Assembly (NCBI GenBank): GCA_016933955.1
Contig: JAFGTT010000019.1
Coordinates: 62,001-126,000 of the forward strand
From: Candidatus Zixiibacteriota bacterium
GTDB lineage: Bacteria; Zixibacteria; MSB-5A5; GN15; PGXB01
DNA length: 64,000 nt
Direction: 5' to 3'
Positions 1 through 64,000 of this stretch are shown here, piece by piece. The notes beneath the pieces are model-generated. The model saw only the letters and a list, made by a program, of their open reading frames with translations, did not search any database and was not told the DNA's origin. Numbering within the stretch: position 1 is the first letter of the stretch; every line of letters starts with the position of its first letter. The translations under genes were made by a program, and so were the position numbers.

Positions 1-232
1 AATCGAGACTCATTCGGCCGGAATCGGGATCATAATCAATCACGGCGCCGATATATTCCAGGACTTTCTTAATTGTGTATATATCTCTTAAAGGGGGGAT
101 ATTTTCAAGGACGGTTTGGCCTTTTTTAAACATGATGGTGGCGGCAATGATCGGCAACGCGGCATTTTTGGAGCCATCGGCGGCCAGACTGCCGGACAGG
201 ATTTTTCCGCCGCGGATTTCAAACTTATCCAT
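1..232 (-). CDS. murA: UDP-N-acetylglucosamine 1-carboxyvinyltransferase, N-terminal part
   Basis: This is the first 77 codons of a minus-strand gene that runs off the left edge. The product starts MDKFEIRGGKILSGSL and continues with DGSKNAALPIIAAT, the N-terminal signature of the MurA/EPSP-synthase fold; Lys and Asn of the SKNA motif belong to the substrate site. MurA transfers enolpyruvate from PEP to UDP-GlcNAc, the first committed step of peptidoglycan synthesis in the cytoplasm. The ATG at 232 has an AAGGA ribosome site upstream. The catalytic Cys loop lies outside the window, so activity cannot be judged. Recognition from the N-terminus alone is strong. Confidence 0.9.
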   Translation of the reverse strand, partial: MDKFEIRGGKILSGSLAADGSKNAALPIIAATIMFKKGQTVLENIPPLRDIYTIKKVLEYIGAVIDYDPDSGRMSLD

Positions 233-366
233 ATTAATCCTTATAATGCTTAATATTCCAAATCATTTCCAACTTCAAAAACATTAAAGGATAAACGTTT
301 GCTTTACAGGTTGCAACAATAATATAATCAACACGACCCGACAGCCAGCTACCGGGCCGTGGTTTT

Positions 367-1260
367 TCAATAGATATCCGCGGCGGTTTCTTTATCAGCA
401 ACATTGGTCGGTTTTGCCAGAACCGTTTTTATCCAGATTTTCTGTTCTTCCGGCATGCTGGGTTGGCCTCCCGACATTCCGCCGCCGGGGCCCATGCCGC
501 CACCGCCGGGACCCATCCCGCCGCCTGGCGGGGAGCCGCCCATTCCGCCCGGGCCGCCTCCTCTCGGAGGACCACCGAAATCATCATCTTTGGAAGGCCG
601 ACTCATTTGTTTCATCTCTATTTTGCCCCACTCAACTCCAATACAAACAGTTGCCCCGGGTTGAGCATCGATGCCGAAAAAGCCGGCTGACATGGGGGCC
701 AGCGGGATACTGAATTCATAGGTATAAATGCCGTTGGTTTCACCAAAAGCGGCCTTCGGACCCATACCGCCATCGACCGGGGCCGTAAATTCAAAATCAT
801 TGTCTTTGTCAATCAGGGTCAATTGAGGTGTTTTCAAGGTGTCGCCCGGAAACATTTGTTTCTTCTGGTCGGAATCGAAACGACTGGGTTTATCACCGCC
901 CGGCCCGCCTCCGGAGTCGGGACGAGGGGGAGTTCCACCGCGATAGACTAGGCCGATATTTTTGTGTTTTTTACCCTGGTTATCAAACCAGAGGGTCAGG
1001 CCGCTCATCCGAATGGATTGCAGCCAGGAAGGGTCATTGAAACTGAAATAAATATTTAAGTGACTGCTGTCATTGCACATGGCCAGGACGGCTTTTTGTT
1101 TTTCGAAATAATGAAAGGGGATATCATCCCAGTCCCCTCGTTTTCCGTCGGCCGTTATACCCGCCCCAGTCCAATTTCCGGGGAGTTCCACCGTGTTACA
1201 GGCCAGCAACATAGCCAAACCGCCCAGGATTATCATGGTTATTGATTTTTTGTGGTTCAT
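367..1260 (-). CDS. CBM9-like lipoprotein with Gly/Pro-rich segment
   Basis: A 297-residue lipoprotein. A positively charged N-terminus (MNHKK) is followed by a hydrophobic stretch and the lipobox LLAC, giving lipidated Cys21. The first half (DGKRGDWDDIP, then a ligand-type beta fold ending GLTLWFDNQGKKHKNIG) resembles the CBM9/DOMON-like carbohydrate-binding domain of surface and periplasmic proteins. Around residues 235-275 there is a low-complexity run of Gly, Pro and Met, then a short folded tail. I chose the ATG at 1260 over the TTG 66 bases upstream because it gives a clean signal peptide; the ribosome site is weak. Ligand unknown. It reads toward murA and leaves a 134-base gap before it. 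Confidence 0.7.
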   Translation of the reverse strand: MNHKKSITMIILGGLAMLLACNTVELPGNWTGAGITADGKRGDWDDIPFHYFEKQKAVLAMCNDSSHLNIYFSFNDPSWLQSIRMSGLTLWFDNQGKKHKNIGLVYRGGTPPRPDSGGGPGGDKPSRFDSDQKKQMFPGDTLKTPQLTLIDKDNDFEFTAPVDGGMGPKAAFGETNGIYTYEFSIPLAPMSAGFFGIDAQPGATVCIGVEWGKIEMKQMSRPSKDDDFGGPPRGGGPGGMGGSPPGGGMGPGGGGMGPGGGMSGGQPSMPEEQKIWIKTVLAKPTNVADKETAADIY

Positions 1261-1405
1261 AAATCGGATTTCACTTTCACCAAAAATGCCAATAAAAGAT
1301 TGAGACTCTTTTATTTTATTTGACAAGGCAATAGATTAGAAAGACCAATTTTATTTACATATTTTTTGCCGGAATAACCCGGTGACAGATTCTGACAAAA
1401 TATCC

Positions 1406-1434
1406 TTGACATTGTTGTCTGGTTTTGTTATGTA
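1406..1434 (+). promoter_or_regulatory. Candidate sigma-70 promoter for the thioredoxin/Cys-peptide pair
   Basis: TTGACA at 1406-1411 matches the -35 consensus, with TATGTA 17 bases later at 1429-1434. Transcription would start near 1441 and leave a leader of about 105 bases before the GTG at 1548, containing the hairpin at 1481-1523. The -10 box is imperfect; a TATAAA at 1433 would need a 21-base spacer. Confidence 0.4.
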
Positions 1435-1480
1435 TAAAATCTGTCTTTATTAAGCAACCGGATTTTACATAAAATATTTA

Positions 1481-1523
1481 ATTGCTCAGGGAGGACCAGG
1501 GAACCTGTCCGATAAAGAGCAAT
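1481..1523 (+). promoter_or_regulatory. Structured leader hairpin upstream of thioredoxin gene
   Basis: ATTGCTC (1481-1487) pairs perfectly with GAGCAAT (1517-1523). Inside, GGACCAGG (1493-1500) pairs with CCTGTCC (1504-1510) around a GAA loop, with one bulged C. This is a two-stem element in the presumed 5' leader, ending 24 bases before the start codon and just upstream of the AAAGGA ribosome site. No T-run follows, so it is not a terminator. I do not recognise it as a known riboswitch class. Confidence 0.4.
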
Positions 1524-1547
1524 CAGGTGTGAAAGGAAACGCTCGTT

Positions 1548-2120
1548 GTGAGTTCAGGGTCCAGTCGAGACCGGCTGACAATGATTTTAATTCTCATTAT
1601 TATCATAATGGGAATCGAAATAGTCTATCTGGTGATTCAAAATAATAAACTGCGCGGAATTATCGAGGATCCCAAGAAATATTTTAAAACTTTGTCGCCC
1701 GATGATATGGTCCCGCCATTCAGCGCCCAGGATATTTTCGCGGGGAATATCAGTCTGAATTATACGCCGGGAGCGCCATTTTCGATGTTGTTCTGGTTTT
1801 CACCGACCTGTACGGCGTGCGAAGATAATATCGGTTTCTGGTCCGAGATTTTCGCAGATACCTCTTTCCAGGAGATAAGGTTTTTAGGGATGTGCGCCGG
1901 GACACCCGAGGAAGCCAGGGAGTTCGCGTCGGAGAATGGTCTTAAATTCCCGATTGTCGGGGCCCAGGATCCCTATTTGATGGAAACTTATAAAGGCAAC
2001 ATCTTGCCGCAGACGGTTCTGATATCGCCCGACGGGAAAATAATCCGGGTCTGGCCTGGGGCCGTTACTGAAAGACAACGTCATGAAATAATCCAGGTTT
2101 TATCGCAGCTTCAACCATGA
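1548..2120 (+). CDS. Membrane-anchored thioredoxin-like protein (TlpA/ResA type)
   Basis: 190 residues. An N-terminal hydrophobic anchor (about residues 12-32) is followed by a thioredoxin-fold domain with the redox motif C88-T-A-C91 in FSPTCTACED and a later Pro loop (GNILPQTVLI). The topology puts the active site outside the cytoplasmic membrane, as for ResA/TlpA/MauD-type thiol reductases or oxidases. The GTG start at 1548 has AAAGGA upstream. The next gene, 15 bases downstream, encodes a tiny exported peptide with six cysteines, so disulfide handling of that peptide is a natural inference. The substrate is not shown by the sequence. Confidence 0.82.
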   Translation: MSSGSSRDRLTMILILIIIIMGIEIVYLVIQNNKLRGIIEDPKKYFKTLSPDDMVPPFSAQDIFAGNISLNYTPGAPFSMLFWFSPTCTACEDNIGFWSEIFADTSFQEIRFLGMCAGTPEEAREFASENGLKFPIVGAQDPYLMETYKGNILPQTVLISPDGKIIRVWPGAVTERQRHEIIQVLSQLQP

Positions 2121-2135
2121 AGGAGGTGATATTAC

Positions 2136-2327
2136 ATGGCAGCTCTAAGAAGAATTAAAGCCCTGGTGATCATTCTGTCACTGGTTGTGATGTTTGCCGG
2201 CGGCTTTACGATCATGTCAACCCAGCAGGCCGAGGCACGTTATGCCTGCTGTATCTGGGTGATGTATTGCACACAGGCACCGCCCATTATCTGCTGGGAT
2301 GTCTGCATTCCGGTTCCATGCCCTTAG
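2136..2327 (+). CDS. Small exported six-cysteine peptide
   Basis: 63 residues. Basic start MAALRRIK, a hydrophobic core, then STQQAEA, a plausible signal peptidase I site after residue 34. The predicted mature part is about 29 residues with six Cys (38, 39, 45, 53, 57, 62) and many Pro, Trp and Ile. The ribosome site AAGGAGGTGAT is a near-perfect complement of the 16S tail, suggesting strong translation. It follows the thioredoxin-like gene closely and is closed by a terminator at 2400. I do not recognise the family. It could be a disulfide-rich structural peptide, a peptide effector or a RiPP-like precursor; no modification enzyme is adjacent. Confidence 0.75.
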   Translation: MAALRRIKALVIILSLVVMFAGGFTIMSTQQAEARYACCIWVMYCTQAPPIICWDVCIPVPCP

Positions 2328-2399
2328 ATGGATCGAATCATCTAATGTTGGGCAGATTTTCCAAAGGACAATTTCAGGGTGGGTAATCCCGCCCGGCAG

Positions 2400-2426
2400 G
2401 GCCGGCTTTAAACGTCGGCCTTTTTT
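2400..2426 (+). terminator. Intrinsic terminator after the Cys-rich peptide gene
   Basis: GGCCGGC (2400-2406) pairs with GTCGGCC (2414-2420) with one G-T pair and a 7-base loop, followed by six T. It ends the thioredoxin/peptide transcript and lies just before the end of the convergent minus-strand gene. Confidence 0.8.
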
Positions 2427-2437
2427 ATTTTCCGGGG

Positions 2438-3277
2438 TTATTCTTTGACATAGACGTACGGCACCGAATATGCACCGTTGAAAGGAGAAACATAGAATCG
2501 CCCGTCCGGTCCAGTGAAGATAATCTGGTCGAAACTGATAATGAGCGGTTTGGAATATTCGGAGCTGTCGATGTAGGTGACTGAAGTCTCGCCACTTTCG
2601 GCGGAATAAATATAATCCTGAAAATGCCAGCCCAGGTCTAACGCCAGACGGCCGCTGGCTTGATGGAGTGAAGGCCAATGGAGCCAGGCTTTGGTTATAT
2701 AGGTAAAGAGAGTCTCCGGCAGAATGTTGAAAATATTGTTTTTTATTATATGGTAGGTGCTGTCGTTTCCCACGAAATAGATAAAGGTGTCGCGGGTGAC
2801 GATGGTCGGGTCCCAGCCCGGTCCGAAATACTGCATTTCATTGCCGAGAACCATAAACAGAGAATCATTATTCTGGGCCAGAATCAGGCTGGTGTCCATC
2901 AAGACTATGGATTCGAAGTCCCGGGTAATTTCCGAGGGCCATGATGATGCATTTGAAATCCGATAGAACATAATCCGGCTGGAGTCGAGATAAGCCAGGG
3001 TGTTGTTATCGGATCCGATGGTCGGTGAATGTAAACCCTCGCCCATCAGTACCGGTTCACGGATCGGGGCCCCGATCGAAGCTCGATAGATACCGGTGAA
3101 CTGGGTATAATTGGTGTCGGTTGAGATGTAGTATATATAATTGTGATCGGGCGATAGGGACGGCTCGCTTTCGATAGGGTAAATATAATCATCGTCATCA
3201 TTATTGGTGCCGTAATGCTCATCGCCGCAGGAGAGTAACAGGGCCATCAAAATCAGGCCTGCTATTCTAAGGTTCAT
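2438..3277 (-). CDS. Lipoprotein with TolB/PD40-like propeller repeats
   Basis: 279 residues. The signal peptide ends in the lipobox LLLSC, followed by an Asp/Asn-rich linker. The body holds blocks such as PSLSPDHNYIYYIS and SPTIGSDNNTLAYL, the strand pattern of PD40 beta-propeller repeats seen in TolB-like proteins, where each blade reads like 'sPDgk.iay.s'. It therefore looks like an envelope-anchored propeller of unknown partner. The ATG at 3277 overlaps the end of the DUF4416 gene by 11 bases, so the two are probably co-transcribed and translationally coupled. Confidence 0.7.
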   Translation of the reverse strand: MNLRIAGLILMALLLSCGDEHYGTNNDDDDYIYPIESEPSLSPDHNYIYYISTDTNYTQFTGIYRASIGAPIREPVLMGEGLHSPTIGSDNNTLAYLDSSRIMFYRISNASSWPSEITRDFESIVLMDTSLILAQNNDSLFMVLGNEMQYFGPGWDPTIVTRDTFIYFVGNDSTYHIIKNNIFNILPETLFTYITKAWLHWPSLHQASGRLALDLGWHFQDYIYSAESGETSVTYIDSSEYSKPLIISFDQIIFTGPDGRFYVSPFNGAYSVPYVYVKE

Positions 3278-3806
3278 AATCCCATCCCTTCAGAGTTTCC
3301 CTGACCCTGATGAAAAAATCGAGTGCTTCGGGTTCGGTATAATCTGGATATGTCCAGGGCAGTGATTTGAATTTTTTATTTTGGAAGATCAGTGTCACCT
3401 CGCCGAAAATTCCGTTTTTCAGATATACGCGATGGGCATAGTCCTTGGTGGTGGCCAGGCACAGGTTGGCATGGGTCATAATCCCGGGATCCAGATTGAT
3501 CTTGCGAAAAACGAAATCCCCCACCTTCTCGCCGTATTTTTCTTCGAGTTTATTGGTCCAGAGTTTGATGTCGGCCAGGCTGTCGCGATCCACCGTTTTT
3601 TCGAAAGCGAAGAATTTTCGTTTCAGATTGTCACCCATCTCCTCGCGGTAATATTTGGTATGCAGGAATTCGATTTCATCGGTTTCGAGTTCGACATGGC
3701 CATACTTCTTCTCGATTTCCAGGACAGCATCATGCATAGCCCCGACCGAAGCATAGATGATCGAGAGGATTAGTCTTCCCGGCAGAGGGGTTTTGATTCG
3801 TCCCAT
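3267..3806 (-). CDS. DUF4416 family protein
   Basis: 179 residues with no signal peptide. It matches the DUF4416 pattern: an acidic FLHTKYYREEMG block, NLDPGIMTHANLCLATTKDYAHRVYL in two parts, and the C-terminal IFGEVTLIF ... LPWTYPDY motif. The family is conserved and cytosolic and its biochemical role is unknown. The ATG at 3806 has an AGGAG ribosome site. It lies between the QueG-like gene and the propeller lipoprotein gene on the same strand. Length is typical of the family. Confidence 0.85.
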   Translation of the reverse strand: MGRIKTPLPGRLILSIIYASVGAMHDAVLEIEKKYGHVELETDEIEFLHTKYYREEMGDNLKRKFFAFEKTVDRDSLADIKLWTNKLEEKYGEKVGDFVFRKINLDPGIMTHANLCLATTKDYAHRVYLKNGIFGEVTLIFQNKKFKSLPWTYPDYTEPEALDFFIRVRETLKGWDYEP

Positions 3807-3851
3807 AGATTCTCCTGATTAACGGTAACATAACCGTAAATGGTCGGAGTA

Positions 3852-4544
3852 TCAACCATTATTGCTTTTTTTGCCAAAGCAGGGTGCCAGACACAGTCCG
3901 CAGATAAGAGTCCCAATATTTTCGGGCCGGGCAAATTCAGAGACTTTGGAAAAACAGGCGGCCAGATCAAAATCCTGCGGATTCTCGGCGATAGCCCCGA
4001 CCGGGCAGGCATCGATGCAGGCGTAGCAGTCGCCGCAGTCATCATCAAGAGGAAAATCAGGCTCCAGCTCCAGATCGGTCAGGATCGTAACCAGCCGAAT
4101 TTGAGAGCCGTAATCGGGAGTAACCAGGAGATTGTTCCGTCCGCGCCAACCCAGACCGGCCCGGAAAGCGATTTCCCGATGTGACAGATGGGCCAGCATC
4201 TTCGGTTTCCATTTAAGGATCTGTGAGGCCGGAATCGGCAGGGCTGAAGACCCGAGTTGCATAAGGTGCCATGAGACATTGAAAGCAATGTCGTTCAGGA
4301 TATGATTGATCTGCCGGTAATGCGATTTATACAATACATTGGGCCGGTCAACGATGGTTTCCAGGACCGCCGGGGATACCGGGACGCCGATTGAAATGGC
4401 GGTGGTCAGGCGGTTCGATGTTTCTCTGATCTCGCCGTGAAAGCCGGCTCTTAAATCGGCGGTAACGGTAGTGACCCCCAAAAGCGGGCCGCCTTTCAGT
4501 TTACTCATCTGACGAAGATCGCTTTTGATTTTGACCGGGTCCAT
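3852..4544 (-). CDS. QueG-like 4Fe-4S protein
   Basis: About 230 residues. The C-terminal half carries a ferredoxin motif CGDCYACIDACPVG (Cx2Cx2Cx3CP) and a second Cys group, CGLCLAPC, giving ligands for two [4Fe-4S] clusters. Upstream segments such as EIAFRAGLGWRGRNNLLVTPDYGS match the epoxyqueuosine reductase family, where AG.GWiGkntllit..yGS is typical. True QueG reduces epoxyqueuosine in tRNA and is larger (about 300 or more residues) with cobalamin contacts. This shorter protein may be one of the many QueG-related Fe-S proteins of unknown substrate. I use the ATG at 4544; the ribosome site is weak and a TTG at 4607 is possible. Confidence 0.72.
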   Translation of the reverse strand: MDPVKIKSDLRQMSKLKGGPLLGVTTVTADLRAGFHGEIRETSNRLTTAISIGVPVSPAVLETIVDRPNVLYKSHYRQINHILNDIAFNVSWHLMQLGSSALPIPASQILKWKPKMLAHLSHREIAFRAGLGWRGRNNLLVTPDYGSQIRLVTILTDLELEPDFPLDDDCGDCYACIDACPVGAIAENPQDFDLAACFSKVSEFARPENIGTLICGLCLAPCFGKKSNNG

Positions 4545-4659
4545 AATACGATTATATGAATATGCCGGATTAAATCCAAGAGAAAGGTCGCCAATTAAAA
4601 GTTGCAAAAATCTGGATAAGCCAATATATTAATAGCCTTGAGATTTTAATGGAGGATAA

Positions 4660-6321
4660 ATGGGTATGAAATACAAACCGGTCAAAGCCGCACGGGGAAC
4701 CAAGCTGAGTTGTAAAGGATGGGCTCAGGAAGCGGCCCTTCGCATGCTTAACAATAACCTTGACCCGGAGGTTGCCGAGAAGCCGAAAGACCTGATTATC
4801 TATGGCGGATCGGGCAAGGCGGCCCGCAACTGGGATTGTTATCACGCCATTGTCAAATCGTTAAAAACGCTTGAGAATGATGAAACGCTTCTGGTTCAAT
4901 CGGGCAAACCGATCGGTATTTTTCGAACCCATGAATATACTCCGCGCGTACTGATCGCTAACAGCCATCTGGTTCCGCACTGGGCGACCTGGGATAAATT
5001 CCGCCAGCTGGAAAAACTGGGTTTGATTATGTTCGGCCAGATGACGGCCGGGAGCTGGATATACATCGGAACCCAGGGAATCGTGCAGGGGACCTATGAG
5101 ACTTTTGCAGCAGTCGGGAACCAGCATTTTAACGGCGATTTGTCGGACAAATGGATTCTGACGGGCGGTATGGGGGGAATGGGCGGGGCTCAACCTCTGG
5201 CCGGGACCATGGCGGGGGCATCCATTCTTTGCATCGAGATTGATGAAACCCGGATCAATCGCCGGGTTAAGATGGGTTACTGCGATATCAAGGTCAAGAC
5301 ACTGGATAAGGCTCTTAAATTAATCAAGGAACACACCCGGCTGAAGAAACCGATTTCGATCGGACTGGTCGGTAATTGCGCGGAGATGTTTCCGGAAATA
5401 TTCCGGCGGGGTATCATTCCCGATATTGTCACCGATCAAACTTCGGCTCATGATGAGTTAAACGGGTATATCCCGGAGAGAATGACCGTCACCGAAGCGG
5501 ACCGTTTACGCAAGAAGAATCCCCGTGAATATATCGATCGGGCCTATGAATCAATGGTTAAACATTGCAGCGCCATGGTGAAATTTCTCCGGGCCGGATC
5601 AGTGGTTTTCGATTACGGTAACAATCTGCGCGGTCAAGCGGAAAAGGGCGGCCTTAAGGAGGCCTTTGAATTTCCGGGTTTTGTCCCGGCTTATATACGG
5701 CCGCTTTTTTGCGAGGGCAAGGGTCCTTTCCGCTGGGTGGCTCTTTCGGGGGAACCGGCCGATATTCATGTGACCGATGAAATCATTTTAAAAGAATTCA
5801 AATATAATAAATCATTATGTCGCTGGATTGAACTGGCCCGGGAGAAGGTGCCCTTCCAGGGACTCCCGGCCCGAATTTGCTGGCTGGGGTACGGCGAACG
5901 GGCCCGATTCGGAGAATTGATCAACGATCTGGTGAAGAAGGGCAAGATTAAAGCTCCGATTGTGATTGGCCGCGATCATCTCGACTGCGGCTCTGTGGCC
6001 TCGCCATATCGCGAGACAGAAGCGATGAAAGACGGGTCCGATGCTATCGCCGACTGGCCGCTTTTAAACGGTATGCTGAATGCTATCTCCGGCGCCAGCT
6101 GGGTATCGATTCATCACGGCGGCGGGGTTGGTATCGGTAACGCAATTCATGCCGGAATGGTTATTGTGGCTGATGGGACCGAGATGATGGGTGAACGTTT
6201 GAATCGGGTTTTAACCAATGACCCGGGAATCGGGATCGCCCGTCATGCCGATGCCGGCTATAAGGAAGCGATTAAGTTCGCCAAAGATCATAAGATAAAA
6301 ACTCCGATGATCGGGAAATGA
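4660..6321 (+). CDS. hutU: Urocanate hydratase
   Basis: 553 residues, full family length. It converts urocanate to 4-imidazolone-5-propionate in histidine breakdown, using tightly bound NAD+. Diagnostic blocks are present: [17 protein letters not shown] near the start, [17 protein letters not shown], the Gly-rich NAD loop [13 protein letters not shown], and [15 protein letters not shown] with Cys at about residue 443, the conserved active-site region. GGAGG precedes the ATG at 4660 by only four bases, so the ATG two codons later (4666) may be used instead. hutI follows after a terminator and 274 bases; hutH and the later enzymes are not in the window. Confidence 0.97.
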
Positions 6322-6337
6322 ATAAAATGACATATGG

Positions 6338-6365
6338 AGGCCGGATTGCACACCCGGCCCTTTTT
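6338..6365 (+). terminator. Intrinsic terminator after hutU
   Basis: GGCCGG (6339-6344) pairs with CCGGCC (6354-6359) around a 9-base loop, followed by C and five T. It separates hutU from hutI, so hutI probably has its own promoter. Confidence 0.75.
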
Positions 6366-6595
6366 ATTATTACCACTTTCAAATACCTGTATTAAGAATT
6401 GCTTAAACCGGAGATAATCAACGATGATAACTGCCACTGATTATTCGGGGGCTGTCGGATATGCTCTCGGAAATCCGGCGGTTTGACTGAATCAGATTAT
6501 ACCGGTTGATTTTTTACGTTTTGCCTATTAAATTATTCAGTTGTGAAAAGGATAAACTCCGAAGAATTTGTTTGACTATAATTTTGGACTGAATC

Positions 6596-7861
6596 ATGCC
6601 TCCTGCAAAAAAAGCGACCCTTCTGATAAAAAATATCAATCATCTGATAACCATGGTTGGCCCGGTTCCGCGTCTTGGAGACCAGATGAAAGATCTGGGT
6701 CTGATTGAAGGCGGGGCGGTGGCTGTGGCCGGTGAAGAAATTCTTGCCGTCGGCAAATCCGAGGAAGTCGAAGGTCATGTCGATCTGGCCGAGGGATGCC
6801 GGGTAATTGATGCCAGGAAGGCAGTGGTTACACCGGGTTTTATTGATCCGCATACCCACCCGGTTTTCTCCCGAACTCGCGAGAGTGAATTCGAAATGCG
6901 GATTTTGGGAAAGAGCTATATGGAAATCGCTGCGGCCGGCGGCGGTATCCGGGCCTCGGTTCGGGATCTGCGTGAAACCGGGCGGGCCGAACTTGTCCAG
7001 AAAACAGCCGAGCGTTTGGATGCACTGCTTTCTTACGGGATTACCACGATCGAGGCTAAGTCGGGATATGGATTGTCCACCGAGGCAGAGATCAAATCGT
7101 TGGAGATTATCAAGGAACTAAATGAAAACCATGTTATGGATCTCATTCCCACTTTCCTGGGGGCGCATGAAGTTCCCGATGAATTTCGTCATCAGCGCAA
7201 GGATTATATTGCCCTGTTAATAGATGAGATGATTCCGAAAGTAGCCGAGGCACAACTGGCGGAATTTTGCGATATTTTCTGCGAGGAAGGGGTTTTCAGT
7301 GTTGAGGAGTCGCGGCGGATTATGAGCGCGGCCAAAAATCACGGGATGAAGCTGAAATTCCATGCCGACGAATTGGCTTCATCGGGCGGTTCCGAACTGG
7401 CCGCCGAAATGGGAGCGGTATCGGCCGATCATATTGTCTATATCTCCAATGCGGGTATTGCGGCAATGGCTCAATCGGGAACGGCCGCGGTGCTACTCCC
7501 GGGAACCTGTTTTTCGCTCGGATCAGGACATTATGCGCCGGCCCGGAAATTGATCGAGGCGGGGGTGACAGTGGCCATGTCAACCGATTGTAATCCGGGT
7601 TCGAGTTTTACCGAGTCGCTGCCGTTGATGACCACATTGGCGGCTCTTCATTACAAAATGACGGCGGCCGAATCTATTTCGGCGATTACGGTTAATGCCG
7701 CCTGTGCGGTTAACCGCGGGGGGAAGATAGGCCAGTTAATCCCGGGTCTGCCGGCGGATATTGTTGTCTGGGATATGAATGATTATCGGGAAATGCCTTA
7801 TCATTATGGTGTCAATCTGGTTAAAACCGTTATAAAACGGGGTAAAATTGTTATCGGATAA
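6596..7861 (+). CDS. hutI: Imidazolonepropionase
   Basis: 421 residues, a complete amidohydrolase-fold enzyme that opens the imidazolone ring to N-formimino-glutamate, the step after HutU. Metal ligands are visible: H86 and H88 in DPHTHP, H256 in FHADE, and D331 in STDCNPGS. The segments AAAGGGI and EAKSGYGL are HutI signatures that separate it from other amidohydrolases. The ATG at 6596 has only a weak ribosome site. It lies downstream of hutU on the same strand but beyond a terminator, so the pathway order is kept without being one tight operon. Confidence 0.97.
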   Translation: MPPAKKATLLIKNINHLITMVGPVPRLGDQMKDLGLIEGGAVAVAGEEILAVGKSEEVEGHVDLAEGCRVIDARKAVVTPGFIDPHTHPVFSRTRESEFEMRILGKSYMEIAAAGGGIRASVRDLRETGRAELVQKTAERLDALLSYGITTIEAKSGYGLSTEAEIKSLEIIKELNENHVMDLIPTFLGAHEVPDEFRHQRKDYIALLIDEMIPKVAEAQLAEFCDIFCEEGVFSVEESRRIMSAAKNHGMKLKFHADELASSGGSELAAEMGAVSADHIVYISNAGIAAMAQSGTAAVLLPGTCFSLGSGHYAPARKLIEAGVTVAMSTDCNPGSSFTESLPLMTTLAALHYKMTAAESISAITVNAACAVNRGGKIGQLIPGLPADIVVWDMNDYREMPYHYGVNLVKTVIKRGKIVIG

Positions 7862-7903
7862 TCATTTTCCGAAACTTCACCTGTGGCGGAATGTTATAAG
7901 AAT

Positions 7904-8398
7904 ATGATGAAGGGTCTGCCTGGTATTGCCGTTTTCTGCCTGATTATCGGAATAATATCCGGTTGTGGCATTTACAGTTTTAATCCCGGCGGTAAATCAT
8001 CGATTAAAACTATTTCGGTGGCCCAGTTCGAAAATAAAACGATTGAATCCGGGCTGGCCAACCGGATGACGGATTTGGTGGTGGATGCTTTCATTGCCGA
8101 TGGCAATTTAAAAATAGCCTCCGAGGACAATGCCGATGCCAATTTATTCGGGACCCTTTTAAACTATAAAAGAGATCCGTATACCTATGATGAGGCCGAT
8201 AATGTCTCTCAATATGTTGTCCGCCTTACTTTTGATGTTCTACTCCAGAAACGCGAAAGCGGCGAGGAAATCTGGAAAGAGGTTATTTTGAGCGAAGGCG
8301 TTTATAATGTCGATTCACAGACCGAGGAGGATGGGCAGGTTCTGGCGGCCGGGAAACTGGTGGAGGATATAATTAACCGAACCACCAAAAGCTGGTAA
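7904..8398 (+). CDS. lptE: LptE-like LPS-assembly lipoprotein
   Basis: About 164 residues. The signal peptide ends in IISGCGIYSF, a lipobox followed by the GxYsF segment typical of LptE. The rest has the LptE pattern: KTISVAQFENKT, then a segment on mature levels of variable proteins, NADANLFGTLLNYKRDPY, and VRLTFDVLLQKRESGEEIW. LptE plugs the LptD barrel and helps insert LPS in the outer leaflet of the outer membrane. I start at ATG 7904; a GTG at 7883 is also open. It precedes the PorV-like barrel gene, so both likely form an outer-membrane unit. The family diverges fast, so the call rests on signature rather than strict similarity. Confidence 0.75.
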   Translation: MMKGLPGIAVFCLIIGIISGCGIYSFNPGGKSSIKTISVAQFENKTIESGLANRMTDLVVDAFIADGNLKIASEDNADANLFGTLLNYKRDPYTYDEADNVSQYVVRLTFDVLLQKRESGEEIWKEVILSEGVYNVDSQTEEDGQVLAAGKLVEDIINRTTKSW

Positions 8399-8456
8399 TT
8401 TTTGTTTGACAGTAACCGAAAATAGAAAATATATTCCCGATTTAGTGAGGTATTGC

Positions 8457-9416
8457 ATGAAATCAAGACATCTTACAGTCGTCCTGGGGTTGGCCGCGAT
8501 GCTGTTGCTTTGCTCAGGTTCCCTTTGGGCCGATGAAAATAACCCGGATGCCGGAACCAGTGCCTTTTATTTCCTGAAAATACCGGTCGGGGCGCGGCCA
8601 ATGGCCATGGGCGGGGCTTTTACCGGGGTGGCCAACGATGAAACCTCACTCTACTATAACCCGGGTGGAATTGCTGATTTGAAAGGTAAACGGTATGTGG
8701 CCGGTTATAATAATAATGTATTCGATATGCAATCCGGATTCCTGGGATATATTCATCCGGTCGGCGAAAATCGCAAAGTGACGGTTTATTTAAACTATCT
8801 CAGCTATGGTGATTTTGTTGAGACCGACGATACCGGTCGGGTGCTTGGCACTTTTGGCGGAAGTGATTTGCTTTTTGCCGCCGGTTACGCGATGAATATC
8901 AATCCCAAACTGGCGGTGGGCGGAACGCTGAAACTTATTTATGAGAAAATCGATGATTTTTCGGCCACTGGTTTTGCGATCGATCTGGGGGCCAGGCTGG
9001 CCGTGGATAGGCAGCAGAGGACCCATGTCGGTGTCATGATTCAGAACCTGGGAAAGCAATTGTCAACTTTCGGTGATGGTGAAAAGGATCCCTTGCCTCT
9101 TGTTGTCCGGGGCGGGGTATCCTCGTATCTCAAGGGCCTGCCGCTCCTGATCGCCGGGGATTTAATTTATCCGACCGATAATGATCTTTATTTCGCCCTT
9201 GGCGGCGAACTTTTGGCTTTAAAACCACTGTATTTAAGATTGGGTTATTCCAATTTCGGTGAGAATTATAAAACGGGTTCCAGCAAGGATGATCTTTCGG
9301 GTTTCACGGCCGGATTCGGGGTGGATTATAAATATATGCAGATATCTTACACAATCACACCTCAGGCGGAATTGGGGACCAGTCATCGCATAACCTTAAC
9401 CGGAGGATTCCAATAA
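8457..9416 (+). CDS. PorV/PorQ family outer-membrane beta-barrel protein
   Basis: 319 residues with a signal peptide ending SLWA. The mature start carries the family hallmark FLKIPVGARPMAMGGAF and NDETSLYYNPGGIA, followed by alternating short strands and a C-terminal strand ending in aromatic GGFQ. Members of this FadL-related family sit in the outer membrane. PorV of type IX secretion is one, but many homologues in other phyla have no assigned role, and no other type IX genes are seen here. The ATG at 8457 has GTGAGG six bases upstream and is preferred to a start 17 codons earlier. Confidence 0.85.
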   Translation: MKSRHLTVVLGLAAMLLLCSGSLWADENNPDAGTSAFYFLKIPVGARPMAMGGAFTGVANDETSLYYNPGGIADLKGKRYVAGYNNNVFDMQSGFLGYIHPVGENRKVTVYLNYLSYGDFVETDDTGRVLGTFGGSDLLFAAGYAMNINPKLAVGGTLKLIYEKIDDFSATGFAIDLGARLAVDRQQRTHVGVMIQNLGKQLSTFGDGEKDPLPLVVRGGVSSYLKGLPLLIAGDLIYPTDNDLYFALGGELLALKPLYLRLGYSNFGENYKTGSSKDDLSGFTAGFGVDYKYMQISYTITPQAELGTSHRITLTGGFQ

Positions 9417-9433
9417 TCCGATTTAGAAAACAA

Positions 9434-9883
9434 ATGAATATCAGGATGTTGATCCTGATGATCGCGATATTGTTTCTGGCCGGATGTTCGGGGGGAACCG
9501 GCGGCGATTCGCCCAAGGATACGGTGGTCCGTCTGTTCGGGGCTATGGAACGGAATGATGCTCCGGCTATTGAGCATCTGGTCGATTTGCCGGCCCTGAT
9601 GGATCAAACACAGGAGGATTATGCACTCCAGCGGGATGAACCACGGGTATTTCATAATCCAGCCGAGATTCTGGATGATTTAACCGGTGACGGGATAACC
9701 AAAAAGCGCTGGTTCTCGATGCAGAGGGTGATCGGCAAGACGGAAATCCATGGGGATTCGGCTCTGGTCGAGGTATCGTTTCTTAATAAAAAGTTGGGTA
9801 TTCAGTATTACAATAAATTCGGTCTTCGCCATGTTGACGGCCGATGGTTGATTTACAGCTTCCGGACAATGTCAGGGAATTAG
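9434..9883 (+). CDS. NTF2-like (DUF4878-type) lipoprotein
   Basis: 149 residues. The signal peptide ends in FLAGCSGG, a clear lipobox. The mature part has SPKDTVVRLFGAMERND followed by later strands (KLGIQYYNKFGLRHVDGRWLIYSF, quoted in shortened sense), the pattern of small NTF2-like lipoprotein domains such as DUF4878 with a final '.dGkWkI' strand. It starts 17 bases after the PorV-like gene, so the lptE-porV-lipoprotein trio is probably one operon. Function unknown. Confidence 0.68.
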   Translation: MNIRMLILMIAILFLAGCSGGTGGDSPKDTVVRLFGAMERNDAPAIEHLVDLPALMDQTQEDYALQRDEPRVFHNPAEILDDLTGDGITKKRWFSMQRVIGKTEIHGDSALVEVSFLNKKLGIQYYNKFGLRHVDGRWLIYSFRTMSGN

Positions 9884-9961
9884 TATTTCCCGATTATTCC
9901 GATATAATTCTCGTCGGGTGAATGACCCGAGAGAATGATATTTAAATATTCAGGACGGGCT

Positions 9962-10216
9962 ATGGACCGAGGCAAAATTGTATCAATCGAACGTTCCAAA
10001 GGATACGGTTTTATTGAAATGGAAGACGGGGAAAAGGTGTTTTTTCATCAGCGCTGGCTTCGAAAGATAAAGTTTCGGCAGTTGAATGAAGGCGACGAGG
10101 TTGTTTTCACGATTAACATAGGTCCCCGTGGTCCGAGGGCATTCCATCTGAATCTTGCCGACCAGGAAATCCAGGAAATAAAAACAAAACGTATCGCCGA
10201 ACTATTCAAATATTAA
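9962..10216 (+). CDS. Cold-shock-domain protein
   Basis: 84 residues forming a single cold-shock (OB-fold) domain. GKIVSIERSKGYGFIEMEDG and KVFFHQRWL correspond to the RNP1 and RNP2 nucleic-acid-binding strands. The C-terminus ends in a short Lys/Glu-rich helix rather than the usual stop after the fifth strand. Such proteins bind single-stranded RNA or DNA in the cytoplasm. The ATG at 9962 is preceded by AGGACGG; an in-frame ATG at 9935 would add nine residues. A folded non-coding element follows at 10237. Confidence 0.82.
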   Translation: MDRGKIVSIERSKGYGFIEMEDGEKVFFHQRWLRKIKFRQLNEGDEVVFTINIGPRGPRAFHLNLADQEIQEIKTKRIAELFKY

Positions 10217-10236
10217 TCCAATCAAACAATAAAAAG

Positions 10237-10301
10237 GGAAGCTTACCGTGTAGACGGAGACAGAGGGGGAAATCCCCGTCGTATTCCCTCGGCAAACTTC
10301 C
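10237..10301 (+). ncRNA. Possible structured RNA downstream of cold-shock gene
   Basis: GGAAG (10237-10241) pairs with CTTCC (10297-10301), and just inside TTACCG pairs with CGGCAA with one mismatch. The interior can fold further as GACGG with CCGTC, or as GAGGG with CCCTC, two mutually exclusive helices. No T-run follows. It could be a 3' UTR structure or a small RNA; I do not match it to a known family. Confidence 0.3.
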
Positions 10302-10624
10302 ATTATAAAAATATTACGGCCGGCATAATTTGTCAAGGATTATCTGCCTGCTAACCGATTCAGAATAACTACATAATGGATCAAAGTAGGCGATGAATCC
10401 GATTTGTGGCCCAACGTGATGACTGTAAGTAACTATAATACAAATAATTATAAGTCGGGCTTAATGGCCTTCGATTACAGACGACATTTCTCAAAGCATA
10501 TTTTTATTATATTTTTGGATTGCCTGGCTTATCCGGTTGACCGGAGGTAAAGATTTATTTAACTTATATTAATCGGCACCCGATCATGGGTTGTTATCTG
10601 CGATTCTTATCTGTGATTGATTCC

Positions 10625-10737
10625 TGTGGATTGGGTGTGGATAACACATTGAGAAAACTATTCAATCCTGCGGAGTGAATGTTTTTATGGCTGGAATGGC
10701 AATTAATCCCAATTGATTGTTGGTAATATGTGGATAA
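10625..10737. other. Cluster of DnaA-box-like sequences
   Basis: TGTGGATAA, the exact complement of the DnaA box TTATCCACA, occurs at 10636-10644 and again at 10729-10737. TGTGGATTG at 10625-10633 is a seven-of-nine match in the same orientation. An AT-rich stretch lies to the left. This could be a replication-origin or DnaA-titration site; dnaA and dnaN are not in the window. Confidence 0.4.
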
Positions 10738-10798
10738 AGTTGTGATAGTCTTTTAATAAACTGCCTGACGATGTGGGCAGGCGCAAGGAGGATTGGCG

Positions 10799-11095
10799 AT
10801 GCAGACTTTTATTTTGATGACTAAGCTTTCGACCGATGTTTCGAAGCGGATGAAAGACCGCGCCAAAATCGGTCGCGCCTGGCTGGAGCAGGTCAGGGAA
10901 AAATGCCCCGAGGTTAAATTCGTGGCGCATTATGCTCTTCTGGGCGGTTACGATTTCATGGATATTTACGAAGCTCCCAACGAAGAGGTGGCGGCCAAGG
11001 TTTCCATGATTTCGATGACTCATAGGGCTTTTGAGGCCCAGAGCTGGACCGCGATTCCATATAGACGTTTTGTCGAACTGACCGAAGAGATCTGA
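10799..11095 (+). CDS. GYD-domain protein
   Basis: 98 residues, a complete small alpha/beta protein. MQTFILMTKLS at the start and the LLGGYDFMDIYEAP motif identify the GYD family, named after Gly-Tyr-Asp. It ends with a segment on pairing helices and SWTAIPYRRF. The family is cytosolic, probably a dimeric ferredoxin-like fold, and has no firmly assigned role. AAGGAGG at 10785-10791 lies seven bases from the ATG, so translation should be efficient. The gene is isolated from its neighbours. Confidence 0.88.
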   Translation: MQTFILMTKLSTDVSKRMKDRAKIGRAWLEQVREKCPEVKFVAHYALLGGYDFMDIYEAPNEEVAAKVSMISMTHRAFEAQSWTAIPYRRFVELTEEI

Positions 11096-11207
11096 CCATT
11101 AGCAAACTTGAAAATTCGAATGTAATGGGTTATTGTACATCAGGATCATGGTGGAAGACAAATCTAATTTAAGTGATTTTTCGGATTTTTAGTAAAAGAT
11201 ATTCGGT

Positions 11208-11858
11208 ATGAATGAGTCCTATTCGAATTATTATCCGATTGAGAAGGTCAGGCCAAGTCTCTGGTACGTCGCCTTCGGGGTTATGGTCGGAGTGTTCGGA
11301 ACGGCGGTTTTTATCTGGTTTCTGTATGACAGGGTAATTCATATGGCCGATGATTTTCAGCGGGTGGTGGTACCGGGAAGGGCGGTTATGGAATTTAGGG
11401 GTCCGGGCAATTATACCATTTTCCATGAGTATCGCAGTGTTGTCGGCGGACGGATATTTGGTTCGGATGACAATATCGCCGGACTTCAGATCAGACTGGT
11501 CAAACTGGAAGGCTATGAAGAAATTTTCTTGGAAGAAACTCCGGGCAGATCATCTTATGAATTCGAAGATCGCGACGGCTATTCGCTGTATGATTTTAAT
11601 ATAATAGAGCCGGGGTCATATCTTCTGGAAGCCTGGTATCCTGGAGTGGGGTCTTCCGCTACGGGTAAGGAAACGGTTCTGGCGGTGGGCCGGGATTTTA
11701 TGAAACGCCTTTTGACGACTGTTATTATTTCAATTGTTATCATGGTTGTCAGCTGGGTTCTGGCTGTCATTATCATTATTACAACCATGGTTAAAAGAAA
11801 AAGGAATCGTCAAGAGGTTCTGGCCTATCAATCAGGTCGGCCCCATATTGCCGGTTAA
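11208..11858 (+). CDS. Hypothetical membrane protein with two transmembrane segments
   Basis: 216 residues, family not recognised. A first membrane segment lies at about residues 19-42 (WYVAFGVMVGVFG onward) and a second at about 168-192, followed by a basic KRKRNR tail that should be cytoplasmic. Between them is an extracytoplasmic beta-rich domain of about 120 residues (GPGNYTIFHEY, EPGSYLLEAWYPG) that looks like a small jelly-roll or immunoglobulin-like sandwich. It is followed after 23 bases by the DUF2779 nuclease gene, and co-transcription is possible. Confidence 0.6.
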   Translation: MNESYSNYYPIEKVRPSLWYVAFGVMVGVFGTAVFIWFLYDRVIHMADDFQRVVVPGRAVMEFRGPGNYTIFHEYRSVVGGRIFGSDDNIAGLQIRLVKLEGYEEIFLEETPGRSSYEFEDRDGYSLYDFNIIEPGSYLLEAWYPGVGSSATGKETVLAVGRDFMKRLLTTVIISIVIMVVSWVLAVIIIITTMVKRKRNRQEVLAYQSGRPHIAG

Positions 11859-11881
11859 TTTCGTAATAGAGTGGGGGAATA

Positions 11882-13351
11882 ATGTCATATATGACCAAAT
11901 CGGATTTTCTGGCGGGGATGGAATGCCGGATGAGATTATGGTTTGCCGCGCACCCGCCTGATAATCTTCCGGGACCGGGCCCGGTTGAAATATATCGAAT
12001 GAAATCAGGAATTGAAGTAGGGCGGGAGGCCTGGAATTTATTCCCCGGTGGCCGCTCAGCCGAGAATGGTGATGGGAATCAGGCGGAAAATCTGGAAACA
12101 ACCATGCGTTTGGTTGAGGATGAGAATGTCCCGGCTATTTTTGAAGGGAGTTTTCTTTTCGATAATATTTTGATACGGGCCGATATCCTGCAACGTCTCA
12201 ATGGTGGTAGATGGAATCTGGTGGAAGTGAAATCGAGTACCGGGGTTAACAAGGAAAAGCATCTCTGGGATGTCTGGATTCAGTATTATGTGTTATCCCG
12301 TCTTGGTTTTGAACTGGAACAGGCGGGGATCCTGCATCTTAACCGGAATTACCGATATGATGGCAATTCTCATAATTATTCCGGGCTATTCGCGTTTTTC
12401 GATCTGAAACCCGAGATTGATCCCATGAATAATCTTCTCGGGCCGGCCATCGACTGGTTCAAGGATATAATTAAGGGCCCCAAACCGGAACTCCCCGAAT
12501 TGGACCGGGCCTGTAAAGAATGCGGATTATCGGCCTTTTGCCGGGATGATATCCCTGATGATTGGGTGGCATACCTGCCCCGTCTCAGTTCGAGCAAATG
12601 GGATCTTCTGGCCTCGATGAATATCAGGGAGATATGTAAAATTCCATCCGATTTCAGCTTGACGCCAACCCAGAACATGATTCGCGGATGCGTAATGGAT
12701 AATGTCGAATATGTCAATCCCGATCTCGGAGAACAACTGGGCAGTTTGAAATATCCCCTTTATTTTCTTGATTTTGAGACCGTTTCGACCGCTATTCCGC
12801 GCCTGTCCGGAACCTGTCCCTACCAGGTGATTCCTTTTCAGTGGTCATGCCATATTCTCCGCCGGGATAACTCAATCGACCATAATGAATTTCTTCATGA
12901 TCGACCGACCGACCCCCGGATTCCTTTTATTGAATCACTTCTGAACTGCCTTGGCGATGAGGGAAGCATTCTGCACTATACTTCCTTCGAGAAAGTGATT
13001 CTATCGAACCTGGCGAAGGAATTCCCGGTCGTCGCCGGCCGGATTGAGGCCATTGGGGCTCGCCTGGTTGACCAGTGCCGTCTGATTATGGGAAATTACT
13101 ATCACCCTGCATTCAAAGGTTCCTATTCCATCAAACAGGTTTTGCCGGCGATGTTTTCCGATGATGGCAACGGCTGGAGTGATCTTGATATCAAGGATGG
13201 CAGTACGGCTATGGCTAAATACCTTGAAATGATATCACCTGATAAAAACGGGCAGGATAGAGATTCTCTCAGGGAGTCATTACTTCGTTATTGCGAGCAG
13301 GATACCTGGGCCATGGTCAGAATCCATGATTATCTCCAGGGGAAAGTCTGA
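11882..13351 (+). CDS. DUF2779 protein: Cas4-like Fe-S nuclease domain plus DEDD-type exonuclease domain
   Basis: 489 residues in two modules. The N-terminal half (1-225) has the Cas4/RecB layout: Cys15, an RADIL Asp, the EVK of LVEVKSSTG, then C211-x2-C214-x5-C220. That is one early plus three late cysteines, as in Fe-S Cas4 nucleases. The C-terminal half (about 290-489) is the DUF2779 region, with D297-F-E299 in YFLDFETV, HYTSFEK, and a closing D474 in YCEQDTW. These acidic residues suit a DEDD/RNase-H-fold 3'-5' exonuclease. Both active centres look intact. No CRISPR array or cas gene is nearby. The likely role is DNA end processing or defence, but that is inference. Confidence 0.85.
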   Translation: MSYMTKSDFLAGMECRMRLWFAAHPPDNLPGPGPVEIYRMKSGIEVGREAWNLFPGGRSAENGDGNQAENLETTMRLVEDENVPAIFEGSFLFDNILIRADILQRLNGGRWNLVEVKSSTGVNKEKHLWDVWIQYYVLSRLGFELEQAGILHLNRNYRYDGNSHNYSGLFAFFDLKPEIDPMNNLLGPAIDWFKDIIKGPKPELPELDRACKECGLSAFCRDDIPDDWVAYLPRLSSSKWDLLASMNIREICKIPSDFSLTPTQNMIRGCVMDNVEYVNPDLGEQLGSLKYPLYFLDFETVSTAIPRLSGTCPYQVIPFQWSCHILRRDNSIDHNEFLHDRPTDPRIPFIESLLNCLGDEGSILHYTSFEKVILSNLAKEFPVVAGRIEAIGARLVDQCRLIMGNYYHPAFKGSYSIKQVLPAMFSDDGNGWSDLDIKDGSTAMAKYLEMISPDKNGQDRDSLRESLLRYCEQDTWAMVRIHDYLQGKV

Positions 13352-13560
13352 TTATCTATTTAACCGGATCAATGGATGAGGCCGGCTTTCCCCTTTAAAA
13401 CATAAAAATTTTATTGTTTTTTTGGGAGCAATATAATTATTATATTAAATTGATGTCCGGAGAATCTAATAAGGGGCAATATAATAGTATTAAATAATAA
13501 TATAATCAAGATTGGCCTGCGATATCGGGCGAGTCGATAAATCCGGAAGGAGGATTGATA

Positions 13561-14022
13561 GTGTTCAAGGAATTCAAGGAATTTGCCATGCGGGGCAATG
13601 TCGTGGATATGGCCGTCGGTATAATTATCGGCGCCGCTTTCGGTACCATTGTTAAATCACTGGTAGCCGATGTCATTATGCCGCCGATCGGTCTGTTACT
13701 CGGCAATGTTGATTTTTCCAACCTGTTTATTGTTCTCAAGCAGGGAGCCACGCCGGGACCTTACCTGGCCCTGGCCGACGCCCAGGCCTCCGGCGCAGTA
13801 AGCATCAACTATGGAGCTTTCATTAATACGGTTATTAGTTTCCTGATTGTGGCTTTCGCGGTATTCATGATTATCAGGAGTATCAATAAACTGAAACGGC
13901 ATGAGGAAAAACCACCCGAGGCCCCGACCACCAAGGAATGTCCTTTCTGTCTTTCAACGATTCCGATCAAGGCCAAGCGTTGCGCCCACTGCACCGCCGA
14001 TCTGGGTGTAACAGAAGGGTAA
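13561..14022 (+). CDS. mscL: Large-conductance mechanosensitive channel with C-terminal zinc ribbon
   Basis: 153 residues. The GTG start, six bases after AAGGAGG, gives the classic MscL opening [24 protein letters not shown], first membrane helix included (quoted as two overlapping motifs [14 protein letters not shown] and [10 protein letters not shown]). The second helix is at about 85-108 ([16 protein letters not shown]). MscL opens under osmotic downshock to release solutes. Instead of the usual short helix end, the protein closes with C127-x2-C130-x10-C141-x2-C144, a zinc-ribbon-like knuckle on the cytoplasmic side. Such extended MscL proteins exist in several phyla; how metal affects gating is unknown to me. 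Confidence 0.95.
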
Positions 14023-14090
14023 GAAAAGCGACCTTTAAATTAATCGGTAATATTCGATTTACGGCATTAAATACTATATAGTGGAAAGTG

Positions 14091-14122
14091 TCGGGTGTGG
14101 AAACATGCCCGATATTTTTTTT
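14091..14122 (+). terminator. Intrinsic terminator after mscL
   Basis: TCGGGTGTG (14091-14099) pairs with CATGCCCGA (14104-14112) around a GAAA tetraloop, with two G-T pairs, followed by TATTTTTTTT. It closes the mscL transcript. Confidence 0.82.
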
Positions 14123-14239
14123 GTGAGTCCTCTGAAAAACGAAAGGGCGATCAAAAGCCCGACGATAAATGAAACTTTTATATAAAAAAATGAGTCTATT
14201 TCAATATATCACAACCATAGATGGCGGAGGGCAATTGCT

Positions 14240-15211
14240 TTGAAAAAAACCATCTTACTTTTCCTGATATTGTACTGCAGTACGGTTCAGGCCGCTTCGG
14301 TGGGGCTGATGGTCAAGGATTGCGGTATCAGTTTCGGCAACTCGCCGCGCCTGAACGGACTTAGAATCAATGTGGTCGATAAGCATGTCGAAGCTGTTAA
14401 CGGATTAAACTTGACTCTCTGGGTCCCCGGGAAAAATCCGGATTTCGTCATGAACGGTCTGGCAGTCGGTCTTATCGCTCCTGATGCCCGGCGGCTCAAT
14501 GGTGTTACTATCGGCGGTATCGGAGTGGCCTGCGATCAAGGCTGCGGACTGGCGGTCGGACCGATCGGGGTCGGAGCGGATGATTTCACCGGGGTCGCCG
14601 TCGGAGGAATCGGCATCGGCGGGGACCGAGTGACCGGGGTCGCTCTTGGAGGTCTGGGAGTCGGGGCTGACGATTTCACCGGTCTGGCCCTCGGCGGATT
14701 GGGTGTTGGTAGTGACAGAATGACCGGTCTGGCCATAGGGGGACTTGGTGTCGGGGCGGATAAACTGATCGGAGTGGCGATCGGCGGTCTTGGGGTCGGT
14801 TCCGATAATATTACCGGAGCCGCGATCGGCGGTCTGGGAGTTGGTGGAGACAGGTTGAACGGTATGTTTATCGGGGGTCTGGGAGTCGGCGGTGACAAGA
14901 TGACAGGTTTATTTGTCGGTGGTTTGGCGGTCGGGGGTGATGAGATCAGCGGTCTGGTTCTGGCCGGCGGTGTGGTGGGAGGAGATTTAATTAGAGGCGG
15001 CACGATTGCCGGGCTGGGAATCAAGGCCGATGAATTGAAAGGTTTTAAAATTGCGCCATACTGTCATGCCGGAACAGAAATGGCCGGAGTCTCGATTGCG
15101 ATAGTGAATATTGCCCGAAATTTAAAGGGCCTCCAGATAGGTCTAATCAATATCGCCCACAATAATTCGGCCCCGTTTAAGGTAACGCCTCTGTTTAATT
15201 ATCATAAATAA
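14240..15211 (+). CDS. Exported 15-residue-repeat protein (LA_2272-like surface repeat)
   Basis: 323 residues with a signal peptide (MKKTILLFLILY ... VQA). After an N-terminal part it has twelve tandem units with consensus [VLA]AIGGLGVGxDxxTG, then a tail LKGLQIGLINIAHNN that resembles the LA_2272-type surface repeat proteins. The Gly- and hydrophobic-rich 15-residue period suggests a regular beta solenoid exposed in the periplasm or at the surface. TTG at 14240 is chosen because GGAGGG lies eight bases upstream and it begins the signal peptide; no in-frame ATG fits. The partner or ligand is unknown. Confidence 0.75.
   Translation: MKKTILLFLILYCSTVQAASVGLMVKDCGISFGNSPRLNGLRINVVDKHVEAVNGLNLTLWVPGKNPDFVMNGLAVGLIAPDARRLNGVTIGGIGVACDQGCGLAVGPIGVGADDFTGVAVGGIGIGGDRVTGVALGGLGVGADDFTGLALGGLGVGSDRMTGLAIGGLGVGADKLIGVAIGGLGVGSDNITGAAIGGLGVGGDRLNGMFIGGLGVGGDKMTGLFVGGLAVGGDEISGLVLAGGVVGGDLIRGGTIAGLGIKADELKGFKIAPYCHAGTEMAGVSIAIVNIARNLKGLQIGLINIAHNNSAPFKVTPLFNYHK
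14504..15043 (+). repeat. Twelve 45-base coding tandem repeats
   Basis: Each 45-base unit encodes one 15-residue GGLGVG-type repeat of the surface protein. The units keep frame but differ at many synonymous sites, so the array is old rather than a fresh slippage product. The last two units are the most divergent. Confidence 0.85.
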
Positions 15212-15300
15212 GCAGCGGCCTTCCCGCTCGCAGGGCTTGGGGTGAGATCTTTCTGTTGGCCCGGCCTGACCGGATAAAGGACCGGCGGCGCCGTGCCCTT

Positions 15301-15915
15301 TTAAAGGCAATTAGGGTCCGGGCCGTTTCCGTATAAGTACATAGCCAGATAGTTGATATCCAGAATATTAAGATGTCCATCGTTATTAATGTCGGCATTT
15401 TCGAAAATGACGGGCGATGGGCCGCTCAAATAGAGATATCTGGTAAGATAAACGATATCCAAAACATTGACAACACTATCATCATTGATATCAGCACATG
15501 AACTGAAGCTGGTATAATAGATATTCGAAATGGCCGACCAGTTCATAACTTCGTCGGCGGTTTTCAGAGCAATCAGGTAAACCTGACCGCTATCCAGCCC
15601 GGAGATAGTAAAACTTTCATGAGTCCCGGCCGGTTCCGGCCGGGGTTCACAACAGACGGTATCGGCCCGGTTCCACCAGGAATCGATATCATTGCCGACC
15701 GGATTGGTCGAGATACGGATATCGTACAGGTAGGCCTGACCTTTATTCATGTCATCACCGGGAGCGGTCCAGTGAAAGGTCACGGAGTTGCCGCTGATAA
15801 TCAGGGTCGGCTTATACGAGGCATGAACGACCTGAAGACAGGTTGACAGGAAAAATACGGCGGTGAGGATAAAAACGTGCAGAATGACGCTATCGCGTCC
15901 TGATGCGAAAGCCAT
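15301..15915 (-). CDS. Secreted FN3 protein with type I dockerin domain
   Basis: About 204 residues. After a signal peptide (MAFASGRDSVILHVF ... VVHA) comes a fibronectin-type-III-like domain (VTFHWTAPGDD, SGLDSGQVYLIALKT). The C-terminus carries two Ca-binding dockerin half-repeats, CADINDDSVVNVLDIVYL and NADINNDGHLNILDINYL, each with the Asp/Asn loop and helix. Dockerins dock onto cohesins in cellulosomes, but in many uncultured Gram-negatives they occur at the ends of secreted proteins without a known scaffold. The ATG at 15915 has GGGGG upstream; starts up to 15978 are open. No cohesin is seen in the window. Confidence 0.8.
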   Translation of the reverse strand: MAFASGRDSVILHVFILTAVFFLSTCLQVVHASYKPTLIISGNSVTFHWTAPGDDMNKGQAYLYDIRISTNPVGNDIDSWWNRADTVCCEPRPEPAGTHESFTISGLDSGQVYLIALKTADEVMNWSAISNIYYTSFSSCADINDDSVVNVLDIVYLTRYLYLSGPSPVIFENADINNDGHLNILDINYLAMYLYGNGPDPNCL

Positions 15916-16341
15916 CAAAACCCCCATAGTAACGATTGTTAACATCACACCGATCGGAACGTCCCCTGTTCCGACCACTTCAACCCAAAATCGTTAACTA
16001 CCCTCGATAGGCTTTCAAGTCTCCTTAAAATCCTCTGCTCGGCGGAATCGGTTTCGGGCCTTTTAATCCTGTTCCCATCAGGAATAAAGCAGTTAGAACC
16101 CGCATTTCGCCCATGTTTACGTTATTTTCCCGCAATATATGTTCTTCAAACATTGATGCAAGTTAATTATGACAATGAGTTAAAAATGTTGGTGCATTAT
16201 GTTCGTTACAAGACATGGCACAATGATACACCGCCGTCCTTTATTTAAAGCTCTACCAGGGAGTAAATTTTACTTGAATTCTTTCGGTCGCGATAGTATC
16301 TATTCGGGAGATTCTTTGTTTGAAATCCGGGAGATATAATT
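15916..16341. other. 426-base non-coding stretch between divergent genes
   Basis: No gene is supported. It must hold the promoters of the dockerin gene (minus) and of the DUF1028 gene (plus). For the latter, TTGAAT at 16274 and TATCTA at 16297 with a 17-base spacer are a weak candidate. Nothing else stands out. Confidence 0.5.
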
Positions 16342-17379
16342 ATGGAGTATTACACCAGGTTCAGGAGTAGCCGTTTATCGTTTCAGGGTTCATTTATAAT
16401 GATGGCCGGCATGATGATACTGGCTGTTGCGGCCCTGTCGGCCGAGGCGCCGGTCATGCCGGGAGACGAACCGGTGGCCACTTTTTCTATTGTCGCTCGT
16501 GATTCGGTGACAGGTGAACTTGGAATAGCGGTTGCCTCGAAATTTTTCGCGGTCGGGAGTGTTGTTCCCTGAGCCCGGGCCGGAGTCGGGGCGGTGGCAA
16601 CACAATCTTATGCCAACACAACCTTTGGCTGGCGGGGTCTGGAGTTGTTAAGCGAGGGTTTAAGTCCGCAAGAGGCCCTGGAACGGTTGTTGCAGGATGA
16701 TGATAATCCGGAAAGACGCCAGATCGGCATAGTTGCGACTGATGGGAACTCGGTAACATACACCGGAGATGAATGTCTGGCCTGGGCGGGTGGCCGCAAC
16801 GGGCCCAATTATGCCATCCAGGGTAATATCCTGGCCGGCAAAGAAGTTGTCGCTGCGATGGAAAAGGCCTTTCTCGAAGTACCGGGAGATCTCGCCGGTC
16901 GCCTTTTCGCGACTCTGTTGGTCGGGGAGTCGAGGGGAGGTGATTCACGCGGCAAGCAGTCGGCGGCTATGCTGGTGGTCAGGGAAGGGGCCGGATACGG
17001 TGGTTATACCGATCGTGCCATTGATATTCGCGTCGATGATCATCCCAAACCATTAGCGGAATTAGGGCGACTTTTGAATATCGCCCAGATGAATTATGCC
17101 TGGAATGATGCCTGGACATTATTCACGAGGAAAGAATATCAAAAAGCTCTGGAACCGATGGAACGGGCGGCCGAATTGGCCCCGGAATATGGCGAAGTTC
17201 ATTACGATCTGGCCTGTATCAGGCTGGCGACGGGTAACCGGGCCGGGGCTCTGGCGGCTTTGAAAAAAGCCCTGGAACTTAATCCGAAACTTGCAGGTCA
17301 AGCCCAAAACGATGAGGACCTTAAGGGATTACATGATGATCCGGAATTCCAAATGATGATTCAGACAGGTGAAAAATGA
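16342..17379 (+). pseudogene. DUF1028 protein with C-terminal TPR, interrupted by one in-frame TGA
   Basis: Reading straight through gives a 345-codon protein in one frame with a single TGA at 16570-16572. Before it: a signal peptide, then the DUF1028 start [19 protein letters not shown] and FFAVGSVVP. After it: ARAGVGAVATQSYANT, the normal continuation. In this Ntn-hydrolase-like family the position is usually Trp (VVPWARAG), so one G-to-A change of TGG explains the stop. The rest shows no decay: Gly-rich QGNILAG and GDSRGKQSAAMLV motifs, then two TPR-like helices pairs at 250-330. It may be a recent nonsense allele, a read-through site or a sequence error; selenocysteine is a remote option. 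The acetyltransferase gene overlaps its end by ATGA. Confidence 0.75.
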
Positions 17380-17924
17380 ATCCTGAGGAACGCCCCGGAC
17401 TTTTAACCACCCGTTTGGCACTTCGGCCATTTACGCTAAATGATGCTCCGATGGTGCAAAAACTGGCGGGGGATCCGGCTATTGCCGCGACGATGCATAG
17501 TATTCCCCATCCGTACGAAGATGGTATGGCCGAGAAATGGATCGAGACTCATGCCGAGGAATATAAACAGGGAAAGCTGGTCAATTTCGCCATTGTCCTG
17601 CGCGAAAACCATCAACTTCTTGGAGCCATGGGGTTGCAAATTGCAGGAATCCACAGAAAGGCTGAACTGGGATACTGGATCGGTCATCCATACTGGGGTA
17701 ATGGCTATTGCACCGAGGCGGGTCGGGCGGTGGTTGCCTTTGGATTTGAGTCTCTGGGATTGAACCGCATATTCGCACGATTTATGATTGTTAATCCGGC
17801 CTCAGGTCGGGTGATGGAAAAGATCGGAATGAAGTATGAAGGCTTGTTAAGGCAGGATTTAATGAAGGAGGAGGCCTTTCATGATATGAAAATCTATGCC
17901 ATACTGAAAGATGATTATAAATGA
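17376..17924 (+). CDS. GNAT acetyltransferase, RimJ/RimL type
   Basis: 182 residues. TTRLALRPFTLNDAP at the start, ELGYWIGHPYWGNGYCTEA in the core acetyl-CoA-binding region, and NPASGRVMEKIGMKYEG near the end are the hallmarks of RimJ/RimL-like N-acetyltransferases, which acetylate protein N-termini or small amines with acetyl-CoA in the cytoplasm. Substrate cannot be told. Its ATG lies in the ATGA that ends the DUF1028 frame, so translation is probably coupled to that gene. This is a reason to think the upstream frame is, or recently was, translated to its end. Confidence 0.9.
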   Translation: MNPEERPGLLTTRLALRPFTLNDAPMVQKLAGDPAIAATMHSIPHPYEDGMAEKWIETHAEEYKQGKLVNFAIVLRENHQLLGAMGLQIAGIHRKAELGYWIGHPYWGNGYCTEAGRAVVAFGFESLGLNRIFARFMIVNPASGRVMEKIGMKYEGLLRQDLMKEEAFHDMKIYAILKDDYK

Positions 17925-17942
17925 ACAAAGGGTAATTGAAAT

Positions 17943-18827
17943 ATGCGGCCGACTTTTTATATTGTCGATGTTTTCGCTGAAAACCGCTATTCCGGAAATC
18001 AGCTGGCCGTATTCCGCAATGTGGCCATGCTTTCGGATCGGGAAATGCAGGATATCGCCCGCGAGATGCATTATTCGGAAACGACCTTTATTACTTCCGA
18101 GAAAGAATCGGAAGGCGGATATAATGTCCGAATCTTCACTCCCGAACATGAGATGCCCTTTGCCGGTCATCCCACCCTGGGGACAGCCTTTATCATCCAG
18201 AGGGAAATAATCGGTCGGGCAGTTGAGAGAGTGAACCTGAATCTGAAGGTCGGGCAGATTCCGGTGACTATCAATTATGACGATGGTCGAGCGGATATGC
18301 TGTGGATGAAGCAAAAAAACCCGATTTTCGGAAAGACCATTAATGTATCGCGAATGGCTGATGCCCTGAGATTGAGGAAATCCGATCTGGACGAAAATTT
18401 TCCGGTTGAAGAAGTCTCAACCGGGGTCCCTTTTTTCATCGTTCCTTTAAAAAAGATGGAGGCCGTTAAACGGGCCCGGATGAATCTTGATGTTTTCGGC
18501 GAGATCGTGAAAGATACCGAGGCCAATGCGATTTTGGTATTCGCTCCGGAAACGGAATCATCCAAAAACCAGTTGCATGTCCGGGTGTTTGTCGATTTTC
18601 ATGGAATTCCTGAGGATCCGGCCACCGGAAGCGCCAACGGTTGTCTGGCCGGGTATCTGGTAAAACACGGTTATTTCGGGTCGAATGCGATTAATATCAA
18701 GGTCGAACAGGGATTCGAAATCAAGCGGCCGTCGCTTTTGAACCTGAAGGCAGAAATCTATGAGAATGGTATTGATGTTCGGGTTGGCGGCCGGGTATAT
18801 ATGGTGGCACGAGGGGAACTGGTTTGA
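17943..18827 (+). CDS. PhzF-family isomerase
   Basis: 294 residues, full length for the PhzF/diaminopimelate-epimerase-like fold. The catalytic Glu is in HYSETTFI near residue 45, with GHPTLGTAF and the late EDPATGSANG loop that binds the substrate carboxylate. PhzF isomerises a dihydroanthranilate in phenazine synthesis, but most homologues outside that pathway have unknown substrates, and no other phz gene is here. It starts 18 bases after the acetyltransferase gene, with AAAGGG upstream, and is likely in the same operon. Confidence 0.92.
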   Translation: MRPTFYIVDVFAENRYSGNQLAVFRNVAMLSDREMQDIAREMHYSETTFITSEKESEGGYNVRIFTPEHEMPFAGHPTLGTAFIIQREIIGRAVERVNLNLKVGQIPVTINYDDGRADMLWMKQKNPIFGKTINVSRMADALRLRKSDLDENFPVEEVSTGVPFFIVPLKKMEAVKRARMNLDVFGEIVKDTEANAILVFAPETESSKNQLHVRVFVDFHGIPEDPATGSANGCLAGYLVKHGYFGSNAINIKVEQGFEIKRPSLLNLKAEIYENGIDVRVGGRVYMVARGELV

Positions 18828-18906
18828 AATTCCTGATTAATATCATGATAATTCAGAGACACAGCCGGTCCTGCGAAATTATAAATAGGGGTGTACGAGG
18901 TAATCA

Positions 18907-19416
18907 ATGCCCTGGTATGAAATCATTTATTTTATTCTGGCACTGATAATCATGCTGATCGGACTGGTAGGTACAATTCTGCCGCTTATCCCGGGGGTAC
19001 CAATTATTTTCGGCGCCATTTTTATCTATGCCCTGCTCACCGATTTCGCGACAATCAACCGCGATGCTCTACTGATATTCGGGATTTTAACGCTCGTGAC
19101 GTTGTTCCTGGACTGGGTAACGACCACGCTGGGCGTGAAGAAAATGGGCGGATCGATAATCGGTATGATCGGAGCCTTTATAGGTACCATAGCGGGAATC
19201 GCGGTCAGTGTCATGCTGGGGGCGATGGTTCTTCTGGGAATGATAATCGGATCCTTCGCCGGGGCTTTTCTATTCGAGATAATGATCGGCAAGGATGCCG
19301 ACGTGGCATTGAAGGCGGGGTTGGGGAGTTTTATCGGTTTTCTGGCCGGGGGATTGATCAAAGTCGTAATTGCGATCGGGATGATAGCGGCCTTCGTCTG
19401 GCTGGCGATTTTTTAG
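18907..19416 (+). CDS. DUF456 membrane protein
   Basis: 169 residues, nearly all hydrophobic, with about five membrane helices. The start LIGLVGTILPLIPGVPIIFGA, the Gly-rich GGSIIGMIGAFIG and FAGAFLFEIMIGKDADVALKAG loops match DUF456, with Gly-zipper-like helices repeated in two halves. The family is an inner-membrane protein of unknown role. It stands alone, 79 bases after the PhzF gene. Confidence 0.88.
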   Translation: MPWYEIIYFILALIIMLIGLVGTILPLIPGVPIIFGAIFIYALLTDFATINRDALLIFGILTLVTLFLDWVTTTLGVKKMGGSIIGMIGAFIGTIAGIAVSVMLGAMVLLGMIIGSFAGAFLFEIMIGKDADVALKAGLGSFIGFLAGGLIKVVIAIGMIAAFVWLAIF

Positions 19417-19478
19417 TTTTTCCACGGTATTCCAATAGTCGGCAAGATATTGAATTATATAAAAACAGGAGAGATACC

Positions 19479-19952
19479 ATGAACAGGTTATTATGTCTGG
19501 TGGTGTTTTTAACAATTATAACGGGGTGCGGTCATAATATGAATATTTCCGTGGAAAAAGAAAAGATACTTCAGGCTGACCGGGACTTTTCTTCCCTGTC
19601 GGTTGAACGAGGGACGGCGTATGCCTTTGATGCTTATATGGATGATAGCGCCGTCATGTTGCGCGGCGGATCGGCTCCGATAATCGGGCGGGAAGCCATT
19701 AACAGGAGTTTTGATAATTATCCGGCCGGAGCTGTCCTGAAATGGGAACCAATTATGGCCGAGATGGCCGGATCAGGCGATATGGGATATACAATCGGCA
19801 ACTGGGAGATGTCCATGACGGATACATCGGGTAACGTTAAAACAGGTTCCGGTAATTATGTAACCATATGGAAAAAGCAGGCCGATGGTTCATGGAAATT
19901 CATTTTTGATTCGGGGACCCAGGGTCAGGCTCCGGTTAAAAACGGAAATTAA
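19479..19952 (+). CDS. DUF4440/SnoaL-like lipoprotein
   Basis: 157 residues. The signal peptide ends in the lipobox ITGC. The mature domain is NTF2-like of the DUF4440 type: QADRDFSSLSVERGTAYAF for the first helix, then DDSAVMLRGG, GDMGYTIGNWEM, GNYVTIWKKQADGSWKF and an IFDSG end strand. Such domains often bind small ligands or catalyse ketosteroid-isomerase-like reactions, but this lipid-anchored form has no assigned role. Confidence 0.82.
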   Translation: MNRLLCLVVFLTIITGCGHNMNISVEKEKILQADRDFSSLSVERGTAYAFDAYMDDSAVMLRGGSAPIIGREAINRSFDNYPAGAVLKWEPIMAEMAGSGDMGYTIGNWEMSMTDTSGNVKTGSGNYVTIWKKQADGSWKFIFDSGTQGQAPVKNGN

Positions 19953-20111
19953 TTACCGTTAACATCCTGTTTAATGTTCCCGGAAAAGAAACAATTTGCT
20001 TTTGCAGGAATAATCTATTAAATACGTGTTATATTTATCCGATTCGGATAATATTTATTTACACAATGAGAGCACAGGGAAAATACACTTGATAGAATAA
20101 GGAGAGGTGCT

Positions 20112-20297
20112 ATGTCCAGTCCCATGTGGTGCAACCTTTGCAAACGCAATGTCGTCCCCAAGAAAGACTTCAACTGGCTGGTGTTTATTTTTCTGTGCGG
20201 AATTTTTTATCTGCCGTACTACTGGCTGAAAAAGAAAAAATGCCCGATTTGCCAGGGCGACAATTTCAGCCCGGCCAAGGCAGAGGAAATGAAATAG
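20112..20297 (+). CDS. Small membrane protein with split zinc ribbon (LITAF-like layout)
   Basis: 61 residues. CNLC at residues 7-10 and CPIC near residues 44-47 flank a central hydrophobic stretch (FNWLVFIFLCGIFYLPYYWL) and a KKKK patch. Two CxxC halves around a membrane-inserted hairpin is the arrangement of LITAF-like proteins, which dip into the cytoplasmic face of the membrane. An AGGAGAGG-like site lies before the ATG. Family assignment is by layout only. The DUF2085 gene follows by 28 bases. Confidence 0.7.
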   Translation: MSSPMWCNLCKRNVVPKKDFNWLVFIFLCGIFYLPYYWLKKKKCPICQGDNFSPAKAEEMK

Positions 20298-20324
20298 GCT
20301 TTCATTTTCCAGATAGTAAATAAT

Positions 20325-20825
20325 TTGACAAATAGTTTTCATTGCCGCGGGAACCATTCCGAACAAGGTCCCATTCGGTGGAGTATGCTCGTTTCGCATC
20401 ACCCGCCCTGCGACTATGACCGCACTTTCAGGGTTGGCCGGGTCAGAATATGTGTCCGCTGTTTCGGTATTCTAATCGGGATTGTCATGATTTTGATCTG
20501 GAGTTTGCCACGGGAACCGATGGAAGCTTTAGGGATTCTGATGGCGGCCGTTCTACTGCCGCTTCCGGCTGTTTTCGATTTCACTTTTCATGAGTTGAAT
20601 CGCTCCCGCAGCAACAACTTCAGACGCCTGATGACGGGGATTTTGATGGGGTTGGCGCTGGGTTTGATCATCCGAATAATTCTGGATATTTCTGTTTTTG
20701 CCGGAATCAACCTGATCCTCTATATCTTCTTGCTGGAATTCGGGGTGGCTGTTATCCTGAATCGAAGCGGCCGGCTGGAAGAACTTATACGGCGGTACGA
20801 ACAAGCCGTGCGGAAACGACCATAA
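20325..20825 (+). CDS. DUF2085 membrane protein
   Basis: About 166 residues. The motif SHHPPCDYDRTFRV followed by RICVRCFGI is the DUF2085 signature, a Cys/His set that may bind a metal at the membrane edge. Three to four hydrophobic helices follow and a basic tail ends the protein. The start is unsure: TTG at 20325 lacks a good ribosome site, and ATG at 20385 has GGTGGAG too close. Role unknown. Confidence 0.8.
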   Translation: MTNSFHCRGNHSEQGPIRWSMLVSHHPPCDYDRTFRVGRVRICVRCFGILIGIVMILIWSLPREPMEALGILMAAVLLPLPAVFDFTFHELNRSRSNNFRRLMTGILMGLALGLIIRIILDISVFAGINLILYIFLLEFGVAVILNRSGRLEELIRRYEQAVRKRP

Positions 20826-20900
20826 ATCCGATATCGATTATATTCCGATTTTGATAATTACTTTTTAAAGTCCGCAAGACAAGTCTTTCTTTTTTTTCAA

Positions 20901-20929
20901 TTGACACTATATTCCCATCGAAATAGAGC
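20901..20929 (+). promoter_or_regulatory. Candidate promoter for methyltransferase gene
   Basis: TTGACA at 20901-20906 with TAGAGC at 20924-20929, spacer 17. The -35 box is perfect and the -10 box poor. Transcription would begin only about 10-15 bases before the start codon. Confidence 0.3.
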
Positions 20930-20943
20930 GAAAGGATGATGAT

Positions 20944-21750
20944 TTGGATATTAAGAAATACACTGAAGCTAATCGTGAGGCCTGGAATGAAGTCACTCCA
21001 ATTCATCGGAAAGCCCGCCGGGTTGACCTGAAGGAGGCTTTCAGGAAAAAAGGTTTTTCCACTCTCGATGATATTGTAACCTTGAAATTCAAAGAACTCG
21101 GGATTGCGGACAAAAATGTGGCGCAGGTTTGCTGCAACAACGGACGGGAATTGCTGTCGATGCTTAACCTGGGAGCGGTTTCGGGAGTCGGATTCGATAT
21201 TTCCGATGAGGCCATAGCCGAAGCATGCGAACTGGCTGAAATTTCCGGTTTGAATGGCCATTTTGTCCGAACCGATATTTATGATATCGGACCGGAATAT
21301 AACGCCGCCTTCGACCTGATTTATATTTCCATCGGCGCGCTTCCCTGGATGCCGGACCTTGAGAGATTCTTTACGGTGGTGGCCGGGATGCTAAAAAGCG
21401 GCGGATTTCTGGTTATCTACGAACAGCATCCGCTGGTTTACATGCTGGCATTACAGGGAGACAAGGAATTCGATAAGGCCGAACCGGCCCGGTTGGTACA
21501 CTCCTATTTTCGGGAGGAGCCATGGGTGGAAAACACCGGGATCGATTATATCGGGAAATCGAGGTATAGCTCCAAAACGATGTATAATTTTACCCAACCA
21601 CTTTACAAAATAATGAATGCCATAATCAGAAATGGTATTACGATTACCGAATTCAACGAATATGCCCATGATATATCCAGTGAATTCGAGCATCTTCTGG
21701 ATAACGGTAAACTGCCTCTAAGCTGTTTGCTGATATGTCGGAAGGAGTGA
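20944..21750 (+). CDS. SAM-dependent methyltransferase (class I)
   Basis: 268 residues. NREAWNEVTPIHRKA opens the protein, as in many small-molecule methyltransferases. VAQVCCNNGRELLSML is motif I for SAM, with Cys in place of the usual Gly-Gly start (normally DxGCGxG), and SGVGFDISDEAI is motif II. FDLIYISIGALPWMPDLERFF is the post-II acidic/aromatic block. Substrate unknown. It begins with TTG after an AAAGGA site; the ATGs just upstream are out of frame. The nitroreductase gene follows directly. Confidence 0.85.
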   Translation: MDIKKYTEANREAWNEVTPIHRKARRVDLKEAFRKKGFSTLDDIVTLKFKELGIADKNVAQVCCNNGRELLSMLNLGAVSGVGFDISDEAIAEACELAEISGLNGHFVRTDIYDIGPEYNAAFDLIYISIGALPWMPDLERFFTVVAGMLKSGGFLVIYEQHPLVYMLALQGDKEFDKAEPARLVHSYFREEPWVENTGIDYIGKSRYSSKTMYNFTQPLYKIMNAIIRNGITITEFNEYAHDISSEFEHLLDNGKLPLSCLLICRKE

Positions 21751-21758
21751 TATGCGAT

Positions 21759-22691
21759 ATGTCCGATAATGAAAAATGCTGCGGTCATAATTCGTCACGG
21801 GAATCATCGGGACATAGTAACCAGAAGTATCCCAATGAAACCATGCGACTTTTATGTGAACGATCCAGTTGCCGGGCCTTTGAGGATCGTCCGATTGATG
21901 ATAAGGTCATGAACCAAATTCTTGAAGCCGGAATTCATGCCCCGACCGGGGGCAATCTTCAGCCCTATTCCATCATTAAAATCGACCGACCGGAGACAAG
22001 GGCAAAACTGGCATCACTCTGTGGAGATCAGCCATGGATCGCCTCAGCTTCGAGCAACCTGCTATTCTGTATCGACCTGCACCGTCTGAACCGGTGGGCC
22101 GAGCTGGAAATGGCGCCATTTACGGCGGCCGAACAGTTCCGGCAGTTCTGGATTTCATTCCAGGATGTTATTATCACGGCCCAGAATATTGTCACCGCCG
22201 CCGATGCGATGGGGCTGGGTTCGGTTTATATCGGGACGGTGCTGGAGTGTTTCCGGGATCTTAAGAAAATATGCAGGCTCCCTGAAATGGTTTTCCCGGT
22301 GGTTTTGCTTTGTCTTGGTTATCCCAAGGTGCGTCCGCAACGGGCCCGGAAACTGGGGATAGATATGATCGTGCATGACGAAAAATATCGTGACCCGGAC
22401 GATGAAGAACTACGGAGAGCCTTCGACACAAAATATCCGACCTGGAAATGGGAAATCACCGAGGAACGGATGACGAGGATGGCCGAGGTGTGCCGGAGGG
22501 TTCATGGCGAGAAATTCGCGGAAAAATGTCTGGCCCGGATCCGGGAAAATGGCTGTATCCGGCCCGCCCAGATATATTTCGGTTTGCATTACTGCGCTGA
22601 TGAAATGACGGCCGATAATGAGGAATTCGTGCGGATTATCGAGGAGTTTGGTTTTAACTGGTTTAAAAAATTCAATATCCGATCGAAATAA
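21759..22691 (+). CDS. Nitroreductase-family flavoprotein with C-terminal extension
   Basis: About 310 residues. RSSCRAFEDRPIDD and HAPTGGNLQPYSI are the FMN-binding opening of the nitroreductase fold, and AADAMGLGSVYIG the conserved dimer helix and loop. The core ends near residue 215; about 95 further residues (TKYPTWKWEITEERM onward) form an extension with a DUF-like helical look. It should reduce nitro or quinone-type compounds using NAD(P)H in the cytoplasm. AAGGAG lies 11 bases before the ATG at 21759; an ATG at 21735 inside the previous gene is also open. Confidence 0.85.
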   Translation: MSDNEKCCGHNSSRESSGHSNQKYPNETMRLLCERSSCRAFEDRPIDDKVMNQILEAGIHAPTGGNLQPYSIIKIDRPETRAKLASLCGDQPWIASASSNLLFCIDLHRLNRWAELEMAPFTAAEQFRQFWISFQDVIITAQNIVTAADAMGLGSVYIGTVLECFRDLKKICRLPEMVFPVVLLCLGYPKVRPQRARKLGIDMIVHDEKYRDPDDEELRRAFDTKYPTWKWEITEERMTRMAEVCRRVHGEKFAEKCLARIRENGCIRPAQIYFGLHYCADEMTADNEEFVRIIEEFGFNWFKKFNIRSK

Positions 22692-22771
22692 ATACTGATT
22701 TTTAATGAATGTTTGGGTTCGCTATTTCGTCATGGAATTTGGATAGATAAAATTTGATTCGGGAGGGAATC

Positions 22772-24043
22772 ATGTTGAGATTATTCCGTTTAGCAATTCC
22801 GGCATTGATTCTGGTTTCGATGATAGGCACCGCGTCATTTTCGGAACCACTCTGGATTTTTGATAATGCCGCGCCATTTCTGGATATCCGGGCAAACATA
22901 ACTTCATCGAATTCCAAATATGAGTATTACAGAGTGGAAGAATCAACTAATGACTTTGATGGTATCAATGAAATCCGAACCAGTTATCGCAGAATCAATA
23001 TGGCCTCGATGGGATTGACGCTTGAAAAATCATACCTGTTTTCCAGCGTGACATTGTCAACACCGTTTGCGGACGAAGAGTTAGGGTTTGATCCCTGCCT
23101 GGATATCAACGGGGGGGTTAGGTATGGTGATTTTCAGGTATATGCCGGTATTTTTTCCGATTTGAACCGGGATTGTCTTAATCAAATAAGCAGTCCCCTG
23201 TATGGCGGTATTGGTGCTCTGCACCGGCTGGATAAACTGGGAATCGGTTATGATTTTCGTTACCTGCATGGCCGTTATGATGAAGACTGGCTTAATCATG
23301 ATTATGAGATTTATTCGCTTTCGGCTCGTCTGGCCTGTCTGATCGACATTTTCCACCCATATTTATATTTCTCATATGATAAATGGACCTTTCCCGATGA
23401 TCATTCTTTTAATTTCGGGATCGGATTCACGCTGGGCGGTTTACCATACACGCTCGGAGCGGAATCGCGCCGGATCAGTAATGAAATTACGGTAACCCCG
23501 GATGGAGTAGTGCGCAAGCCGAATATTTACCTGTATCCGGAGAAGGAAAGCGAAGTGAGTGTCCGGATTAATCCCAACGGGTATATCACCGCCTCGCTTC
23601 CGGATTACAGCGATGGGTGGCGGGTGACTGCTTATCCCGACGGCTCCATACCCGGAACCGAGGGATTTCTCTTTTATGAGGCCGAGGTCAGCTATGACAA
23701 ACCGGAGGAAGGCTGGTGTCTGGCGTCCGGTGATTTACCCGCCTTTTATGACAGTCTTTTGATAAACTGCGGATTTAATGAAAAAGAAATCAGTGATTTT
23801 GTCGAATACTGGACGGTCAATCTTCCAGCGGCGGATTATTTCGCGGTTTACCCGCTATTTAATGAAGCGGTCGATCATATCTGCCCGCTGGAGGTAACTC
23901 CCGGACCGGATAATATTCTTCGCCTGTGGCTGATATTCGAACCGGTTTCGAAGATGGTGCAATTGGAGAAACCGGAAATACCGCCATTCGAGAGAACCAA
24001 TTTTACCGTGACGGAATGGGGCGGTATGGTGGCCGGGGAGTGA
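22772..24043 (+). CDS. Exported protein with barrel-like domain and KPxIYLYP domain
   Basis: About 423 residues. A signal peptide (MLRLFRLAIPALIL ... ASFS) is followed by about 210 residues of alternating strands with Gly/aromatic turns that look like an outer-membrane barrel (FQVYAGIFSDLNRD, LGIGYDFRYLHG). The C-terminal 180 residues start with RKPNIYLYPEKES and continue SLPDYSDGWRVTAYPDG, a domain I have met in many hypothetical bacterial proteins, usually with the KPxIYLYP opening, whose role is unknown. GGGAGGG precedes the ATG. The combination with a barrel-like front is unusual in my recollection. Confidence 0.65.
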   Translation: MLRLFRLAIPALILVSMIGTASFSEPLWIFDNAAPFLDIRANITSSNSKYEYYRVEESTNDFDGINEIRTSYRRINMASMGLTLEKSYLFSSVTLSTPFADEELGFDPCLDINGGVRYGDFQVYAGIFSDLNRDCLNQISSPLYGGIGALHRLDKLGIGYDFRYLHGRYDEDWLNHDYEIYSLSARLACLIDIFHPYLYFSYDKWTFPDDHSFNFGIGFTLGGLPYTLGAESRRISNEITVTPDGVVRKPNIYLYPEKESEVSVRINPNGYITASLPDYSDGWRVTAYPDGSIPGTEGFLFYEAEVSYDKPEEGWCLASGDLPAFYDSLLINCGFNEKEISDFVEYWTVNLPAADYFAVYPLFNEAVDHICPLEVTPGPDNILRLWLIFEPVSKMVQLEKPEIPPFERTNFTVTEWGGMVAGE

Positions 24044-24111
24044 ATGACGGATCGAGGCCATTACTTTGGATATATCTGGCAGGCCGGCCGCAATGGCATT
24101 CTTTGTTACGA

Positions 24112-24486
24112 CTATTTGTCTTGGATGTTTTGAGCCCGCTCGTCCTGGATATTCTGAAACATATCCAGTAAAGATAGGGCTATCACGTTCAACAGTTCTT
24201 GGTCGTCGTGGGGAAGGTTCAGATCCTCTCTCATGGTTCTGTACACTTCGTTCACCGCTGCCCTTATCTCTTTGTCGAATTCCTCCGGGCTCCCCGGGTA
24301 CCATATCGGCAGGTATTTCCTGTTCCGGTCGAAATTTTTCGGATTCAGAATCTGATCCGGATGCAGTTCGCTTAATGCCGGATCCTTGTCCTCGAGGCTC
24401 ATCTGGCTGAACGGCGGATTTCCCGCCTTCTCCATCCATTGGACGAGATGCCCTACCGGATCCTCGATCTCCAGTTTTAGATTCAT
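24112..24486 (-). CDS. Hypothetical small soluble protein
   Basis: 124 residues, no signal peptide, acidic. Predicted mostly helical at the C-terminus (EFDKEIRAAVNEVYRTMRED, then ELLNVIALSLLDMFQNIQ). The tail has a near-repeat NIQDERAQNIQD. Not recognised. AAGGAGTTGTCT gives a good ribosome site six bases before the ATG at 24486. It is convergent with the upstream barrel gene and divergent from the hydrolase gene. Confidence 0.6.
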   Translation of the reverse strand: MNLKLEIEDPVGHLVQWMEKAGNPPFSQMSLEDKDPALSELHPDQILNPKNFDRNRKYLPIWYPGSPEEFDKEIRAAVNEVYRTMREDLNLPHDDQELLNVIALSLLDMFQNIQDERAQNIQDK

Positions 24487-24672
24487 AGACAACTCCTTCC
24501 TCTTTTAATATCGCTCTTTTTGGGATTTTGTCAATAGCCTTTCGCCACGCTTCCCAGGACTCAGGATTGTATGTAATCTATGACAAATTTAATCCTTTGG
24601 TCTTGCATAAATTTCGCGATACCGTATAATGCAAGGTTTGCTCCTGTATTCCGTATCCCCGATGGGTTATGA

Positions 24673-25530
24673 ATGGGATTGACGATGTATATTTTGACCG
24701 GTAAGATTTTCTGGATTTTCGGCGGTCTGCTTCTGGTCGGGCTGTTGTTGTATATCATCATGGCCGTTCTTCTGATGGCGTTCCAGGCGCGGTTTGTGTA
24801 TTTTCCTTCCCGTGAAATCGAATCAACCCCGGAGACGGCGGGGCTTGTGTACGAGGATATTACCTTCAAGACTCGAGACGGGGTGGAGTTGATGGGCTGG
24901 TTTATTCACTCCAGGGAATTATCACCGGTGATCTTGTTCTGCCACGGCAATGGGGGTAATATATCGCATCGCCTGCAAACGCTGGAAATCTTTCATGAGA
25001 TGGGTTTAGACTGCCTGATATTCGATTATCGCGGTTATGGCCAAAGCGGCGGCGAACCATCGGAGGTGGGGACCTATCTTGATGCCGAAGCGGCCTGGGA
25101 TTTCCTGATCCGGGAAAAAGGATTTCTTCCGGAGCAGATCATTATTCACGGACGTTCACTGGGTGGTGCAGTGGCGGCCAATCTGGCTTCGCGAATTAAA
25201 CCGAAGGCACTGATTCTGGAATCGGCTTTCACCTCGATTCTCGATATGGGCGCGGATATGTACCCCTATTTACCGGTTCGGCTTTTAAGCCGGTTTCGCT
25301 ATGAAACAGCTCGGTATGTGGAAAACATATCCTGCCCGGTTCTGGTAATTCACAGCCCGGATGATGATCTGATACCGTTTAAACACGGGCAGAAGATATA
25401 TGAAAAGACGCCGGAGCCGAAGATGTTTCCGGAAATTTATGGTGATCATAACGGCGGCTTCCTGCTGGATAAGGATATGTATGTATCCGGAATAAGCGAC
25501 TTTCTTGAAAAAACATATCAGATTAAGTAA
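24673..25530 (+). CDS. Membrane-anchored alpha/beta hydrolase (ABHD13/BEM46-like)
   Basis: 285 residues. One N-terminal membrane helix (about 10-36), then FQARFVYFPSREIE, a typical start of this serine-hydrolase subfamily. LFCHGNGGN forms the oxyanion loop, S162 in HGRSLGG is the nucleophile, SPDDDLIP carries the acid and GDHNGG the His. The triad is complete. Likely an esterase or lipase/thioesterase acting at the membrane; substrate unknown. The start may instead be the ATG at 24685; neither has a strong ribosome site. Confidence 0.85.
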   Translation: MGLTMYILTGKIFWIFGGLLLVGLLLYIIMAVLLMAFQARFVYFPSREIESTPETAGLVYEDITFKTRDGVELMGWFIHSRELSPVILFCHGNGGNISHRLQTLEIFHEMGLDCLIFDYRGYGQSGGEPSEVGTYLDAEAAWDFLIREKGFLPEQIIIHGRSLGGAVAANLASRIKPKALILESAFTSILDMGADMYPYLPVRLLSRFRYETARYVENISCPVLVIHSPDDDLIPFKHGQKIYEKTPEPKMFPEIYGDHNGGFLLDKDMYVSGISDFLEKTYQIK

Positions 25531-25690
25531 AACGGGATTTTATCATTTTACAAATTCAAAATAAAAGCGGGGTGATTTTTTAATTTTTAATCTTGTGTAA
25601 AAATTTAAAATTTCGTTTAATTCGGCCGAAAAGAATATAAAAACATTAATAATCAAGGTAGATTATTATCTGCAAACAACAGGAGGTAAA

Positions 25691-26515
25691 GTGAGGAAGC
25701 TATTGATTCTCGCGTCGAGTCTTCTCCTGCTGACGACTTTTACGTTTGTCGGCTGCGGTGATGATGACGACGATCCGGTCGGCAGCAAGCAGGTGGCTAT
25801 GATGTTCGGCCAGACCGCGCTGTGTGAGGGATATTTATATTTCTACAGTTACATTTTTGATATTGAAGGATTGGAACCCGATATTGATTCAATCCTGATC
25901 GAGGATGAAAAAGCCGAAATTCAGATCGGCTATGGCGAAGGCCTTATGATGGGCCAGGCCCATTATGAAGAAGACCAGGGCTCTCTGGAATCCGGTGATG
26001 ATGTCACGATTGAAATATACACTTCAGGCGGAAAATCGTCCTGTACGGTCAGCCTTCTGGATTGCGAAGATGACGTGCCTGAGGTTATCGGCTGGGCATC
26101 CAGTTCTCCTTATGATACTATTGATGCCGAAGATCCGATTGAAATCGACTGGCACCCGGTGGACAATGCCGAATGGTATCTGGTTGACTATTATTACAGC
26201 TATGATTCCAACGGCACCCATGATAGTCATGATGCCTATTATGCAACCAGTGACACATTCTTTACTCTTGCCGGTACGGAAACCGAGTATAACGGTTATT
26301 TTGAATTCAATATTGTGGCCATTAACGGACCGACCCCCGATGCCTCATCCGGCAATATTACCGGTGAATATGTCAGGGGTGCGATTATCAGTTACGCCAG
26401 CGACTGGTTCGATATTTATGTCGGTACGGGTGATGCCTGGCCTTCGCCATTGAAACCGACCGATGATATCGAACATCGTGATATCAGCAAACGCCTTACG
26501 GAAATTTACAAATAA
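25691..26515 (+). CDS. Asp-rich lipoprotein, family unknown
   Basis: 274 residues. GTG start with AGGAGG five bases before. The signal peptide ends in TFVGCG, a lipobox, then a GDDDDDPVG linker. The mature part has a beta-rich region (45-130) and a second, FN3-like region (DPIEIDWHPVDNAEWYLVDYYY in part, then SDTFFTLAGTETEYNG) with many Tyr and Asp. No enzyme motif. Probably an outer-membrane lipoprotein. A strong terminator follows at 26549, so it is a single-gene unit. Confidence 0.65.
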   Translation: MRKLLILASSLLLLTTFTFVGCGDDDDDPVGSKQVAMMFGQTALCEGYLYFYSYIFDIEGLEPDIDSILIEDEKAEIQIGYGEGLMMGQAHYEEDQGSLESGDDVTIEIYTSGGKSSCTVSLLDCEDDVPEVIGWASSSPYDTIDAEDPIEIDWHPVDNAEWYLVDYYYSYDSNGTHDSHDAYYATSDTFFTLAGTETEYNGYFEFNIVAINGPTPDASSGNITGEYVRGAIISYASDWFDIYVGTGDAWPSPLKPTDDIEHRDISKRLTEIYK

Positions 26516-26548
26516 TTTCATTCCGTAAAACTCGAAGTTGAAATTGAG

Positions 26549-26574
26549 CCGGGGTCATCGACCCCGGTTTTTTT
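26549..26574 (+). terminator. Intrinsic terminator after Asp-rich lipoprotein
   Basis: CCGGGGT (26549-26555), loop CATCG, ACCCCGG (26561-26567), then seven T. Perfect 7-bp GC-rich stem. Confidence 0.9.
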
Positions 26575-26722
26575 ATGCCTGCGTTTTGTTCCATGAATCT
26601 TTATAGCTTGAAATACGTCATAACATTATATTGGCGGATAGGATTTATGGCCCGGCCAGTGAGAATGAAATAGATGTAATTGCCGGTCGGGGGAATGCAC
26701 AATGATTCATGGAGACGTCATT

Positions 26723-28576
26723 ATGAAGAACATTATCATCGGATTATGTCTTGGCCTGATTATTCCGTTCAATGTGGCTATCGGGGATAATACGACCCCT
26801 CTTTCGGATCCTTATCAAATAATGGGGCGATATGTTCAGGCTATCGGTGGACTGGAACGGCTGAAAGGCGAACAAACCAGTTACTTCGAAGCCACCTTTA
26901 CCATGCCCGGGCTGGCAGGAACTCTGAAAAACTGGACCGGGCGTCCGGATCGGGAACGGACGGAGCTGGATCTGCAGGTTCTCAGAAAGACAACCGGGGA
27001 TAATGGCCGTTTCAGCTGGGAGTTAGATACCAATGGTAAAGTAACCATAAACAAGGATAAAGCGACTCTGAAAAGACGGGAGATTTCGCGTCTGATGAAT
27101 GAATTCGATTTTCTCGATCCCGGGTCCAATATTTTTGATTTGTTTTTTATGGGAAGCGAAGCCATTGACGGAAAGACCTGTTATGTTATCCGAATCACGA
27201 ACAGCGTTAATAATGACACTCTGATCGAGTATTATCCTGTCGATGATTTTATTAAAAGCAAATCGGTCAGTATCACGCCCGACGAAAAAGTCATTACGAA
27301 ATTCTCGGATTATCGTTTTGTCGATGGGCTTTTGATTCCGTTTTGCCAGGAGATGAATATTCAACCGGTCGGGCAGGAAATAAAGGTCCAGATTACCGAA
27401 TATCGGTCCGATATTGAAATTGACCCGGCTCTGTTCGATCCGCCCGGTGAGGATGTTCGGGATTATCGCTTTTTATCCGGGGGAGCATCGGCTGATATCC
27501 CGTTTGAATATATTGAAAACCATATTTATTTAATGGTCAATATTAACGGTCGTGAAAGAATATGGATTCTTGATACCGGGGCGCAGATGTCGGTTATCTC
27601 AAGCCGCTACGCTCGAGAAATCGGGGTGGATTTGGAGGGAAGTATGAAGGGCTCGGGAGCCGGGAATACCGTCGATTTTTCTTTTGCAACTCTGCCGTCA
27701 TATCGCCTGGGAGATATTGAATTCGAACCGCAGCAAGTGGCCGCTCTTGATCTGGGAGAAATTTTCGATCATTTTGATATTGATGTGGTCGGAATTCTGG
27801 GATATGATTTTCTGTCGCGATTTATTACGCGGGTCGACTATGCCGGAGAAATGCTGACCTTTTATGATCCCGATCATTTCGAATATGACGGCCCCGGGGT
27901 GATTCTGGATGCGCCCCTTCATGGCAATGATTTCCATATTCCCATAACCGTGGATGGCCGCTACGATGGGGATTGGAATGTCGATCTGGGGGCCTCGACC
28001 ATAAGTTTTCATTACCCTTATGCCCGCGAACACAATTTGCAGGAAGGCCGGGGAGTGGATCGTGTCGGCCTTGGAGCCGGCGGGGAGTTTCGGGAGCGGA
28101 CGGTTCAATTCGAGTATCTGGAATTGGCCGGATTCAGGATTTTAAAACCACTGATCGATATTCCCATGAATGAGATGGAAGGGGCCTTTCGATCCGGTGA
28201 GATGACCGGCAATCTGGGCAATTCCATAATGCGGAATTTCATTCTTTATCTTGATTATAAGAATCAGAAAATGATAGTGGAAAGAGGGAAAGATTTCGGC
28301 CGGGAATTTCCTGAGGATAAGAGCGGCCTGCAAATCTGGCGGGAAAATGGTCGTCCTGTGGTTCATTTTATTTCACCGGGGACACCCGGTCAAAAGGCGG
28401 AATTCCAGGTCGGAGATATCATCTTGTCTGTGAATAAGCTGAAAGTGGAATATCTGAAAAATCTCCAGGCACTTCATGATTTATTCAAAGCCGCCGAGGG
28501 TACCGAATATAATGTGGGAATAATGCGTGACGGCAAGGAGCGGGAACTAAAAATCCGGCTGAAAAATCTTTATTAG
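26723..28576 (+). CDS. Secreted retropepsin-like aspartic protease with PDZ domain
   Basis: About 617 residues. Signal peptide, then an N-terminal region of about 230 residues with an LolA/outer-membrane-lipoprotein-like strand pattern (YVQAIGGLERLKG onward). Two retropepsin-like lobes follow. The first has the active-site triad D284-T-G-A in ILDTGAQMSVIS. The second has D421-L-G-A in NVDLGASTISFH, where Thr is replaced by Leu. GILGYDF and GNLGNSIM are the usual flap-side Gly motifs. A C-terminal PDZ domain (about 530-615, SPGTPGQKAEFQVGDIILSV) ends the protein. It should act in the periplasm. The ATG at 26723 has GGAGACG upstream. Confidence 0.82.
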   Translation: MKNIIIGLCLGLIIPFNVAIGDNTTPLSDPYQIMGRYVQAIGGLERLKGEQTSYFEATFTMPGLAGTLKNWTGRPDRERTELDLQVLRKTTGDNGRFSWELDTNGKVTINKDKATLKRREISRLMNEFDFLDPGSNIFDLFFMGSEAIDGKTCYVIRITNSVNNDTLIEYYPVDDFIKSKSVSITPDEKVITKFSDYRFVDGLLIPFCQEMNIQPVGQEIKVQITEYRSDIEIDPALFDPPGEDVRDYRFLSGGASADIPFEYIENHIYLMVNINGRERIWILDTGAQMSVISSRYAREIGVDLEGSMKGSGAGNTVDFSFATLPSYRLGDIEFEPQQVAALDLGEIFDHFDIDVVGILGYDFLSRFITRVDYAGEMLTFYDPDHFEYDGPGVILDAPLHGNDFHIPITVDGRYDGDWNVDLGASTISFHYPYAREHNLQEGRGVDRVGLGAGGEFRERTVQFEYLELAGFRILKPLIDIPMNEMEGAFRSGEMTGNLGNSIMRNFILYLDYKNQKMIVERGKDFGREFPEDKSGLQIWRENGRPVVHFISPGTPGQKAEFQVGDIILSVNKLKVEYLKNLQALHDLFKAAEGTEYNVGIMRDGKERELKIRLKNLY

Positions 28577-28712
28577 GTGGCAGGTTCTGTTGGATATAAC
28601 CGCCAAGGAAATGATTGCGATTAATAATCCCGCTCGGCTGAAGTTTTAGTACGCGGGCATAACCATAGACCCGGTTCAATAGATTCCAACCGAACTGAAT
28701 TTGATAAATTCA

Positions 28713-28732
28713 CCGGAATAATATAATTCCGG
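28713..28732. repeat. 20-base inverted repeat in intergenic region
   Basis: CCGGAAT and ATTCCGG flank a 6-base AT spacer, and a smaller inverted repeat AATCC-N5-GGATT follows at once. No T-run, so it looks more like a protein-binding palindrome than a terminator. It lies between the protease gene and the end of the minus-strand RNA-binding gene. Confidence 0.4.
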
Positions 28733-28864
28733 AATCCATCAAGGATTCTGCTGCTGGATGGACTGCCAGAAAAGAACAGTTAAAGTTACCCGGAAATCAG
28801 CAGTACGAGTATCGAATCCAAACAAGTCTCAGCAAAATCACGGCCGGTACAAGATCCCGGACTA

Positions 28865-29134
28865 TTATCTCCGCGTATCTCTTCTGGGACCCCGATCATT
28901 CCTTTTCGGACGAGCTTCATCGACTCTCAACGTCCGACCTTTAAAATCGGTTCCTTCCAGTTCCGCTTTGGCCTTCTCGGCTTCTTCGGGTGTCGACATT
29001 TCAACGAAACCAAAGCCTTTACCTTCGATAACGTTGATACTTTTCACCTCACCGTAGGCGGCGAACAATTCCTGCAACTGCTCGGCCGTCACACCATAAT
29101 TGAGGTTGCCGACATAAAGTTTGCTACCTTGCAT
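28865..29134 (-). CDS. Small RNA-binding protein with one RRM
   Basis: 89 residues: a single RNA-recognition motif with RNP2 (LYVGNL) at residues 6-11 and RNP1 (KGFGFVEM) near residue 39, then a short basic tail RPKRNDRGPRRDTRR. It matches the bacterial Rbp type of cyanobacteria and other phyla, often cold-induced and RNA-chaperone-like. AGGAG precedes the ATG. A promoter at 29257-29285 would give a leader of about 115 bases, which suits post-transcriptional or cold control. Confidence 0.95.
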   Translation of the reverse strand: MQGSKLYVGNLNYGVTAEQLQELFAAYGEVKSINVIEGKGFGFVEMSTPEEAEKAKAELEGTDFKGRTLRVDEARPKRNDRGPRRDTRR

Positions 29135-29256
29135 GGTATACTCCTGATTTGGTAACTTCTTTTGCTTGAAATGTCTCCTGAAATAAGAGCGAATATATCT
29201 TACTGGCTTTTTAAAGGAAACATTTCTGCAAAGACACCTTGGTTAAACACGATTTT

Positions 29257-29285
29257 ATTCTAACCAATTAAGTCCCATCTGTCAA
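29257..29285 (-). promoter_or_regulatory. Sigma-70 promoter for the RRM gene
   Basis: On the minus strand TTGACA (29285-29280), a 17-base spacer and TAGAAT (29262-29257), five of six bases of the -10 consensus. Start near 29250. Confidence 0.65.
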
Positions 29286-29679
29286 GCTCTGATTGGTCTT
29301 TTATTACTGATACGGGAAATAAAGATACTTTGGCTGAGACCCTTATGATCAAAACACGTCTTGCTATAAGTCTTTGTTGAACAATATAATATGAAATGTT
29401 TAACCTTCCTGAATGGTTGCCTGGGAAAACTCGGGTACAAGGCGATATAATCGTTTTCTTCCGCCTGACCTGACGATGCTGAAAGTGTGGTAATTAAATA
29501 AAGATGGGCCTGATGATGGGGGGCTGTTTTTTTATTACTATTCCCGGAGAGATGATGAAATATTCCGGTGGTTTTTTTGGGGGATTACATATCGAATTAT
29601 TGAATGTATTTTATTTATTTTATGAGTTTCAATCATGATCAGGGCATAATGGTTTGAAATCCGGGCGGGCATTTTTGGC

Positions 29680-29708
29680 TTGACATTGCTAATTACTATG
29701 GTTAGATT
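29680..29708 (+). promoter_or_regulatory. Sigma-70 promoter of the twelve-gene membrane operon
   Basis: TTGACA at 29680-29685 and TAGATT at 29703-29708 with a 17-base spacer. Transcription would start near 29715, giving a leader of about 145 bases before the first gene, and that leader contains an intrinsic terminator. Confidence 0.6.
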
Positions 29709-29733
29709 CATTCATTAACTTGGATTGCAGCGG

Positions 29734-29787
29734 ATGAACGTTGTGCTTGATAATGATAATATGATTCAATATAATGTGGCTTCATGA
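29734..29787 (+). CDS. Possible 17-residue leader peptide
   Basis: An ATG at 29734 opens 17 codons ending in TGA at 29785-29787, between the predicted transcription start and the leader terminator. The product has four Asn among 17 residues (positions 2, 7, 9, 14). There is no clear ribosome site, so translation is doubtful. It is listed because its position is that of an attenuation leader. Confidence 0.2.
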   Translation: MNVVLDNDNMIQYNVAS

Positions 29788-29805
29788 TGTAAACGACGAG
29801 AGATC

Positions 29806-29839
29806 TCACAGGCGTTCAATGGGTCTGTGATTTTTTTTT
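29806..29839 (+). terminator. Leader terminator (possible attenuator) before the membrane operon
   Basis: TCACAGGC pairs with GTCTGTGA (29823-29830 region) over eight base pairs with one G-T pair, followed by nine T at 29831-29839. It ends only 21 bases before the start codon of the first gene. Since the predicted promoter is upstream of it, it would have to be read through or switched off for the operon to be expressed. Confidence 0.65.
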
Positions 29840-29860
29840 GGGATAAGAGAGAGTACCGCT

Positions 29861-31099
29861 TTGAATCTAAAAATCGTTTTTGTCGGTTTTTTTATTTTCT
29901 TGTTCAGTCATGGCCTTACTCTGGCCCAGGAATCATCTGATTCCGCATTTACCGCGAATGATACAATATCCGTTGTTCCCCCCGATGTTACGCCTGTGAT
30001 CGTTAAAAATGTGGAAGTCCGTGACAATCCCAATGATGAGGGGGGAGCCATCAGAATCCATTGGAGTCTGTCTATTGACGATTATAAGGGCGGCAAAGTG
30101 GTTAGATATGTAATCCTGAGAGGGACTGACCCACGGGGCAAATTCGAGAATCTTGGCGATGTATCATCCGGGACCGGGCAGTTTATTGACAATGCCACCG
30201 AAGACAAAGTCGAATACTATTATAAAGTCGCGGCGGTTAATGAAAAGAAGGAAGATGGCCGGCTGCTGTGGAGCGTGTCGGCCGATTCGGATATAGTCGG
30301 ACCGGTGAAATCATCAGCCCAGTGGTTCAATTTCGAGCGAATAAATGTCTTTGTCGGAACGCTGTTTGTCTGTTTGGCCATATTCATATATATCCAGATG
30401 GCAAAATCCGGACGCAACCTTTATGTCCGGAAAATCGCCGGTCTGGAATCGGTTGATGAAGCAGTTGGCCGGGCTACGGAAATGGGCCGGAAGATTCTTT
30501 ATGTCCCCGGAATCAATGATATGGATAATGTCCAGACGATTGCGGGGATTACCATTCTGGGTCGAGTGGCCCAGATTGCGGCGGAATATGAAACATGGAT
30601 CGAGGTTCCAACCTGTCGTTCGCTGGTAATGGTAACCGCCAAGGAAATTGTCAAGGAAGCATACAGTAAAGCCGGTCGACCGGATGCCTATAACGAAGAT
30701 CAGGTTCATTATCTGACTGATGACCAGTTTGGATATGCCGCCGCTATCGACGGAATGATTGTCCGTGAAAGACCGGCGGCGATTTTTTATATGGGGGCGT
30801 TTTTCGCCGAGTCGCTGATTATGGCAGAAACCGGAAATTCAATCGGGGCGATCCAGATTGCCGGTACCGGTCAGCCCTCGCAGTTGCCGTTTTTTGTGGC
30901 CTCGTGCGATTATACCCTGATCGGTGAGGAACTTTTCGCGGCTTCGGCCTATCTTTCGCGTGAACCGCGCCTTCTGGGTTCGCTTAAAGGTCAGGATTTG
31001 GCCAAAGCGGCCATTCTGGTATCGATCATTGTTGGTGTTGTCCTGGAGACGTTCGGATTATTCCAGTTTTCCGGCTTTTTCAGGGTTATTGGTGAATAG
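29861..31099 (+). CDS. Cassette 1 protein A: FN3 domain, membrane helix, DUF6754-like domain
   Basis: 412 residues. Signal peptide (… LTLA), an FN3 domain at about 45-140 (GGAIRIHWSLS, VRYVILRGTD, YYYKVAAVN), one membrane helix at about 160-178, then a cytoplasmic domain of about 210 residues that I place in DUF6754: VRKIAGLESVDEAVGRATEMG, GINDMDNVQTIAGITIL, AGRPDAYNEDQ, FYMGAFFAESLIMAETG, CDYTLIGEELFAASAYL. A last hydrophobic helix ends it. TTG start after an AGAGAG-like site; the two paralogues at 33464 and 37168 confirm the reading. No catalytic role is known for the domain. First gene of the operon. Confidence 0.85.
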   Translation: MNLKIVFVGFFIFLFSHGLTLAQESSDSAFTANDTISVVPPDVTPVIVKNVEVRDNPNDEGGAIRIHWSLSIDDYKGGKVVRYVILRGTDPRGKFENLGDVSSGTGQFIDNATEDKVEYYYKVAAVNEKKEDGRLLWSVSADSDIVGPVKSSAQWFNFERINVFVGTLFVCLAIFIYIQMAKSGRNLYVRKIAGLESVDEAVGRATEMGRKILYVPGINDMDNVQTIAGITILGRVAQIAAEYETWIEVPTCRSLVMVTAKEIVKEAYSKAGRPDAYNEDQVHYLTDDQFGYAAAIDGMIVRERPAAIFYMGAFFAESLIMAETGNSIGAIQIAGTGQPSQLPFFVASCDYTLIGEELFAASAYLSREPRLLGSLKGQDLAKAAILVSIIVGVVLETFGLFQFSGFFRVIGE

Positions 31100-31116
31100 G
31101 GAAGAAGGATTCCGAT

Positions 31117-31788
31117 ATGCGTCGTGAGATTCCGTTAATTATTACCGCGGTGGTCGGGTTTGTCTATGTTATCCAGTATTTTATTCCTCATTATCCCTTT
31201 AATAATTTGAATGGATGGTTTTCCGACTGGTTTTCGATTATCGGAGCCTGTGCCATCTGGCTGGGGGCTCTCAACCTGATGAGAATTTCATTTGATAAGG
31301 TATACAAAAAAAGAAGGGACTGGGGTTATTCGATTATCATTATTCTTTCATTTGCACTTATTGTCGTAATTGGCTTCGGCGGCGGTCGGGATTTCCGGGA
31401 CCTTGGAACCAATTTTGACTGGCTTTACCGATTCATTTACACACCCTTGTCGGCCACGATGTTTGCACTTCTGGCCTTTTTTGTGGCTTCGGCCTCGTAC
31501 CGAGCTTTCCGGGCCAGGAATTTGGAGGCATCGCTTCTGCTGGTAGCGGCTTTCTTTGTCATGATCGGGCGGGTACCGGTGGGTGATGCTCTGGTAACCA
31601 AGGTGGCCGGACTGATAAGTCTGCCGATTCCGGATGCCGTTCTGCCATCCAAAATCGCCACCTGGATTATGAATTATATCAATGCCGCCGGTCAGCGGGC
31701 GATTATGATCGGGATTGCCCTGGGAATAGTCTCGACCTCGCTTCGAGTTATTCTCGGTATCGAACGGGCTCATCTGGGGGGTGAATGA
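31117..31788 (+). CDS. Cassette 1 protein B: conserved multi-helix membrane protein
   Basis: 223 residues with about six membrane helices. Paralogous to the genes at 34730 and 38716: all three start M[RK]RxxPL, share SA[SA]YRAFRA[RK] in the middle, RAIxIGxxLG near the end, and finish LG[IV]ER[AT][HY]LG. No known family could be assigned and no signal peptide is seen. GAAGGA precedes the ATG. Its TGA overlaps the ATG of gene C by four bases, so B and C should be made together. Confidence 0.85.
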   Translation: MRREIPLIITAVVGFVYVIQYFIPHYPFNNLNGWFSDWFSIIGACAIWLGALNLMRISFDKVYKKRRDWGYSIIIILSFALIVVIGFGGGRDFRDLGTNFDWLYRFIYTPLSATMFALLAFFVASASYRAFRARNLEASLLLVAAFFVMIGRVPVGDALVTKVAGLISLPIPDAVLPSKIATWIMNYINAAGQRAIMIGIALGIVSTSLRVILGIERAHLGGE

Positions 31789-32780
31789 TGAAACAGGATC
31801 TGATAGTATACCTTGGCGTACTGATACTGGCCCTGGTATTTTATTTTGTCATCACCGAACCAGTGGTTTTTTCGCCGACCGTATCATTGATTCTGATCGG
31901 CATTATCGGACTGGTTCTCCTTTATATTTTGATAAAGACTATCCGCGGCCAGGTATTTGGCCGGAGAACGGTGTTTTTATTTGTAGGAATTGCCGTGGTC
32001 CTGCCGTTTTTCATGTCCATTCGGCAGGATATCAAACTGTCGCCGGAGGTTGAGGAGTTGTACAATGCTGTCATGGCATTGCAACCCGGTTCAAAAGTCC
32101 TGGTTTCGCTGGATTATGACCCGCCCTCAGCTCCGGAACTGCAACCGATGGCGGAATCGTTTTTTCTACTTTGTTTTCGAAGAGATTTAAAGGTCATTGT
32201 CATGGGTCTTTGGCCTCAGGGCCCGCAGCAGGCTGAACTGGCTATTCAGAAAATACTTGATCGTCCCGAGATGGCTTCAAGAAACATCCGCTATGGTATC
32301 GATTATGTCAATCTTGGGTTTCAGACCGGCAATGAGTTTGTCATTCAGCGTATGGGCGGATCCTTCCGCAGTATGTTTTCGACCGATTACTATGGGACGC
32401 CTTATGATTCCTTACCGCTGGTAAGAAATATTACAAATTTCAACAATATTGATTTTTCATTTAACCTTTCGGCCGGATATCCCGGAACAATTGAATGGGT
32501 TCAGGTCGCAGTGGATCGTTACGGGGTTAAACTGGGAGCGGGTAATACTGCTGTTCAGGCGCCTCAGGTTTATCCTTATCTGCGAGCCGGCCAGTTGACC
32601 GGTCTACTGGGCGGGCTCAACGGGGCCGCCGAGTTCGAGAAGGTAACCGGTGTTCTCGGCAAAGGCACCAAATTCATGGTATCGCAGTCGTTTTCACATG
32701 TTATCGTGATTGCCTTTATTATCATTGGCAATGTGGCCTATTTCATGGGTCGGAAACAGGAAACGAAGAAGAAGCAATAG
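31785..32780 (+). CDS. Cassette 1 protein C: membrane-tethered extracytoplasmic domain
   Basis: 331 residues. Three N-terminal helices (to about residue 85), an extracytoplasmic domain of about 210 residues, and one C-terminal helix followed by the basic RKQETKKK tail, which places the C-terminus inside. Landmarks are LDYDPPSAPELQPM, YGIDYVNLGF, TDYYGTPYDSLP and GLLGGLNGAAEFE; equivalents are present in the paralogues at 35400 and 39372. Family not recognised. Its ATG overlaps the stop of gene B. Confidence 0.82.
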   Translation: MMKQDLIVYLGVLILALVFYFVITEPVVFSPTVSLILIGIIGLVLLYILIKTIRGQVFGRRTVFLFVGIAVVLPFFMSIRQDIKLSPEVEELYNAVMALQPGSKVLVSLDYDPPSAPELQPMAESFFLLCFRRDLKVIVMGLWPQGPQQAELAIQKILDRPEMASRNIRYGIDYVNLGFQTGNEFVIQRMGGSFRSMFSTDYYGTPYDSLPLVRNITNFNNIDFSFNLSAGYPGTIEWVQVAVDRYGVKLGAGNTAVQAPQVYPYLRAGQLTGLLGGLNGAAEFEKVTGVLGKGTKFMVSQSFSHVIVIAFIIIGNVAYFMGRKQETKKKQ

Positions 32781-32816
32781 GCGGTCAAAATAACCGGACC
32801 GCTTGAGGATATAGAT

Positions 32817-33461
32817 ATGGAAATTTTTGGAACCTGGCTGGCGGCGTTTTTCACTCTGGGGATTATATCCTTTTTATACAAGGACAATCCCTGGTACAAG
32901 GTGAGTGAAGCGATTTTTGTGGGGATATCGGCTGGTTACTGGTTTGTCATATCTTTCTGGGATAACCTGTATGGCAAGTTATATATCGGGATAAGCGAGC
33001 ATGGCGACTATATGCTTCTGGTCGGCGCCGTCCTGGGTTTTATGATGTTGTTGCGATTAATTCCCAAGATCGGGTGGATTTCCCGCTGGCCTTTGTCGTT
33101 TGTGGTCGGATCCATTTCGGGTTTCTACCTGATGAACTATTTCTCATCGAATGTCATGGCTCAGGTTCAAAATTCGATTCTTCCCTTCTTCAGCTCCAGT
33201 TACGGTCAACCGATGTTCTCGGCATCATTCGAGCAAATTGTCGGCAATATAGTTGTGGTGGTGGGGACTTTCACCGGCCTGGTTTATTTCTTTTTCTCGA
33301 AGGAGCATAAAGGTGCTTTTGGAGGGATGGCCAAGGTCGGTATCTGGGTCATTATGATTACCTTCGGGGCCTCGTTCGGTTATACGGTTATGAGCCGTAT
33401 GTCGCTTCTGATCGGGCGTATGGATTTCATCTTCGGGGATTGGCTGGGAATGATTCAATAG
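32817..33461 (+). CDS. Cassette 1 protein D: conserved membrane protein
   Basis: 214 residues, about six helices. Shared with the paralogues at 36313 and 40255: SFLYKDNPxYK near the start, FISRWP-like ISRWP after the third helix, FFFSKEHKG in a loop, and FGASFGYTVM in the last helix, followed by an amphipathic end. It is the shortest of the three D proteins; it lacks the extra N-terminal helix of D2 and the extra C-terminal helix of D3. GAGGAT precedes the ATG. Function unknown. Confidence 0.82.
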   Translation: MEIFGTWLAAFFTLGIISFLYKDNPWYKVSEAIFVGISAGYWFVISFWDNLYGKLYIGISEHGDYMLLVGAVLGFMMLLRLIPKIGWISRWPLSFVVGSISGFYLMNYFSSNVMAQVQNSILPFFSSSYGQPMFSASFEQIVGNIVVVVGTFTGLVYFFFSKEHKGAFGGMAKVGIWVIMITFGASFGYTVMSRMSLLIGRMDFIFGDWLGMIQ

Positions 33462-33463
33462 TG

Positions 33464-34714
33464 ATGGATTATTACGTTAAATTTCATAGGCCTCACAGCA
33501 ATATAATTCCATTATTCACAATTATCTTTTTTCTGGCGACCGGGATGATTAATGCCCAGGGAACGGATTCATCGGTTGTCGATACGGCCATGCAGGTTCA
33601 GCTTCCGGTTCCGGTTTCGGAATTCATGGCTCTGGATCACGAGTACGATCGCGGCGAGGCCGTGGATTTGAGCTGGAAATTGTCGGTAAATGATGATGGC
33701 TCGGGACGGGTGACCGGCTATGATATTTACCGGTCGCATGGCGGAGACGGGAAATTTATTTTAATTGCCTCGGTTCCACCCGGTTTCGGAACTTTTGTTG
33801 ATAAGGATGTAAAATCGGGCGATGTCTATACCTATAAAATCGCCACCACGTTGGAAGCCGGAGCATCGGCATTCATTGAGGCCGATCCGGTGATTCCGAA
33901 TACCGAGATAATCAACTGGAATCTTCTTAACCTGTTTATCATCGGTTTCATAGTCTGCGGTTCGGTGATATTTTTTATCGCCCATGCCAAGCGCGGGAAA
34001 AAATTATTTATTCGCAAAATTGCCGGTCTTGAGGCGGTCGATGAAGCTATTGGCCGGGCTACCGAAATGGGCCGTCCAATTCTGTTTGTCCCCGGCATTA
34101 ATGATATGGATGATGTCCAGACAATTGCCGGGATCACCATTCTCGCGCGGGTGGCCAAGGTGGTGGCCGAGTACGATATAAAGATTAATATGCCGGTGTC
34201 GCGGTCGATTGTCATGACTACCGCGCGTGAAACCATACGAGATGCTTATGCGGCCGTCGGTCGTCCGGATGCATATAATGACGACATGGTTCGCTATATT
34301 ACCGATGAGCAGTTCGGTTATGTGGCGGCGGTCGATGGAATTATGGTTCGTGAAAAGCCGGCCACCTGCTTTTATCTTGGCGCTTTCTTTGCCGAGTCGC
34401 TGATTCTGGCTGAGACGGGTAATTCGATTGGGGCGATTCAGATCGGCGGGACGGCCATGCCGGCTCAATTGCCATTTTTCGTGGCCGCCTGCGATTATAC
34501 CCTGATTGGCGAGGAGCTTTTTGCCGCTTCGGCCTACCTGTCCAATGATCCCAAACAACTGGGTTCCCTTAAAGGTCAGGATGTGGGCAAGTCCGTTGCC
34601 ATGGCCGCTATCATTCTGGGTGTCCTGAGCGAGACTATTTCGCAAGCCTGGGGCGGTTCATTGTTTTTTAAACTGGCCGAGTATATGCAACGATTCTTTA
34701 CCATTTCGAATTGA
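33464..34714 (+). CDS. Cassette 2 protein A: FN3 domain, membrane helix, DUF6754-like domain
   Basis: 416 residues. Signal peptide ending INA, an FN3 domain (VDLSWKLSVNDDGSG, VTGYDIYRSHGG, YTYKIATT), one membrane helix at about 148-167, then the DUF6754-like region with GRATEMG, GINDMDDVQTIAG, VGRPDAYNDD, LGAFFAESLILAETG and CDYTLIGEELFAASAYL. This region is visibly closer to protein A of cassette 1 than to that of cassette 3. It starts at ATG 33464, three bases after the D1 stop; the ribosome site is weak, so coupling to D1 is likely. Confidence 0.85.
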   Translation: MDYYVKFHRPHSNIIPLFTIIFFLATGMINAQGTDSSVVDTAMQVQLPVPVSEFMALDHEYDRGEAVDLSWKLSVNDDGSGRVTGYDIYRSHGGDGKFILIASVPPGFGTFVDKDVKSGDVYTYKIATTLEAGASAFIEADPVIPNTEIINWNLLNLFIIGFIVCGSVIFFIAHAKRGKKLFIRKIAGLEAVDEAIGRATEMGRPILFVPGINDMDDVQTIAGITILARVAKVVAEYDIKINMPVSRSIVMTTARETIRDAYAAVGRPDAYNDDMVRYITDEQFGYVAAVDGIMVREKPATCFYLGAFFAESLILAETGNSIGAIQIGGTAMPAQLPFFVAACDYTLIGEELFAASAYLSNDPKQLGSLKGQDVGKSVAMAAIILGVLSETISQAWGGSLFFKLAEYMQRFFTISN

Positions 34715-34729
34715 TGAGGTAATGAAGGT

Positions 34730-35407
34730 TTGAAGAGACAAATCCCGCTTTTAATTACGCTGATTGTCGGTGTTGTCCTTATTGTCTCGGTCTTTTTCCC
34801 ACCGATTGAGACGCTGGGCGAGGATTTTTCTCTTTATTTCGATATTATTGCCGTGTTCGCCTTTTTCCTGGGCGGAGGCAACCTTATTCGGGTTCATGGA
34901 GACAAAATATTCAAACGCCGCCCCGATTGGGGATTTTCCATCGTAACGATTGCCGGTTTCGGGCTGATGCTGATAGCCGGGCTGTTCAAGCTTTTCAACC
35001 CGGGTGGAATTACGGCCGATGTGGCCGCCCCGGGTTCGATGTTCCAGATCATGTATGACTGGATTTTCAATCCGCTCGGGGCAACCATGTATGCTTTGCT
35101 GGCGTTTTATGTCGCCTCGGCATCGTATCGGGCCTTCCGGGCCAAGAATCGTGATGCCACGATTTTGCTGGTGGCGTCATTCGTAATCCTGCTGGGGCGG
35201 ACGCCTCTGGGAGTTTATGCCACCAGCTGGATTCCCGATTCCCTGTCGCTTCTGCGAATTCCGGAGATGGCCATCTGGATTATGACTTCGCCCAACCTGG
35301 CCGGACAGCGGGCCATCATGATCGGTATCGCTCTGGGAGTGGTTTCGATGTCGCTGAGATTGATACTGGGAGTGGAACGTACACATTTGGGGTCCGATAA
35401 TGAGTAA
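34730..35407 (+). CDS. Cassette 2 protein B: conserved multi-helix membrane protein
   Basis: 225 residues, about six helices. TTG start: an ATG just upstream is out of frame, and the paralogues begin with the same KRQxPL sequence, so the start is well supported. It contains SASYRAFRAKN, RAIMIGIALG and LGVERTHLG, as in B1 and B3. A Gly/Pro-rich extracytoplasmic loop (LFNPGGITADVAAPG) is longer than in the other copies. It overlaps the start of gene C2 by eight bases. Confidence 0.85.
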   Translation: MKRQIPLLITLIVGVVLIVSVFFPPIETLGEDFSLYFDIIAVFAFFLGGGNLIRVHGDKIFKRRPDWGFSIVTIAGFGLMLIAGLFKLFNPGGITADVAAPGSMFQIMYDWIFNPLGATMYALLAFYVASASYRAFRAKNRDATILLVASFVILLGRTPLGVYATSWIPDSLSLLRIPEMAIWIMTSPNLAGQRAIMIGIALGVVSMSLRLILGVERTHLGSDNE

Positions 35408-36311
35408 CCTGGGTTTGATTATATCCCTGATTGTTATCGGAGCCGGTTTGCTCTGGCTGTTGATTCTATCTTTGAAAGGCCGGGAGGTGGAACGGCGGGT
35501 TATTTTTCTTTTTGTCGGTCTGGCAGTTTCAATCCCGTTGCTGTTCAATATTACTTTTTCGGAAAAAGCCACTCCGATTGTCATGAATGTTTTTAACAAG
35601 ATTGACAGTCTGCCGCCCGGATCAAAAGTACTATTGTCGTACGATTACGGGCCGTCGATGGCCCCTGAAGTGGATCCGATGTCCAATGCCTTTATTCGGC
35701 ACTGCCTGACCAAGGGCCATAAGCTGTACATCATGGCGCTCTGGGCCACCGGGCAATCGCTGGCCGCGACCGCCATCGATTCGATTATTAAAACCGAATT
35801 TCCAGAGAAGCGTAACGGCGTAGATTACATCAATATAGGATATAAGGCCGGGGGAACGGGCGTTCTTAATGTCATTATCACGGATATAAGGAAAATGTAT
35901 TTAACCGATGTTTCGGGCGTGAATCTCGACTCGGTACCAATTTTCCATGGAATAAAATCTCTCAGGGATATGGATTTGCTGATTTCCATCGGTGGCGGTT
36001 ATCCTGGCGTCAAGGAATGGGTTCTGTTTGCCGGCGCCCCGGGCGATATTCCCACTGCAGGTGGTTGTGCAGCGGTCTCGGCGCCTTTGTTGTACCCATA
36101 TTATCCCCGGCAGATGCTCGGTCTGCTGGGCGGTATCAAGGGAGCAGCGGAGTATGAGTCGGAGTTGATGAGACGTTATCCCCGTTTCAAAGCGTCGCCG
36201 ACTCCGGGAATTAAGATGATGGGCCCGCAGACCCTGGCGCATCTGATAATTATCGCCTTTATCGTGATCGGTAATATTTCGTTCTTCATCTCGAGGAGGA
36301 AACGCGGCTGA
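35400..36311 (+). CDS. Cassette 2 protein C: membrane-tethered extracytoplasmic domain
   Basis: 303 residues. Two N-terminal helices, an extracytoplasmic domain (LSYDYGPSMAPEVDPM, RNGVDYINIGYKAG, GGYPGVKEW, LGLLGGIKGAAEYE) and a C-terminal helix ending in RRKRG inside. Where C1 and C3 have TDYYGTP this copy has TDVSGVN, so it diverges at a loop the other two share. The ATG lies within the end of B2; translation is probably coupled. Confidence 0.82.
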   Translation: MSNLGLIISLIVIGAGLLWLLILSLKGREVERRVIFLFVGLAVSIPLLFNITFSEKATPIVMNVFNKIDSLPPGSKVLLSYDYGPSMAPEVDPMSNAFIRHCLTKGHKLYIMALWATGQSLAATAIDSIIKTEFPEKRNGVDYINIGYKAGGTGVLNVIITDIRKMYLTDVSGVNLDSVPIFHGIKSLRDMDLLISIGGGYPGVKEWVLFAGAPGDIPTAGGCAAVSAPLLYPYYPRQMLGLLGGIKGAAEYESELMRRYPRFKASPTPGIKMMGPQTLAHLIIIAFIVIGNISFFISRRKRG

Positions 36312-36312
36312 T

Positions 36313-37137
36313 ATGAACCGTGCAAAATCAATATCCCTTATTATACTCGCGGCGGTTATCGTGCTTTTCGGGTTGAGCTGGGCTATTAAAGGAATGGCGA
36401 TTCACGAGGCCGAAACCGGGCTCTGGTTTTCAATGCGTGACAGTTTTCTGATTACTTTTGCGGCCTTTCTGACCCTGGCCATATTTTCCTTCTTATACAA
36501 AGACAATCCCTATTATAAATTCGCCGAGAACCTGTTTGTGGGTGTATCGGCAGCTTACTGGATGTGTGTCGGTTTCTGGTCAACGATTGTCGGCAATCTT
36601 TTTCCCAATATCTCGCCCCATCTGTCCAGCATATTTGGGGTTCCGTATAAAGGCTTTCACCCGGCTTATTTTATTCCGCTTATTCTGGGGATAATGTTGC
36701 TGATGCGGCTGTCAGCCAAACTGGTCTGGGTGTCCCGCTGGCCGCTGGCCTGGATTGTCGGGACCACAGCCGGGTTAAACCTGATAAGGTATCTGAGGAC
36801 TGATTTTATCAGCCAGGTAAGCAATACCTTTTTGCCGCTTCTGGTGGATTGGAAGGGTGTCGGGCCATTCTTCTCGGACTTCTCTTTGGCTTCCACCGGT
36901 CAGTTTACGATGATACTGAGTAACTGGGTAATCTTCATCGGCGTTTTCTGTGGCTTGATTTATTTCTTTTTCTCGAAGGAGCATAAGGGTTTCTTCGGCG
37001 GGGCCTCGAAAGCGGGCATCTGGATTTTGATGATTACCTTCGGGGCATCATTCGGATACACAGTCATGGGGCGGGTCTCATTACTGGTGGGACGTCTTAC
37101 CTTTATCTTCAAGGATTGGTTGGGACTGATAAGTTAG
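36313..37137 (+). CDS. Cassette 2 protein D: conserved membrane protein with extra N-terminal helix
   Basis: 274 residues. An additional N-terminal helix (SISLIILAAVIVLFGLSW) and 40-residue lead-in precede the conserved body, which has SFLYKDNPYYK, VSRWP, FFFSKEHKG and FGASFGYTVMGR as in D1 and D3. Ribosome site GAGGA lies in the end of C2, and the ATG follows the C2 stop by one base. Function unknown. Confidence 0.82.
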   Translation: MNRAKSISLIILAAVIVLFGLSWAIKGMAIHEAETGLWFSMRDSFLITFAAFLTLAIFSFLYKDNPYYKFAENLFVGVSAAYWMCVGFWSTIVGNLFPNISPHLSSIFGVPYKGFHPAYFIPLILGIMLLMRLSAKLVWVSRWPLAWIVGTTAGLNLIRYLRTDFISQVSNTFLPLLVDWKGVGPFFSDFSLASTGQFTMILSNWVIFIGVFCGLIYFFFSKEHKGFFGGASKAGIWILMITFGASFGYTVMGRVSLLVGRLTFIFKDWLGLIS

Positions 37138-37167
37138 TTTTTAATTATAAAACAGCGTGAGGCTTGT

Positions 37168-38700
37168 ATGAAGCTAAAAACGTTAATAGTTCTGTGCTGT
37201 ATTATCATGGCAAGTTCGGTCCTGGCACAGGATGAGAATGAAAAAAAACCTTTGCCGGCGGTCGTATCCAATTTAACGGCTGATCTTGAAATGGAGAATG
37301 GTGCCAGGATAGCGGTGCTTCAATGGAATTTACCGGCGGAAAGCGATTCTGTTGAGACAATTGAATACGCCGTTTTGCGGGGTCTGTCGAGTGTGGGGCC
37401 TTTCGAGGAACGCGGTCGCGTATCAACCGAAGAAACATCTTTTAAGGATGTAATTGAACGAGATTCATCGGTAGCCGATTCGTTGATCCCGATCTCTCCC
37501 CGGCCGGCGACAGATTTAATTGTAGTGGATAAGGACAATGATCATGGTCATGGGTTGATTGTCAGCTGGCATAAATCGCCGGACGATGGGGAAGGGGCGA
37601 ATAATGTCATAGGTTATGCCTTATATCGTGCTGATAGTACTCCCGTCATGTTCAAATTGCGCCAAACAGTATTCAAAACCACGGAAATGGAAGATATCGG
37701 CGGCATGTATCCCGATGAGAGAGATTATATGCCAGATAACGTTGATTACTATTATAAAATTCGGGCCATAACCACCCAGTATTTTCCGGGTGAGCGGGAT
37801 TATTATTATGTTATTCGTTCCGTTTCAACCGATTCTTCGGTGTTCAAAGATTGTGGCGCGGCCCAGTTGAATATGGTCCTGTATTCCGACAGTGAAGTCT
37901 TTGGACCGGTTCAGTCTTTTGGTCAGTGGTTTAATTGGAAGAGACTGGCAGTTCTGGTGATGGTGGCCGGCTTTTTGTCTCTTACGGTATATTTTATCAA
38001 CAAAGCCAAAGGCGGGGCCAAGCTTTTTGTCCGCCGCCTGGCCGGTATCGAGGCTGTCGATGAGGCGATCGGTCGAGCCACCGAGATGGGCAAACCGATT
38101 CTGTATGTTCTCGGGCTGGGAACCGCGGCGGACATTGCCACTATCGCGTCGTACACCATTCTGGGCCGGGTAGCCAAAAAGGTGGCGGAATATCGCACCG
38201 GCTTGATCGTACCTTGCTATGACCCGATCGTTATGACAGTGGCACAGGAGACAGTAAGGACGGCGTATATGGATGCCGGGCGCCCGGATGCCTTTAATGA
38301 GGATATGGTTTATTTCGTGACCAATCAGCAGTTCGCATATGTCGCCGGTGTCAATGGTGTCATGCTTCGTGAACGACCGGCGACGAATTTGTATATGGGT
38401 AAGTTCTATGCCGAGTCATTGATTTTGGCCGAAACCGGTGTTGTCGCTGGCTCAATCCAGATTTCCGGGACGGATGAAGTTTCGCAAATTCCGTTTTTTG
38501 TGGTGGCCTGCGACTATACCCTGATTGGCGAGGAACTTTATGCGGCTTCGGCCTATCTCGGTCGGGAGCCCCTGCTTCTGGGTTCTCTAAAGGCCCAGGA
38601 CTATGCCAAGGCGGGCGTGATATTACTTGCAATAATCGGGTTAATATCATTGATGTTTGGTTATCATGGCGTCGTGGATTTTTTCCACGTCAGCGGTTGA
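37168..38700 (+). CDS. Cassette 3 protein A: two FN3-like domains, membrane helix, DUF6754-like domain
   Basis: 510 residues, about 100 longer than the other A proteins. After a signal peptide (SSVLA) there are two FN3-like domains: one at about 30-95 (RIAVLQWNLPAESD, IEYAVLRGLSS) and one at about 115-240 (GLIVSWHKSPDDGEG, VIGYALYRADS, YYYKIRAI) with a Tyr-rich insert. Then one membrane helix (about 260-278) and the DUF6754-like region: GIEAVDEAIGRATEMG, GLGTAADIATIASYTIL, AGRPDAFNED, MGKFYAESLILAETG, CDYTLIGEELYAASAYL. This region differs most from copies 1 and 2 at the GIND/GLGT loop. Confidence 0.85.
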   Translation: MKLKTLIVLCCIIMASSVLAQDENEKKPLPAVVSNLTADLEMENGARIAVLQWNLPAESDSVETIEYAVLRGLSSVGPFEERGRVSTEETSFKDVIERDSSVADSLIPISPRPATDLIVVDKDNDHGHGLIVSWHKSPDDGEGANNVIGYALYRADSTPVMFKLRQTVFKTTEMEDIGGMYPDERDYMPDNVDYYYKIRAITTQYFPGERDYYYVIRSVSTDSSVFKDCGAAQLNMVLYSDSEVFGPVQSFGQWFNWKRLAVLVMVAGFLSLTVYFINKAKGGAKLFVRRLAGIEAVDEAIGRATEMGKPILYVLGLGTAADIATIASYTILGRVAKKVAEYRTGLIVPCYDPIVMTVAQETVRTAYMDAGRPDAFNEDMVYFVTNQQFAYVAGVNGVMLRERPATNLYMGKFYAESLILAETGVVAGSIQISGTDEVSQIPFFVVACDYTLIGEELYAASAYLGREPLLLGSLKAQDYAKAGVILLAIIGLISLMFGYHGVVDFFHVSG

Positions 38701-38715
38701 AAAGGGTGAATTAAG

Positions 38716-39357
38716 ATGAAAAGACAGTTTCCATTAATGCTGGTTTTTATTTTCGGATTCGCCATGATCATACAGTATTTTATTCCGCATCAGGCATCCG
38801 AATGGGTAAACGCTTTCTTTATGGACTGGATGATGATTATCGGTGTCTTTGCCCTGGCGTTGGGCATCTGGTCGCTGATAAGAGTCTCCTGGGATAAAGT
38901 GAAGCACAAAAGGCCCAATTGGCAATATTCGATTGTAACGCTGGGTGGGCTTTTTTTGATGACATTTTTTGGTTTTGATTATTTTCGGCATTTTTCGACG
39001 CCGGTGGGATCGGATAATTACATGTTTGTGCATTTTTACCAGTATATTGTCATTCCGATTCAGGCTACCATGTTTTCGTTGCTGGCCTTCTTTATAGCTT
39101 CGGCGGCCTATCGGGCTTTCCGGGCGCGCTCTCTTCTGGCAACCCTGTTGTTGATTGCGGCGCTGGTTATCATGCTCCGTTTTAATCCTTTTCTGGGACC
39201 GATCCAGCCGGTTATGGAAAAATTCTCGGTCTGGCTTCTCAATGTCCCGAACCTGGCCGCCAAACGGGCGATTGTCATTGGGGTCGGTCTGGGAATGGTG
39301 GCCACGGCCCTGAAAGTTATTCTTGGTATTGAACGCGCCTATCTGGGCCGGGATTGA
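38716..39357 (+). CDS. Cassette 3 protein B: conserved multi-helix membrane protein
   Basis: 213 residues, about six helices. It contains SAAYRAFRARS, KRAIVIGVGLG and LGIERAYLG, matching B1 and B2, and the same IIQYFIPH end of the first helix as B1. A His/Phe-rich loop (FDYFRHFST) is particular to this copy. AATTAAG precedes the ATG, so initiation may rely on coupling to A3. Confidence 0.85.
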   Translation: MKRQFPLMLVFIFGFAMIIQYFIPHQASEWVNAFFMDWMMIIGVFALALGIWSLIRVSWDKVKHKRPNWQYSIVTLGGLFLMTFFGFDYFRHFSTPVGSDNYMFVHFYQYIVIPIQATMFSLLAFFIASAAYRAFRARSLLATLLLIAALVIMLRFNPFLGPIQPVMEKFSVWLLNVPNLAAKRAIVIGVGLGMVATALKVILGIERAYLGRD

Positions 39358-39371
39358 GGAGGGTTGGCAGG

Positions 39372-40241
39372 ATGAATATATTTGATCGTTTGATTTCGTT
39401 GGATCGGCGTTGGGTATTCCTCGCTTTGGCGGTTGTGTGTGTCATAACTTATTTATGGGATTTTAAAGTCCCTGTCAACCTCAGCCATGAAGTCCAATCA
39501 ATTTTTGATAAGGTTAACGCCCTGGAAGAGGGTGATATTATTTATATGTCGGTTGATTATGATCCCAATGCGCTGGCGGAACTTCACCCGACAACTTATG
39601 CTCTGGCAGAATTGTGTTTCCGAAAAAAGATCAGGGTAATTTTCGGAACGCTTTCCAATCTCGGTCAGGGTATGGTTGATCAGGTGATCCGTGATATCTC
39701 GGATTCAGTTAAAAACGACGCGACTTATAATGGTGTTTTCTATCAGGGTCGGGAAATCGTCAACGGAGTCGATTATGTCTTTCTGGGGTATAAGCCTTAT
39801 CCGGCGATGGTGATCCAGGCTATGGGACTTGATTTCCGGGTTCCGTTCCCAACCGATTATTACGGGACTCCACTTGACAACATCCCGATAATGCGGGGTA
39901 CGAAAAACTTCGACCAGTGCAAACTGGTGGTGGATATGGCCGCCGGCAATGTTGCCGAAATGTGGATCACGTACGGACACGGCAACTACGGTGTTCCTCT
40001 GGCTCTTGCGGTGACCGGGGTTATGGGCGCCGATATGTATCCCTACCTCGGTTCCGGTCAAGTCTTTGGACTTGCGGCAGGGCTTCTGGGGGCGGCTCAG
40101 ATTGAGATGCTATGCGATAATCCCGGACGAGCCATGGATGGGATGAGAATCCAACTATTCGCCCATATTCTCATTATCCTGTTTATTGTCATGGGTAATA
40201 TCGGCTTCCTGGCAACCCGTAACAAGAATAAGATGAGATAG
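39372..40241 (+). CDS. Cassette 3 protein C: membrane-tethered extracytoplasmic domain
   Basis: 289 residues. Only one N-terminal helix (about 12-30, after the basic LDRR), an extracytoplasmic domain and a C-terminal helix ending NKNKMR. Landmarks are VDYDPNALAELHPT, NGVDYVFLGYKP, TDYYGTPLDNIP and GLAAGLLGAAQIE. The simple topology of this copy supports the view that the middle domain is outside and that the extra helices of C1 and C2 are additions. The ATG at 39372 follows AGGAGGG; the TTG at 39354 is less likely. Confidence 0.82.
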   Translation: MNIFDRLISLDRRWVFLALAVVCVITYLWDFKVPVNLSHEVQSIFDKVNALEEGDIIYMSVDYDPNALAELHPTTYALAELCFRKKIRVIFGTLSNLGQGMVDQVIRDISDSVKNDATYNGVFYQGREIVNGVDYVFLGYKPYPAMVIQAMGLDFRVPFPTDYYGTPLDNIPIMRGTKNFDQCKLVVDMAAGNVAEMWITYGHGNYGVPLALAVTGVMGADMYPYLGSGQVFGLAAGLLGAAQIEMLCDNPGRAMDGMRIQLFAHILIILFIVMGNIGFLATRNKNKMR

Positions 40242-40254
40242 GAGGTGATGGTAG

Positions 40255-41049
40255 ATGGAATGGAGTACATTTTTGTGGACGACGTTGGGAGCCTTCCTGA
40301 CACTATGCACTTTCTCATTTCTTTATAAGGATAACCCGTTTTATAAATTCGCCGAACACCTGGTGGTTGGCGTTTCGGCCGGTTATTTTGCGCTGGTGCT
40401 ATGGCACCAGAGTTTGATTCCCAATCTGTTTACCCGTCTCAATGATGGCGACTGGTATTTTCTGTGGGTGAATTCATCGCAGTGGTGGTATCTCATCCCG
40501 GCCGCCCTGGGGGTGATGATGTGGACCCGGTTTTCAAAGAAAAGGTCCTGGATTAGCCGCTGGCCGATTGCCCTGTACATGGGTATCGCGGCCGGTATGG
40601 CTATTCCCCGGGAGATGCAGGCCAGGGTGATCGAACAATTGCATTCGGCTATGCTGGGTGTTATCGACCGGAGTAACTTCTTCGGCCACTCCGTTTTTGA
40701 CACCGCCTCCGGCATTGCCAGCATTATTATCTTTCTGGGAACCCTGGCGGCTCTCTTTTATTTCTTCTTTTCAAAGGAGCATGTCGGTGTTTTCAAGGGA
40801 ATATCCAGTTTCGGAATCTGGATCTTAATGATCGGTTTCGGAGCATCGTTCGGTTACACCGTCATGGGCCGTATTTCATTGTTCGTGCAGAGAATCCAGG
40901 TTTTGAATGACTGGACCGTAAATGCTTGGGAAAGCGGAGAGGTCAGTTATGTGTTATTCTGGTTCCTTGTCTTCGGTATCTTCCTGATCTGGGCGATGTT
41001 CGAAATAGTGAAATACTTCATGAACAAGGGATCGACTCCAGAGCAATAG
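40255..41049 (+). CDS. Cassette 3 protein D: conserved membrane protein with extra C-terminal helix
   Basis: 264 residues. The conserved body has SFLYKDNPFYK, ISRWP, FFFSKEHVG and FGASFGYTVMGR, and a further helix of about 25 residues follows (YVLFWFLVFGIFLIWAMF), ending in a polar tail. GGAGGTGATGG is a strong ribosome site. It is the last gene of the array; the intrinsic terminator at 41074 lies 25 bases after the stop. Confidence 0.82.
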   Translation: MEWSTFLWTTLGAFLTLCTFSFLYKDNPFYKFAEHLVVGVSAGYFALVLWHQSLIPNLFTRLNDGDWYFLWVNSSQWWYLIPAALGVMMWTRFSKKRSWISRWPIALYMGIAAGMAIPREMQARVIEQLHSAMLGVIDRSNFFGHSVFDTASGIASIIIFLGTLAALFYFFFSKEHVGVFKGISSFGIWILMIGFGASFGYTVMGRISLFVQRIQVLNDWTVNAWESGEVSYVLFWFLVFGIFLIWAMFEIVKYFMNKGSTPEQ

Positions 41050-41073
41050 AATATTTCAAGAATACAAATGAAA

Positions 41074-41098
41074 AGCCCGCTGATGGCGGGCTTTTTTT
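41074..41098 (+). terminator. Intrinsic terminator ending the twelve-gene operon
   Basis: AGCCCGC (41074-41080), loop TGATG, GCGGGCT (41086-41092), then a run of seven T. It is the only clear terminator I see between the operon leader and this point. Confidence 0.9.
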
Positions 41099-41235
41099 AC
41101 AGCGGGGAATTTAAAAATATTGTTCTGTAATTGCCTAATAATTAAAAGGTTATATTTTTTGTTTTTTTAGATTTATGCAATTTGTTATAAATTAAATAAT
41201 TATGACAAAAATGTTGACAAAAATAAAAAATTCGC

Positions 41236-41264
41236 TTGACAGTAATGTGCTCATTATCTATTTT
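41236..41264 (+). promoter_or_regulatory. Sigma-70 promoter for the small basic protein gene
   Basis: TTGACA at 41236-41241, a 17-base spacer and TATTTT at 41259-41264, set in very AT-rich DNA that may act as an UP-type element. Start near 41271, leader of about 70 bases. Confidence 0.6.
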
Positions 41265-41342
41265 ATTTTAGCGATAGGTTGGACCTGATATAAGTATAAT
41301 ATTTAGGGTAACTTTAACTTCAATCCCGAAAGTGAGGAGGGG

Positions 41343-41666
41343 ATGGCGAGAACGTCTGGTTCCGCTGAAGTAACCAGTAAAACCAGGAATAAGAAAAAGG
41401 GCAAGCTTTCCACCCCCGAGGCCCGTCGAGAGTACCAAAGACGGTACTATCAGATGCACAAAGAAAAGGCCAAAGAGTATCAACGGCAGTACAATCTAAC
41501 GCATAAGAAAAAGGCACGAGGGGGTCGAGGGAAAGCCAATTTTGATTGTCCGCGCGAGGTGGTTCGCGCCACCTTTAACACGTCCGACATCATGCATGCG
41601 CCGGTCGAAAAGACGCTGAAGATTCTTGAGAAAATAATCAGCGGCGAAAGGCTTTTTACCATGTAA
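41343..41666 (+). CDS. Small basic protein of unknown family
   Basis: 107 residues, strongly basic in the first 65 (many Lys, Arg, Gln, Tyr), with a near-repeat ARREYQRRYYQMHKEKA and KEYQRQYNLTHKKKA suggesting two related helices. The last 40 residues are more mixed (NTSDIMHAPVEKTLKILEKI). The composition suggests a nucleic-acid-binding protein, perhaps nucleoid-associated; no family is recognised. Expression signals are strong: promoter at 41236, GAGGAGGGG ribosome site and a 13-bp terminator, so the gene is probably abundant and monocistronic. Confidence 0.75.
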   Translation: MARTSGSAEVTSKTRNKKKGKLSTPEARREYQRRYYQMHKEKAKEYQRQYNLTHKKKARGGRGKANFDCPREVVRATFNTSDIMHAPVEKTLKILEKIISGERLFTM

Positions 41667-41683
41667 AACCGGTGCCGGGTTTG

Positions 41684-41724
41684 AAGGCGGTTCGGGTTAA
41701 ATATTTCCCGAACCGCCTTTTTTT
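41684..41724 (+). terminator. Intrinsic terminator after small basic protein gene
   Basis: AAGGCGGTTCGGG (41684-41696) pairs perfectly with CCCGAACCGCCTT (41707-41719) around a 10-base loop and runs into seven T. Thirteen uninterrupted base pairs make this among the strongest terminators in the window. Confidence 0.93.
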
Positions 41725-41791
41725 ATTGCGTATGGATTAAAAATCAAGTTAATTTTTCCAAAATTTATTTGGAAAAGGAGGGATTTTTGAT

Positions 41792-44752
41792 ATGGCCGCT
41801 CCAAAGAAGACAAAAAAGAAGACTCAGATTAAGACTAAAACCAAGAAAATGCCGAAAAAGCCCGCAAAATCAGGAAAAAAGAGCATGAAAAAAGCCGCAT
41901 CGAAAAAGACGACAACGATTCGCAAAAAAACAGCTCCTCGCAAGCAAGCCGCTGCCGCCAAGGCCCAGGCCAAAACCGCCAAAGCCAGAACCGCCAAATC
42001 CTCAGCACCCCGAACCGCTAAAACCAAAGCCAAAGCCAAGACTCCGGCATCCAAAACAACGGACAAAAAACTTCAGTTTTCGGCCTATTATTTCTTTGGC
42101 GGCAAAAAGGCCGATGGGGATGCCGCCATGAGGGATCTCCTCGGTGGAAAAGGAGCCGGCTTGGCCGAAATGAGTCGGATCGGGGTTCCGGTTCCTCCCG
42201 GATTTACTATTACCACCGAAATATGCAAGATTTTTTATGAAAACGATCTGAAAATACCGGCCGAGATCGATAAAGACATTGAAAACCAGATGGCCAAAAT
42301 CGAAAAACTGGTCGGTATGAAATTCGGCGATCCCGAAAACCCCCTGCTGGTGTCGGTTCGATCAGGAGCTAAGTTTTCCATGCCCGGCATGATGGATACG
42401 ATTCTGAATCTCGGTCTCAATAAGGACACTCTTAAGGGTCTGGCGCAGAAGACCGGCGATGAACGGTTTGCCTACGACAATTACCGCCGATTTGTGCAGA
42501 TGTTCGGAAATGTCGTTCTGGGGATAGATAAGGACAAATTCGAAAAAGTTATCGAAATTAAAAAGAAAGACCGGAAAATAAAACAGGATTCTTCGCTCCA
42601 AGTCGAAGACCTCAATGATATCATCAAAAAATTTAAGGCTATTATCAAGCGCAAAACCGGGGAACCGTTCCCGGATGATCCTTACACCCAGTTACGTATG
42701 GCCCGTGACGCCGTATTTCGTTCCTGGAATAATCCCCGGGCGATCAGTTACCGCCGACTGAATAATATCCCCGGTGACTTGGGGACGGCCGTCAATGTTC
42801 AGGCGATGGTGTATGGCAATATGGGCAACACTTCCGGAACCGGGGTTGGGTTTACGCGAAATCCCGCCAACGGCAACAAGGAATTTTACGGTGAGTACCT
42901 GATTAACGCCCAGGGCGAGGATGTGGTGGCCGGGATACGGACCCCGCAACCGATTACCCGTTTGAAGGATGAAATGCCGCAGGTTTTTAAGCAGCTCGAA
43001 GAGATCACCAGTCGGTTGGAGAAGCATTATCGGGATGTCCAGGATTTCGAGTTTACCATACAGGAAGGCCAGCTTTACATGCTTCAGACGCGAACCGGCA
43101 AACGTACTGTTCAGGCGGCCCTGAAAATCGCTGTTGATATGGTGAAAGAGAAGCTTATCACCCGGGAAGAGGCGATCATGCGGATCGAGCCGGATCAACT
43201 TGATCAATTGCTTCATCGCCGATTGGATCCGGCCGCCAGGTTTGAGGTTATTGCCAAAGGTCTGCCGGCCTCTCCGGGAGCCGCCTCGGGGCGGGTATAT
43301 TTCAATTCCGAAGATGCCGTTAAGATGGCCACGGAAAAGAAGCCGGTTATCCTGGTGCGGCAGGAAACCAATCCCGATGATATCGAGGGCATGCATGCTT
43401 CGGCCGGGATTTTGACCTCGCGCGGAGGAATGACTTCGCATGCCGCGGTTGTCGCCCGCGGGATGGGGAAATGCTGTGTAGCCGGTTGCGAGGCGGTTCG
43501 GGTGAATGAGGCCAAGAAACAGTTCCAGGTCGGTAAGCTGATTATTAAAGAAGGTGAGATTATTACTTTAAACGGCTCAACCGGTGAAGTTATTGTCGGT
43601 GAAGTCTCAACCATCGAGCCGGAGCTTTCCGGTGAGTTTGCCGAGTTCATGATCTGGGCGGATGGAATTCGTCAACTCCGGGTTCGAACCAATGCCGATA
43701 CGCCGCCGGATGCCGCGCAGGCCCGGAAATTCGGGGCCGAGGGAATCGGTTTGTGCCGAACAGAACATATGTTCTTTGCCGAAGAGCGGCTGGGAATAGT
43801 GCAGGATATGATTCTGGCCGATTCGACCGAGGAACGTCAGGATGCTCTGGATAAACTGCTCCCCTTCCAAAAAGGCGATTTTAAGGGAATTTTCGAGGTA
43901 ATGGATGGCCTTCCGGTAACCATCCGAACCCTTGATCCGCCGTTGCATGAATTTCTGCCGGATAAAGTGGAAATCAAAAAGCAGATCGAAGCTCTTGATA
44001 AGTACGATGAACATTATGATGATAAGCTGGCCAGGAAGAGGAAAATCCTGCAACGGATTGACGAACTCAAAGAAGTCAACCCGATGCTGGGTCATCGCGG
44101 TTGCCGGCTGGGAATCGTTTTCCCGGAGATAACCGAGATGCAGGTTCGGGCTATAATCGAAGCCGCCTGCGAACTGGCCCGCGCCAAGAAAAAGGTCATT
44201 CCGGAAATCATGATCCCCCTGGTCGGGCATATCAACGAATTCCGCAACCAGAAGGAAATCGTCAAACGGGTGGCCGATGAGGTTATCAAGAAGTACAAGA
44301 TCAAGGCTCTGGAATACCGGATCGGAACCATGATCGAGATTCCAAGAGCCGCCCTGACGGCCGATGAAATTGCCACCGAGGCGGAATTCTTCAGTTTCGG
44401 AACCAATGACCTGACCCAAATGACGATGGGCTTTTCGCGCGATGATGCCGGGAAATTCCTGCGATACTATGTCGAGAAGGGTATCCTGCCCAAGGATCCC
44501 TTTGTTTCCATCGATCAAACCGGTGTCGGTCAACTGGTCCAGATGGGGACCGAAAAAGGCCGGGCAACCAATCCCAATCTGAAGATCGGTATCTGCGGTG
44601 AACATGGCGGCGACCCATCCTCGATCGAATTCTGCCATCGAACCGGCCTGAATTATGTCTCCTGTTCGCCGTTCCGGGTTCCGATAGCCCGGCTGGCGGC
44701 GGCCCAGGCGACAATTAAAGAGAAACAGAAGACCACCGAACGCGACAAATAA
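41792..44752 (+). CDS. ppdK: Pyruvate, phosphate dikinase with histone-H1-like N-terminal extension
   Basis: 986 residues against the usual 870-890. Residues 1 to about 93 are a disordered Lys/Ala/Thr-rich tail with repeated KTAKA-type motifs, like histone H1 or bacterial Hc1 tails. The enzyme proper then starts (YYFFGGKKADGD): ATP-grasp domain, swivelling domain with phosphohistidine H550 in GGMTSHAAV, and PEP/pyruvate barrel with C958 in YVSCSPFRVP. It interconverts pyruvate + ATP + Pi and PEP + AMP + PPi in central carbon metabolism. AAGGAGGG precedes the ATG. An inverted repeat (TTTTCCAA/TTGGAAAA, 41754-41776) overlaps that ribosome site and might limit translation. Confidence 0.96.
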   Translation: MAAPKKTKKKTQIKTKTKKMPKKPAKSGKKSMKKAASKKTTTIRKKTAPRKQAAAAKAQAKTAKARTAKSSAPRTAKTKAKAKTPASKTTDKKLQFSAYYFFGGKKADGDAAMRDLLGGKGAGLAEMSRIGVPVPPGFTITTEICKIFYENDLKIPAEIDKDIENQMAKIEKLVGMKFGDPENPLLVSVRSGAKFSMPGMMDTILNLGLNKDTLKGLAQKTGDERFAYDNYRRFVQMFGNVVLGIDKDKFEKVIEIKKKDRKIKQDSSLQVEDLNDIIKKFKAIIKRKTGEPFPDDPYTQLRMARDAVFRSWNNPRAISYRRLNNIPGDLGTAVNVQAMVYGNMGNTSGTGVGFTRNPANGNKEFYGEYLINAQGEDVVAGIRTPQPITRLKDEMPQVFKQLEEITSRLEKHYRDVQDFEFTIQEGQLYMLQTRTGKRTVQAALKIAVDMVKEKLITREEAIMRIEPDQLDQLLHRRLDPAARFEVIAKGLPASPGAASGRVYFNSEDAVKMATEKKPVILVRQETNPDDIEGMHASAGILTSRGGMTSHAAVVARGMGKCCVAGCEAVRVNEAKKQFQVGKLIIKEGEIITLNGSTGEVIVGEVSTIEPELSGEFAEFMIWADGIRQLRVRTNADTPPDAAQARKFGAEGIGLCRTEHMFFAEERLGIVQDMILADSTEERQDALDKLLPFQKGDFKGIFEVMDGLPVTIRTLDPPLHEFLPDKVEIKKQIEALDKYDEHYDDKLARKRKILQRIDELKEVNPMLGHRGCRLGIVFPEITEMQVRAIIEAACELARAKKKVIPEIMIPLVGHINEFRNQKEIVKRVADEVIKKYKIKALEYRIGTMIEIPRAALTADEIATEAEFFSFGTNDLTQMTMGFSRDDAGKFLRYYVEKGILPKDPFVSIDQTGVGQLVQMGTEKGRATNPNLKIGICGEHGGDPSSIEFCHRTGLNYVSCSPFRVPIARLAAAQATIKEKQKTTERDK

Positions 44753-44782
44753 AACGATTCGACATCAAGAAGGACATCATGA

Positions 44783-44818
44783 CCGAACCCGCCATCCCAT
44801 GGGCGGGTTCGGTTTTTT
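44783..44818 (+). terminator. Intrinsic terminator after ppdK
   Basis: CCGAACCCGCC (44783-44793) pairs perfectly with GGCGGGTTCGG (44802-44812), followed by six T. Confidence 0.93.
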
Positions 44819-44878
44819 GTCGTATAAATCGGGATCGGGTCTTGATTCTGCCGGGTATGGTTATTATGGGGGACGCAA

Positions 44879-45076
44879 CCTCATGAGTCCATTATGATTG
44901 GCGATCGGGCGGACAATGATATTATCCCGGCAAAAACGATCGGGATGAAAACCGTTCTGGTTTTAATAGGGGCTCACCGATGCCAGCAACTGCGTCTGCC
45001 GGGCGAAAGGCCGGATTACACAATTGAGAATATACCGGCATTATTGGATATCCCGGAAATTCGGACACGGCTTTAA
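44879..45076 (+). pseudogene. Remnant of a HAD-family hydrolase (C-terminal third)
   Basis: The frame PHESIMIGDRADNDIIPAK continues with TIGMKTVLV and RPDYTIENIPALLDI, the motif III-IV region and C-terminus of HAD phosphatases of the pyrophosphatase-like type. Homology begins before the first ATG (44894): the P-H-E-S residues normally found upstream are encoded at 44879-44890. The nucleophile Asp domain is absent and an in-frame TGA lies about 14 codons further upstream. It is therefore most likely the tail of a lost gene rather than a 60-residue protein. Confidence 0.6.
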
Positions 45077-45272
45077 ACCGATTATTGGAATAACCGGGTA
45101 TTGCTCTGAGGGTGGCTTCGAATTAATTCCATTAATAATTTTATTGAACGAAGAGGGCTCTTCATTAGTCTAAAATATAGGAAAATAAGAAAAAAGCTAT
45201 TGTGGACAGGCGGCTTTTTGATTATTATAACTATCTTAAATAGAATAATTAAGGCTTTAGGGAGTGATAAAA

Positions 45273-45725
45273 ATGAGAAAATTGACTTTTGTGCTTTTAA
45301 TTGCCATTGCTATTATGGCCGGCTGTGCCGATGACGTTATTATCCCCCCGCAGAGTGAATTACGAGGTGCATATACCGGTGTCTATAAAGTGGTAACAGA
45401 TTATAAAGATCCGAGTTCTGCCACCACTGATCGCCAGAATGTGGATTGGACATTTACCGATCAGAAATTCTTCTGCACCGTGACGGATGATGACAATGTT
45501 TGGTTGTGTGATTATTCGGGGTATTATGAGGTTACCGATGCTCTGATTCTCTCGGATACTCTGGTTGGTGTGCAAACCTGCGATAAAGACAAGCTTTTGG
45601 TTGGCAGGACACAATTGATTCGCTATCAAGGTTCTGAGGATCAGTTGGATTCAGTGGTAATAACGCAAGAGGATTCAACAAACGTGATGTTCAAAACCCT
45701 GGTTTTGATTCCTGAGCCGGAATAA
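45273..45725 (+). CDS. Small lipoprotein, family unknown
   Basis: 150 residues. The signal peptide MRKLTFVLLIAIAIM ends in the lipobox MAGC. The mature part is beta-rich: YTGVYKVVTDYKD, DWTFTDQKFFCTVT, DYSGYYEVTDALILS, like lipocalin-style '…tw tf' domains in small periplasmic lipoproteins. GGGAG lies eight bases before the ATG. Upstream, at 45150-45163, GAAGAG-GG-CTCTTC forms a short palindrome beside a TTGAAC box, a possible operator. A terminator follows. Confidence 0.7.
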   Translation: MRKLTFVLLIAIAIMAGCADDVIIPPQSELRGAYTGVYKVVTDYKDPSSATTDRQNVDWTFTDQKFFCTVTDDDNVWLCDYSGYYEVTDALILSDTLVGVQTCDKDKLLVGRTQLIRYQGSEDQLDSVVITQEDSTNVMFKTLVLIPEPE

Positions 45726-45739
45726 CCGCAAGAAATTTT

Positions 45740-45770
45740 GGCCTCCGCCTGATGCGGAGGCCTTTTTTTT
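45740..45770 (+). terminator. Intrinsic terminator between the two small lipoprotein genes
   Basis: GGCCTCCGC (45740-45748), loop CTGAT, GCGGAGGCC (45754-45762), eight T. A perfect 9-bp stem. Confidence 0.93.
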
Positions 45771-45793
45771 ATGAGGTTTGGGAGGATAAATTT

Positions 45794-46249
45794 ATGTCAT
45801 TAAAAAGAACTATTGGCCTGTTTTTTCTTGTTTCCATTCTCCTGGGGGCTATAACTTGCAGTGAGGATAATGGTCTCGGTCCGGTTTCATTTGATCCTCC
45901 GGTGAAATTGACGGGGACCTATCTGCTGACATTCGATTGGCTGACCGATGATTCGCTCAGTGCCTCATGCACCGCCGAGTTCGAATTCAAATCACAGGGT
46001 GTCTTTTTTATGCGGGTCGAGGACGACGGAAATACGGGCAGTTTCGATATTTGCAGTGTCGAAGGAACATGGTCTTTTGACGGAGATTCGCTGTATATAA
46101 CCGTGACCAACGAAAATTTATATCAGGATCTTTGCCGCCCGGACGCCAAACCCCAAGCCCGATATCGCTATACAACAGACGGTGATTATATAGTCTTTGA
46201 ATCCCGGACACCGGATCCATATCGGCGGATAGAAATTTACGGCCGATAG
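45794..46249 (+). CDS. Small exported (probably lipid-anchored) beta-rich protein
   Basis: 151 residues. The signal peptide MSLKRTIGLFFLVSILLGAITC has Cys after Thr, so the lipobox is off consensus. The mature domain resembles lipocalin-like small domains (GTYLLTFDWLTDDS, FEFKSQGVFFMRVEDDG, VEGTWSFDGDSLYITV). It shares strand order and size with the gene just upstream and may be a distant relative. GGGAGGA precedes the ATG. It lies directly after a terminator, so it needs its own promoter or depends on read-through. Confidence 0.7.
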   Translation: MSLKRTIGLFFLVSILLGAITCSEDNGLGPVSFDPPVKLTGTYLLTFDWLTDDSLSASCTAEFEFKSQGVFFMRVEDDGNTGSFDICSVEGTWSFDGDSLYITVTNENLYQDLCRPDAKPQARYRYTTDGDYIVFESRTPDPYRRIEIYGR

Positions 46250-46279
46250 AAATAAGCCCGGCATAAATTTTTAATTTTT

Positions 46280-46298
46280 ACTGACAGCACCTGTCAGT
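46280..46298. promoter_or_regulatory. Perfect 8-bp inverted repeat upstream of comM (operator-like)
   Basis: ACTGACAG and CTGTCAGT are separated by CAC. A 19-base palindrome with TGACAG half-sites is of the kind bound by TetR-family dimers. No T-run follows, so a terminator for the preceding gene is unlikely. It lies about 85 bases before the comM start. Confidence 0.4.
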
Positions 46299-46381
46299 CA
46301 ATCATCCTATTATTAGATAAGGAAAATCCCCGGCCCGAAAGTGCGGGTTTGGCGGTATTGTATTATCGGAGGGGAGAATTT

Positions 46382-47920
46382 ATGCTGGCCAAGGTATATT
46401 CATCGGCGACTCTTGGAGTCAACGCCTATACGGTTGAGGTTGAAGCAGATATTCAGCAACAGTTGCCGGCCTTTATTACGGTTGGGTTGCCGGATGGGGC
46501 GGTCCGGGAGTCCAAAGAAAGAGTCACGGCGGCCATTAAGAATTCCGATTTTGTCTTTCCCTCGAAAAAAATAACCATCAACCTGGCCCCGGCGGATATC
46601 CGCAAGGAGGGTTCGGCTTTCGATCTGCCGATGGCGGTCGGGATTCTGGCGGCCACCGGTCAAATTTTGCGTGACAGCTTTGATGATTATGTTCTTCTGG
46701 GGGAATTATCGCTCGATGGGGCGGTGCGGCCGGTGCCGGGAGTGTTGCCGATGGCGATGCATGTGCAGAACAATAACGGCATCAAAGGAATCCTGGTTCC
46801 CAGAGAAAATGCGGCGGAGGCGGCCATGGCCGAACAACTGCCGGTTTATCCGGTTTCGTCGCTTAAGGAGGCGATTCATTTTCTAGAGGATCCGGGAACG
46901 ATAAAGAGGTATGAACTTGATATAAAGTCGGTTTTTTCGGCCCATCGCAAGTACGATGTCGATTTTTCCGATGTTAAGGGTCAGGAATCGGCTAAGCGGG
47001 CGCTGGAAGTGGCGGCGGCCGGAGGGCATAATATCATCATGACCGGTCCGCCGGGATCAGGTAAGACGATGCTGGCGAGGCGGTTGCCGACCATTCTCCC
47101 GGATATAACGATCCCCGAAGCACTGGAAACGACGAAGATTCACTCCGTCGCCGGGTTATTGCCGGATAATGCCGCTCTGATTGCCACCCGCCCTTTCCGC
47201 GCCCCGCATCATACGGTTTCCGATGCCGGATTAATCGGCGGGGGCCGTATTCCCAAACCCGGCGAGGTTTCGCTGGCTCATCATGGGGTCCTTTTTCTGG
47301 ACGAAATCGCCGAATTTCATAAGGATGTTCTTGAGGTTTTAAGGCAACCGATGGAGGACGGTCAGGTCACCCTTTCACGAGCGACGACATCACTGACTTA
47401 TCCGGCTTCATTCATGCTGGCGGCGGCCATGAATCCCTGTCCGTGCGGCTATTTCGGGGACAGCAGTCACGAGTGCAACTGCTCGTCATCGGCCATCCAG
47501 CGATATATGTCACGGATTTCCGGGCCTTTGCTGGATCGGATCGATATCCATATAACAGTGCCTTCGGTCAAGTTTAAAGAGCTGTCTTCGGATGCCTGCG
47601 GCGAGAAATCGGAGATCATTCGCCGCCGGGTGAATATCGCCCGGCAGATCCAGTTGGATCGGTTTGGTAACGAAAAAAAGATATTCTGCAATGCGCATAT
47701 GAAATCCAAAGACAGCCGTCATTATTGCCGCATAAATGAGAAATCCAAATCGCTTTTAAATCTGGCCATCAGCAAGCAGGGATTATCGGCACGAGCCTAT
47801 GACAGGATTTTGAAAGTATCGCGGACTATTGCCGATCTGGAGGGAGCGCCGGAAATCGAAACCACCCATGTGGCCGAGGCTATTCACTATCGTTCTCTGG
47901 ATCGCAATCTCTGGTTGTAG
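46382..47920 (+). CDS. comM: ComM/YifB-family AAA+ ATPase (Mg-chelatase-like)
   Basis: 512 residues, family length. The N-terminal Lon-protease-like fold opens LAKVYSSATLGVNAY and includes VGLPDGAVRESKERV. The AAA+ module has Walker A GPPGSGKT at about residue 222, Walker B LFLDEIAEF and arginine finger region LLDRIDIH, followed by a C-terminal helical Mg-chelatase domain (SARAYDRILKVSRTIADLEG). NPCPCGYFGD is the conserved Cys segment. ComM is a hexameric branch-migration helicase aiding recombination during transformation. ATG 46382 follows GGAGGGG; the longer frame from 46349 is unlikely. Confidence 0.95.
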   Translation: MLAKVYSSATLGVNAYTVEVEADIQQQLPAFITVGLPDGAVRESKERVTAAIKNSDFVFPSKKITINLAPADIRKEGSAFDLPMAVGILAATGQILRDSFDDYVLLGELSLDGAVRPVPGVLPMAMHVQNNNGIKGILVPRENAAEAAMAEQLPVYPVSSLKEAIHFLEDPGTIKRYELDIKSVFSAHRKYDVDFSDVKGQESAKRALEVAAAGGHNIIMTGPPGSGKTMLARRLPTILPDITIPEALETTKIHSVAGLLPDNAALIATRPFRAPHHTVSDAGLIGGGRIPKPGEVSLAHHGVLFLDEIAEFHKDVLEVLRQPMEDGQVTLSRATTSLTYPASFMLAAAMNPCPCGYFGDSSHECNCSSSAIQRYMSRISGPLLDRIDIHITVPSVKFKELSSDACGEKSEIIRRRVNIARQIQLDRFGNEKKIFCNAHMKSKDSRHYCRINEKSKSLLNLAISKQGLSARAYDRILKVSRTIADLEGAPEIETTHVAEAIHYRSLDRNLWL

Positions 47921-48028
47921 AAATTTTCCACTCAATTTTACGCTGACAGCCGCCGAATTGAGAAAATATCTATTCTTGACAATTTTATATCCGTAATTAA
48001 CTTGCATTAATTTTGGAGTAACAAACCG

Positions 48029-49768
48029 ATGGCTGAATTGACCAAAATGGAAAAGCTGCTGCTTCACGCCGGGCGGCTTCTGACCTCGACTCTCGATTAC
48101 GAGGAGTTGATGAAGTTGGTGCTGGAATTAGCGGCGAAGGCGACCGATTCCGAGGCGGCGCTGGTTTACCGGATCGACAAAAATATTGATGTGGTCCGGG
48201 GACGGTTTGCGCGTTGCTGTGATTCCGAGGTGATATATTTCACCCTCGATAAGGGGGAGGGTATTATCGGCTGGGTGGCTGAAAACCGGGAGCCGGTCAT
48301 TTCCAACGAGCCTGATAAGGACCAGCGTTTTTCACCTAAACTTGAGGATAACCTGGGGATCAAATTCCGCAACACCCTGGCCGTGCCGCTTATCGGCCGG
48401 GCCCATATGATCGGTGTCGTCGAAGTGGTCAACAAGTATGAAGGCGGGTATACCGAAAACGATCTCGATACTGTTTTCGGTCTGGCTAACCAGTTTGCGG
48501 TGGCAATTGATAATGCCAACTTGTATCGTGATGCCAAACGTCGGGCCGTCGAGCAGCAGTTGCTGTATGATGTCAGTAAGACGCTGTCCAGCACTTTGAA
48601 TATTGATGAAGTTCTTCGATTGATTCTTAGTTCGCTCAACAAGGTGGTCGGTTTTATCGCCGGCGGGGTCTTTCTTCTGGATGAAGAAAAGAACGAGGTC
48701 AGCACGGTGTACTCAGAAGGATACAGTCATTCAGGCAGCGAGGAATTCATGCAGCTCAAGATCGGGCAGGGCCTGGTCGGCTGGGTAGCCAAGACCGGCG
48801 AGGCAGTGATTGTGCCAGATGTCGATAAGGATGAGAGGTATGTCAGCGGACACCCGGAAACCAAGTCGGAAATCGGGGTGCCGATGAAAATCGACGGGCG
48901 AATTATCGGCGTGCTCAATCTCGAATCGAGCAAGCCCGATGCCTACGACGATCATTCGCTGGAACTGGTAACGGCCTTTGCCAGCCATGCCGCGATATCG
49001 GTCGAACGAGCTATCATGCACGAACAGATGATCGCAAATCAGAGGCTGGCCGAGCAACTCAGTATCGCAAGAAATATTCAACTGTCATTTTTGCCGAAGG
49101 CCGATCCGGTTATCAGGGGCTATGATATCTCGGGAGTGAACATACCCTCCGGCGAGGTGGGCGGCGACTATTTCGATTATATCAAGATAATAGATAACCA
49201 GCATGGTATCGCTATTGCCGATGTTTCCGGCAAAGGTATTCCGGCGGCCTTGATTATGGCTTCTTTTCGGGCTTCCCTGATCGCCGAAATCAGGAATAAT
49301 TACGCCATCAGAACCATTTGCTCCAAAGTCAATTCATTGTTGTTCGAATCGGTCGAGCAGGGCAACTATGTGACGGCCTTTTACGGTGTCCTCGATTCCA
49401 AAAACGATATCTTCACTTTCTGTAACTGCGGTCACAATCGTCCTATATTGATTCGTCAGGATGGTTCGGTTGAAATGCTCAGGGAAGGCGGCCTGGCTCT
49501 GGGGGTTTTGATAAACACTGTTTATGAAGAACGGCCGATTTTCCTTCGTTCGGGTGACCTGATTGTTTTTTATACGGATGGCGTAACCGAGGTCAATAAT
49601 GATAGCGGTGAGGAATTCGGCGAGAAACATCTGATTGATGCCGTGAAGGAATGCCGTCAACAGCCGGCTCGCGAAATTCACGGTGAAATTGTCCGGCGTG
49701 TGAAAGAGTTCGCCTCGCGCAAGCATGTTTTCGACGATCTGACTATGATCGTAATGAAAAAAATATAA
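48029..49768 (+). CDS. GAF-GAF-SpoIIE protein phosphatase (RsbU-like)
   Basis: 579 residues, soluble. Two GAF sensor domains (about 20-165 and 185-335) and a PP2C-type SpoIIE phosphatase domain (about 375-578). Metal-binding acidic residues are visible in GGDYFD, DVSGKG, FYTDGVTE and DDLTMIV, so the phosphatase looks active. Such proteins dephosphorylate anti-sigma-factor antagonists in partner-switching stress pathways after a small ligand or redox cue is sensed by GAF. No antagonist or kinase gene lies next to it. GGAG is upstream of the ATG. Confidence 0.93.
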   Translation: MAELTKMEKLLLHAGRLLTSTLDYEELMKLVLELAAKATDSEAALVYRIDKNIDVVRGRFARCCDSEVIYFTLDKGEGIIGWVAENREPVISNEPDKDQRFSPKLEDNLGIKFRNTLAVPLIGRAHMIGVVEVVNKYEGGYTENDLDTVFGLANQFAVAIDNANLYRDAKRRAVEQQLLYDVSKTLSSTLNIDEVLRLILSSLNKVVGFIAGGVFLLDEEKNEVSTVYSEGYSHSGSEEFMQLKIGQGLVGWVAKTGEAVIVPDVDKDERYVSGHPETKSEIGVPMKIDGRIIGVLNLESSKPDAYDDHSLELVTAFASHAAISVERAIMHEQMIANQRLAEQLSIARNIQLSFLPKADPVIRGYDISGVNIPSGEVGGDYFDYIKIIDNQHGIAIADVSGKGIPAALIMASFRASLIAEIRNNYAIRTICSKVNSLLFESVEQGNYVTAFYGVLDSKNDIFTFCNCGHNRPILIRQDGSVEMLREGGLALGVLINTVYEERPIFLRSGDLIVFYTDGVTEVNNDSGEEFGEKHLIDAVKECRQQPAREIHGEIVRRVKEFASRKHVFDDLTMIVMKKI

Positions 49769-49902
49769 ATATCAAGTCGTAACCTTTGGCATCACTTTCT
49801 ACTTGATACATTTGGGAATCGAAAGTCCCGTCATAATAATTAATTTGACAGGATAAGGGAATTGTCTTAAGTTATAATGTATAAGTTAAATCAGGAGGAA
49901 TA

Positions 49903-50871
49903 ATGAAAAAGCCGATATTGCCCCTTTATATTCTTCTGGCCCTGTTGATCACCGGATGCAGCAGTGATGATAACGGGACCGATGGCGATGGCGATGAACC
50001 GACAATTGTCCGCCTGGTGGTGGATTCCGAAGCGACCAAGCCAACTTTAGGCAATGTTAATGAGGCTGTTTGGTTTACGATTGATTCAATGAAGGTGGAA
50101 ATTGGCGGATCATCGACATACGGGATCAATCCCAATCTGGGTAAACAGGATGTTACTCTGAGGGCTATTGAAGCTTCCGATACGCTTTATCTTTGGGCCC
50201 GCTGGCATGATGCCACCGCCAATATCTGGGGCGGGTATATTGTGAAAAGCTCTTTGGAACACGAATGGGATTCGGCTACATATACTTATGACGATCAGTT
50301 TTTTGTCCTGCTTGATGCCGGCGGCGATGGAGTGGAGACCGGGAAGATGGATGTTTGGAACTGGATGTCATCCCGGACGGCGCCCGGCTTTTTGGCCCAG
50401 GATGAAAGCTGGAACGGAACAGTTCATACGCTTGATACGGTTCAGCCCAATATTAATCCGTACCGCCGAAACTGGTCGAATTTGATGCAAAAACCGTTCT
50501 GGATGCATCGCGATACTCTCGACTATACGGGGTCGGTGTTGTATCTTGAAGATACGGTAGAAATGAATGTTTTCCTGAATTGGCCGGCCGGTTATAAGCT
50601 TCCGGGCTATGCCATCGATTCCACTATTCATAGTTCTGCCACCCGGGGGGAGAGCAGTCGCTGGGATGTAGTGGCTATTTCGAAATACGATAGTACCGGA
50701 CTGGATGCCTCCGACTATACCTGGACGGTGGTTTTCGCTAGAGCAATGAATACCGGTCGCGGTGATGATGTCAGCCTGACATCCCTGGATTCGATCGAAG
50801 TTCGGATCGAGGCGACTCATAACGGTAGTGACAGCCACTCCGGATCAGCACCATTCTGGATTATATTCTGA
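49903..50871 (+). CDS. Lipoprotein with ethylbenzene-dehydrogenase-type heme-binding domain
   Basis: 322 residues. The lipobox LITGC is followed by an Asp/Gly linker. The body follows the EB_dh (c/b-type heme) domain: NEAVWFTIDSMKV, KQDVTLRAIEASDTLYLWARW, DDQFFVLLDAGGDG, then DVWNWMSSRTAPGF and a late WTVVFARAMNTG. The domain in DMSO-reductase-type gamma subunits binds heme b; in lipoproteins like this it may carry electrons in the periplasm. Axial ligands cannot be assigned with certainty from sequence alone. Strong start (AGGAGG) and a terminator make it monocistronic. Confidence 0.75.
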   Translation: MKKPILPLYILLALLITGCSSDDNGTDGDGDEPTIVRLVVDSEATKPTLGNVNEAVWFTIDSMKVEIGGSSTYGINPNLGKQDVTLRAIEASDTLYLWARWHDATANIWGGYIVKSSLEHEWDSATYTYDDQFFVLLDAGGDGVETGKMDVWNWMSSRTAPGFLAQDESWNGTVHTLDTVQPNINPYRRNWSNLMQKPFWMHRDTLDYTGSVLYLEDTVEMNVFLNWPAGYKLPGYAIDSTIHSSATRGESSRWDVVAISKYDSTGLDASDYTWTVVFARAMNTGRGDDVSLTSLDSIEVRIEATHNGSDSHSGSAPFWIIF

Positions 50872-50895
50872 TGAATTATTCACCATAGGATATTA

Positions 50896-50924
50896 AAGCC
50901 GGCTGCAAACGAGCCGGTTTTTTT
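50896..50924 (+). terminator. Intrinsic terminator after EB_dh-like lipoprotein
   Basis: CCGGCT (50899-50904), loop GCAAACG, AGCCGG (50912-50917), extended by A-T and one G-T pair, then seven T. It overlaps the end of the convergent glycosyltransferase gene. Confidence 0.85.
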
Positions 50925-52680
50925 ATGGTTTCGGGGTGGGATAATAGGTTAACTGGCCACGTTTGTCTTTTTGGTAGAAAGAAATTCCGCGGGGCGCATA
51001 TTTGTTGATAAAATACTGCGGGAGAAAGACAGAACGAAAAACAAACGCATACTCACCGATGGGGACCAGATACGCCCGGTTAATTAACTTACCCTCTATT
51101 ACACGTCCGTCAGCAAGGAAATCCTCGATCGGGAAGATGAATATGGCCGGTCGGGTGGATATATAGGCCGCCCGGCGATATTGCAGGTAGCGGTAATCGG
51201 CCCGCTTTTCATGGGCCATTAATTTACCCTCGGATTGAGGTAATTGGCGGTGGGCCACGTGGGCGTCAGTCAAGCCGAGATAATCGATTGTGGTCAAGCC
51301 CGAATAGTAAGGAATCGCTCCCACGCACCAGAGACAGATGACTTCATCGCGATCGATATATCCCTGTTCCACCGCGCGGGTCAATAGCCGGGCTTGCGGC
51401 AAAAAGACCTGTTCCATCGCCATTCGGTGCTCCTCCTGACGAATACAGACAAAATCGGTGGCCAATCCGAAATGCAGACGGTCGAGAATTAAGAGATATT
51501 GCTTTAAACCCGGAAGGCGGTTGATTATTGTCCCATTGGGGCAAGCGGAATTAACCCCAACAGCCGAATTGTAAGTTGTGGGGAAATTCAAATGAGTTTC
51601 TATTGATGGTACGGTATAGAGAATTATCCCGATAATCAGACCGGCGGTTGCCATAATTCTGTTTAAAGACGATTCTGTTTTTAAAACGGGAATGATCAAG
51701 GTTCGAATGCCTTCCTGCAGAATAATGGCCAGGAAGGGAAGAAATACATCGAGTTGTCGGTATTCGAAATGATCCCCGCCAATATAAGCAATGTATATGG
51801 CGTAAGGAGCAAAGGGAATCAGAATATTCATTATAATATGACGTCGATCCGGGTCATATCTTCTGGTCAGCAGAAGAACCGCCAGGGGAATAGCCAGGTA
51901 GAGACCGTACTCATGGATGAAGGTTAGAAGATAAAGTAAACCGGTATTGAACCAGGCTCCCGTGACCTTGGCATAAAAGGTATTGGGGAAGGGGTATCCA
52001 TAATAGAGCATCCTGAATATAAAATGGGCACCGACAATGGGGATAAAAATCATCAGGGATTTTATAAGTGGTTGTACTTTTTGGTGACATCGGATGTTGA
52101 GAAATAGACGATAGGCCCAAAAGGAACCAAACAATAAAATGCCCTCCGGTCTGGTTAACGAGGCTATGGCAAAAAACAGGGCGGAGAAATAATAACTGCG
52201 GTCGCCTTTGAATGCCCCTCGAAAATGAGTTGTTACCGCCAGGAAAATTAATAGGGTAAAAAGGCGGGTTTCCAGTCCGCCCGAGGCCCAGACGGCAAAT
52301 GAGCGGCTAAGGGCCAGCAAGAGTGGAGCAATCAGACCCATCAGAGTAAACCTGCGAATATCAAGAAAGACCCGATTGAAAGAATATACCATCCCGATCA
52401 GTATCAGAGTCGCCACCAGACTCAGAACATTAGCCGCATTTTCAGGGGCAGGGCCAAGAAATTTGATCAGGGCCAGGATTAACACCCATAGGAAATTGGT
52501 GTAACCTTCGACTTTTTCGCCCAAATTGAAAACAAGACCGTGGCCATCGGCAAGATTGACGGCATAGCGGTAAGATATAAAGGCGTCGTCGGTTAGAAAG
52601 GTATAAAGGGATATATGAAGAACGAGAATTAATAAAATAATAGCCGCCGAAATGAGGAAAATATATTTTGATCGAGCCAT
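50923..52680 (-). CDS. GT-C glycosyltransferase-like membrane protein
   Basis: 585 residues, about ten membrane helices, then a soluble C-terminal part of about 170 residues. The first loop has [21 protein letters not shown] and [15 protein letters not shown], the acidic DD motif and 'vEGYTNfLW' block of AftB-like arabinofuranosyltransferases and related GT-C enzymes using polyprenyl-phosphate sugars. [12 protein letters not shown] in the later loop also fits. It should act on the periplasmic face of the inner membrane, adding a sugar to a glycan or protein; the acceptor is unknown. No glycan cluster is nearby. Weak ribosome site at ATG 52680. Confidence 0.85.
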
Positions 52681-52837
52681 AAATTAAAAAAGCCGTTTCC
52701 CGGTAAAATACGCTTATCCATCCGGTGAACAAGAACTTTTTCGATTGTTTGCGATACCGGCCTTGCGGGATGGTGATAGGATGTTTATATTTTAAATATT
52801 GAAATAGTGGTTTTAAATATTTTCAGGGAGATTACAA

Positions 52838-54301
52838 ATGGCACTTAAAAGTTATGAAGAATATCTTGAATCTCTTCGGAAGATGCGGCCCAATATATAT
52901 AAGTTCGATGAGTTGATTGAGGATGTGACGACGCACCCGGCCACCAGGAATACGGTTCAGGGTCACGGGCAGACATTTCGGGCTATCACTGATCCGAAGG
53001 AAAGAGAAATCCTGACAACTACCTCACACCTGACCGGAGAACCAATCAGCCGTTATCTGTCGATCATTCGCTCGGCTGAGGATATGTTTGCCAACAGCCG
53101 GATGAAACGACATATGTTCCATCTAACTGGAACCTGTACTGGGGGACGATGTGCCGGCTGGACGGCTTTGAATTCGATGTTTATCACCACCTATGAAATG
53201 GATGAGAGGCTCGGGACCGATTATCATCAGAGATTTTTAACCTGGCTGAAAGACGCCCAGGCGCGGGATATTACCATCTCCGGAGCCCTGACCGACCCCA
53301 AGGGTGACCGGACCAAATCGCCGTCGATGCAGGATGATCCTGACATGAATCTTAGGATTGTCGAAAAACGCGATGATGGAATTGTGGTACGGGGCGCCAA
53401 AGTGATGATTTGTGGAGTAGCCGCCGCCAACGAGATTTTCATTCTGCCCGGTTCGGCGTACCGAGAGGCGGATAAGGATTATGCCATTTCGTTTGTTATC
53501 CCTCGGGATATCGAAAATCTGACCATTGTCGAAACCCGTCATCCCAGCGACATGCGGGAATACGAAGAAGGCTTCGATTCACCCGTGAAAGACGGCGGAA
53601 TTACCCAGGCTTTTCTGCTTTTTGAAGATGTATTTATACCGAAAGATCGGGTATTTATGGCCGGGGAATTCGATTTCACTTTCAGCGCCGTGAAATATTT
53701 TATTGCCCCGTACCGAGCCGCTATTGGAGGATGCGTCGCCGGACAGGGAGATATTAAAATCGGCGCGGCTATTCTTACCGCTCGGGCCAACGGTTTGAAT
53801 TCCAAGGTCTTTAGCGATAAGATCACCCAGATGCATATCAATAATGAGACAACTTTCGGGATGGGAATTGCCGCTGCGGCCATGGGAACGAAACATCCTT
53901 CGGGAGCCTGGATTTGTGATCCTCTACTCGCCAATGTCAATAAGGTCCATGTGGCCACACTTCCTTATGATACGTCACGATTGGCACAGGATATTGCCGG
54001 AGGTATTGGTGAAACCGGATGCCTGCCGTCGTATAAGGATTTCAATTCAGCCCGGTACGGTGAATTGATTAAAAAATATTTGAAAGCCAAATCGACCGCC
54101 GAAACCCGCACCAGGGCGGCCCGATTGGTGGAATGGACCACAATTGGAGCCGGCGTTCCGGGGTGCATGCATGGAGGGGGATCGCCCGATGGGGCTAAAT
54201 TGTTTATCCGGTCCCTTGGTGATCTCGAGAAAAAAGTCGATCTGGCCCGCCGCCTGGCGGGAATCGACGAGGAATTGCGGGATCCCGAGAAGAAAAAATA
54301 G
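52838..54301 (+). CDS. 4-hydroxybutyryl-CoA dehydratase-like enzyme with altered cluster ligands
   Basis: 487 residues, full length for the 4-hydroxyphenylacetate-3-hydroxylase/4-hydroxybutyryl-CoA dehydratase fold (FAD, acyl-CoA-dehydrogenase-like). The clostridial dehydratase binds [4Fe-4S] through Cys99, Cys103, His292 and Cys299. Here the first pair is C100-TGGR-C105, one residue further apart, and position 292 is Tyr (APYRAAIGGC), while Cys299 is kept. GALTDPKGDRTKSP and the substrate-loop segments are conserved. So the fold and FAD site are clear, but the radical-type dehydration cannot be assumed; a related hydroxyacyl-CoA or another substrate is possible. Ribosome site AGGGAG. Confidence 0.78.
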   Translation: MALKSYEEYLESLRKMRPNIYKFDELIEDVTTHPATRNTVQGHGQTFRAITDPKEREILTTTSHLTGEPISRYLSIIRSAEDMFANSRMKRHMFHLTGTCTGGRCAGWTALNSMFITTYEMDERLGTDYHQRFLTWLKDAQARDITISGALTDPKGDRTKSPSMQDDPDMNLRIVEKRDDGIVVRGAKVMICGVAAANEIFILPGSAYREADKDYAISFVIPRDIENLTIVETRHPSDMREYEEGFDSPVKDGGITQAFLLFEDVFIPKDRVFMAGEFDFTFSAVKYFIAPYRAAIGGCVAGQGDIKIGAAILTARANGLNSKVFSDKITQMHINNETTFGMGIAAAAMGTKHPSGAWICDPLLANVNKVHVATLPYDTSRLAQDIAGGIGETGCLPSYKDFNSARYGELIKKYLKAKSTAETRTRAARLVEWTTIGAGVPGCMHGGGSPDGAKLFIRSLGDLEKKVDLARRLAGIDEELRDPEKKK

Positions 54302-54672
54302 CCACCCGGCAAATAGCTGCTTGACGCTATTATTATTAGGGTGGCACCATGACAGGCGCCGCCCTTTTAATTTAGATTATAATGGTCCATTATAGTCAAT
54401 ATCTATCAAAAAATAATTTATTTATCCTTGACAGGATTAACAATATTCGGTATTTTAAAATAGCTCTGATGGGACGGGAATTTAGATTTTCAAAGTTTGC
54501 TGGCTATCTTAATTAGATTTAACAAATAATTCTCTATTGCTATTGCCGACAAGTTTTGTTTTTCGGCACTGAGGAATTAAAGTATAAATATCCGCCTGTT
54601 ATCTGTTACATATCTGGTACGACTGTATTGATACCTGCCACGTAAGTTTCGGGGTGGGGATGGAGATTTATA
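54302..54672. other. 371-base non-coding stretch
   Basis: It holds the promoter at 54428-54456 for the gene at 54673. The rest is AT-rich with no gene, no terminator-grade hairpin after the dehydratase-like gene, and no other structure I can support. Confidence 0.5.
54428..54456 (+). promoter_or_regulatory. Sigma-70 promoter for the Lnt-like membrane gene
   Basis: TTGACA (54428-54433), spacer of 17 bases, TATTTT (54451-54456). Predicted start near 54463, leaving a leader of about 210 bases. Confidence 0.55.
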
Positions 54673-55422
54673 GTGGGTCATTCGGTCAGACAGCCATATA
54701 TCAGACAGCCATATAATGGTATTCGATCAGACAACCACGGGATTAGCAATCAGAAAAGTCATTACGATAAGGCCTTGAACTGCGCAGAGGATTTCGCCTA
54801 TGCCGGGTTATCAGCGATACTACTTATAATCGCGGGTCTTTTTCAGAGCTGTCAATATATCGAATTCGCGGCCTTAGTTCCGTTTATATATCGGCTTTAT
54901 CGACTTTCAGGCAAATCTACGTGGCGACTCGGTCTTCTATTCGGAGCAGCCTATTATGGCGTTCTCTCGATTGATTCCTTTTTTATGGCACCTTTGGCGG
55001 CTTCAGGCAAATTCGTCGGGGCCGTGGTTTTATTCACGGTTTTCACGGGTAGTTTAGGGTGGTTTCGTAAACGTTTCGGATTCAATCCTGTTTTTATTGC
55101 GCTTTTCTGGACCGGGCTTGAATACGGTCTGATCAAGTTGGGTTTATCACAGGGAATCTTCGGTCAGTCTGGTTTATCCCTGCCGTTTTTTGGCGCCCTT
55201 TCGACGATATTCGGTTTTATAATTATTTCATTTGTCATTATCCTGATAAATTCACTCCTTGTTCTCGCCATAGATAAGGTCGTAAAACTCGTATCGGCTT
55301 CTGACTCAAACATCCCTCTGGGAGAAAAGGGATGGAGCCTTGGGTTTCTGTGTGAGGCGGGGGCTGATAATAATTTCCTTATTCCGGAATCCCGCGGCCC
55401 TCCGCTCCTGAACGGAATCTGA
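54673..55422 (+). CDS. Membrane protein resembling the transmembrane half of apolipoprotein N-acyltransferase
   Basis: 249 residues, about six helices. FAALVPFIYRLYRL, GLLFGAAYYG, FFMAPLA and IALFWTGLEYGLIKLG follow the helix order of the N-terminal membrane domain of Lnt, which acylates lipoproteins. The catalytic nitrilase-like (CN-hydrolase) domain that should follow is missing: the frame ends soon after the last helix with a polar tail. It may be a truncated lnt or an independent membrane protein. GTG start after GGAGAT; the first 16 residues contain a duplicated RQPY sequence caused by a 15-base tandem repeat, so the true start could be further in. Confidence 0.55.
   Translation: MGHSVRQPYIRQPYNGIRSDNHGISNQKSHYDKALNCAEDFAYAGLSAILLIIAGLFQSCQYIEFAALVPFIYRLYRLSGKSTWRLGLLFGAAYYGVLSIDSFFMAPLAASGKFVGAVVLFTVFTGSLGWFRKRFGFNPVFIALFWTGLEYGLIKLGLSQGIFGQSGLSLPFFGALSTIFGFIIISFVIILINSLLVLAIDKVVKLVSASDSNIPLGEKGWSLGFLCEAGADNNFLIPESRGPPLLNGI
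54686..54715 (+). repeat. Perfect 15-base tandem duplication
   Basis: TCAGACAGCCATATA occurs twice in a row (54686-54700 and 54701-54715). A degraded third copy, TCAGACAACCACGG, starts near 54726. The duplication keeps frame and repeats five residues at the N-terminus of the Lnt-like frame. Confidence 0.85.
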
Positions 55423-55495
55423 ATATTTTATCGGACAGAGATCCTTTTAAACCTGTCCTGACATGAAAATCATTTTGTTTGTGAGGGAGAATTAG

Positions 55496-56071
55496 ATGAA
55501 TTCTTTTAAGTTTATCGTGATGGCGGTTGTCTTACTGCTGGCGCTTCCGGTTTTGTCGCTGGCCGACAGCAAAGATGAATTTACGATGTATTATTCCCCA
55601 ACTAACCCCGGCGATACTGAATTGACAGATCCACTCTGGACTGAATATACCGGACAATTGATAACGGTCGACGCGGATGATAGCATCTGGATCGGCGTTG
55701 ATAATATTCATATTGTCAACCAAATCAAACGTCTGGAATTAACGCTAACCGGAACCAATCTGGCCGATTTAACCCAGGAGAAGGTAATGGGTTATCTTAC
55801 CGGGGGCGATACCACCCGCGCCTGGTTGGTTACCAGTGTTGCCATCGGCGCAAACAGTATAAAATACGTCTTTGGCTTTGATCCTCAGCCGGATTGGGAA
55901 GTTATTAAATTTGTAAATGAAGGAACCGGGGAAGTTCAAATAAGTGAGATGGTAATGTATTCGACCTGCCGCCAGGTCCCGACCCTTACTCAATGGGGAA
56001 TCGCGGTTTTGGTCGTGATGCTGATTCTGGCGACATACATTGTCTACCGTCGCAAGACAGCCATAGTATAA
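55496..56071 (+). CDS. IPTL-CTERM sorted surface protein
   Basis: 191 residues. Signal peptide ending LSLA. The mature region of about 130 residues is beta-rich and not recognised. The C-terminus has the tripartite sorting tag VPTLTQWGIAVLVVM plus helix and YRRK: the IPTL-CTERM signal, with 'PTLTQWG' motif, membrane segment and basic end, processed by an exosortase-like system in Gram-negatives. No exosortase gene is in the window. GTGAGGGAG is the ribosome site, and an 11-bp terminator follows. Confidence 0.85.
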   Translation: MNSFKFIVMAVVLLLALPVLSLADSKDEFTMYYSPTNPGDTELTDPLWTEYTGQLITVDADDSIWIGVDNIHIVNQIKRLELTLTGTNLADLTQEKVMGYLTGGDTTRAWLVTSVAIGANSIKYVFGFDPQPDWEVIKFVNEGTGEVQISEMVMYSTCRQVPTLTQWGIAVLVVMLILATYIVYRRKTAIV

Positions 56072-56110
56072 GACAAAGGCGACGATAAAAATCGCCGCCC
56101 TTGCCCGTCG

Positions 56111-56144
56111 GACGCCGGATTATTAATCCGGCGTCTATTTTTTT
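56111..56144 (+). terminator. Intrinsic terminator shared by convergent genes
   Basis: GACGCCGGATT (56111-56121) pairs perfectly with AATCCGGCGTC (56125-56135), then TA and seven T. It overlaps the stop of the minus-strand symporter gene by one base. Confidence 0.92.
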
Positions 56145-57592
56145 GCCAGATTATCGGCCAGTTTTTTATCCAGATTATTTTTATTGGTTGCCAGGCTAAC
56201 CAGCCAGACGGCCAAAAGCGACATAATGAAAGCCGGGGCCAACTCGTAAACCAGGCCTGTCAACTGCGGTGTGAAATGCCAGATTATGACGGTTATGGTG
56301 CCTACCAGCATTCCCGCCAGGACTCCCTCGCGGGTGGTTTTCCGCCACCACAGAGTCAACAGCAGGGGCGGTCCGAAAGCCGATCCGAGTCCGGACCAGG
56401 CAAAACTGACCATTTTGAATACCAGCTCGGATGAGAAATAGGCAATAAGAAAGGCGGCCACACCGACACAGAAGGTTATTAATCTGGAAACCGTAACAAG
56501 TTTTTCTTCGGTTGCTTTTTTATCGATAAAATTGTGATAAATATCCTCGGCCACAGCCGAGGTGGCTACCAGGAGCTGGCTGTCCGCAGTTGACATCATG
56601 GCCGCGATGGCGCCGGAAATGAGAAGTCCGGCAACCCACCCGGGAAGAAGCTGGGTGGCCATCATCGGCATAACCTTCTCCTGATCGGCAATGCCGCCGG
56701 CGTTGAAATGAACCACCGCAAACAGGCCGATAAACATGGCTCCCCAGAAAGCCAGAACCGCCCAGCTGATTCCGATTACCGCCCCCTGGCGGAGTTTCTC
56801 CGGATCTTTGATAGCCATAAAGCGGGCCAGCAGGTGAGGTTGGCCCATATAGCCCAAGCCCCAGGCCAGGCCGGAAATGATCGATAAAGCCGCCCAGAGG
56901 CCGGTATTACCGCCCAGCAGGGTTAGATGATCAACATGGGTTGAGGCTATGAAAACGGTGATTTTTTCCCATCCGCCGAGTTCAATAAGAGCGACTACCG
57001 GTAGCAAAACCAGGGTGAACAACATCAGTATCGATTGAAAAAAATCGGTCCAGGCAACCGCCCAAAAGCCCCCCATGATAGTGTAAAAAAGAATCATTAT
57101 AGCCCCGATTATCATCCCCCAGGTATGGGGAATTCCGAAGGTGGCGTTAAGGACTTTGCCGGCCCCGTCGAACTGGGCACAGACATAAAATGTGAAGAAG
57201 AAAACGATTATCAGGGTTCCCAGGGTTCTGACCGTCCTGGTGGTATCATTGAATTTATTTTCGAAGTATTCCGGGATGGTCAGTGCGAAATTGGCTTCCG
57301 ATTCGATTCGCAAACGGCGGGAGATGAACATCCATGAAAAAAGTATCCCCGAGGTACATCCGATGACCACCCATAATTCCGACAATCCGGAGGCGAAAAC
57401 GACACCCGGGAGACCCAGCAGTAGCCAGGCGGATTCTCCCGAGGCGCGCTCGGAGAAGGTAATCACCCAGACTCCCAGCCGGCGTCCCGCCAGGACATAG
57501 TCGGCAATAGACTTGTTGAATCTAAAAGTCAAAAAACCGATAATAAGCAGGGTAACCAGATAGAGAATGAAGCCGATCAGAATGGCATTCAT
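56135..57592 (-). CDS. putP: Sodium:solute symporter, PutP (proline) type
   Basis: 485 residues, thirteen or so helices of the SSS/LeuT fold. AGRRLGVWVITFSERASGESAW and the Na+-site segment SGAIAAMMSTADSQLLVATSA are closest to the Na+/proline symporter PutP. It imports solute with sodium across the inner membrane; proline is the likely substrate, but SSS substrate calls are uncertain. AAGGAGG lies eight bases before the ATG and inside the end of a 34-residue gene that overlaps by ATGA. Confidence 0.9.
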   Translation of the reverse strand: MNAILIGFILYLVTLLIIGFLTFRFNKSIADYVLAGRRLGVWVITFSERASGESAWLLLGLPGVVFASGLSELWVVIGCTSGILFSWMFISRRLRIESEANFALTIPEYFENKFNDTTRTVRTLGTLIIVFFFTFYVCAQFDGAGKVLNATFGIPHTWGMIIGAIMILFYTIMGGFWAVAWTDFFQSILMLFTLVLLPVVALIELGGWEKITVFIASTHVDHLTLLGGNTGLWAALSIISGLAWGLGYMGQPHLLARFMAIKDPEKLRQGAVIGISWAVLAFWGAMFIGLFAVVHFNAGGIADQEKVMPMMATQLLPGWVAGLLISGAIAAMMSTADSQLLVATSAVAEDIYHNFIDKKATEEKLVTVSRLITFCVGVAAFLIAYFSSELVFKMVSFAWSGLGSAFGPPLLLTLWWRKTTREGVLAGMLVGTITVIIWHFTPQLTGLVYELAPAFIMSLLAVWLVSLATNKNNLDKKLADNLAKK

Positions 57593-57693
57593 CGATCTAT
57601 CCTCCTTCGGCCGGTAATAATATAGAAGATAATTCCGATTGCCACCAGTACCACCGGGGGGACAAAGACCCAGAAATATGTCCAGAATTCCAT
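57589..57693 (-). CDS. 34-residue symporter-associated membrane protein
   Basis: A short frame starting MEFWTYFWVFVPPVVLVAIG, with one membrane helix and a basic end GRRRIDR, which puts the C-terminus inside. Its stop overlaps the putP start as ATGA and its end carries the putP ribosome site, so translation is coupled. Tiny single-helix partners upstream of SSS symporters are known in other bacteria as small accessory proteins. GGAG lies 11 bases before the ATG. Confidence 0.72.
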   Translation of the reverse strand: MEFWTYFWVFVPPVVLVAIGIIFYIITGRRRIDR

Positions 57694-57947
57694 TATTACT
57701 CTGACTCCATTAAATCATAAAAACCCGATTAAAAGGTATCGGGGAATAGTCATTTAAAACTCGGATTATTTTATTTTTCAAAAAAATATAATCCCAAACT
57801 TTCAAAAAGACCAGAAAAAGTGATCCGGTCAAGCCGATTTTTATTTCATATCGACAAATAGCCTGTTCACCTGCCTTCAGAATCGTGATGTTCGAATTTT
57901 ATGCAAGATTTTTAAATTTCGGCCGATAAAATCAGCAGGGGGTAGAA

Positions 57948-58508
57948 ATGCGAACGGGAATTATGCTAAGGCCGCAACTTACTGTTGGTAAGTTAAAAGG
58001 CAACCTGATCCTAGTTGCTCTGATTATTCTTCTAACCGCCATGGTTACCGCCGGCGGTATTTTTTTTCTCCTGAGATTCTACATATCGGATCCAATCACC
58101 GTCATTATTCTCTCCGAGCTGGGCGGACTGGTCCTGGCCCTTTTACCAGCGTATCTTTTTAATCGTCATTTTAATCGTCCCCGGACCGGTCTTTCGGAAA
58201 AAATCCGGAAAATCGGGGAGGGGCGGTTCGAAGAGCCGATTGATCTGGATCGGGAGGAAATTTTCAGCGATATTGCCGAATCGGTAAATTTCGCCAATCG
58301 TAATTTGATGGACAAATTCCAGTCGATTGTCAAAAATACCAATCGCCTGGCGGCTGTCGAGGAAGAGCTTTCATCAAGATTCAGGCCGCGAAACTCAACC
58401 GATGATTACACCAAGAATCTTGTGTATCAGCTGAAAATCTGCACCAGCCGTTTGAGAAACGATTTGAGCGATTTATCTATCGGTAAGAGCAACGGGATTG
58501 ACATTTAG
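57948..58508 (+). CDS. Membrane protein with HAMP-like linker
   Basis: 186 residues. Two helices near the N-terminus (about 20-42 and 48-68) with a very short loop between, then a HAMP-like segment (NRPRTGLSEKIRKIGEGRFEE) and a helical tail of about 90 residues (AVEEELSSRFRPRN onward) likely to form a coiled coil. No kinase, cyclase or receiver domain follows. It may be an adaptor or a truncated sensor. GGGGGT precedes the ATG. Confidence 0.65.
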   Translation: MRTGIMLRPQLTVGKLKGNLILVALIILLTAMVTAGGIFFLLRFYISDPITVIILSELGGLVLALLPAYLFNRHFNRPRTGLSEKIRKIGEGRFEEPIDLDREEIFSDIAESVNFANRNLMDKFQSIVKNTNRLAAVEEELSSRFRPRNSTDDYTKNLVYQLKICTSRLRNDLSDLSIGKSNGIDI

Positions 58509-58530
58509 GTTTAACCTGTAAAGGTATGAC

Positions 58531-59472
58531 TTAATCATCGATATCTTTGTAAAGCAGGGTTCCATTATCTCCGCAGATATAAATCCTGTTATCCGCCCGG
58601 CTGATCTTCCGGAGATCGGAAGCGGTTCCGCTGGCTTCCGGTATCCAATTATGACCGCCATCATCGGTGAACAAAATTTCACCCTTGGGGCCGATAGCAT
58701 AGGCCCTCAACGAATCCAGCATCAATACATCGAATAGTGACATTGCCGTAGGAATAATATTAAGTGCGGTCCATTTTTTGCCGCCATCATCGGTTACAGC
58801 CAGAAATCCGCCCATTCCCAGGGCGATTCCGTTATTGCCATAAATGGCGATTCCGCGCGGAGCAGTTCGGGTCGGAATTCTAATTTCGGTCCAGTGCTGA
58901 CCTCTGTCCGGTGACATGAAAATTCGGTTATTTTCACTAAAAAATATTCTGCCATCGGGAGTGGTGACAATATCGAGAAAATTCAGGCCTTTCAACCCGA
59001 GATCATGCCATGTTATCCCGCCATCCTCGGTTTTGAAAGCGATTCCCTGGTTGCCTTTATCGGTAACGGTGTAATTACCGATGGCCAGGCCGATCCGATC
59101 ATTCAGAAAAGCAATATCATTCAACAGAATGTTGCCGTTCAGGGTATCCTGTGACCAGGTTTGTCCGGAATCGGTGGTTTTATGAAGAATACCCCCGGAG
59201 CCGATCGCAAAACCGTCCCGGCCATTATCGAGGAAAAAAACATTTTTAAGCAGACATCCGGTTTCGGTTAAGGTGAAGCGCCACCCCGTGCTGTCGGCCA
59301 TAGCCGAAACGATCAGGCCGTTTTCCGTTACCAGGTAGCCATCCCGATTGGATCTGAAAAACATCCCGTTGAAGTCTTTGCGAATTTTGTTATTTATGCG
59401 ATACCAGTCTGAAGAATACAATGGCGGAATCGTAATTATAAATAACAGAAGAAGGATAATAACTGTTCTCAT
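58531..59472 (-). CDS. Exported YCF48/BNR-repeat beta-propeller protein
   Basis: 313 residues with a signal peptide (MRTVIILLLLFIITI … YSS). At least five BNR/Asp-box turns are visible: TTDSGQTW, TEDGGITW, SPDRGQHW, TDDGGKKW, TDDGGHNW, evenly spaced by about 45 residues. This is the YCF48-like propeller known from photosystem assembly in cyanobacteria and from exported proteins of many heterotrophs. Partner unknown. It converges with the HAMP-like gene and diverges from ftsE. Confidence 0.88.
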   Translation of the reverse strand: MRTVIILLLLFIITIPPLYSSDWYRINNKIRKDFNGMFFRSNRDGYLVTENGLIVSAMADSTGWRFTLTETGCLLKNVFFLDNGRDGFAIGSGGILHKTTDSGQTWSQDTLNGNILLNDIAFLNDRIGLAIGNYTVTDKGNQGIAFKTEDGGITWHDLGLKGLNFLDIVTTPDGRIFFSENNRIFMSPDRGQHWTEIRIPTRTAPRGIAIYGNNGIALGMGGFLAVTDDGGKKWTALNIIPTAMSLFDVLMLDSLRAYAIGPKGEILFTDDGGHNWIPEASGTASDLRKISRADNRIYICGDNGTLLYKDIDD

Positions 59473-59573
59473 TTATGAAGCCTTAACAAATGGTCGTTAT
59501 TAGTTATTGAAAAGAGCTATGTTTTATAATATTTTATACTCTTATAAAAGCGATTTTATCGGGAAAAGTCAAA

Positions 59574-60242
59574 TTGAATGACAACAGCAGTATAGTCGAA
59601 TTGGTTGATGTCTCGCTGGCCAATCCGGGCGGTCGGGAAATCTTCTCCGAGATGAATTTCACTCTGACGGCGGGCGAGACGGCCGTGATTGTCGGTCAAA
59701 CTGGATCAGGGAAGACTTCGCTGGTGGAAATGCTGATCGGGTATAAGCGGCCGGATTCCGGGATAGTCAGAGTATTCGGGAGGAATATCAATTTATCGAG
59801 TGAAGGGCAGATTGGTTTGATCAGGAAAAAGATAGGGGGTGTGGGGGGGATTTTCCGGACTGTGGATCATCTTTCGGTCTATGAGAATTGTCTTTTGCCG
59901 CTGCTTCTGAATGGTGAAAAAACCTCGGTTTCCAGGCCAAAAGTCATGCAAATTCTAACCCAGTTCAATCTCCTGAATAAAAAGGGCGAAAATGCGGGAA
60001 ACCTGTCGCGGGGCGAAAGAGTCCTGCTTATGCTGGGGCGGGCGCTGGCGGCTAATCAGCCACTGTTGCTGATCGATGAACCTCTGGCCGGATTGGTCGA
60101 ATCGACATCATCAATGGTTCTTAAGCGTATCCAGAGACTGGCCGTTTCGGGGCACAGCCTGATTATTCTGACCACGGGACAAACCGGGCTGGCGATTTCG
60201 GGAAGCAGGGAATATCACATAAGTGATGGGAAATTAAAATGA
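59574..60242 (+). CDS. ftsE: Cell-division ABC transporter ATPase FtsE
   Basis: 222 residues. Walker A GQTGSGKTS at about 41-49, Walker B LLLIDEPLAG, and the signature reads NLSRGERV in place of LSGGQ. FtsE with FtsX controls septal peptidoglycan hydrolysis through EnvC. The only usable start is TTG at 59574; the nearby ATG is out of frame and the ribosome site is weak. Its stop overlaps the ftsX ATG by four bases, which fixes its identity beyond a generic ABC ATPase. Confidence 0.9.
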   Translation: MNDNSSIVELVDVSLANPGGREIFSEMNFTLTAGETAVIVGQTGSGKTSLVEMLIGYKRPDSGIVRVFGRNINLSSEGQIGLIRKKIGGVGGIFRTVDHLSVYENCLLPLLLNGEKTSVSRPKVMQILTQFNLLNKKGENAGNLSRGERVLLMLGRALAANQPLLLIDEPLAGLVESTSSMVLKRIQRLAVSGHSLIILTTGQTGLAISGSREYHISDGKLK

Positions 60243-61090
60243 GCCGCCTTTTTTACGTGATAAAGAAAGCTATCACCAATATCGTCAGGCGGCCATTATC
60301 GGCGTTCACCTCGCTTCTCTCTCTTCTGTTATTATTTTTGATGCTGGATATGGTCTGGATTTCGGCTCTTTCGGTTAATAATTACCTGGGTCAGCTCGAG
60401 GAAAAAATCGATATGGAAATCTTCCTCGATGACGCCTTGCCGGATTCGGCTGCCGTCTATGTGCTGGATGCCATTCGTAATACCGATGGGGTGGCGGCGC
60501 TGGAATATGTTACCAAGGAAAACGCGCGGGACAGACTGCTGGCGATGATGGGGACGGATCTACTGGATGGACTCGGCGAAAATCCTTTGCCGCGTTCAGT
60601 TAACCTGACGTTTGATCATGCCCATCTCAACAGTAATTATCTGGAACAACTCGAGATCAACTTTAGAAGACTTCAGGGAGTAGCCGAGATTTTTTACCCG
60701 AGGGTCTGGCTGGAGAAAATCGAATATACCGCCGGCCTGACATTCAGAGTTTCGATTTTTCTGAGTATCGCCATATCCCTGGCGGTGGTTCTTAATCTGC
60801 TTCATTCGATCCGCCTGTCGGTTCGAACGCGTCAGCAGGAACTGCATCAAATGGGTTTTCTCGGTGCCGGGCGGTTTTTTATGTCTTTTCCTTACCTTGC
60901 TGAGGGTACTTTTTATGCCCTGGTGGCGGCGGCGGCCGGATGGCTGGCGATTTTTTATGGGAAAGCATACCTGACCTTTCAAAGTTTTGAAATTCTCCTG
61001 CCGGCCCGTGATGAAATACTTTTATTTTGCCTGGTAGCGGCATTTATCGGAACAGTGTGCGGTTATCTGGGACTGAGACGGGCTTTATGA
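60239..61090 (+). CDS. ftsX: Cell-division protein FtsX
   Basis: 283 residues. One helix at about 22-45, a periplasmic domain (LGQLEEKIDMEIFLDDA, FYPRVWLEKI), then three helices at about 175-280. This is the FtsX layout with VYVTK-like EYVTKENARDRL in the periplasmic part. With FtsE it forms the membrane gate that activates EnvC at the septum. ATGA overlaps join it to both ftsE and envC. Confidence 0.93.
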   Translation: MSRLFYVIKKAITNIVRRPLSAFTSLLSLLLLFLMLDMVWISALSVNNYLGQLEEKIDMEIFLDDALPDSAAVYVLDAIRNTDGVAALEYVTKENARDRLLAMMGTDLLDGLGENPLPRSVNLTFDHAHLNSNYLEQLEINFRRLQGVAEIFYPRVWLEKIEYTAGLTFRVSIFLSIAISLAVVLNLLHSIRLSVRTRQQELHQMGFLGAGRFFMSFPYLAEGTFYALVAAAAGWLAIFYGKAYLTFQSFEILLPARDEILLFCLVAAFIGTVCGYLGLRRAL

Positions 61091-62274
61091 AGTATGGTGG
61101 GGAAAAAATCATCCTTCTTTTTTTGGCGATTCTGCCGGTAATCATATCTGGTTATGGCCAGCCCGCTCGGGCCGATGACATTCTCAATCAAAAGCAGGAA
61201 CTGGAAAAAATAAAAGATGAAATAGACAATACCCGCAAAAATCTCGATTCGCTCCGGAATGTCGAAAAAAACGTTCTGAAGGAAATCTCCGAAGCCGAGC
61301 AACGAGCCTCGATGAACAAAACGGTCATACAGCGACTGAATAATCAGCTGGCTTCCCTGAGAAAGGATATCGATCATTCCAAAGAGCAACTTCAATCCTC
61401 GGAAGAACATTACAGAAACTCACGCGGGCGTTATATTTATAATCTGAAGTACTATTATCTGGGGGTGAGGTTGCCTGAAGGCGGTCCCGGCCATAAGATT
61501 GACGATGAGAAAAAGGCCTTCGAAAAAAGGCTGTACCTTCAATCGCTGGCGGCATACGATAAGAATGAAATGACCCGGGCCTCGAAGTATTTGACTGAGG
61601 CGGAGAATTCCTATGCCGATCTGGTCGATCGGGAGAAATCGGTGGATAATGTCCGGGCTCAAAAACGCAGTGAGTACACCATCATTACCTCTCAAAAGGA
61701 CAAAAAAGAGCGAACCCTGACTAATATCCGCCGTAAGAAAGAGGATGAAGCTGATCGGCTGGTTACTCTCTCCGAAGCGGCCCGGCAGATGGAGGAACTG
61801 ATTGAACATTTGGAGTTGGCCCGGATGGAGCGGGAAAAGTCGAGCCGTCCGATGCAATTTGAATATAAAACCGGCAATTTTGATTCATACAAGGGTTCTC
61901 TGATGGCTCCGGTCAAGGGAACGGTGGTCGGGAGTTTCGGCTGGAAAACCGACAAGATTACCAATTTGAAATCATATTCGCCCGGGATCGAAATCAAGGG
62001 CAAAAAAGGAGCTCCGGTACTGGCCGCCGCCAGGGGCGTAGTGGCCTATATCGGAAGCCTGAGAGGTTATGGCAATTTCGTGATTGTAGAACATGAGGAC
62101 GGCTATTACACCACCTATTCCGGACTGGAGCAGTTGACGGTGGTGGCCAATCAGATTGTCGGTCGGGACGAACGGTTGGGGATAGCTTCCGATGGGACAG
62201 TGAAATTCGAATTACGGCAGGGGCGAACACCTCTTGATCCCGTGGAGTGGATTAGACTTGACTCCTTTAAATGA
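61087..62274 (+). CDS. envC: EnvC-like amidase activator with degenerate LytM domain
   Basis: 395 residues. Signal peptide ending ARA, a long coiled-coil region (about 30-250) and a LytM/M23 domain (about 265-392). The zinc ligands of active M23 peptidases are missing: the usual H.GIDI reads SPGIEI, the T.Y.HL motif reads TTYSGL, and the final L.FEL reads VKFEL. It is thus an inactive activator, as EnvC is, that would switch on peptidoglycan amidases when FtsEX signals. The ATG overlaps the ftsX stop by four bases. Confidence 0.92.
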   Translation: MKYGGEKIILLFLAILPVIISGYGQPARADDILNQKQELEKIKDEIDNTRKNLDSLRNVEKNVLKEISEAEQRASMNKTVIQRLNNQLASLRKDIDHSKEQLQSSEEHYRNSRGRYIYNLKYYYLGVRLPEGGPGHKIDDEKKAFEKRLYLQSLAAYDKNEMTRASKYLTEAENSYADLVDREKSVDNVRAQKRSEYTIITSQKDKKERTLTNIRRKKEDEADRLVTLSEAARQMEELIEHLELARMEREKSSRPMQFEYKTGNFDSYKGSLMAPVKGTVVGSFGWKTDKITNLKSYSPGIEIKGKKGAPVLAAARGVVAYIGSLRGYGNFVIVEHEDGYYTTYSGLEQLTVVANQIVGRDERLGIASDGTVKFELRQGRTPLDPVEWIRLDSFK

Positions 62275-63382
62275 TCTTTACGGACAGGATGTCTTCAAGA
62301 AAATAATCCGGAATTCCTTCAATCGGGACCGGATCGCGTCGACCTATCTTTTTTACGGCGATGAGGGGGTCGGTAAATGGGCCGGAGGAATTGCTCTGGC
62401 CGCCCTGCTCAATTGCGAGAAACCAGTTGTGGATGAAACAGGGAACGTTTTTGATGCCTGTGGTGAATGTCGCAATTGCCGCCAGATATCGGGTTATAAT
62501 TTTGCGGAAATGTATTTCGCGGTTCCACTACCGCCGCATCGCAATGCCGCCGAGGAAGTCGATTTGACCCTGGAATACCTGAAATTGAAAAAAAAAGAAC
62601 CCTATCATATTGTATCATCCACCCGGCAGTTGACCATACCCATCAGTATGGCCCGCGAAATCAAACGCCGGACTGCGATCATGCCACCCCGGGGCGTGAA
62701 ACGGGTCATCATTTTCGACCAGATGGAAAAAATGCTGGCGGCCTCGGCCGATTCGCTTTTGAAGCTGATTGAGGAACCTCCTCCGGAAACGGTTATAATT
62801 TTGACCGCCCGGGATCCGGAACATTTGCTTCCGACTATCCAGTCGCGGGCTCAGAAAATACGGTTCAAACCAATTGGAGTTGAGGAAATATCGGATTATT
62901 TGAAAGCCGGATATGATCTGCCGGATGAAAAAGCCGGCTTTTATGCCCGGCTGGCCAGGGGTTCGATCGGAAGAGCGATAACCTCGATAGAAAATGAAAA
63001 TGAATCATCTCTTCGGCAAACCGCCTTTCTGGTATTTAAAGGATTGTTTACCCGGGATAATCCATCATCGGCGGCGATTGCCTGTGAATTTATCAACCCC
63101 AATGACCGGGGCGAGACCGAACGGGTTCTGACCTGGTGGCAGTCATTTTTAAGCGATATAATCCGTCTTAAGTTTGGCCGGGATTCATCCGCAATTGTGA
63201 ATAATGATTATGGCCCGGAACTGGGGAAAATGGGCGATCGGGTTACTCAAGGAGATGGTTTCAGCCGTATGTTAAATGATATAAAGGAAACAACGCTTTC
63301 GTTAAGGCGGAATGTGCATATCAAGCCGGCGGTGGTAAAGCTGGTTTTTAATTTGCGCCGATATCTTGATCAATCGGCTTGA
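62258..63382 (+). CDS. holB: DNA polymerase III delta-prime subunit
   Basis: About 374 residues. LYGQDVFKKIIRN and STYLFYGDEGVGKW form the clamp-loader start, with Walker A GDEGVGKW lacking the usual Lys-Thr/Ser pair (Trp in place of Thr), so ATP binding is doubtful, as expected for delta-prime. CGECRNC is the zinc module. IEEPPPETVIILTARDPE and TIQSRAQKIRF are sensor and SRC-like segments. It belongs to the clamp-loader complex. TTG 62258 has GGAG ten bases upstream and overlaps the end of envC; TTG 62234 is an alternative. Confidence 0.93.
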   Translation: MTPLNDLYGQDVFKKIIRNSFNRDRIASTYLFYGDEGVGKWAGGIALAALLNCEKPVVDETGNVFDACGECRNCRQISGYNFAEMYFAVPLPPHRNAAEEVDLTLEYLKLKKKEPYHIVSSTRQLTIPISMAREIKRRTAIMPPRGVKRVIIFDQMEKMLAASADSLLKLIEEPPPETVIILTARDPEHLLPTIQSRAQKIRFKPIGVEEISDYLKAGYDLPDEKAGFYARLARGSIGRAITSIENENESSLRQTAFLVFKGLFTRDNPSSAAIACEFINPNDRGETERVLTWWQSFLSDIIRLKFGRDSSAIVNNDYGPELGKMGDRVTQGDGFSRMLNDIKETTLSLRRNVHIKPAVVKLVFNLRRYLDQSA

Positions 63383-63406
63383 CAGTTTCGCCCGATTGCT
63401 TAATTT
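63379..63406 (+). promoter_or_regulatory. Candidate internal promoter before ricT
   Basis: TTGACA (63379-63384) overlaps the holB stop; TAATTT follows after 16 bases. It may supplement transcription from the ftsE operon. Confidence 0.35.
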
Positions 63407-63426
63407 AGATATTTTGAGGTAACCAT

Positions 63427-64000
63427 ATGTCGGATTTATACCTTGTCGAATTCAAAGGGAATCGCAGGGAATTTTATAATAATACCTATTATCATTCACT
63501 TCGATTGAACGAACCGGTAATTGTTGAAGCGGAGCGGGGTGAAGACGCCGGGATATTGAGAAAGAAGATCGAGGCCGAGGTCAAATTACCCGATGAGGAA
63601 AAACCGCGCTCGATTTTAAGACCGGCCAGCGAGGAAGACAGACGCAAAATTGCGGAGAATCGTACCGATGAACAGGATGCCTGGGATAAGGCCCAGAAAC
63701 TTATAGAGAAACATAAGCTGGAAATGAAGCTGATCGATATTGAATACCAGTATGACCGTAATAAATTGACCTTTTTCTTTACGGCTGAACACCGGGTGGA
63801 TTTCCGTGCCCTGGTTCGGGATCTGGCGGCAGTTTATCGGACCAGGATCGAGTTGCGGCAGATCGGTGTCCGCGATGAGGCCAAACGTGTGGGGGGGCTG
63901 GGAATTTGCGGCTTGCAACTGTGTTGTTCATCATTTTTACGAAAGTTTGACCCCATTTCAACTCAGGATGCGCGGATTCAGGGTTTATCGCTCAATCCTT
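63427..64000 (+). CDS. ricT: PSP1-domain protein RicT, N-terminal part
   Basis: 191 codons, running off the right edge. The PSP1 signature is present: GVRDEAKRVGGLGICG, LCCSSFLRKFDPIS and QGLSLNP, with the conserved Cys residues that bind Fe-S or metal in the Ric (YaaT) complex. In Bacillus RicT works with RicA and RicF in RNase Y control and development; holB next to it is a widespread gene pair. GAGG lies upstream of the ATG. The C-terminal third is outside the window. Confidence 0.95.
   Translation, partial: MSDLYLVEFKGNRREFYNNTYYHSLRLNEPVIVEAERGEDAGILRKKIEAEVKLPDEEKPRSILRPASEEDRRKIAENRTDEQDAWDKAQKLIEKHKLEMKLIDIEYQYDRNKLTFFFTAEHRVDFRALVRDLAAVYRTRIELRQIGVRDEAKRVGGLGICGLQLCCSSFLRKFDPISTQDARIQGLSLNP

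Follow-up and report, generated by a model that had tools for sequence, protein, structure and literature searches.

A recurrent four-gene DUF6754 membrane cassette with a MutL-type partner ATPase looks like an undescribed cell-envelope machine

The A-B-C-D system described here looks like an undescribed cell-envelope machine that is spread across many poorly studied phyla. Three tandem copies of it lie in a 64,000-nucleotide stretch of DNA from a Candidatus Zixiibacteriota bacterium; this whole stretch is called the window below. Judging from gene neighbourhoods and co-occurrence, the cassettes belong to a larger system, new here, that includes a MutL-type (ASKHA-like) ATPase and an adaptor protein, P. 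The reading that we favour, with slightly less than even confidence, is that separate four-subunit inner-membrane complexes share one MutL-P module, with ATP-dependent envelope transport or assembly as the likeliest function.

Results

Three cassettes in one apparent transcription unit

A preliminary description made from the DNA sequence had claimed twelve open reading frames on the + strand, arranged as three A-B-C-D cassettes, and these were confirmed at the positions claimed. The locus reads as follows.

29747-29775, + strand, promoter-like site TTGATA-17-TATAAT (11/12), upstream of A1, about 85 bases before it; consensus scan only
29861-31099, + strand, A1, 412 aa, type c1
31117-31788, + strand, B1, 223 aa, polytopic membrane protein, no Pfam family
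31785-32780, + strand, C1, 331 aa
32817-33461, + strand, D1, 214 aa, polytopic membrane protein, no Pfam family
33440-34714, + strand, A2, 424 aa, FN3 and DUF6754, type c2
34730-35407, + strand, B2, 225 aa
35400-36311, + strand, C2, 303 aa
36313-37137, + strand, D2, 274 aa
37168-38700, + strand, A3, 510 aa, DUF6754, type c3
38716-39357, + strand, B3, 213 aa
39354-40241, + strand, C3, 295 aa
40255-41049, + strand, D3, 264 aa
41071-41098, + strand, intrinsic-terminator-like hairpin AAAAGCCCGC-TGATG-GCGGGCTTTTTTT with a T run, after D3; consensus scan, sequence read

The intergenic gaps in the twelve-gene run were at most 37 bases or negative. The stop/start overlaps reported for B1-C1 and B2-C2 were real, B3 and C3 overlapped by 4 bases, and D1 and A2 would overlap by 22 bases if the TTG start of A2, the least certain start codon of the twelve, is correct. 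Since a promoter-like site precedes A1 and a hairpin with a T run follows D3, a single transcript for the twelve genes is likely, and the three cassettes apparently form one transcription unit. Rfam and tRNA scans of the window gave no matches.

An all-against-all BLASTP comparison of the twelve proteins recovered the four proposed paralogous families of three members each. Identities were 43-51% within A, 42-48% within B, 27-37% within C and 40-49% within D (E 1e-28 to 1e-135), with nothing convincing across different families. The motifs named for the families were read from the sequence in copies 1, 2 and 3, and the proposed duplication of the whole cassette in a fixed order was supported. 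Downstream of the locus, a 107-residue basic protein is encoded between D3 and pyruvate phosphate dikinase (41343-41666), and relatives of it were found near cassettes at five other loci. Upstream, at 26702-28576, a gene encodes an apparently exported protein in which a PDZ domain accompanies two retroviral-type aspartyl protease stretches.

The cassette is kept together across phyla

A search of the window's own genome found five genes with DUF6754, the domain of A described below, and two of these lie beyond the window in single cassettes, whose A proteins have no FN3-sized exported part.

L008, 6784-9955, + strand, single A-B-C-D cassette, complete
L009, 8480-5561, - strand, single A-B-C-D cassette, complete

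The distribution was surveyed in 386 genomes from about 200 families, which are not independent draws. DUF6754 was present in 132 of 132 Zixiibacteriota genomes, typically in 4-6 copies, and in 66 of the 254 genomes outside the phylum, mostly in 1-3 copies. According to their record labels, the named loci, which are the best 80 of at least 579 relatives and no census, came from WOR-3, Stahlbacteria, Latescibacterota, Poribacteria, Edwardsbacteria, Armatimonadota, Eisenbacteria, Cloacimonadota, Planctomycetota, Fermentibacteria, TA06, Bdellovibrionales and others. The named Zixiibacteriota loci L154 and L159 carried the same cassette types as the window, and A1 of L159 was 67% identical to the window's A1.

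The A-B-C-D order, proposed earlier as something to be sought in other genomes, was found there: among the 156 A genes that were not truncated by a sequence end, 146 were followed by B-C-D on the same strand. The exceptions included a doubled A (L091, L088) and an A alone beside P (L070). The preliminary description had made the idea of a co-built complex depend on B, C and D not normally occurring without A. Among 156 B, 153 C and 147 D genes there was a single orphan cassette (L108), in which A was not recovered. For B and D the co-occurrence with A was judged from the loci, and for C it was also counted outside the phylum, where 64 of 66 genomes with A and 2 of 188 without A contained C. 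Given the single cassettes, the few copies in most other phyla and the conserved gene order, the functional unit is, on this comparative evidence, one cassette. No relative was found in the viral contigs searched, and thus no link to phages is drawn.

A MutL-P module accompanies the cassettes

When the neighbouring genes were clustered, P was found in 37 loci and a MutL-family protein in 31, repeatedly just upstream of cassettes. At many loci they immediately preceded A in the same orientation, with a median distance of 151 bases for P. Further upstream there was often also S, a small protein seen in 19 loci, and a short membrane protein, seen in 9. Outside the phylum, 61 of the 66 genomes that have A also have P, against 0 of the 188 that lack A, and a check of 60 genomes found MutL in 27 of 30 with A and in 1 of 30 without. 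P was single-copy in 107 of the 123 Zixiibacteriota genomes that had it, and A usually has 4-6 copies there.

The MutL partner at L096 matched PF13941 with an E value of 6.7e-131 and 437.6 bits (cut-off 27), and the MutL protein of the window's own genome (G000, at L196) was 79% identical to it. Elsewhere, MutL-type ATPases are generally regarded as chaperones or reactivases, and the partner could thus help the complexes to mature instead of serving as a motor. P shows an RnfC_N-like barrel-sandwich signal and a KOW-like end, with a mean column identity of 58%. RnfC_N matched 15 of 25 P members (best E 1.6e-6), the P of the window's genome scoring below gathering, and no invariant or near-invariant cysteine was found in P.

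In the window's genome, MutL and P are encoded on another contig, unlinked to the cassettes. At this locus (L196 8227-17317, contig C15), MutL, a 258-residue exported protein and P immediately precede a tolQ-tolR-tolA/tonB-tolB-pal-like run that was identified by eye, without HMM, and this position hints at an envelope role. On contig C26 of the same genome (L195 7563-10358), a MutL-type ATPase and a P-like part are fused in one 931-residue protein, and such a gene fusion supports a direct partnership. Next to the fusion gene lie a methyltransferase-like gene and one for a large membrane protein whose C-terminal part is repeat-like.

Protein A joins a variable exported module to a nearly invariant cytoplasmic domain

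A1 consists of a signal peptide, an FN3 domain (residues ~42-155), a transmembrane helix (158-182), a cytoplasmic DUF6754 and a second transmembrane helix (369-397). The assignment of DUF6754 made in the preliminary description held for A1, A2 and A3, which matched PF20539 at E 1e-115 to 1e-127 and with 422, 418 and 386 bits (gathering cut-off 27). The match in A1 spanned residues 152-405, and the two other copies in the genome also scored far above the gathering score. The exported FN3 domain was likewise borne out, both by a titin FN3 profile (E 3e-13) and by the model (Z 12-13), and in A3 the exported part is longer and includes another FN3-like stretch. An AlphaFold2 model of A1 (pLDDT 90.2) showed FN3, a transmembrane helix, a six-unit alpha/beta domain and a transmembrane helix. 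Across 80 A sequences there were 4.1 K/R after the first helix, and this charge distribution places DUF6754 in the cytoplasm.

Longer A proteins, of 930-1012 residues, are encoded at L088 5197-13482, L162 1602-9963, L074 and L075; some 650-700 residues of these are exported, with few recognisable domains, and L088 and L162 have an additional A after D. At L091 5542-7318, and in other genomes of the window's family, a tandem A pair of the c4 type described below stands before one B-C-D.

Variability in A is highest in the exported module, and the cytoplasmic domain is nearly invariant. Together with the response regulators that lie close to 14 loci, this pattern could suggest a membrane sensor or regulator, in which an external ligand would bind to the exported part of A and DUF6754 would signal to MutL-P. 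However, Pfam showed no known signalling output domain in A-D, four conserved membrane proteins exceed the usual needs of a sensor, and some A proteins (A5) have almost no exported part. We consider a sensor unlikely, and a shared MutL-P module acting on separate complexes is preferred.

Alignments of DUF6754 contained invariant R, E, D, Q and G residues. When the strand limits of the A1 model were applied, G217, G312/E317, T336 and E356/E357 were found at or just past strand ends. The invariant charged residues, many of them at modelled strand ends, suggest that DUF6754 has a ligand or catalytic pocket. In a structure search with the A1 model, FN3 chains filled the list and DUF6754 was only partly covered, and a sequence search found no solved DUF6754 relative. 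The DUF6754 model compared with Sir2 gave Z 12.0 (138 residues aligned, rmsd 3.2), which is a fold-level likeness. The sirtuin GAGxS NAD motif was absent from the alignments, in which the loop after strand 1 reads VPG..D, and they contained no invariant or near-invariant His.

C carries a second alpha/beta domain, predicted to face outwards

A Pfam search with B, C and D gave no family above the cut-off, and PDB profile searches with the three proteins gave no matches. Their weak Pfam matches were treated as chance, among them TMD0_ABC in B1 at E 0.013, far under the cut-off. C1 has three transmembrane helices, an alpha/beta domain (residues 87-288) and a C-terminal transmembrane helix with conserved H305 and N316, and its AlphaFold2 model (pLDDT 93.3) has a six-unit alpha/beta domain between membrane helices. 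In 79 C sequences, 3.7 K/R followed the last helix. By the charge rule this distribution places the C domain outside, in agreement with the extracytoplasmic domain claimed earlier. A Foldseek search with the C1 model returned nothing at E <= 0.001, and the structural likenesses of the C domain were to MT0777 (Z 10.0), ACDS epsilon (Z 8.0) and transhydrogenase dIII (Z 7.7).

The helices and strands come in equal order in A and C, but homology is not claimed because a profile comparison of A with C showed no significant similarity; nor did one of D with B. At L157 13661-16743, a very divergent extra set follows the normal cassettes (A E 9e-8, C E 2e-6, D E 3e-10) and points to a wider superfamily. 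In two genomes of one family (G223 and G361), C has a weak relative (E 1e-25 and 1e-23) and A was not detected.

The resemblances of DUF6754 to Sir2 and of the C domain to these three proteins would fit a membrane enzyme or redox complex in which both domains bind a nucleotide or cofactor, MutL is a reactivase and P is an RnfC/NqrA-like carrier. The barrel-sandwich signal in P points in the same direction, as does the MutL family, which is thought to include reactivases. However, DUF6754 has neither the sirtuin-type motif nor an invariant His, the middling Z values may mean a common fold only, and no recurrent cofactor gene was recognised among the neighbours, some of which were annotated. An enzyme seems improbable to us, and the model of parallel complexes with a common MutL-P pair is kept.

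Five cassette types have kept separate identities

A midpoint-rooted tree of 114 concatenated cassettes separated five types in the phylum, with support of 0.998 for c1, 0.967 for c2, 1.0 for c3, 1.0 for c4 and a weak 0.66 for c5. The window is c1-c2-c3, and the other two loci of its genome are c4 and c5. The single-gene trees broadly agreed, the A tree being poorly supported. As judged from these trees, the five types are ancient within Zixiibacteriota. Some cassettes of other phyla nested within the c1, c2, c3 and c5 clades, and with midpoint rooting this means that the types may predate Zixiibacteriota.

The positional orthology of cassettes 1, 2 and 3, read from the sequence trees, shows long-kept separate identities, so three parallel complexes fit at least as well as one, and a mixed complex within this phylum is conceivable. 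Furthermore, c2 was missing from seven near-complete genomes that keep cassettes 1 and 3 (G125, G023, G109, G047, G128, G116 and G115) and c3 from one (G024), which makes an obligatory complex of all three sets unlikely. The preliminary description's single large complex of twelve different subunits, built from three non-identical sets, would suit sets that are contiguous, probably co-transcribed and kept in the same order across the phylum, but it is hard to reconcile with these absences and with the single cassettes known from this genome and from many phyla, and we regard it as very unlikely.

Discussion

The model builds on what was observed of gene content and order, of co-occurrence and copy numbers, of orthology and of topology as read from the sequences; that the subunits bind one another and that MutL-P acts on the cassettes is what we infer. 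Each A-B-C-D cassette would encode one four-subunit inner-membrane complex with B and D as its polytopic core. A would supply a variable exported recognition module (none, FN3, or up to ~700 residues), linked by a membrane helix to the conserved cytoplasmic DUF6754 with its apparently DHS-like alpha/beta fold, and C would contribute an outward-facing alpha/beta domain. The shared cytoplasmic MutL-type ASKHA ATPase and P would dock on DUF6754 and drive, gate or mature the complexes. Cassette copies would then give parallel complexes with different exported modules and a common ATPase pair, and the three tandem copies in the window would give three co-expressed complexes. Most likely, the complexes would use ATP to transport or assemble a component of the envelope.

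A similar design is known from the Mce systems, in which paralogous membrane operons in one genome use a shared ATPase, Mkl/MceG, that is encoded apart or just upstream (PMC1810536, PMC9947336). Mkl/MceG was tied to the mce operons by genomic pattern and matching profiles (PMC1810536). Many membrane cassettes, one partner ATPase and matching phylogenetic profiles are found here as well. However, the cassettes pair with P and a MutL protein of the ASKHA-like kind, not with an ABC ATPase, and no MCE, YrbE (permease) or ABC ATPase domain in A-D had a Pfam match above the cut-off. The parallel is therefore one of analogous design, not of membership. MutL/GlmL (PF13941) occurs in glutamate mutase and aminomutase operons, and our partner ATPase matches this family, but in this system it accompanies P and a membrane cassette, and no mutase genes were recognised among the recurrent cassette neighbours. 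P resembles RnfC/NqrA in its weak but recurrent matches to RnfC_N and NQRA_N, and differs in having no invariant cysteine, a KOW-like end and an ATPase partner.

PF20539 catalogues the domain only, and the four-gene unit and the MutL-P partners are not described there. In the open-licence literature searched, no paper mentions DUF6754, and nothing relevant was found on a MutL-linked operon or a Zixibacteria cluster. Since known families were also lacking, we regard the system as novel; B, C, D and P have no clear known family. DUF6754 thereby gains a list of partners, namely A, B, C and D, MutL, P and often S and the short membrane protein. It is possible, and we put this forward tentatively, that an undescribed energised envelope machine exists in many mostly uncultured phyla, in which one MutL-P pair drives parallel complexes with different exported modules. 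If the model is true, one ATPase deletion should affect every cassette.
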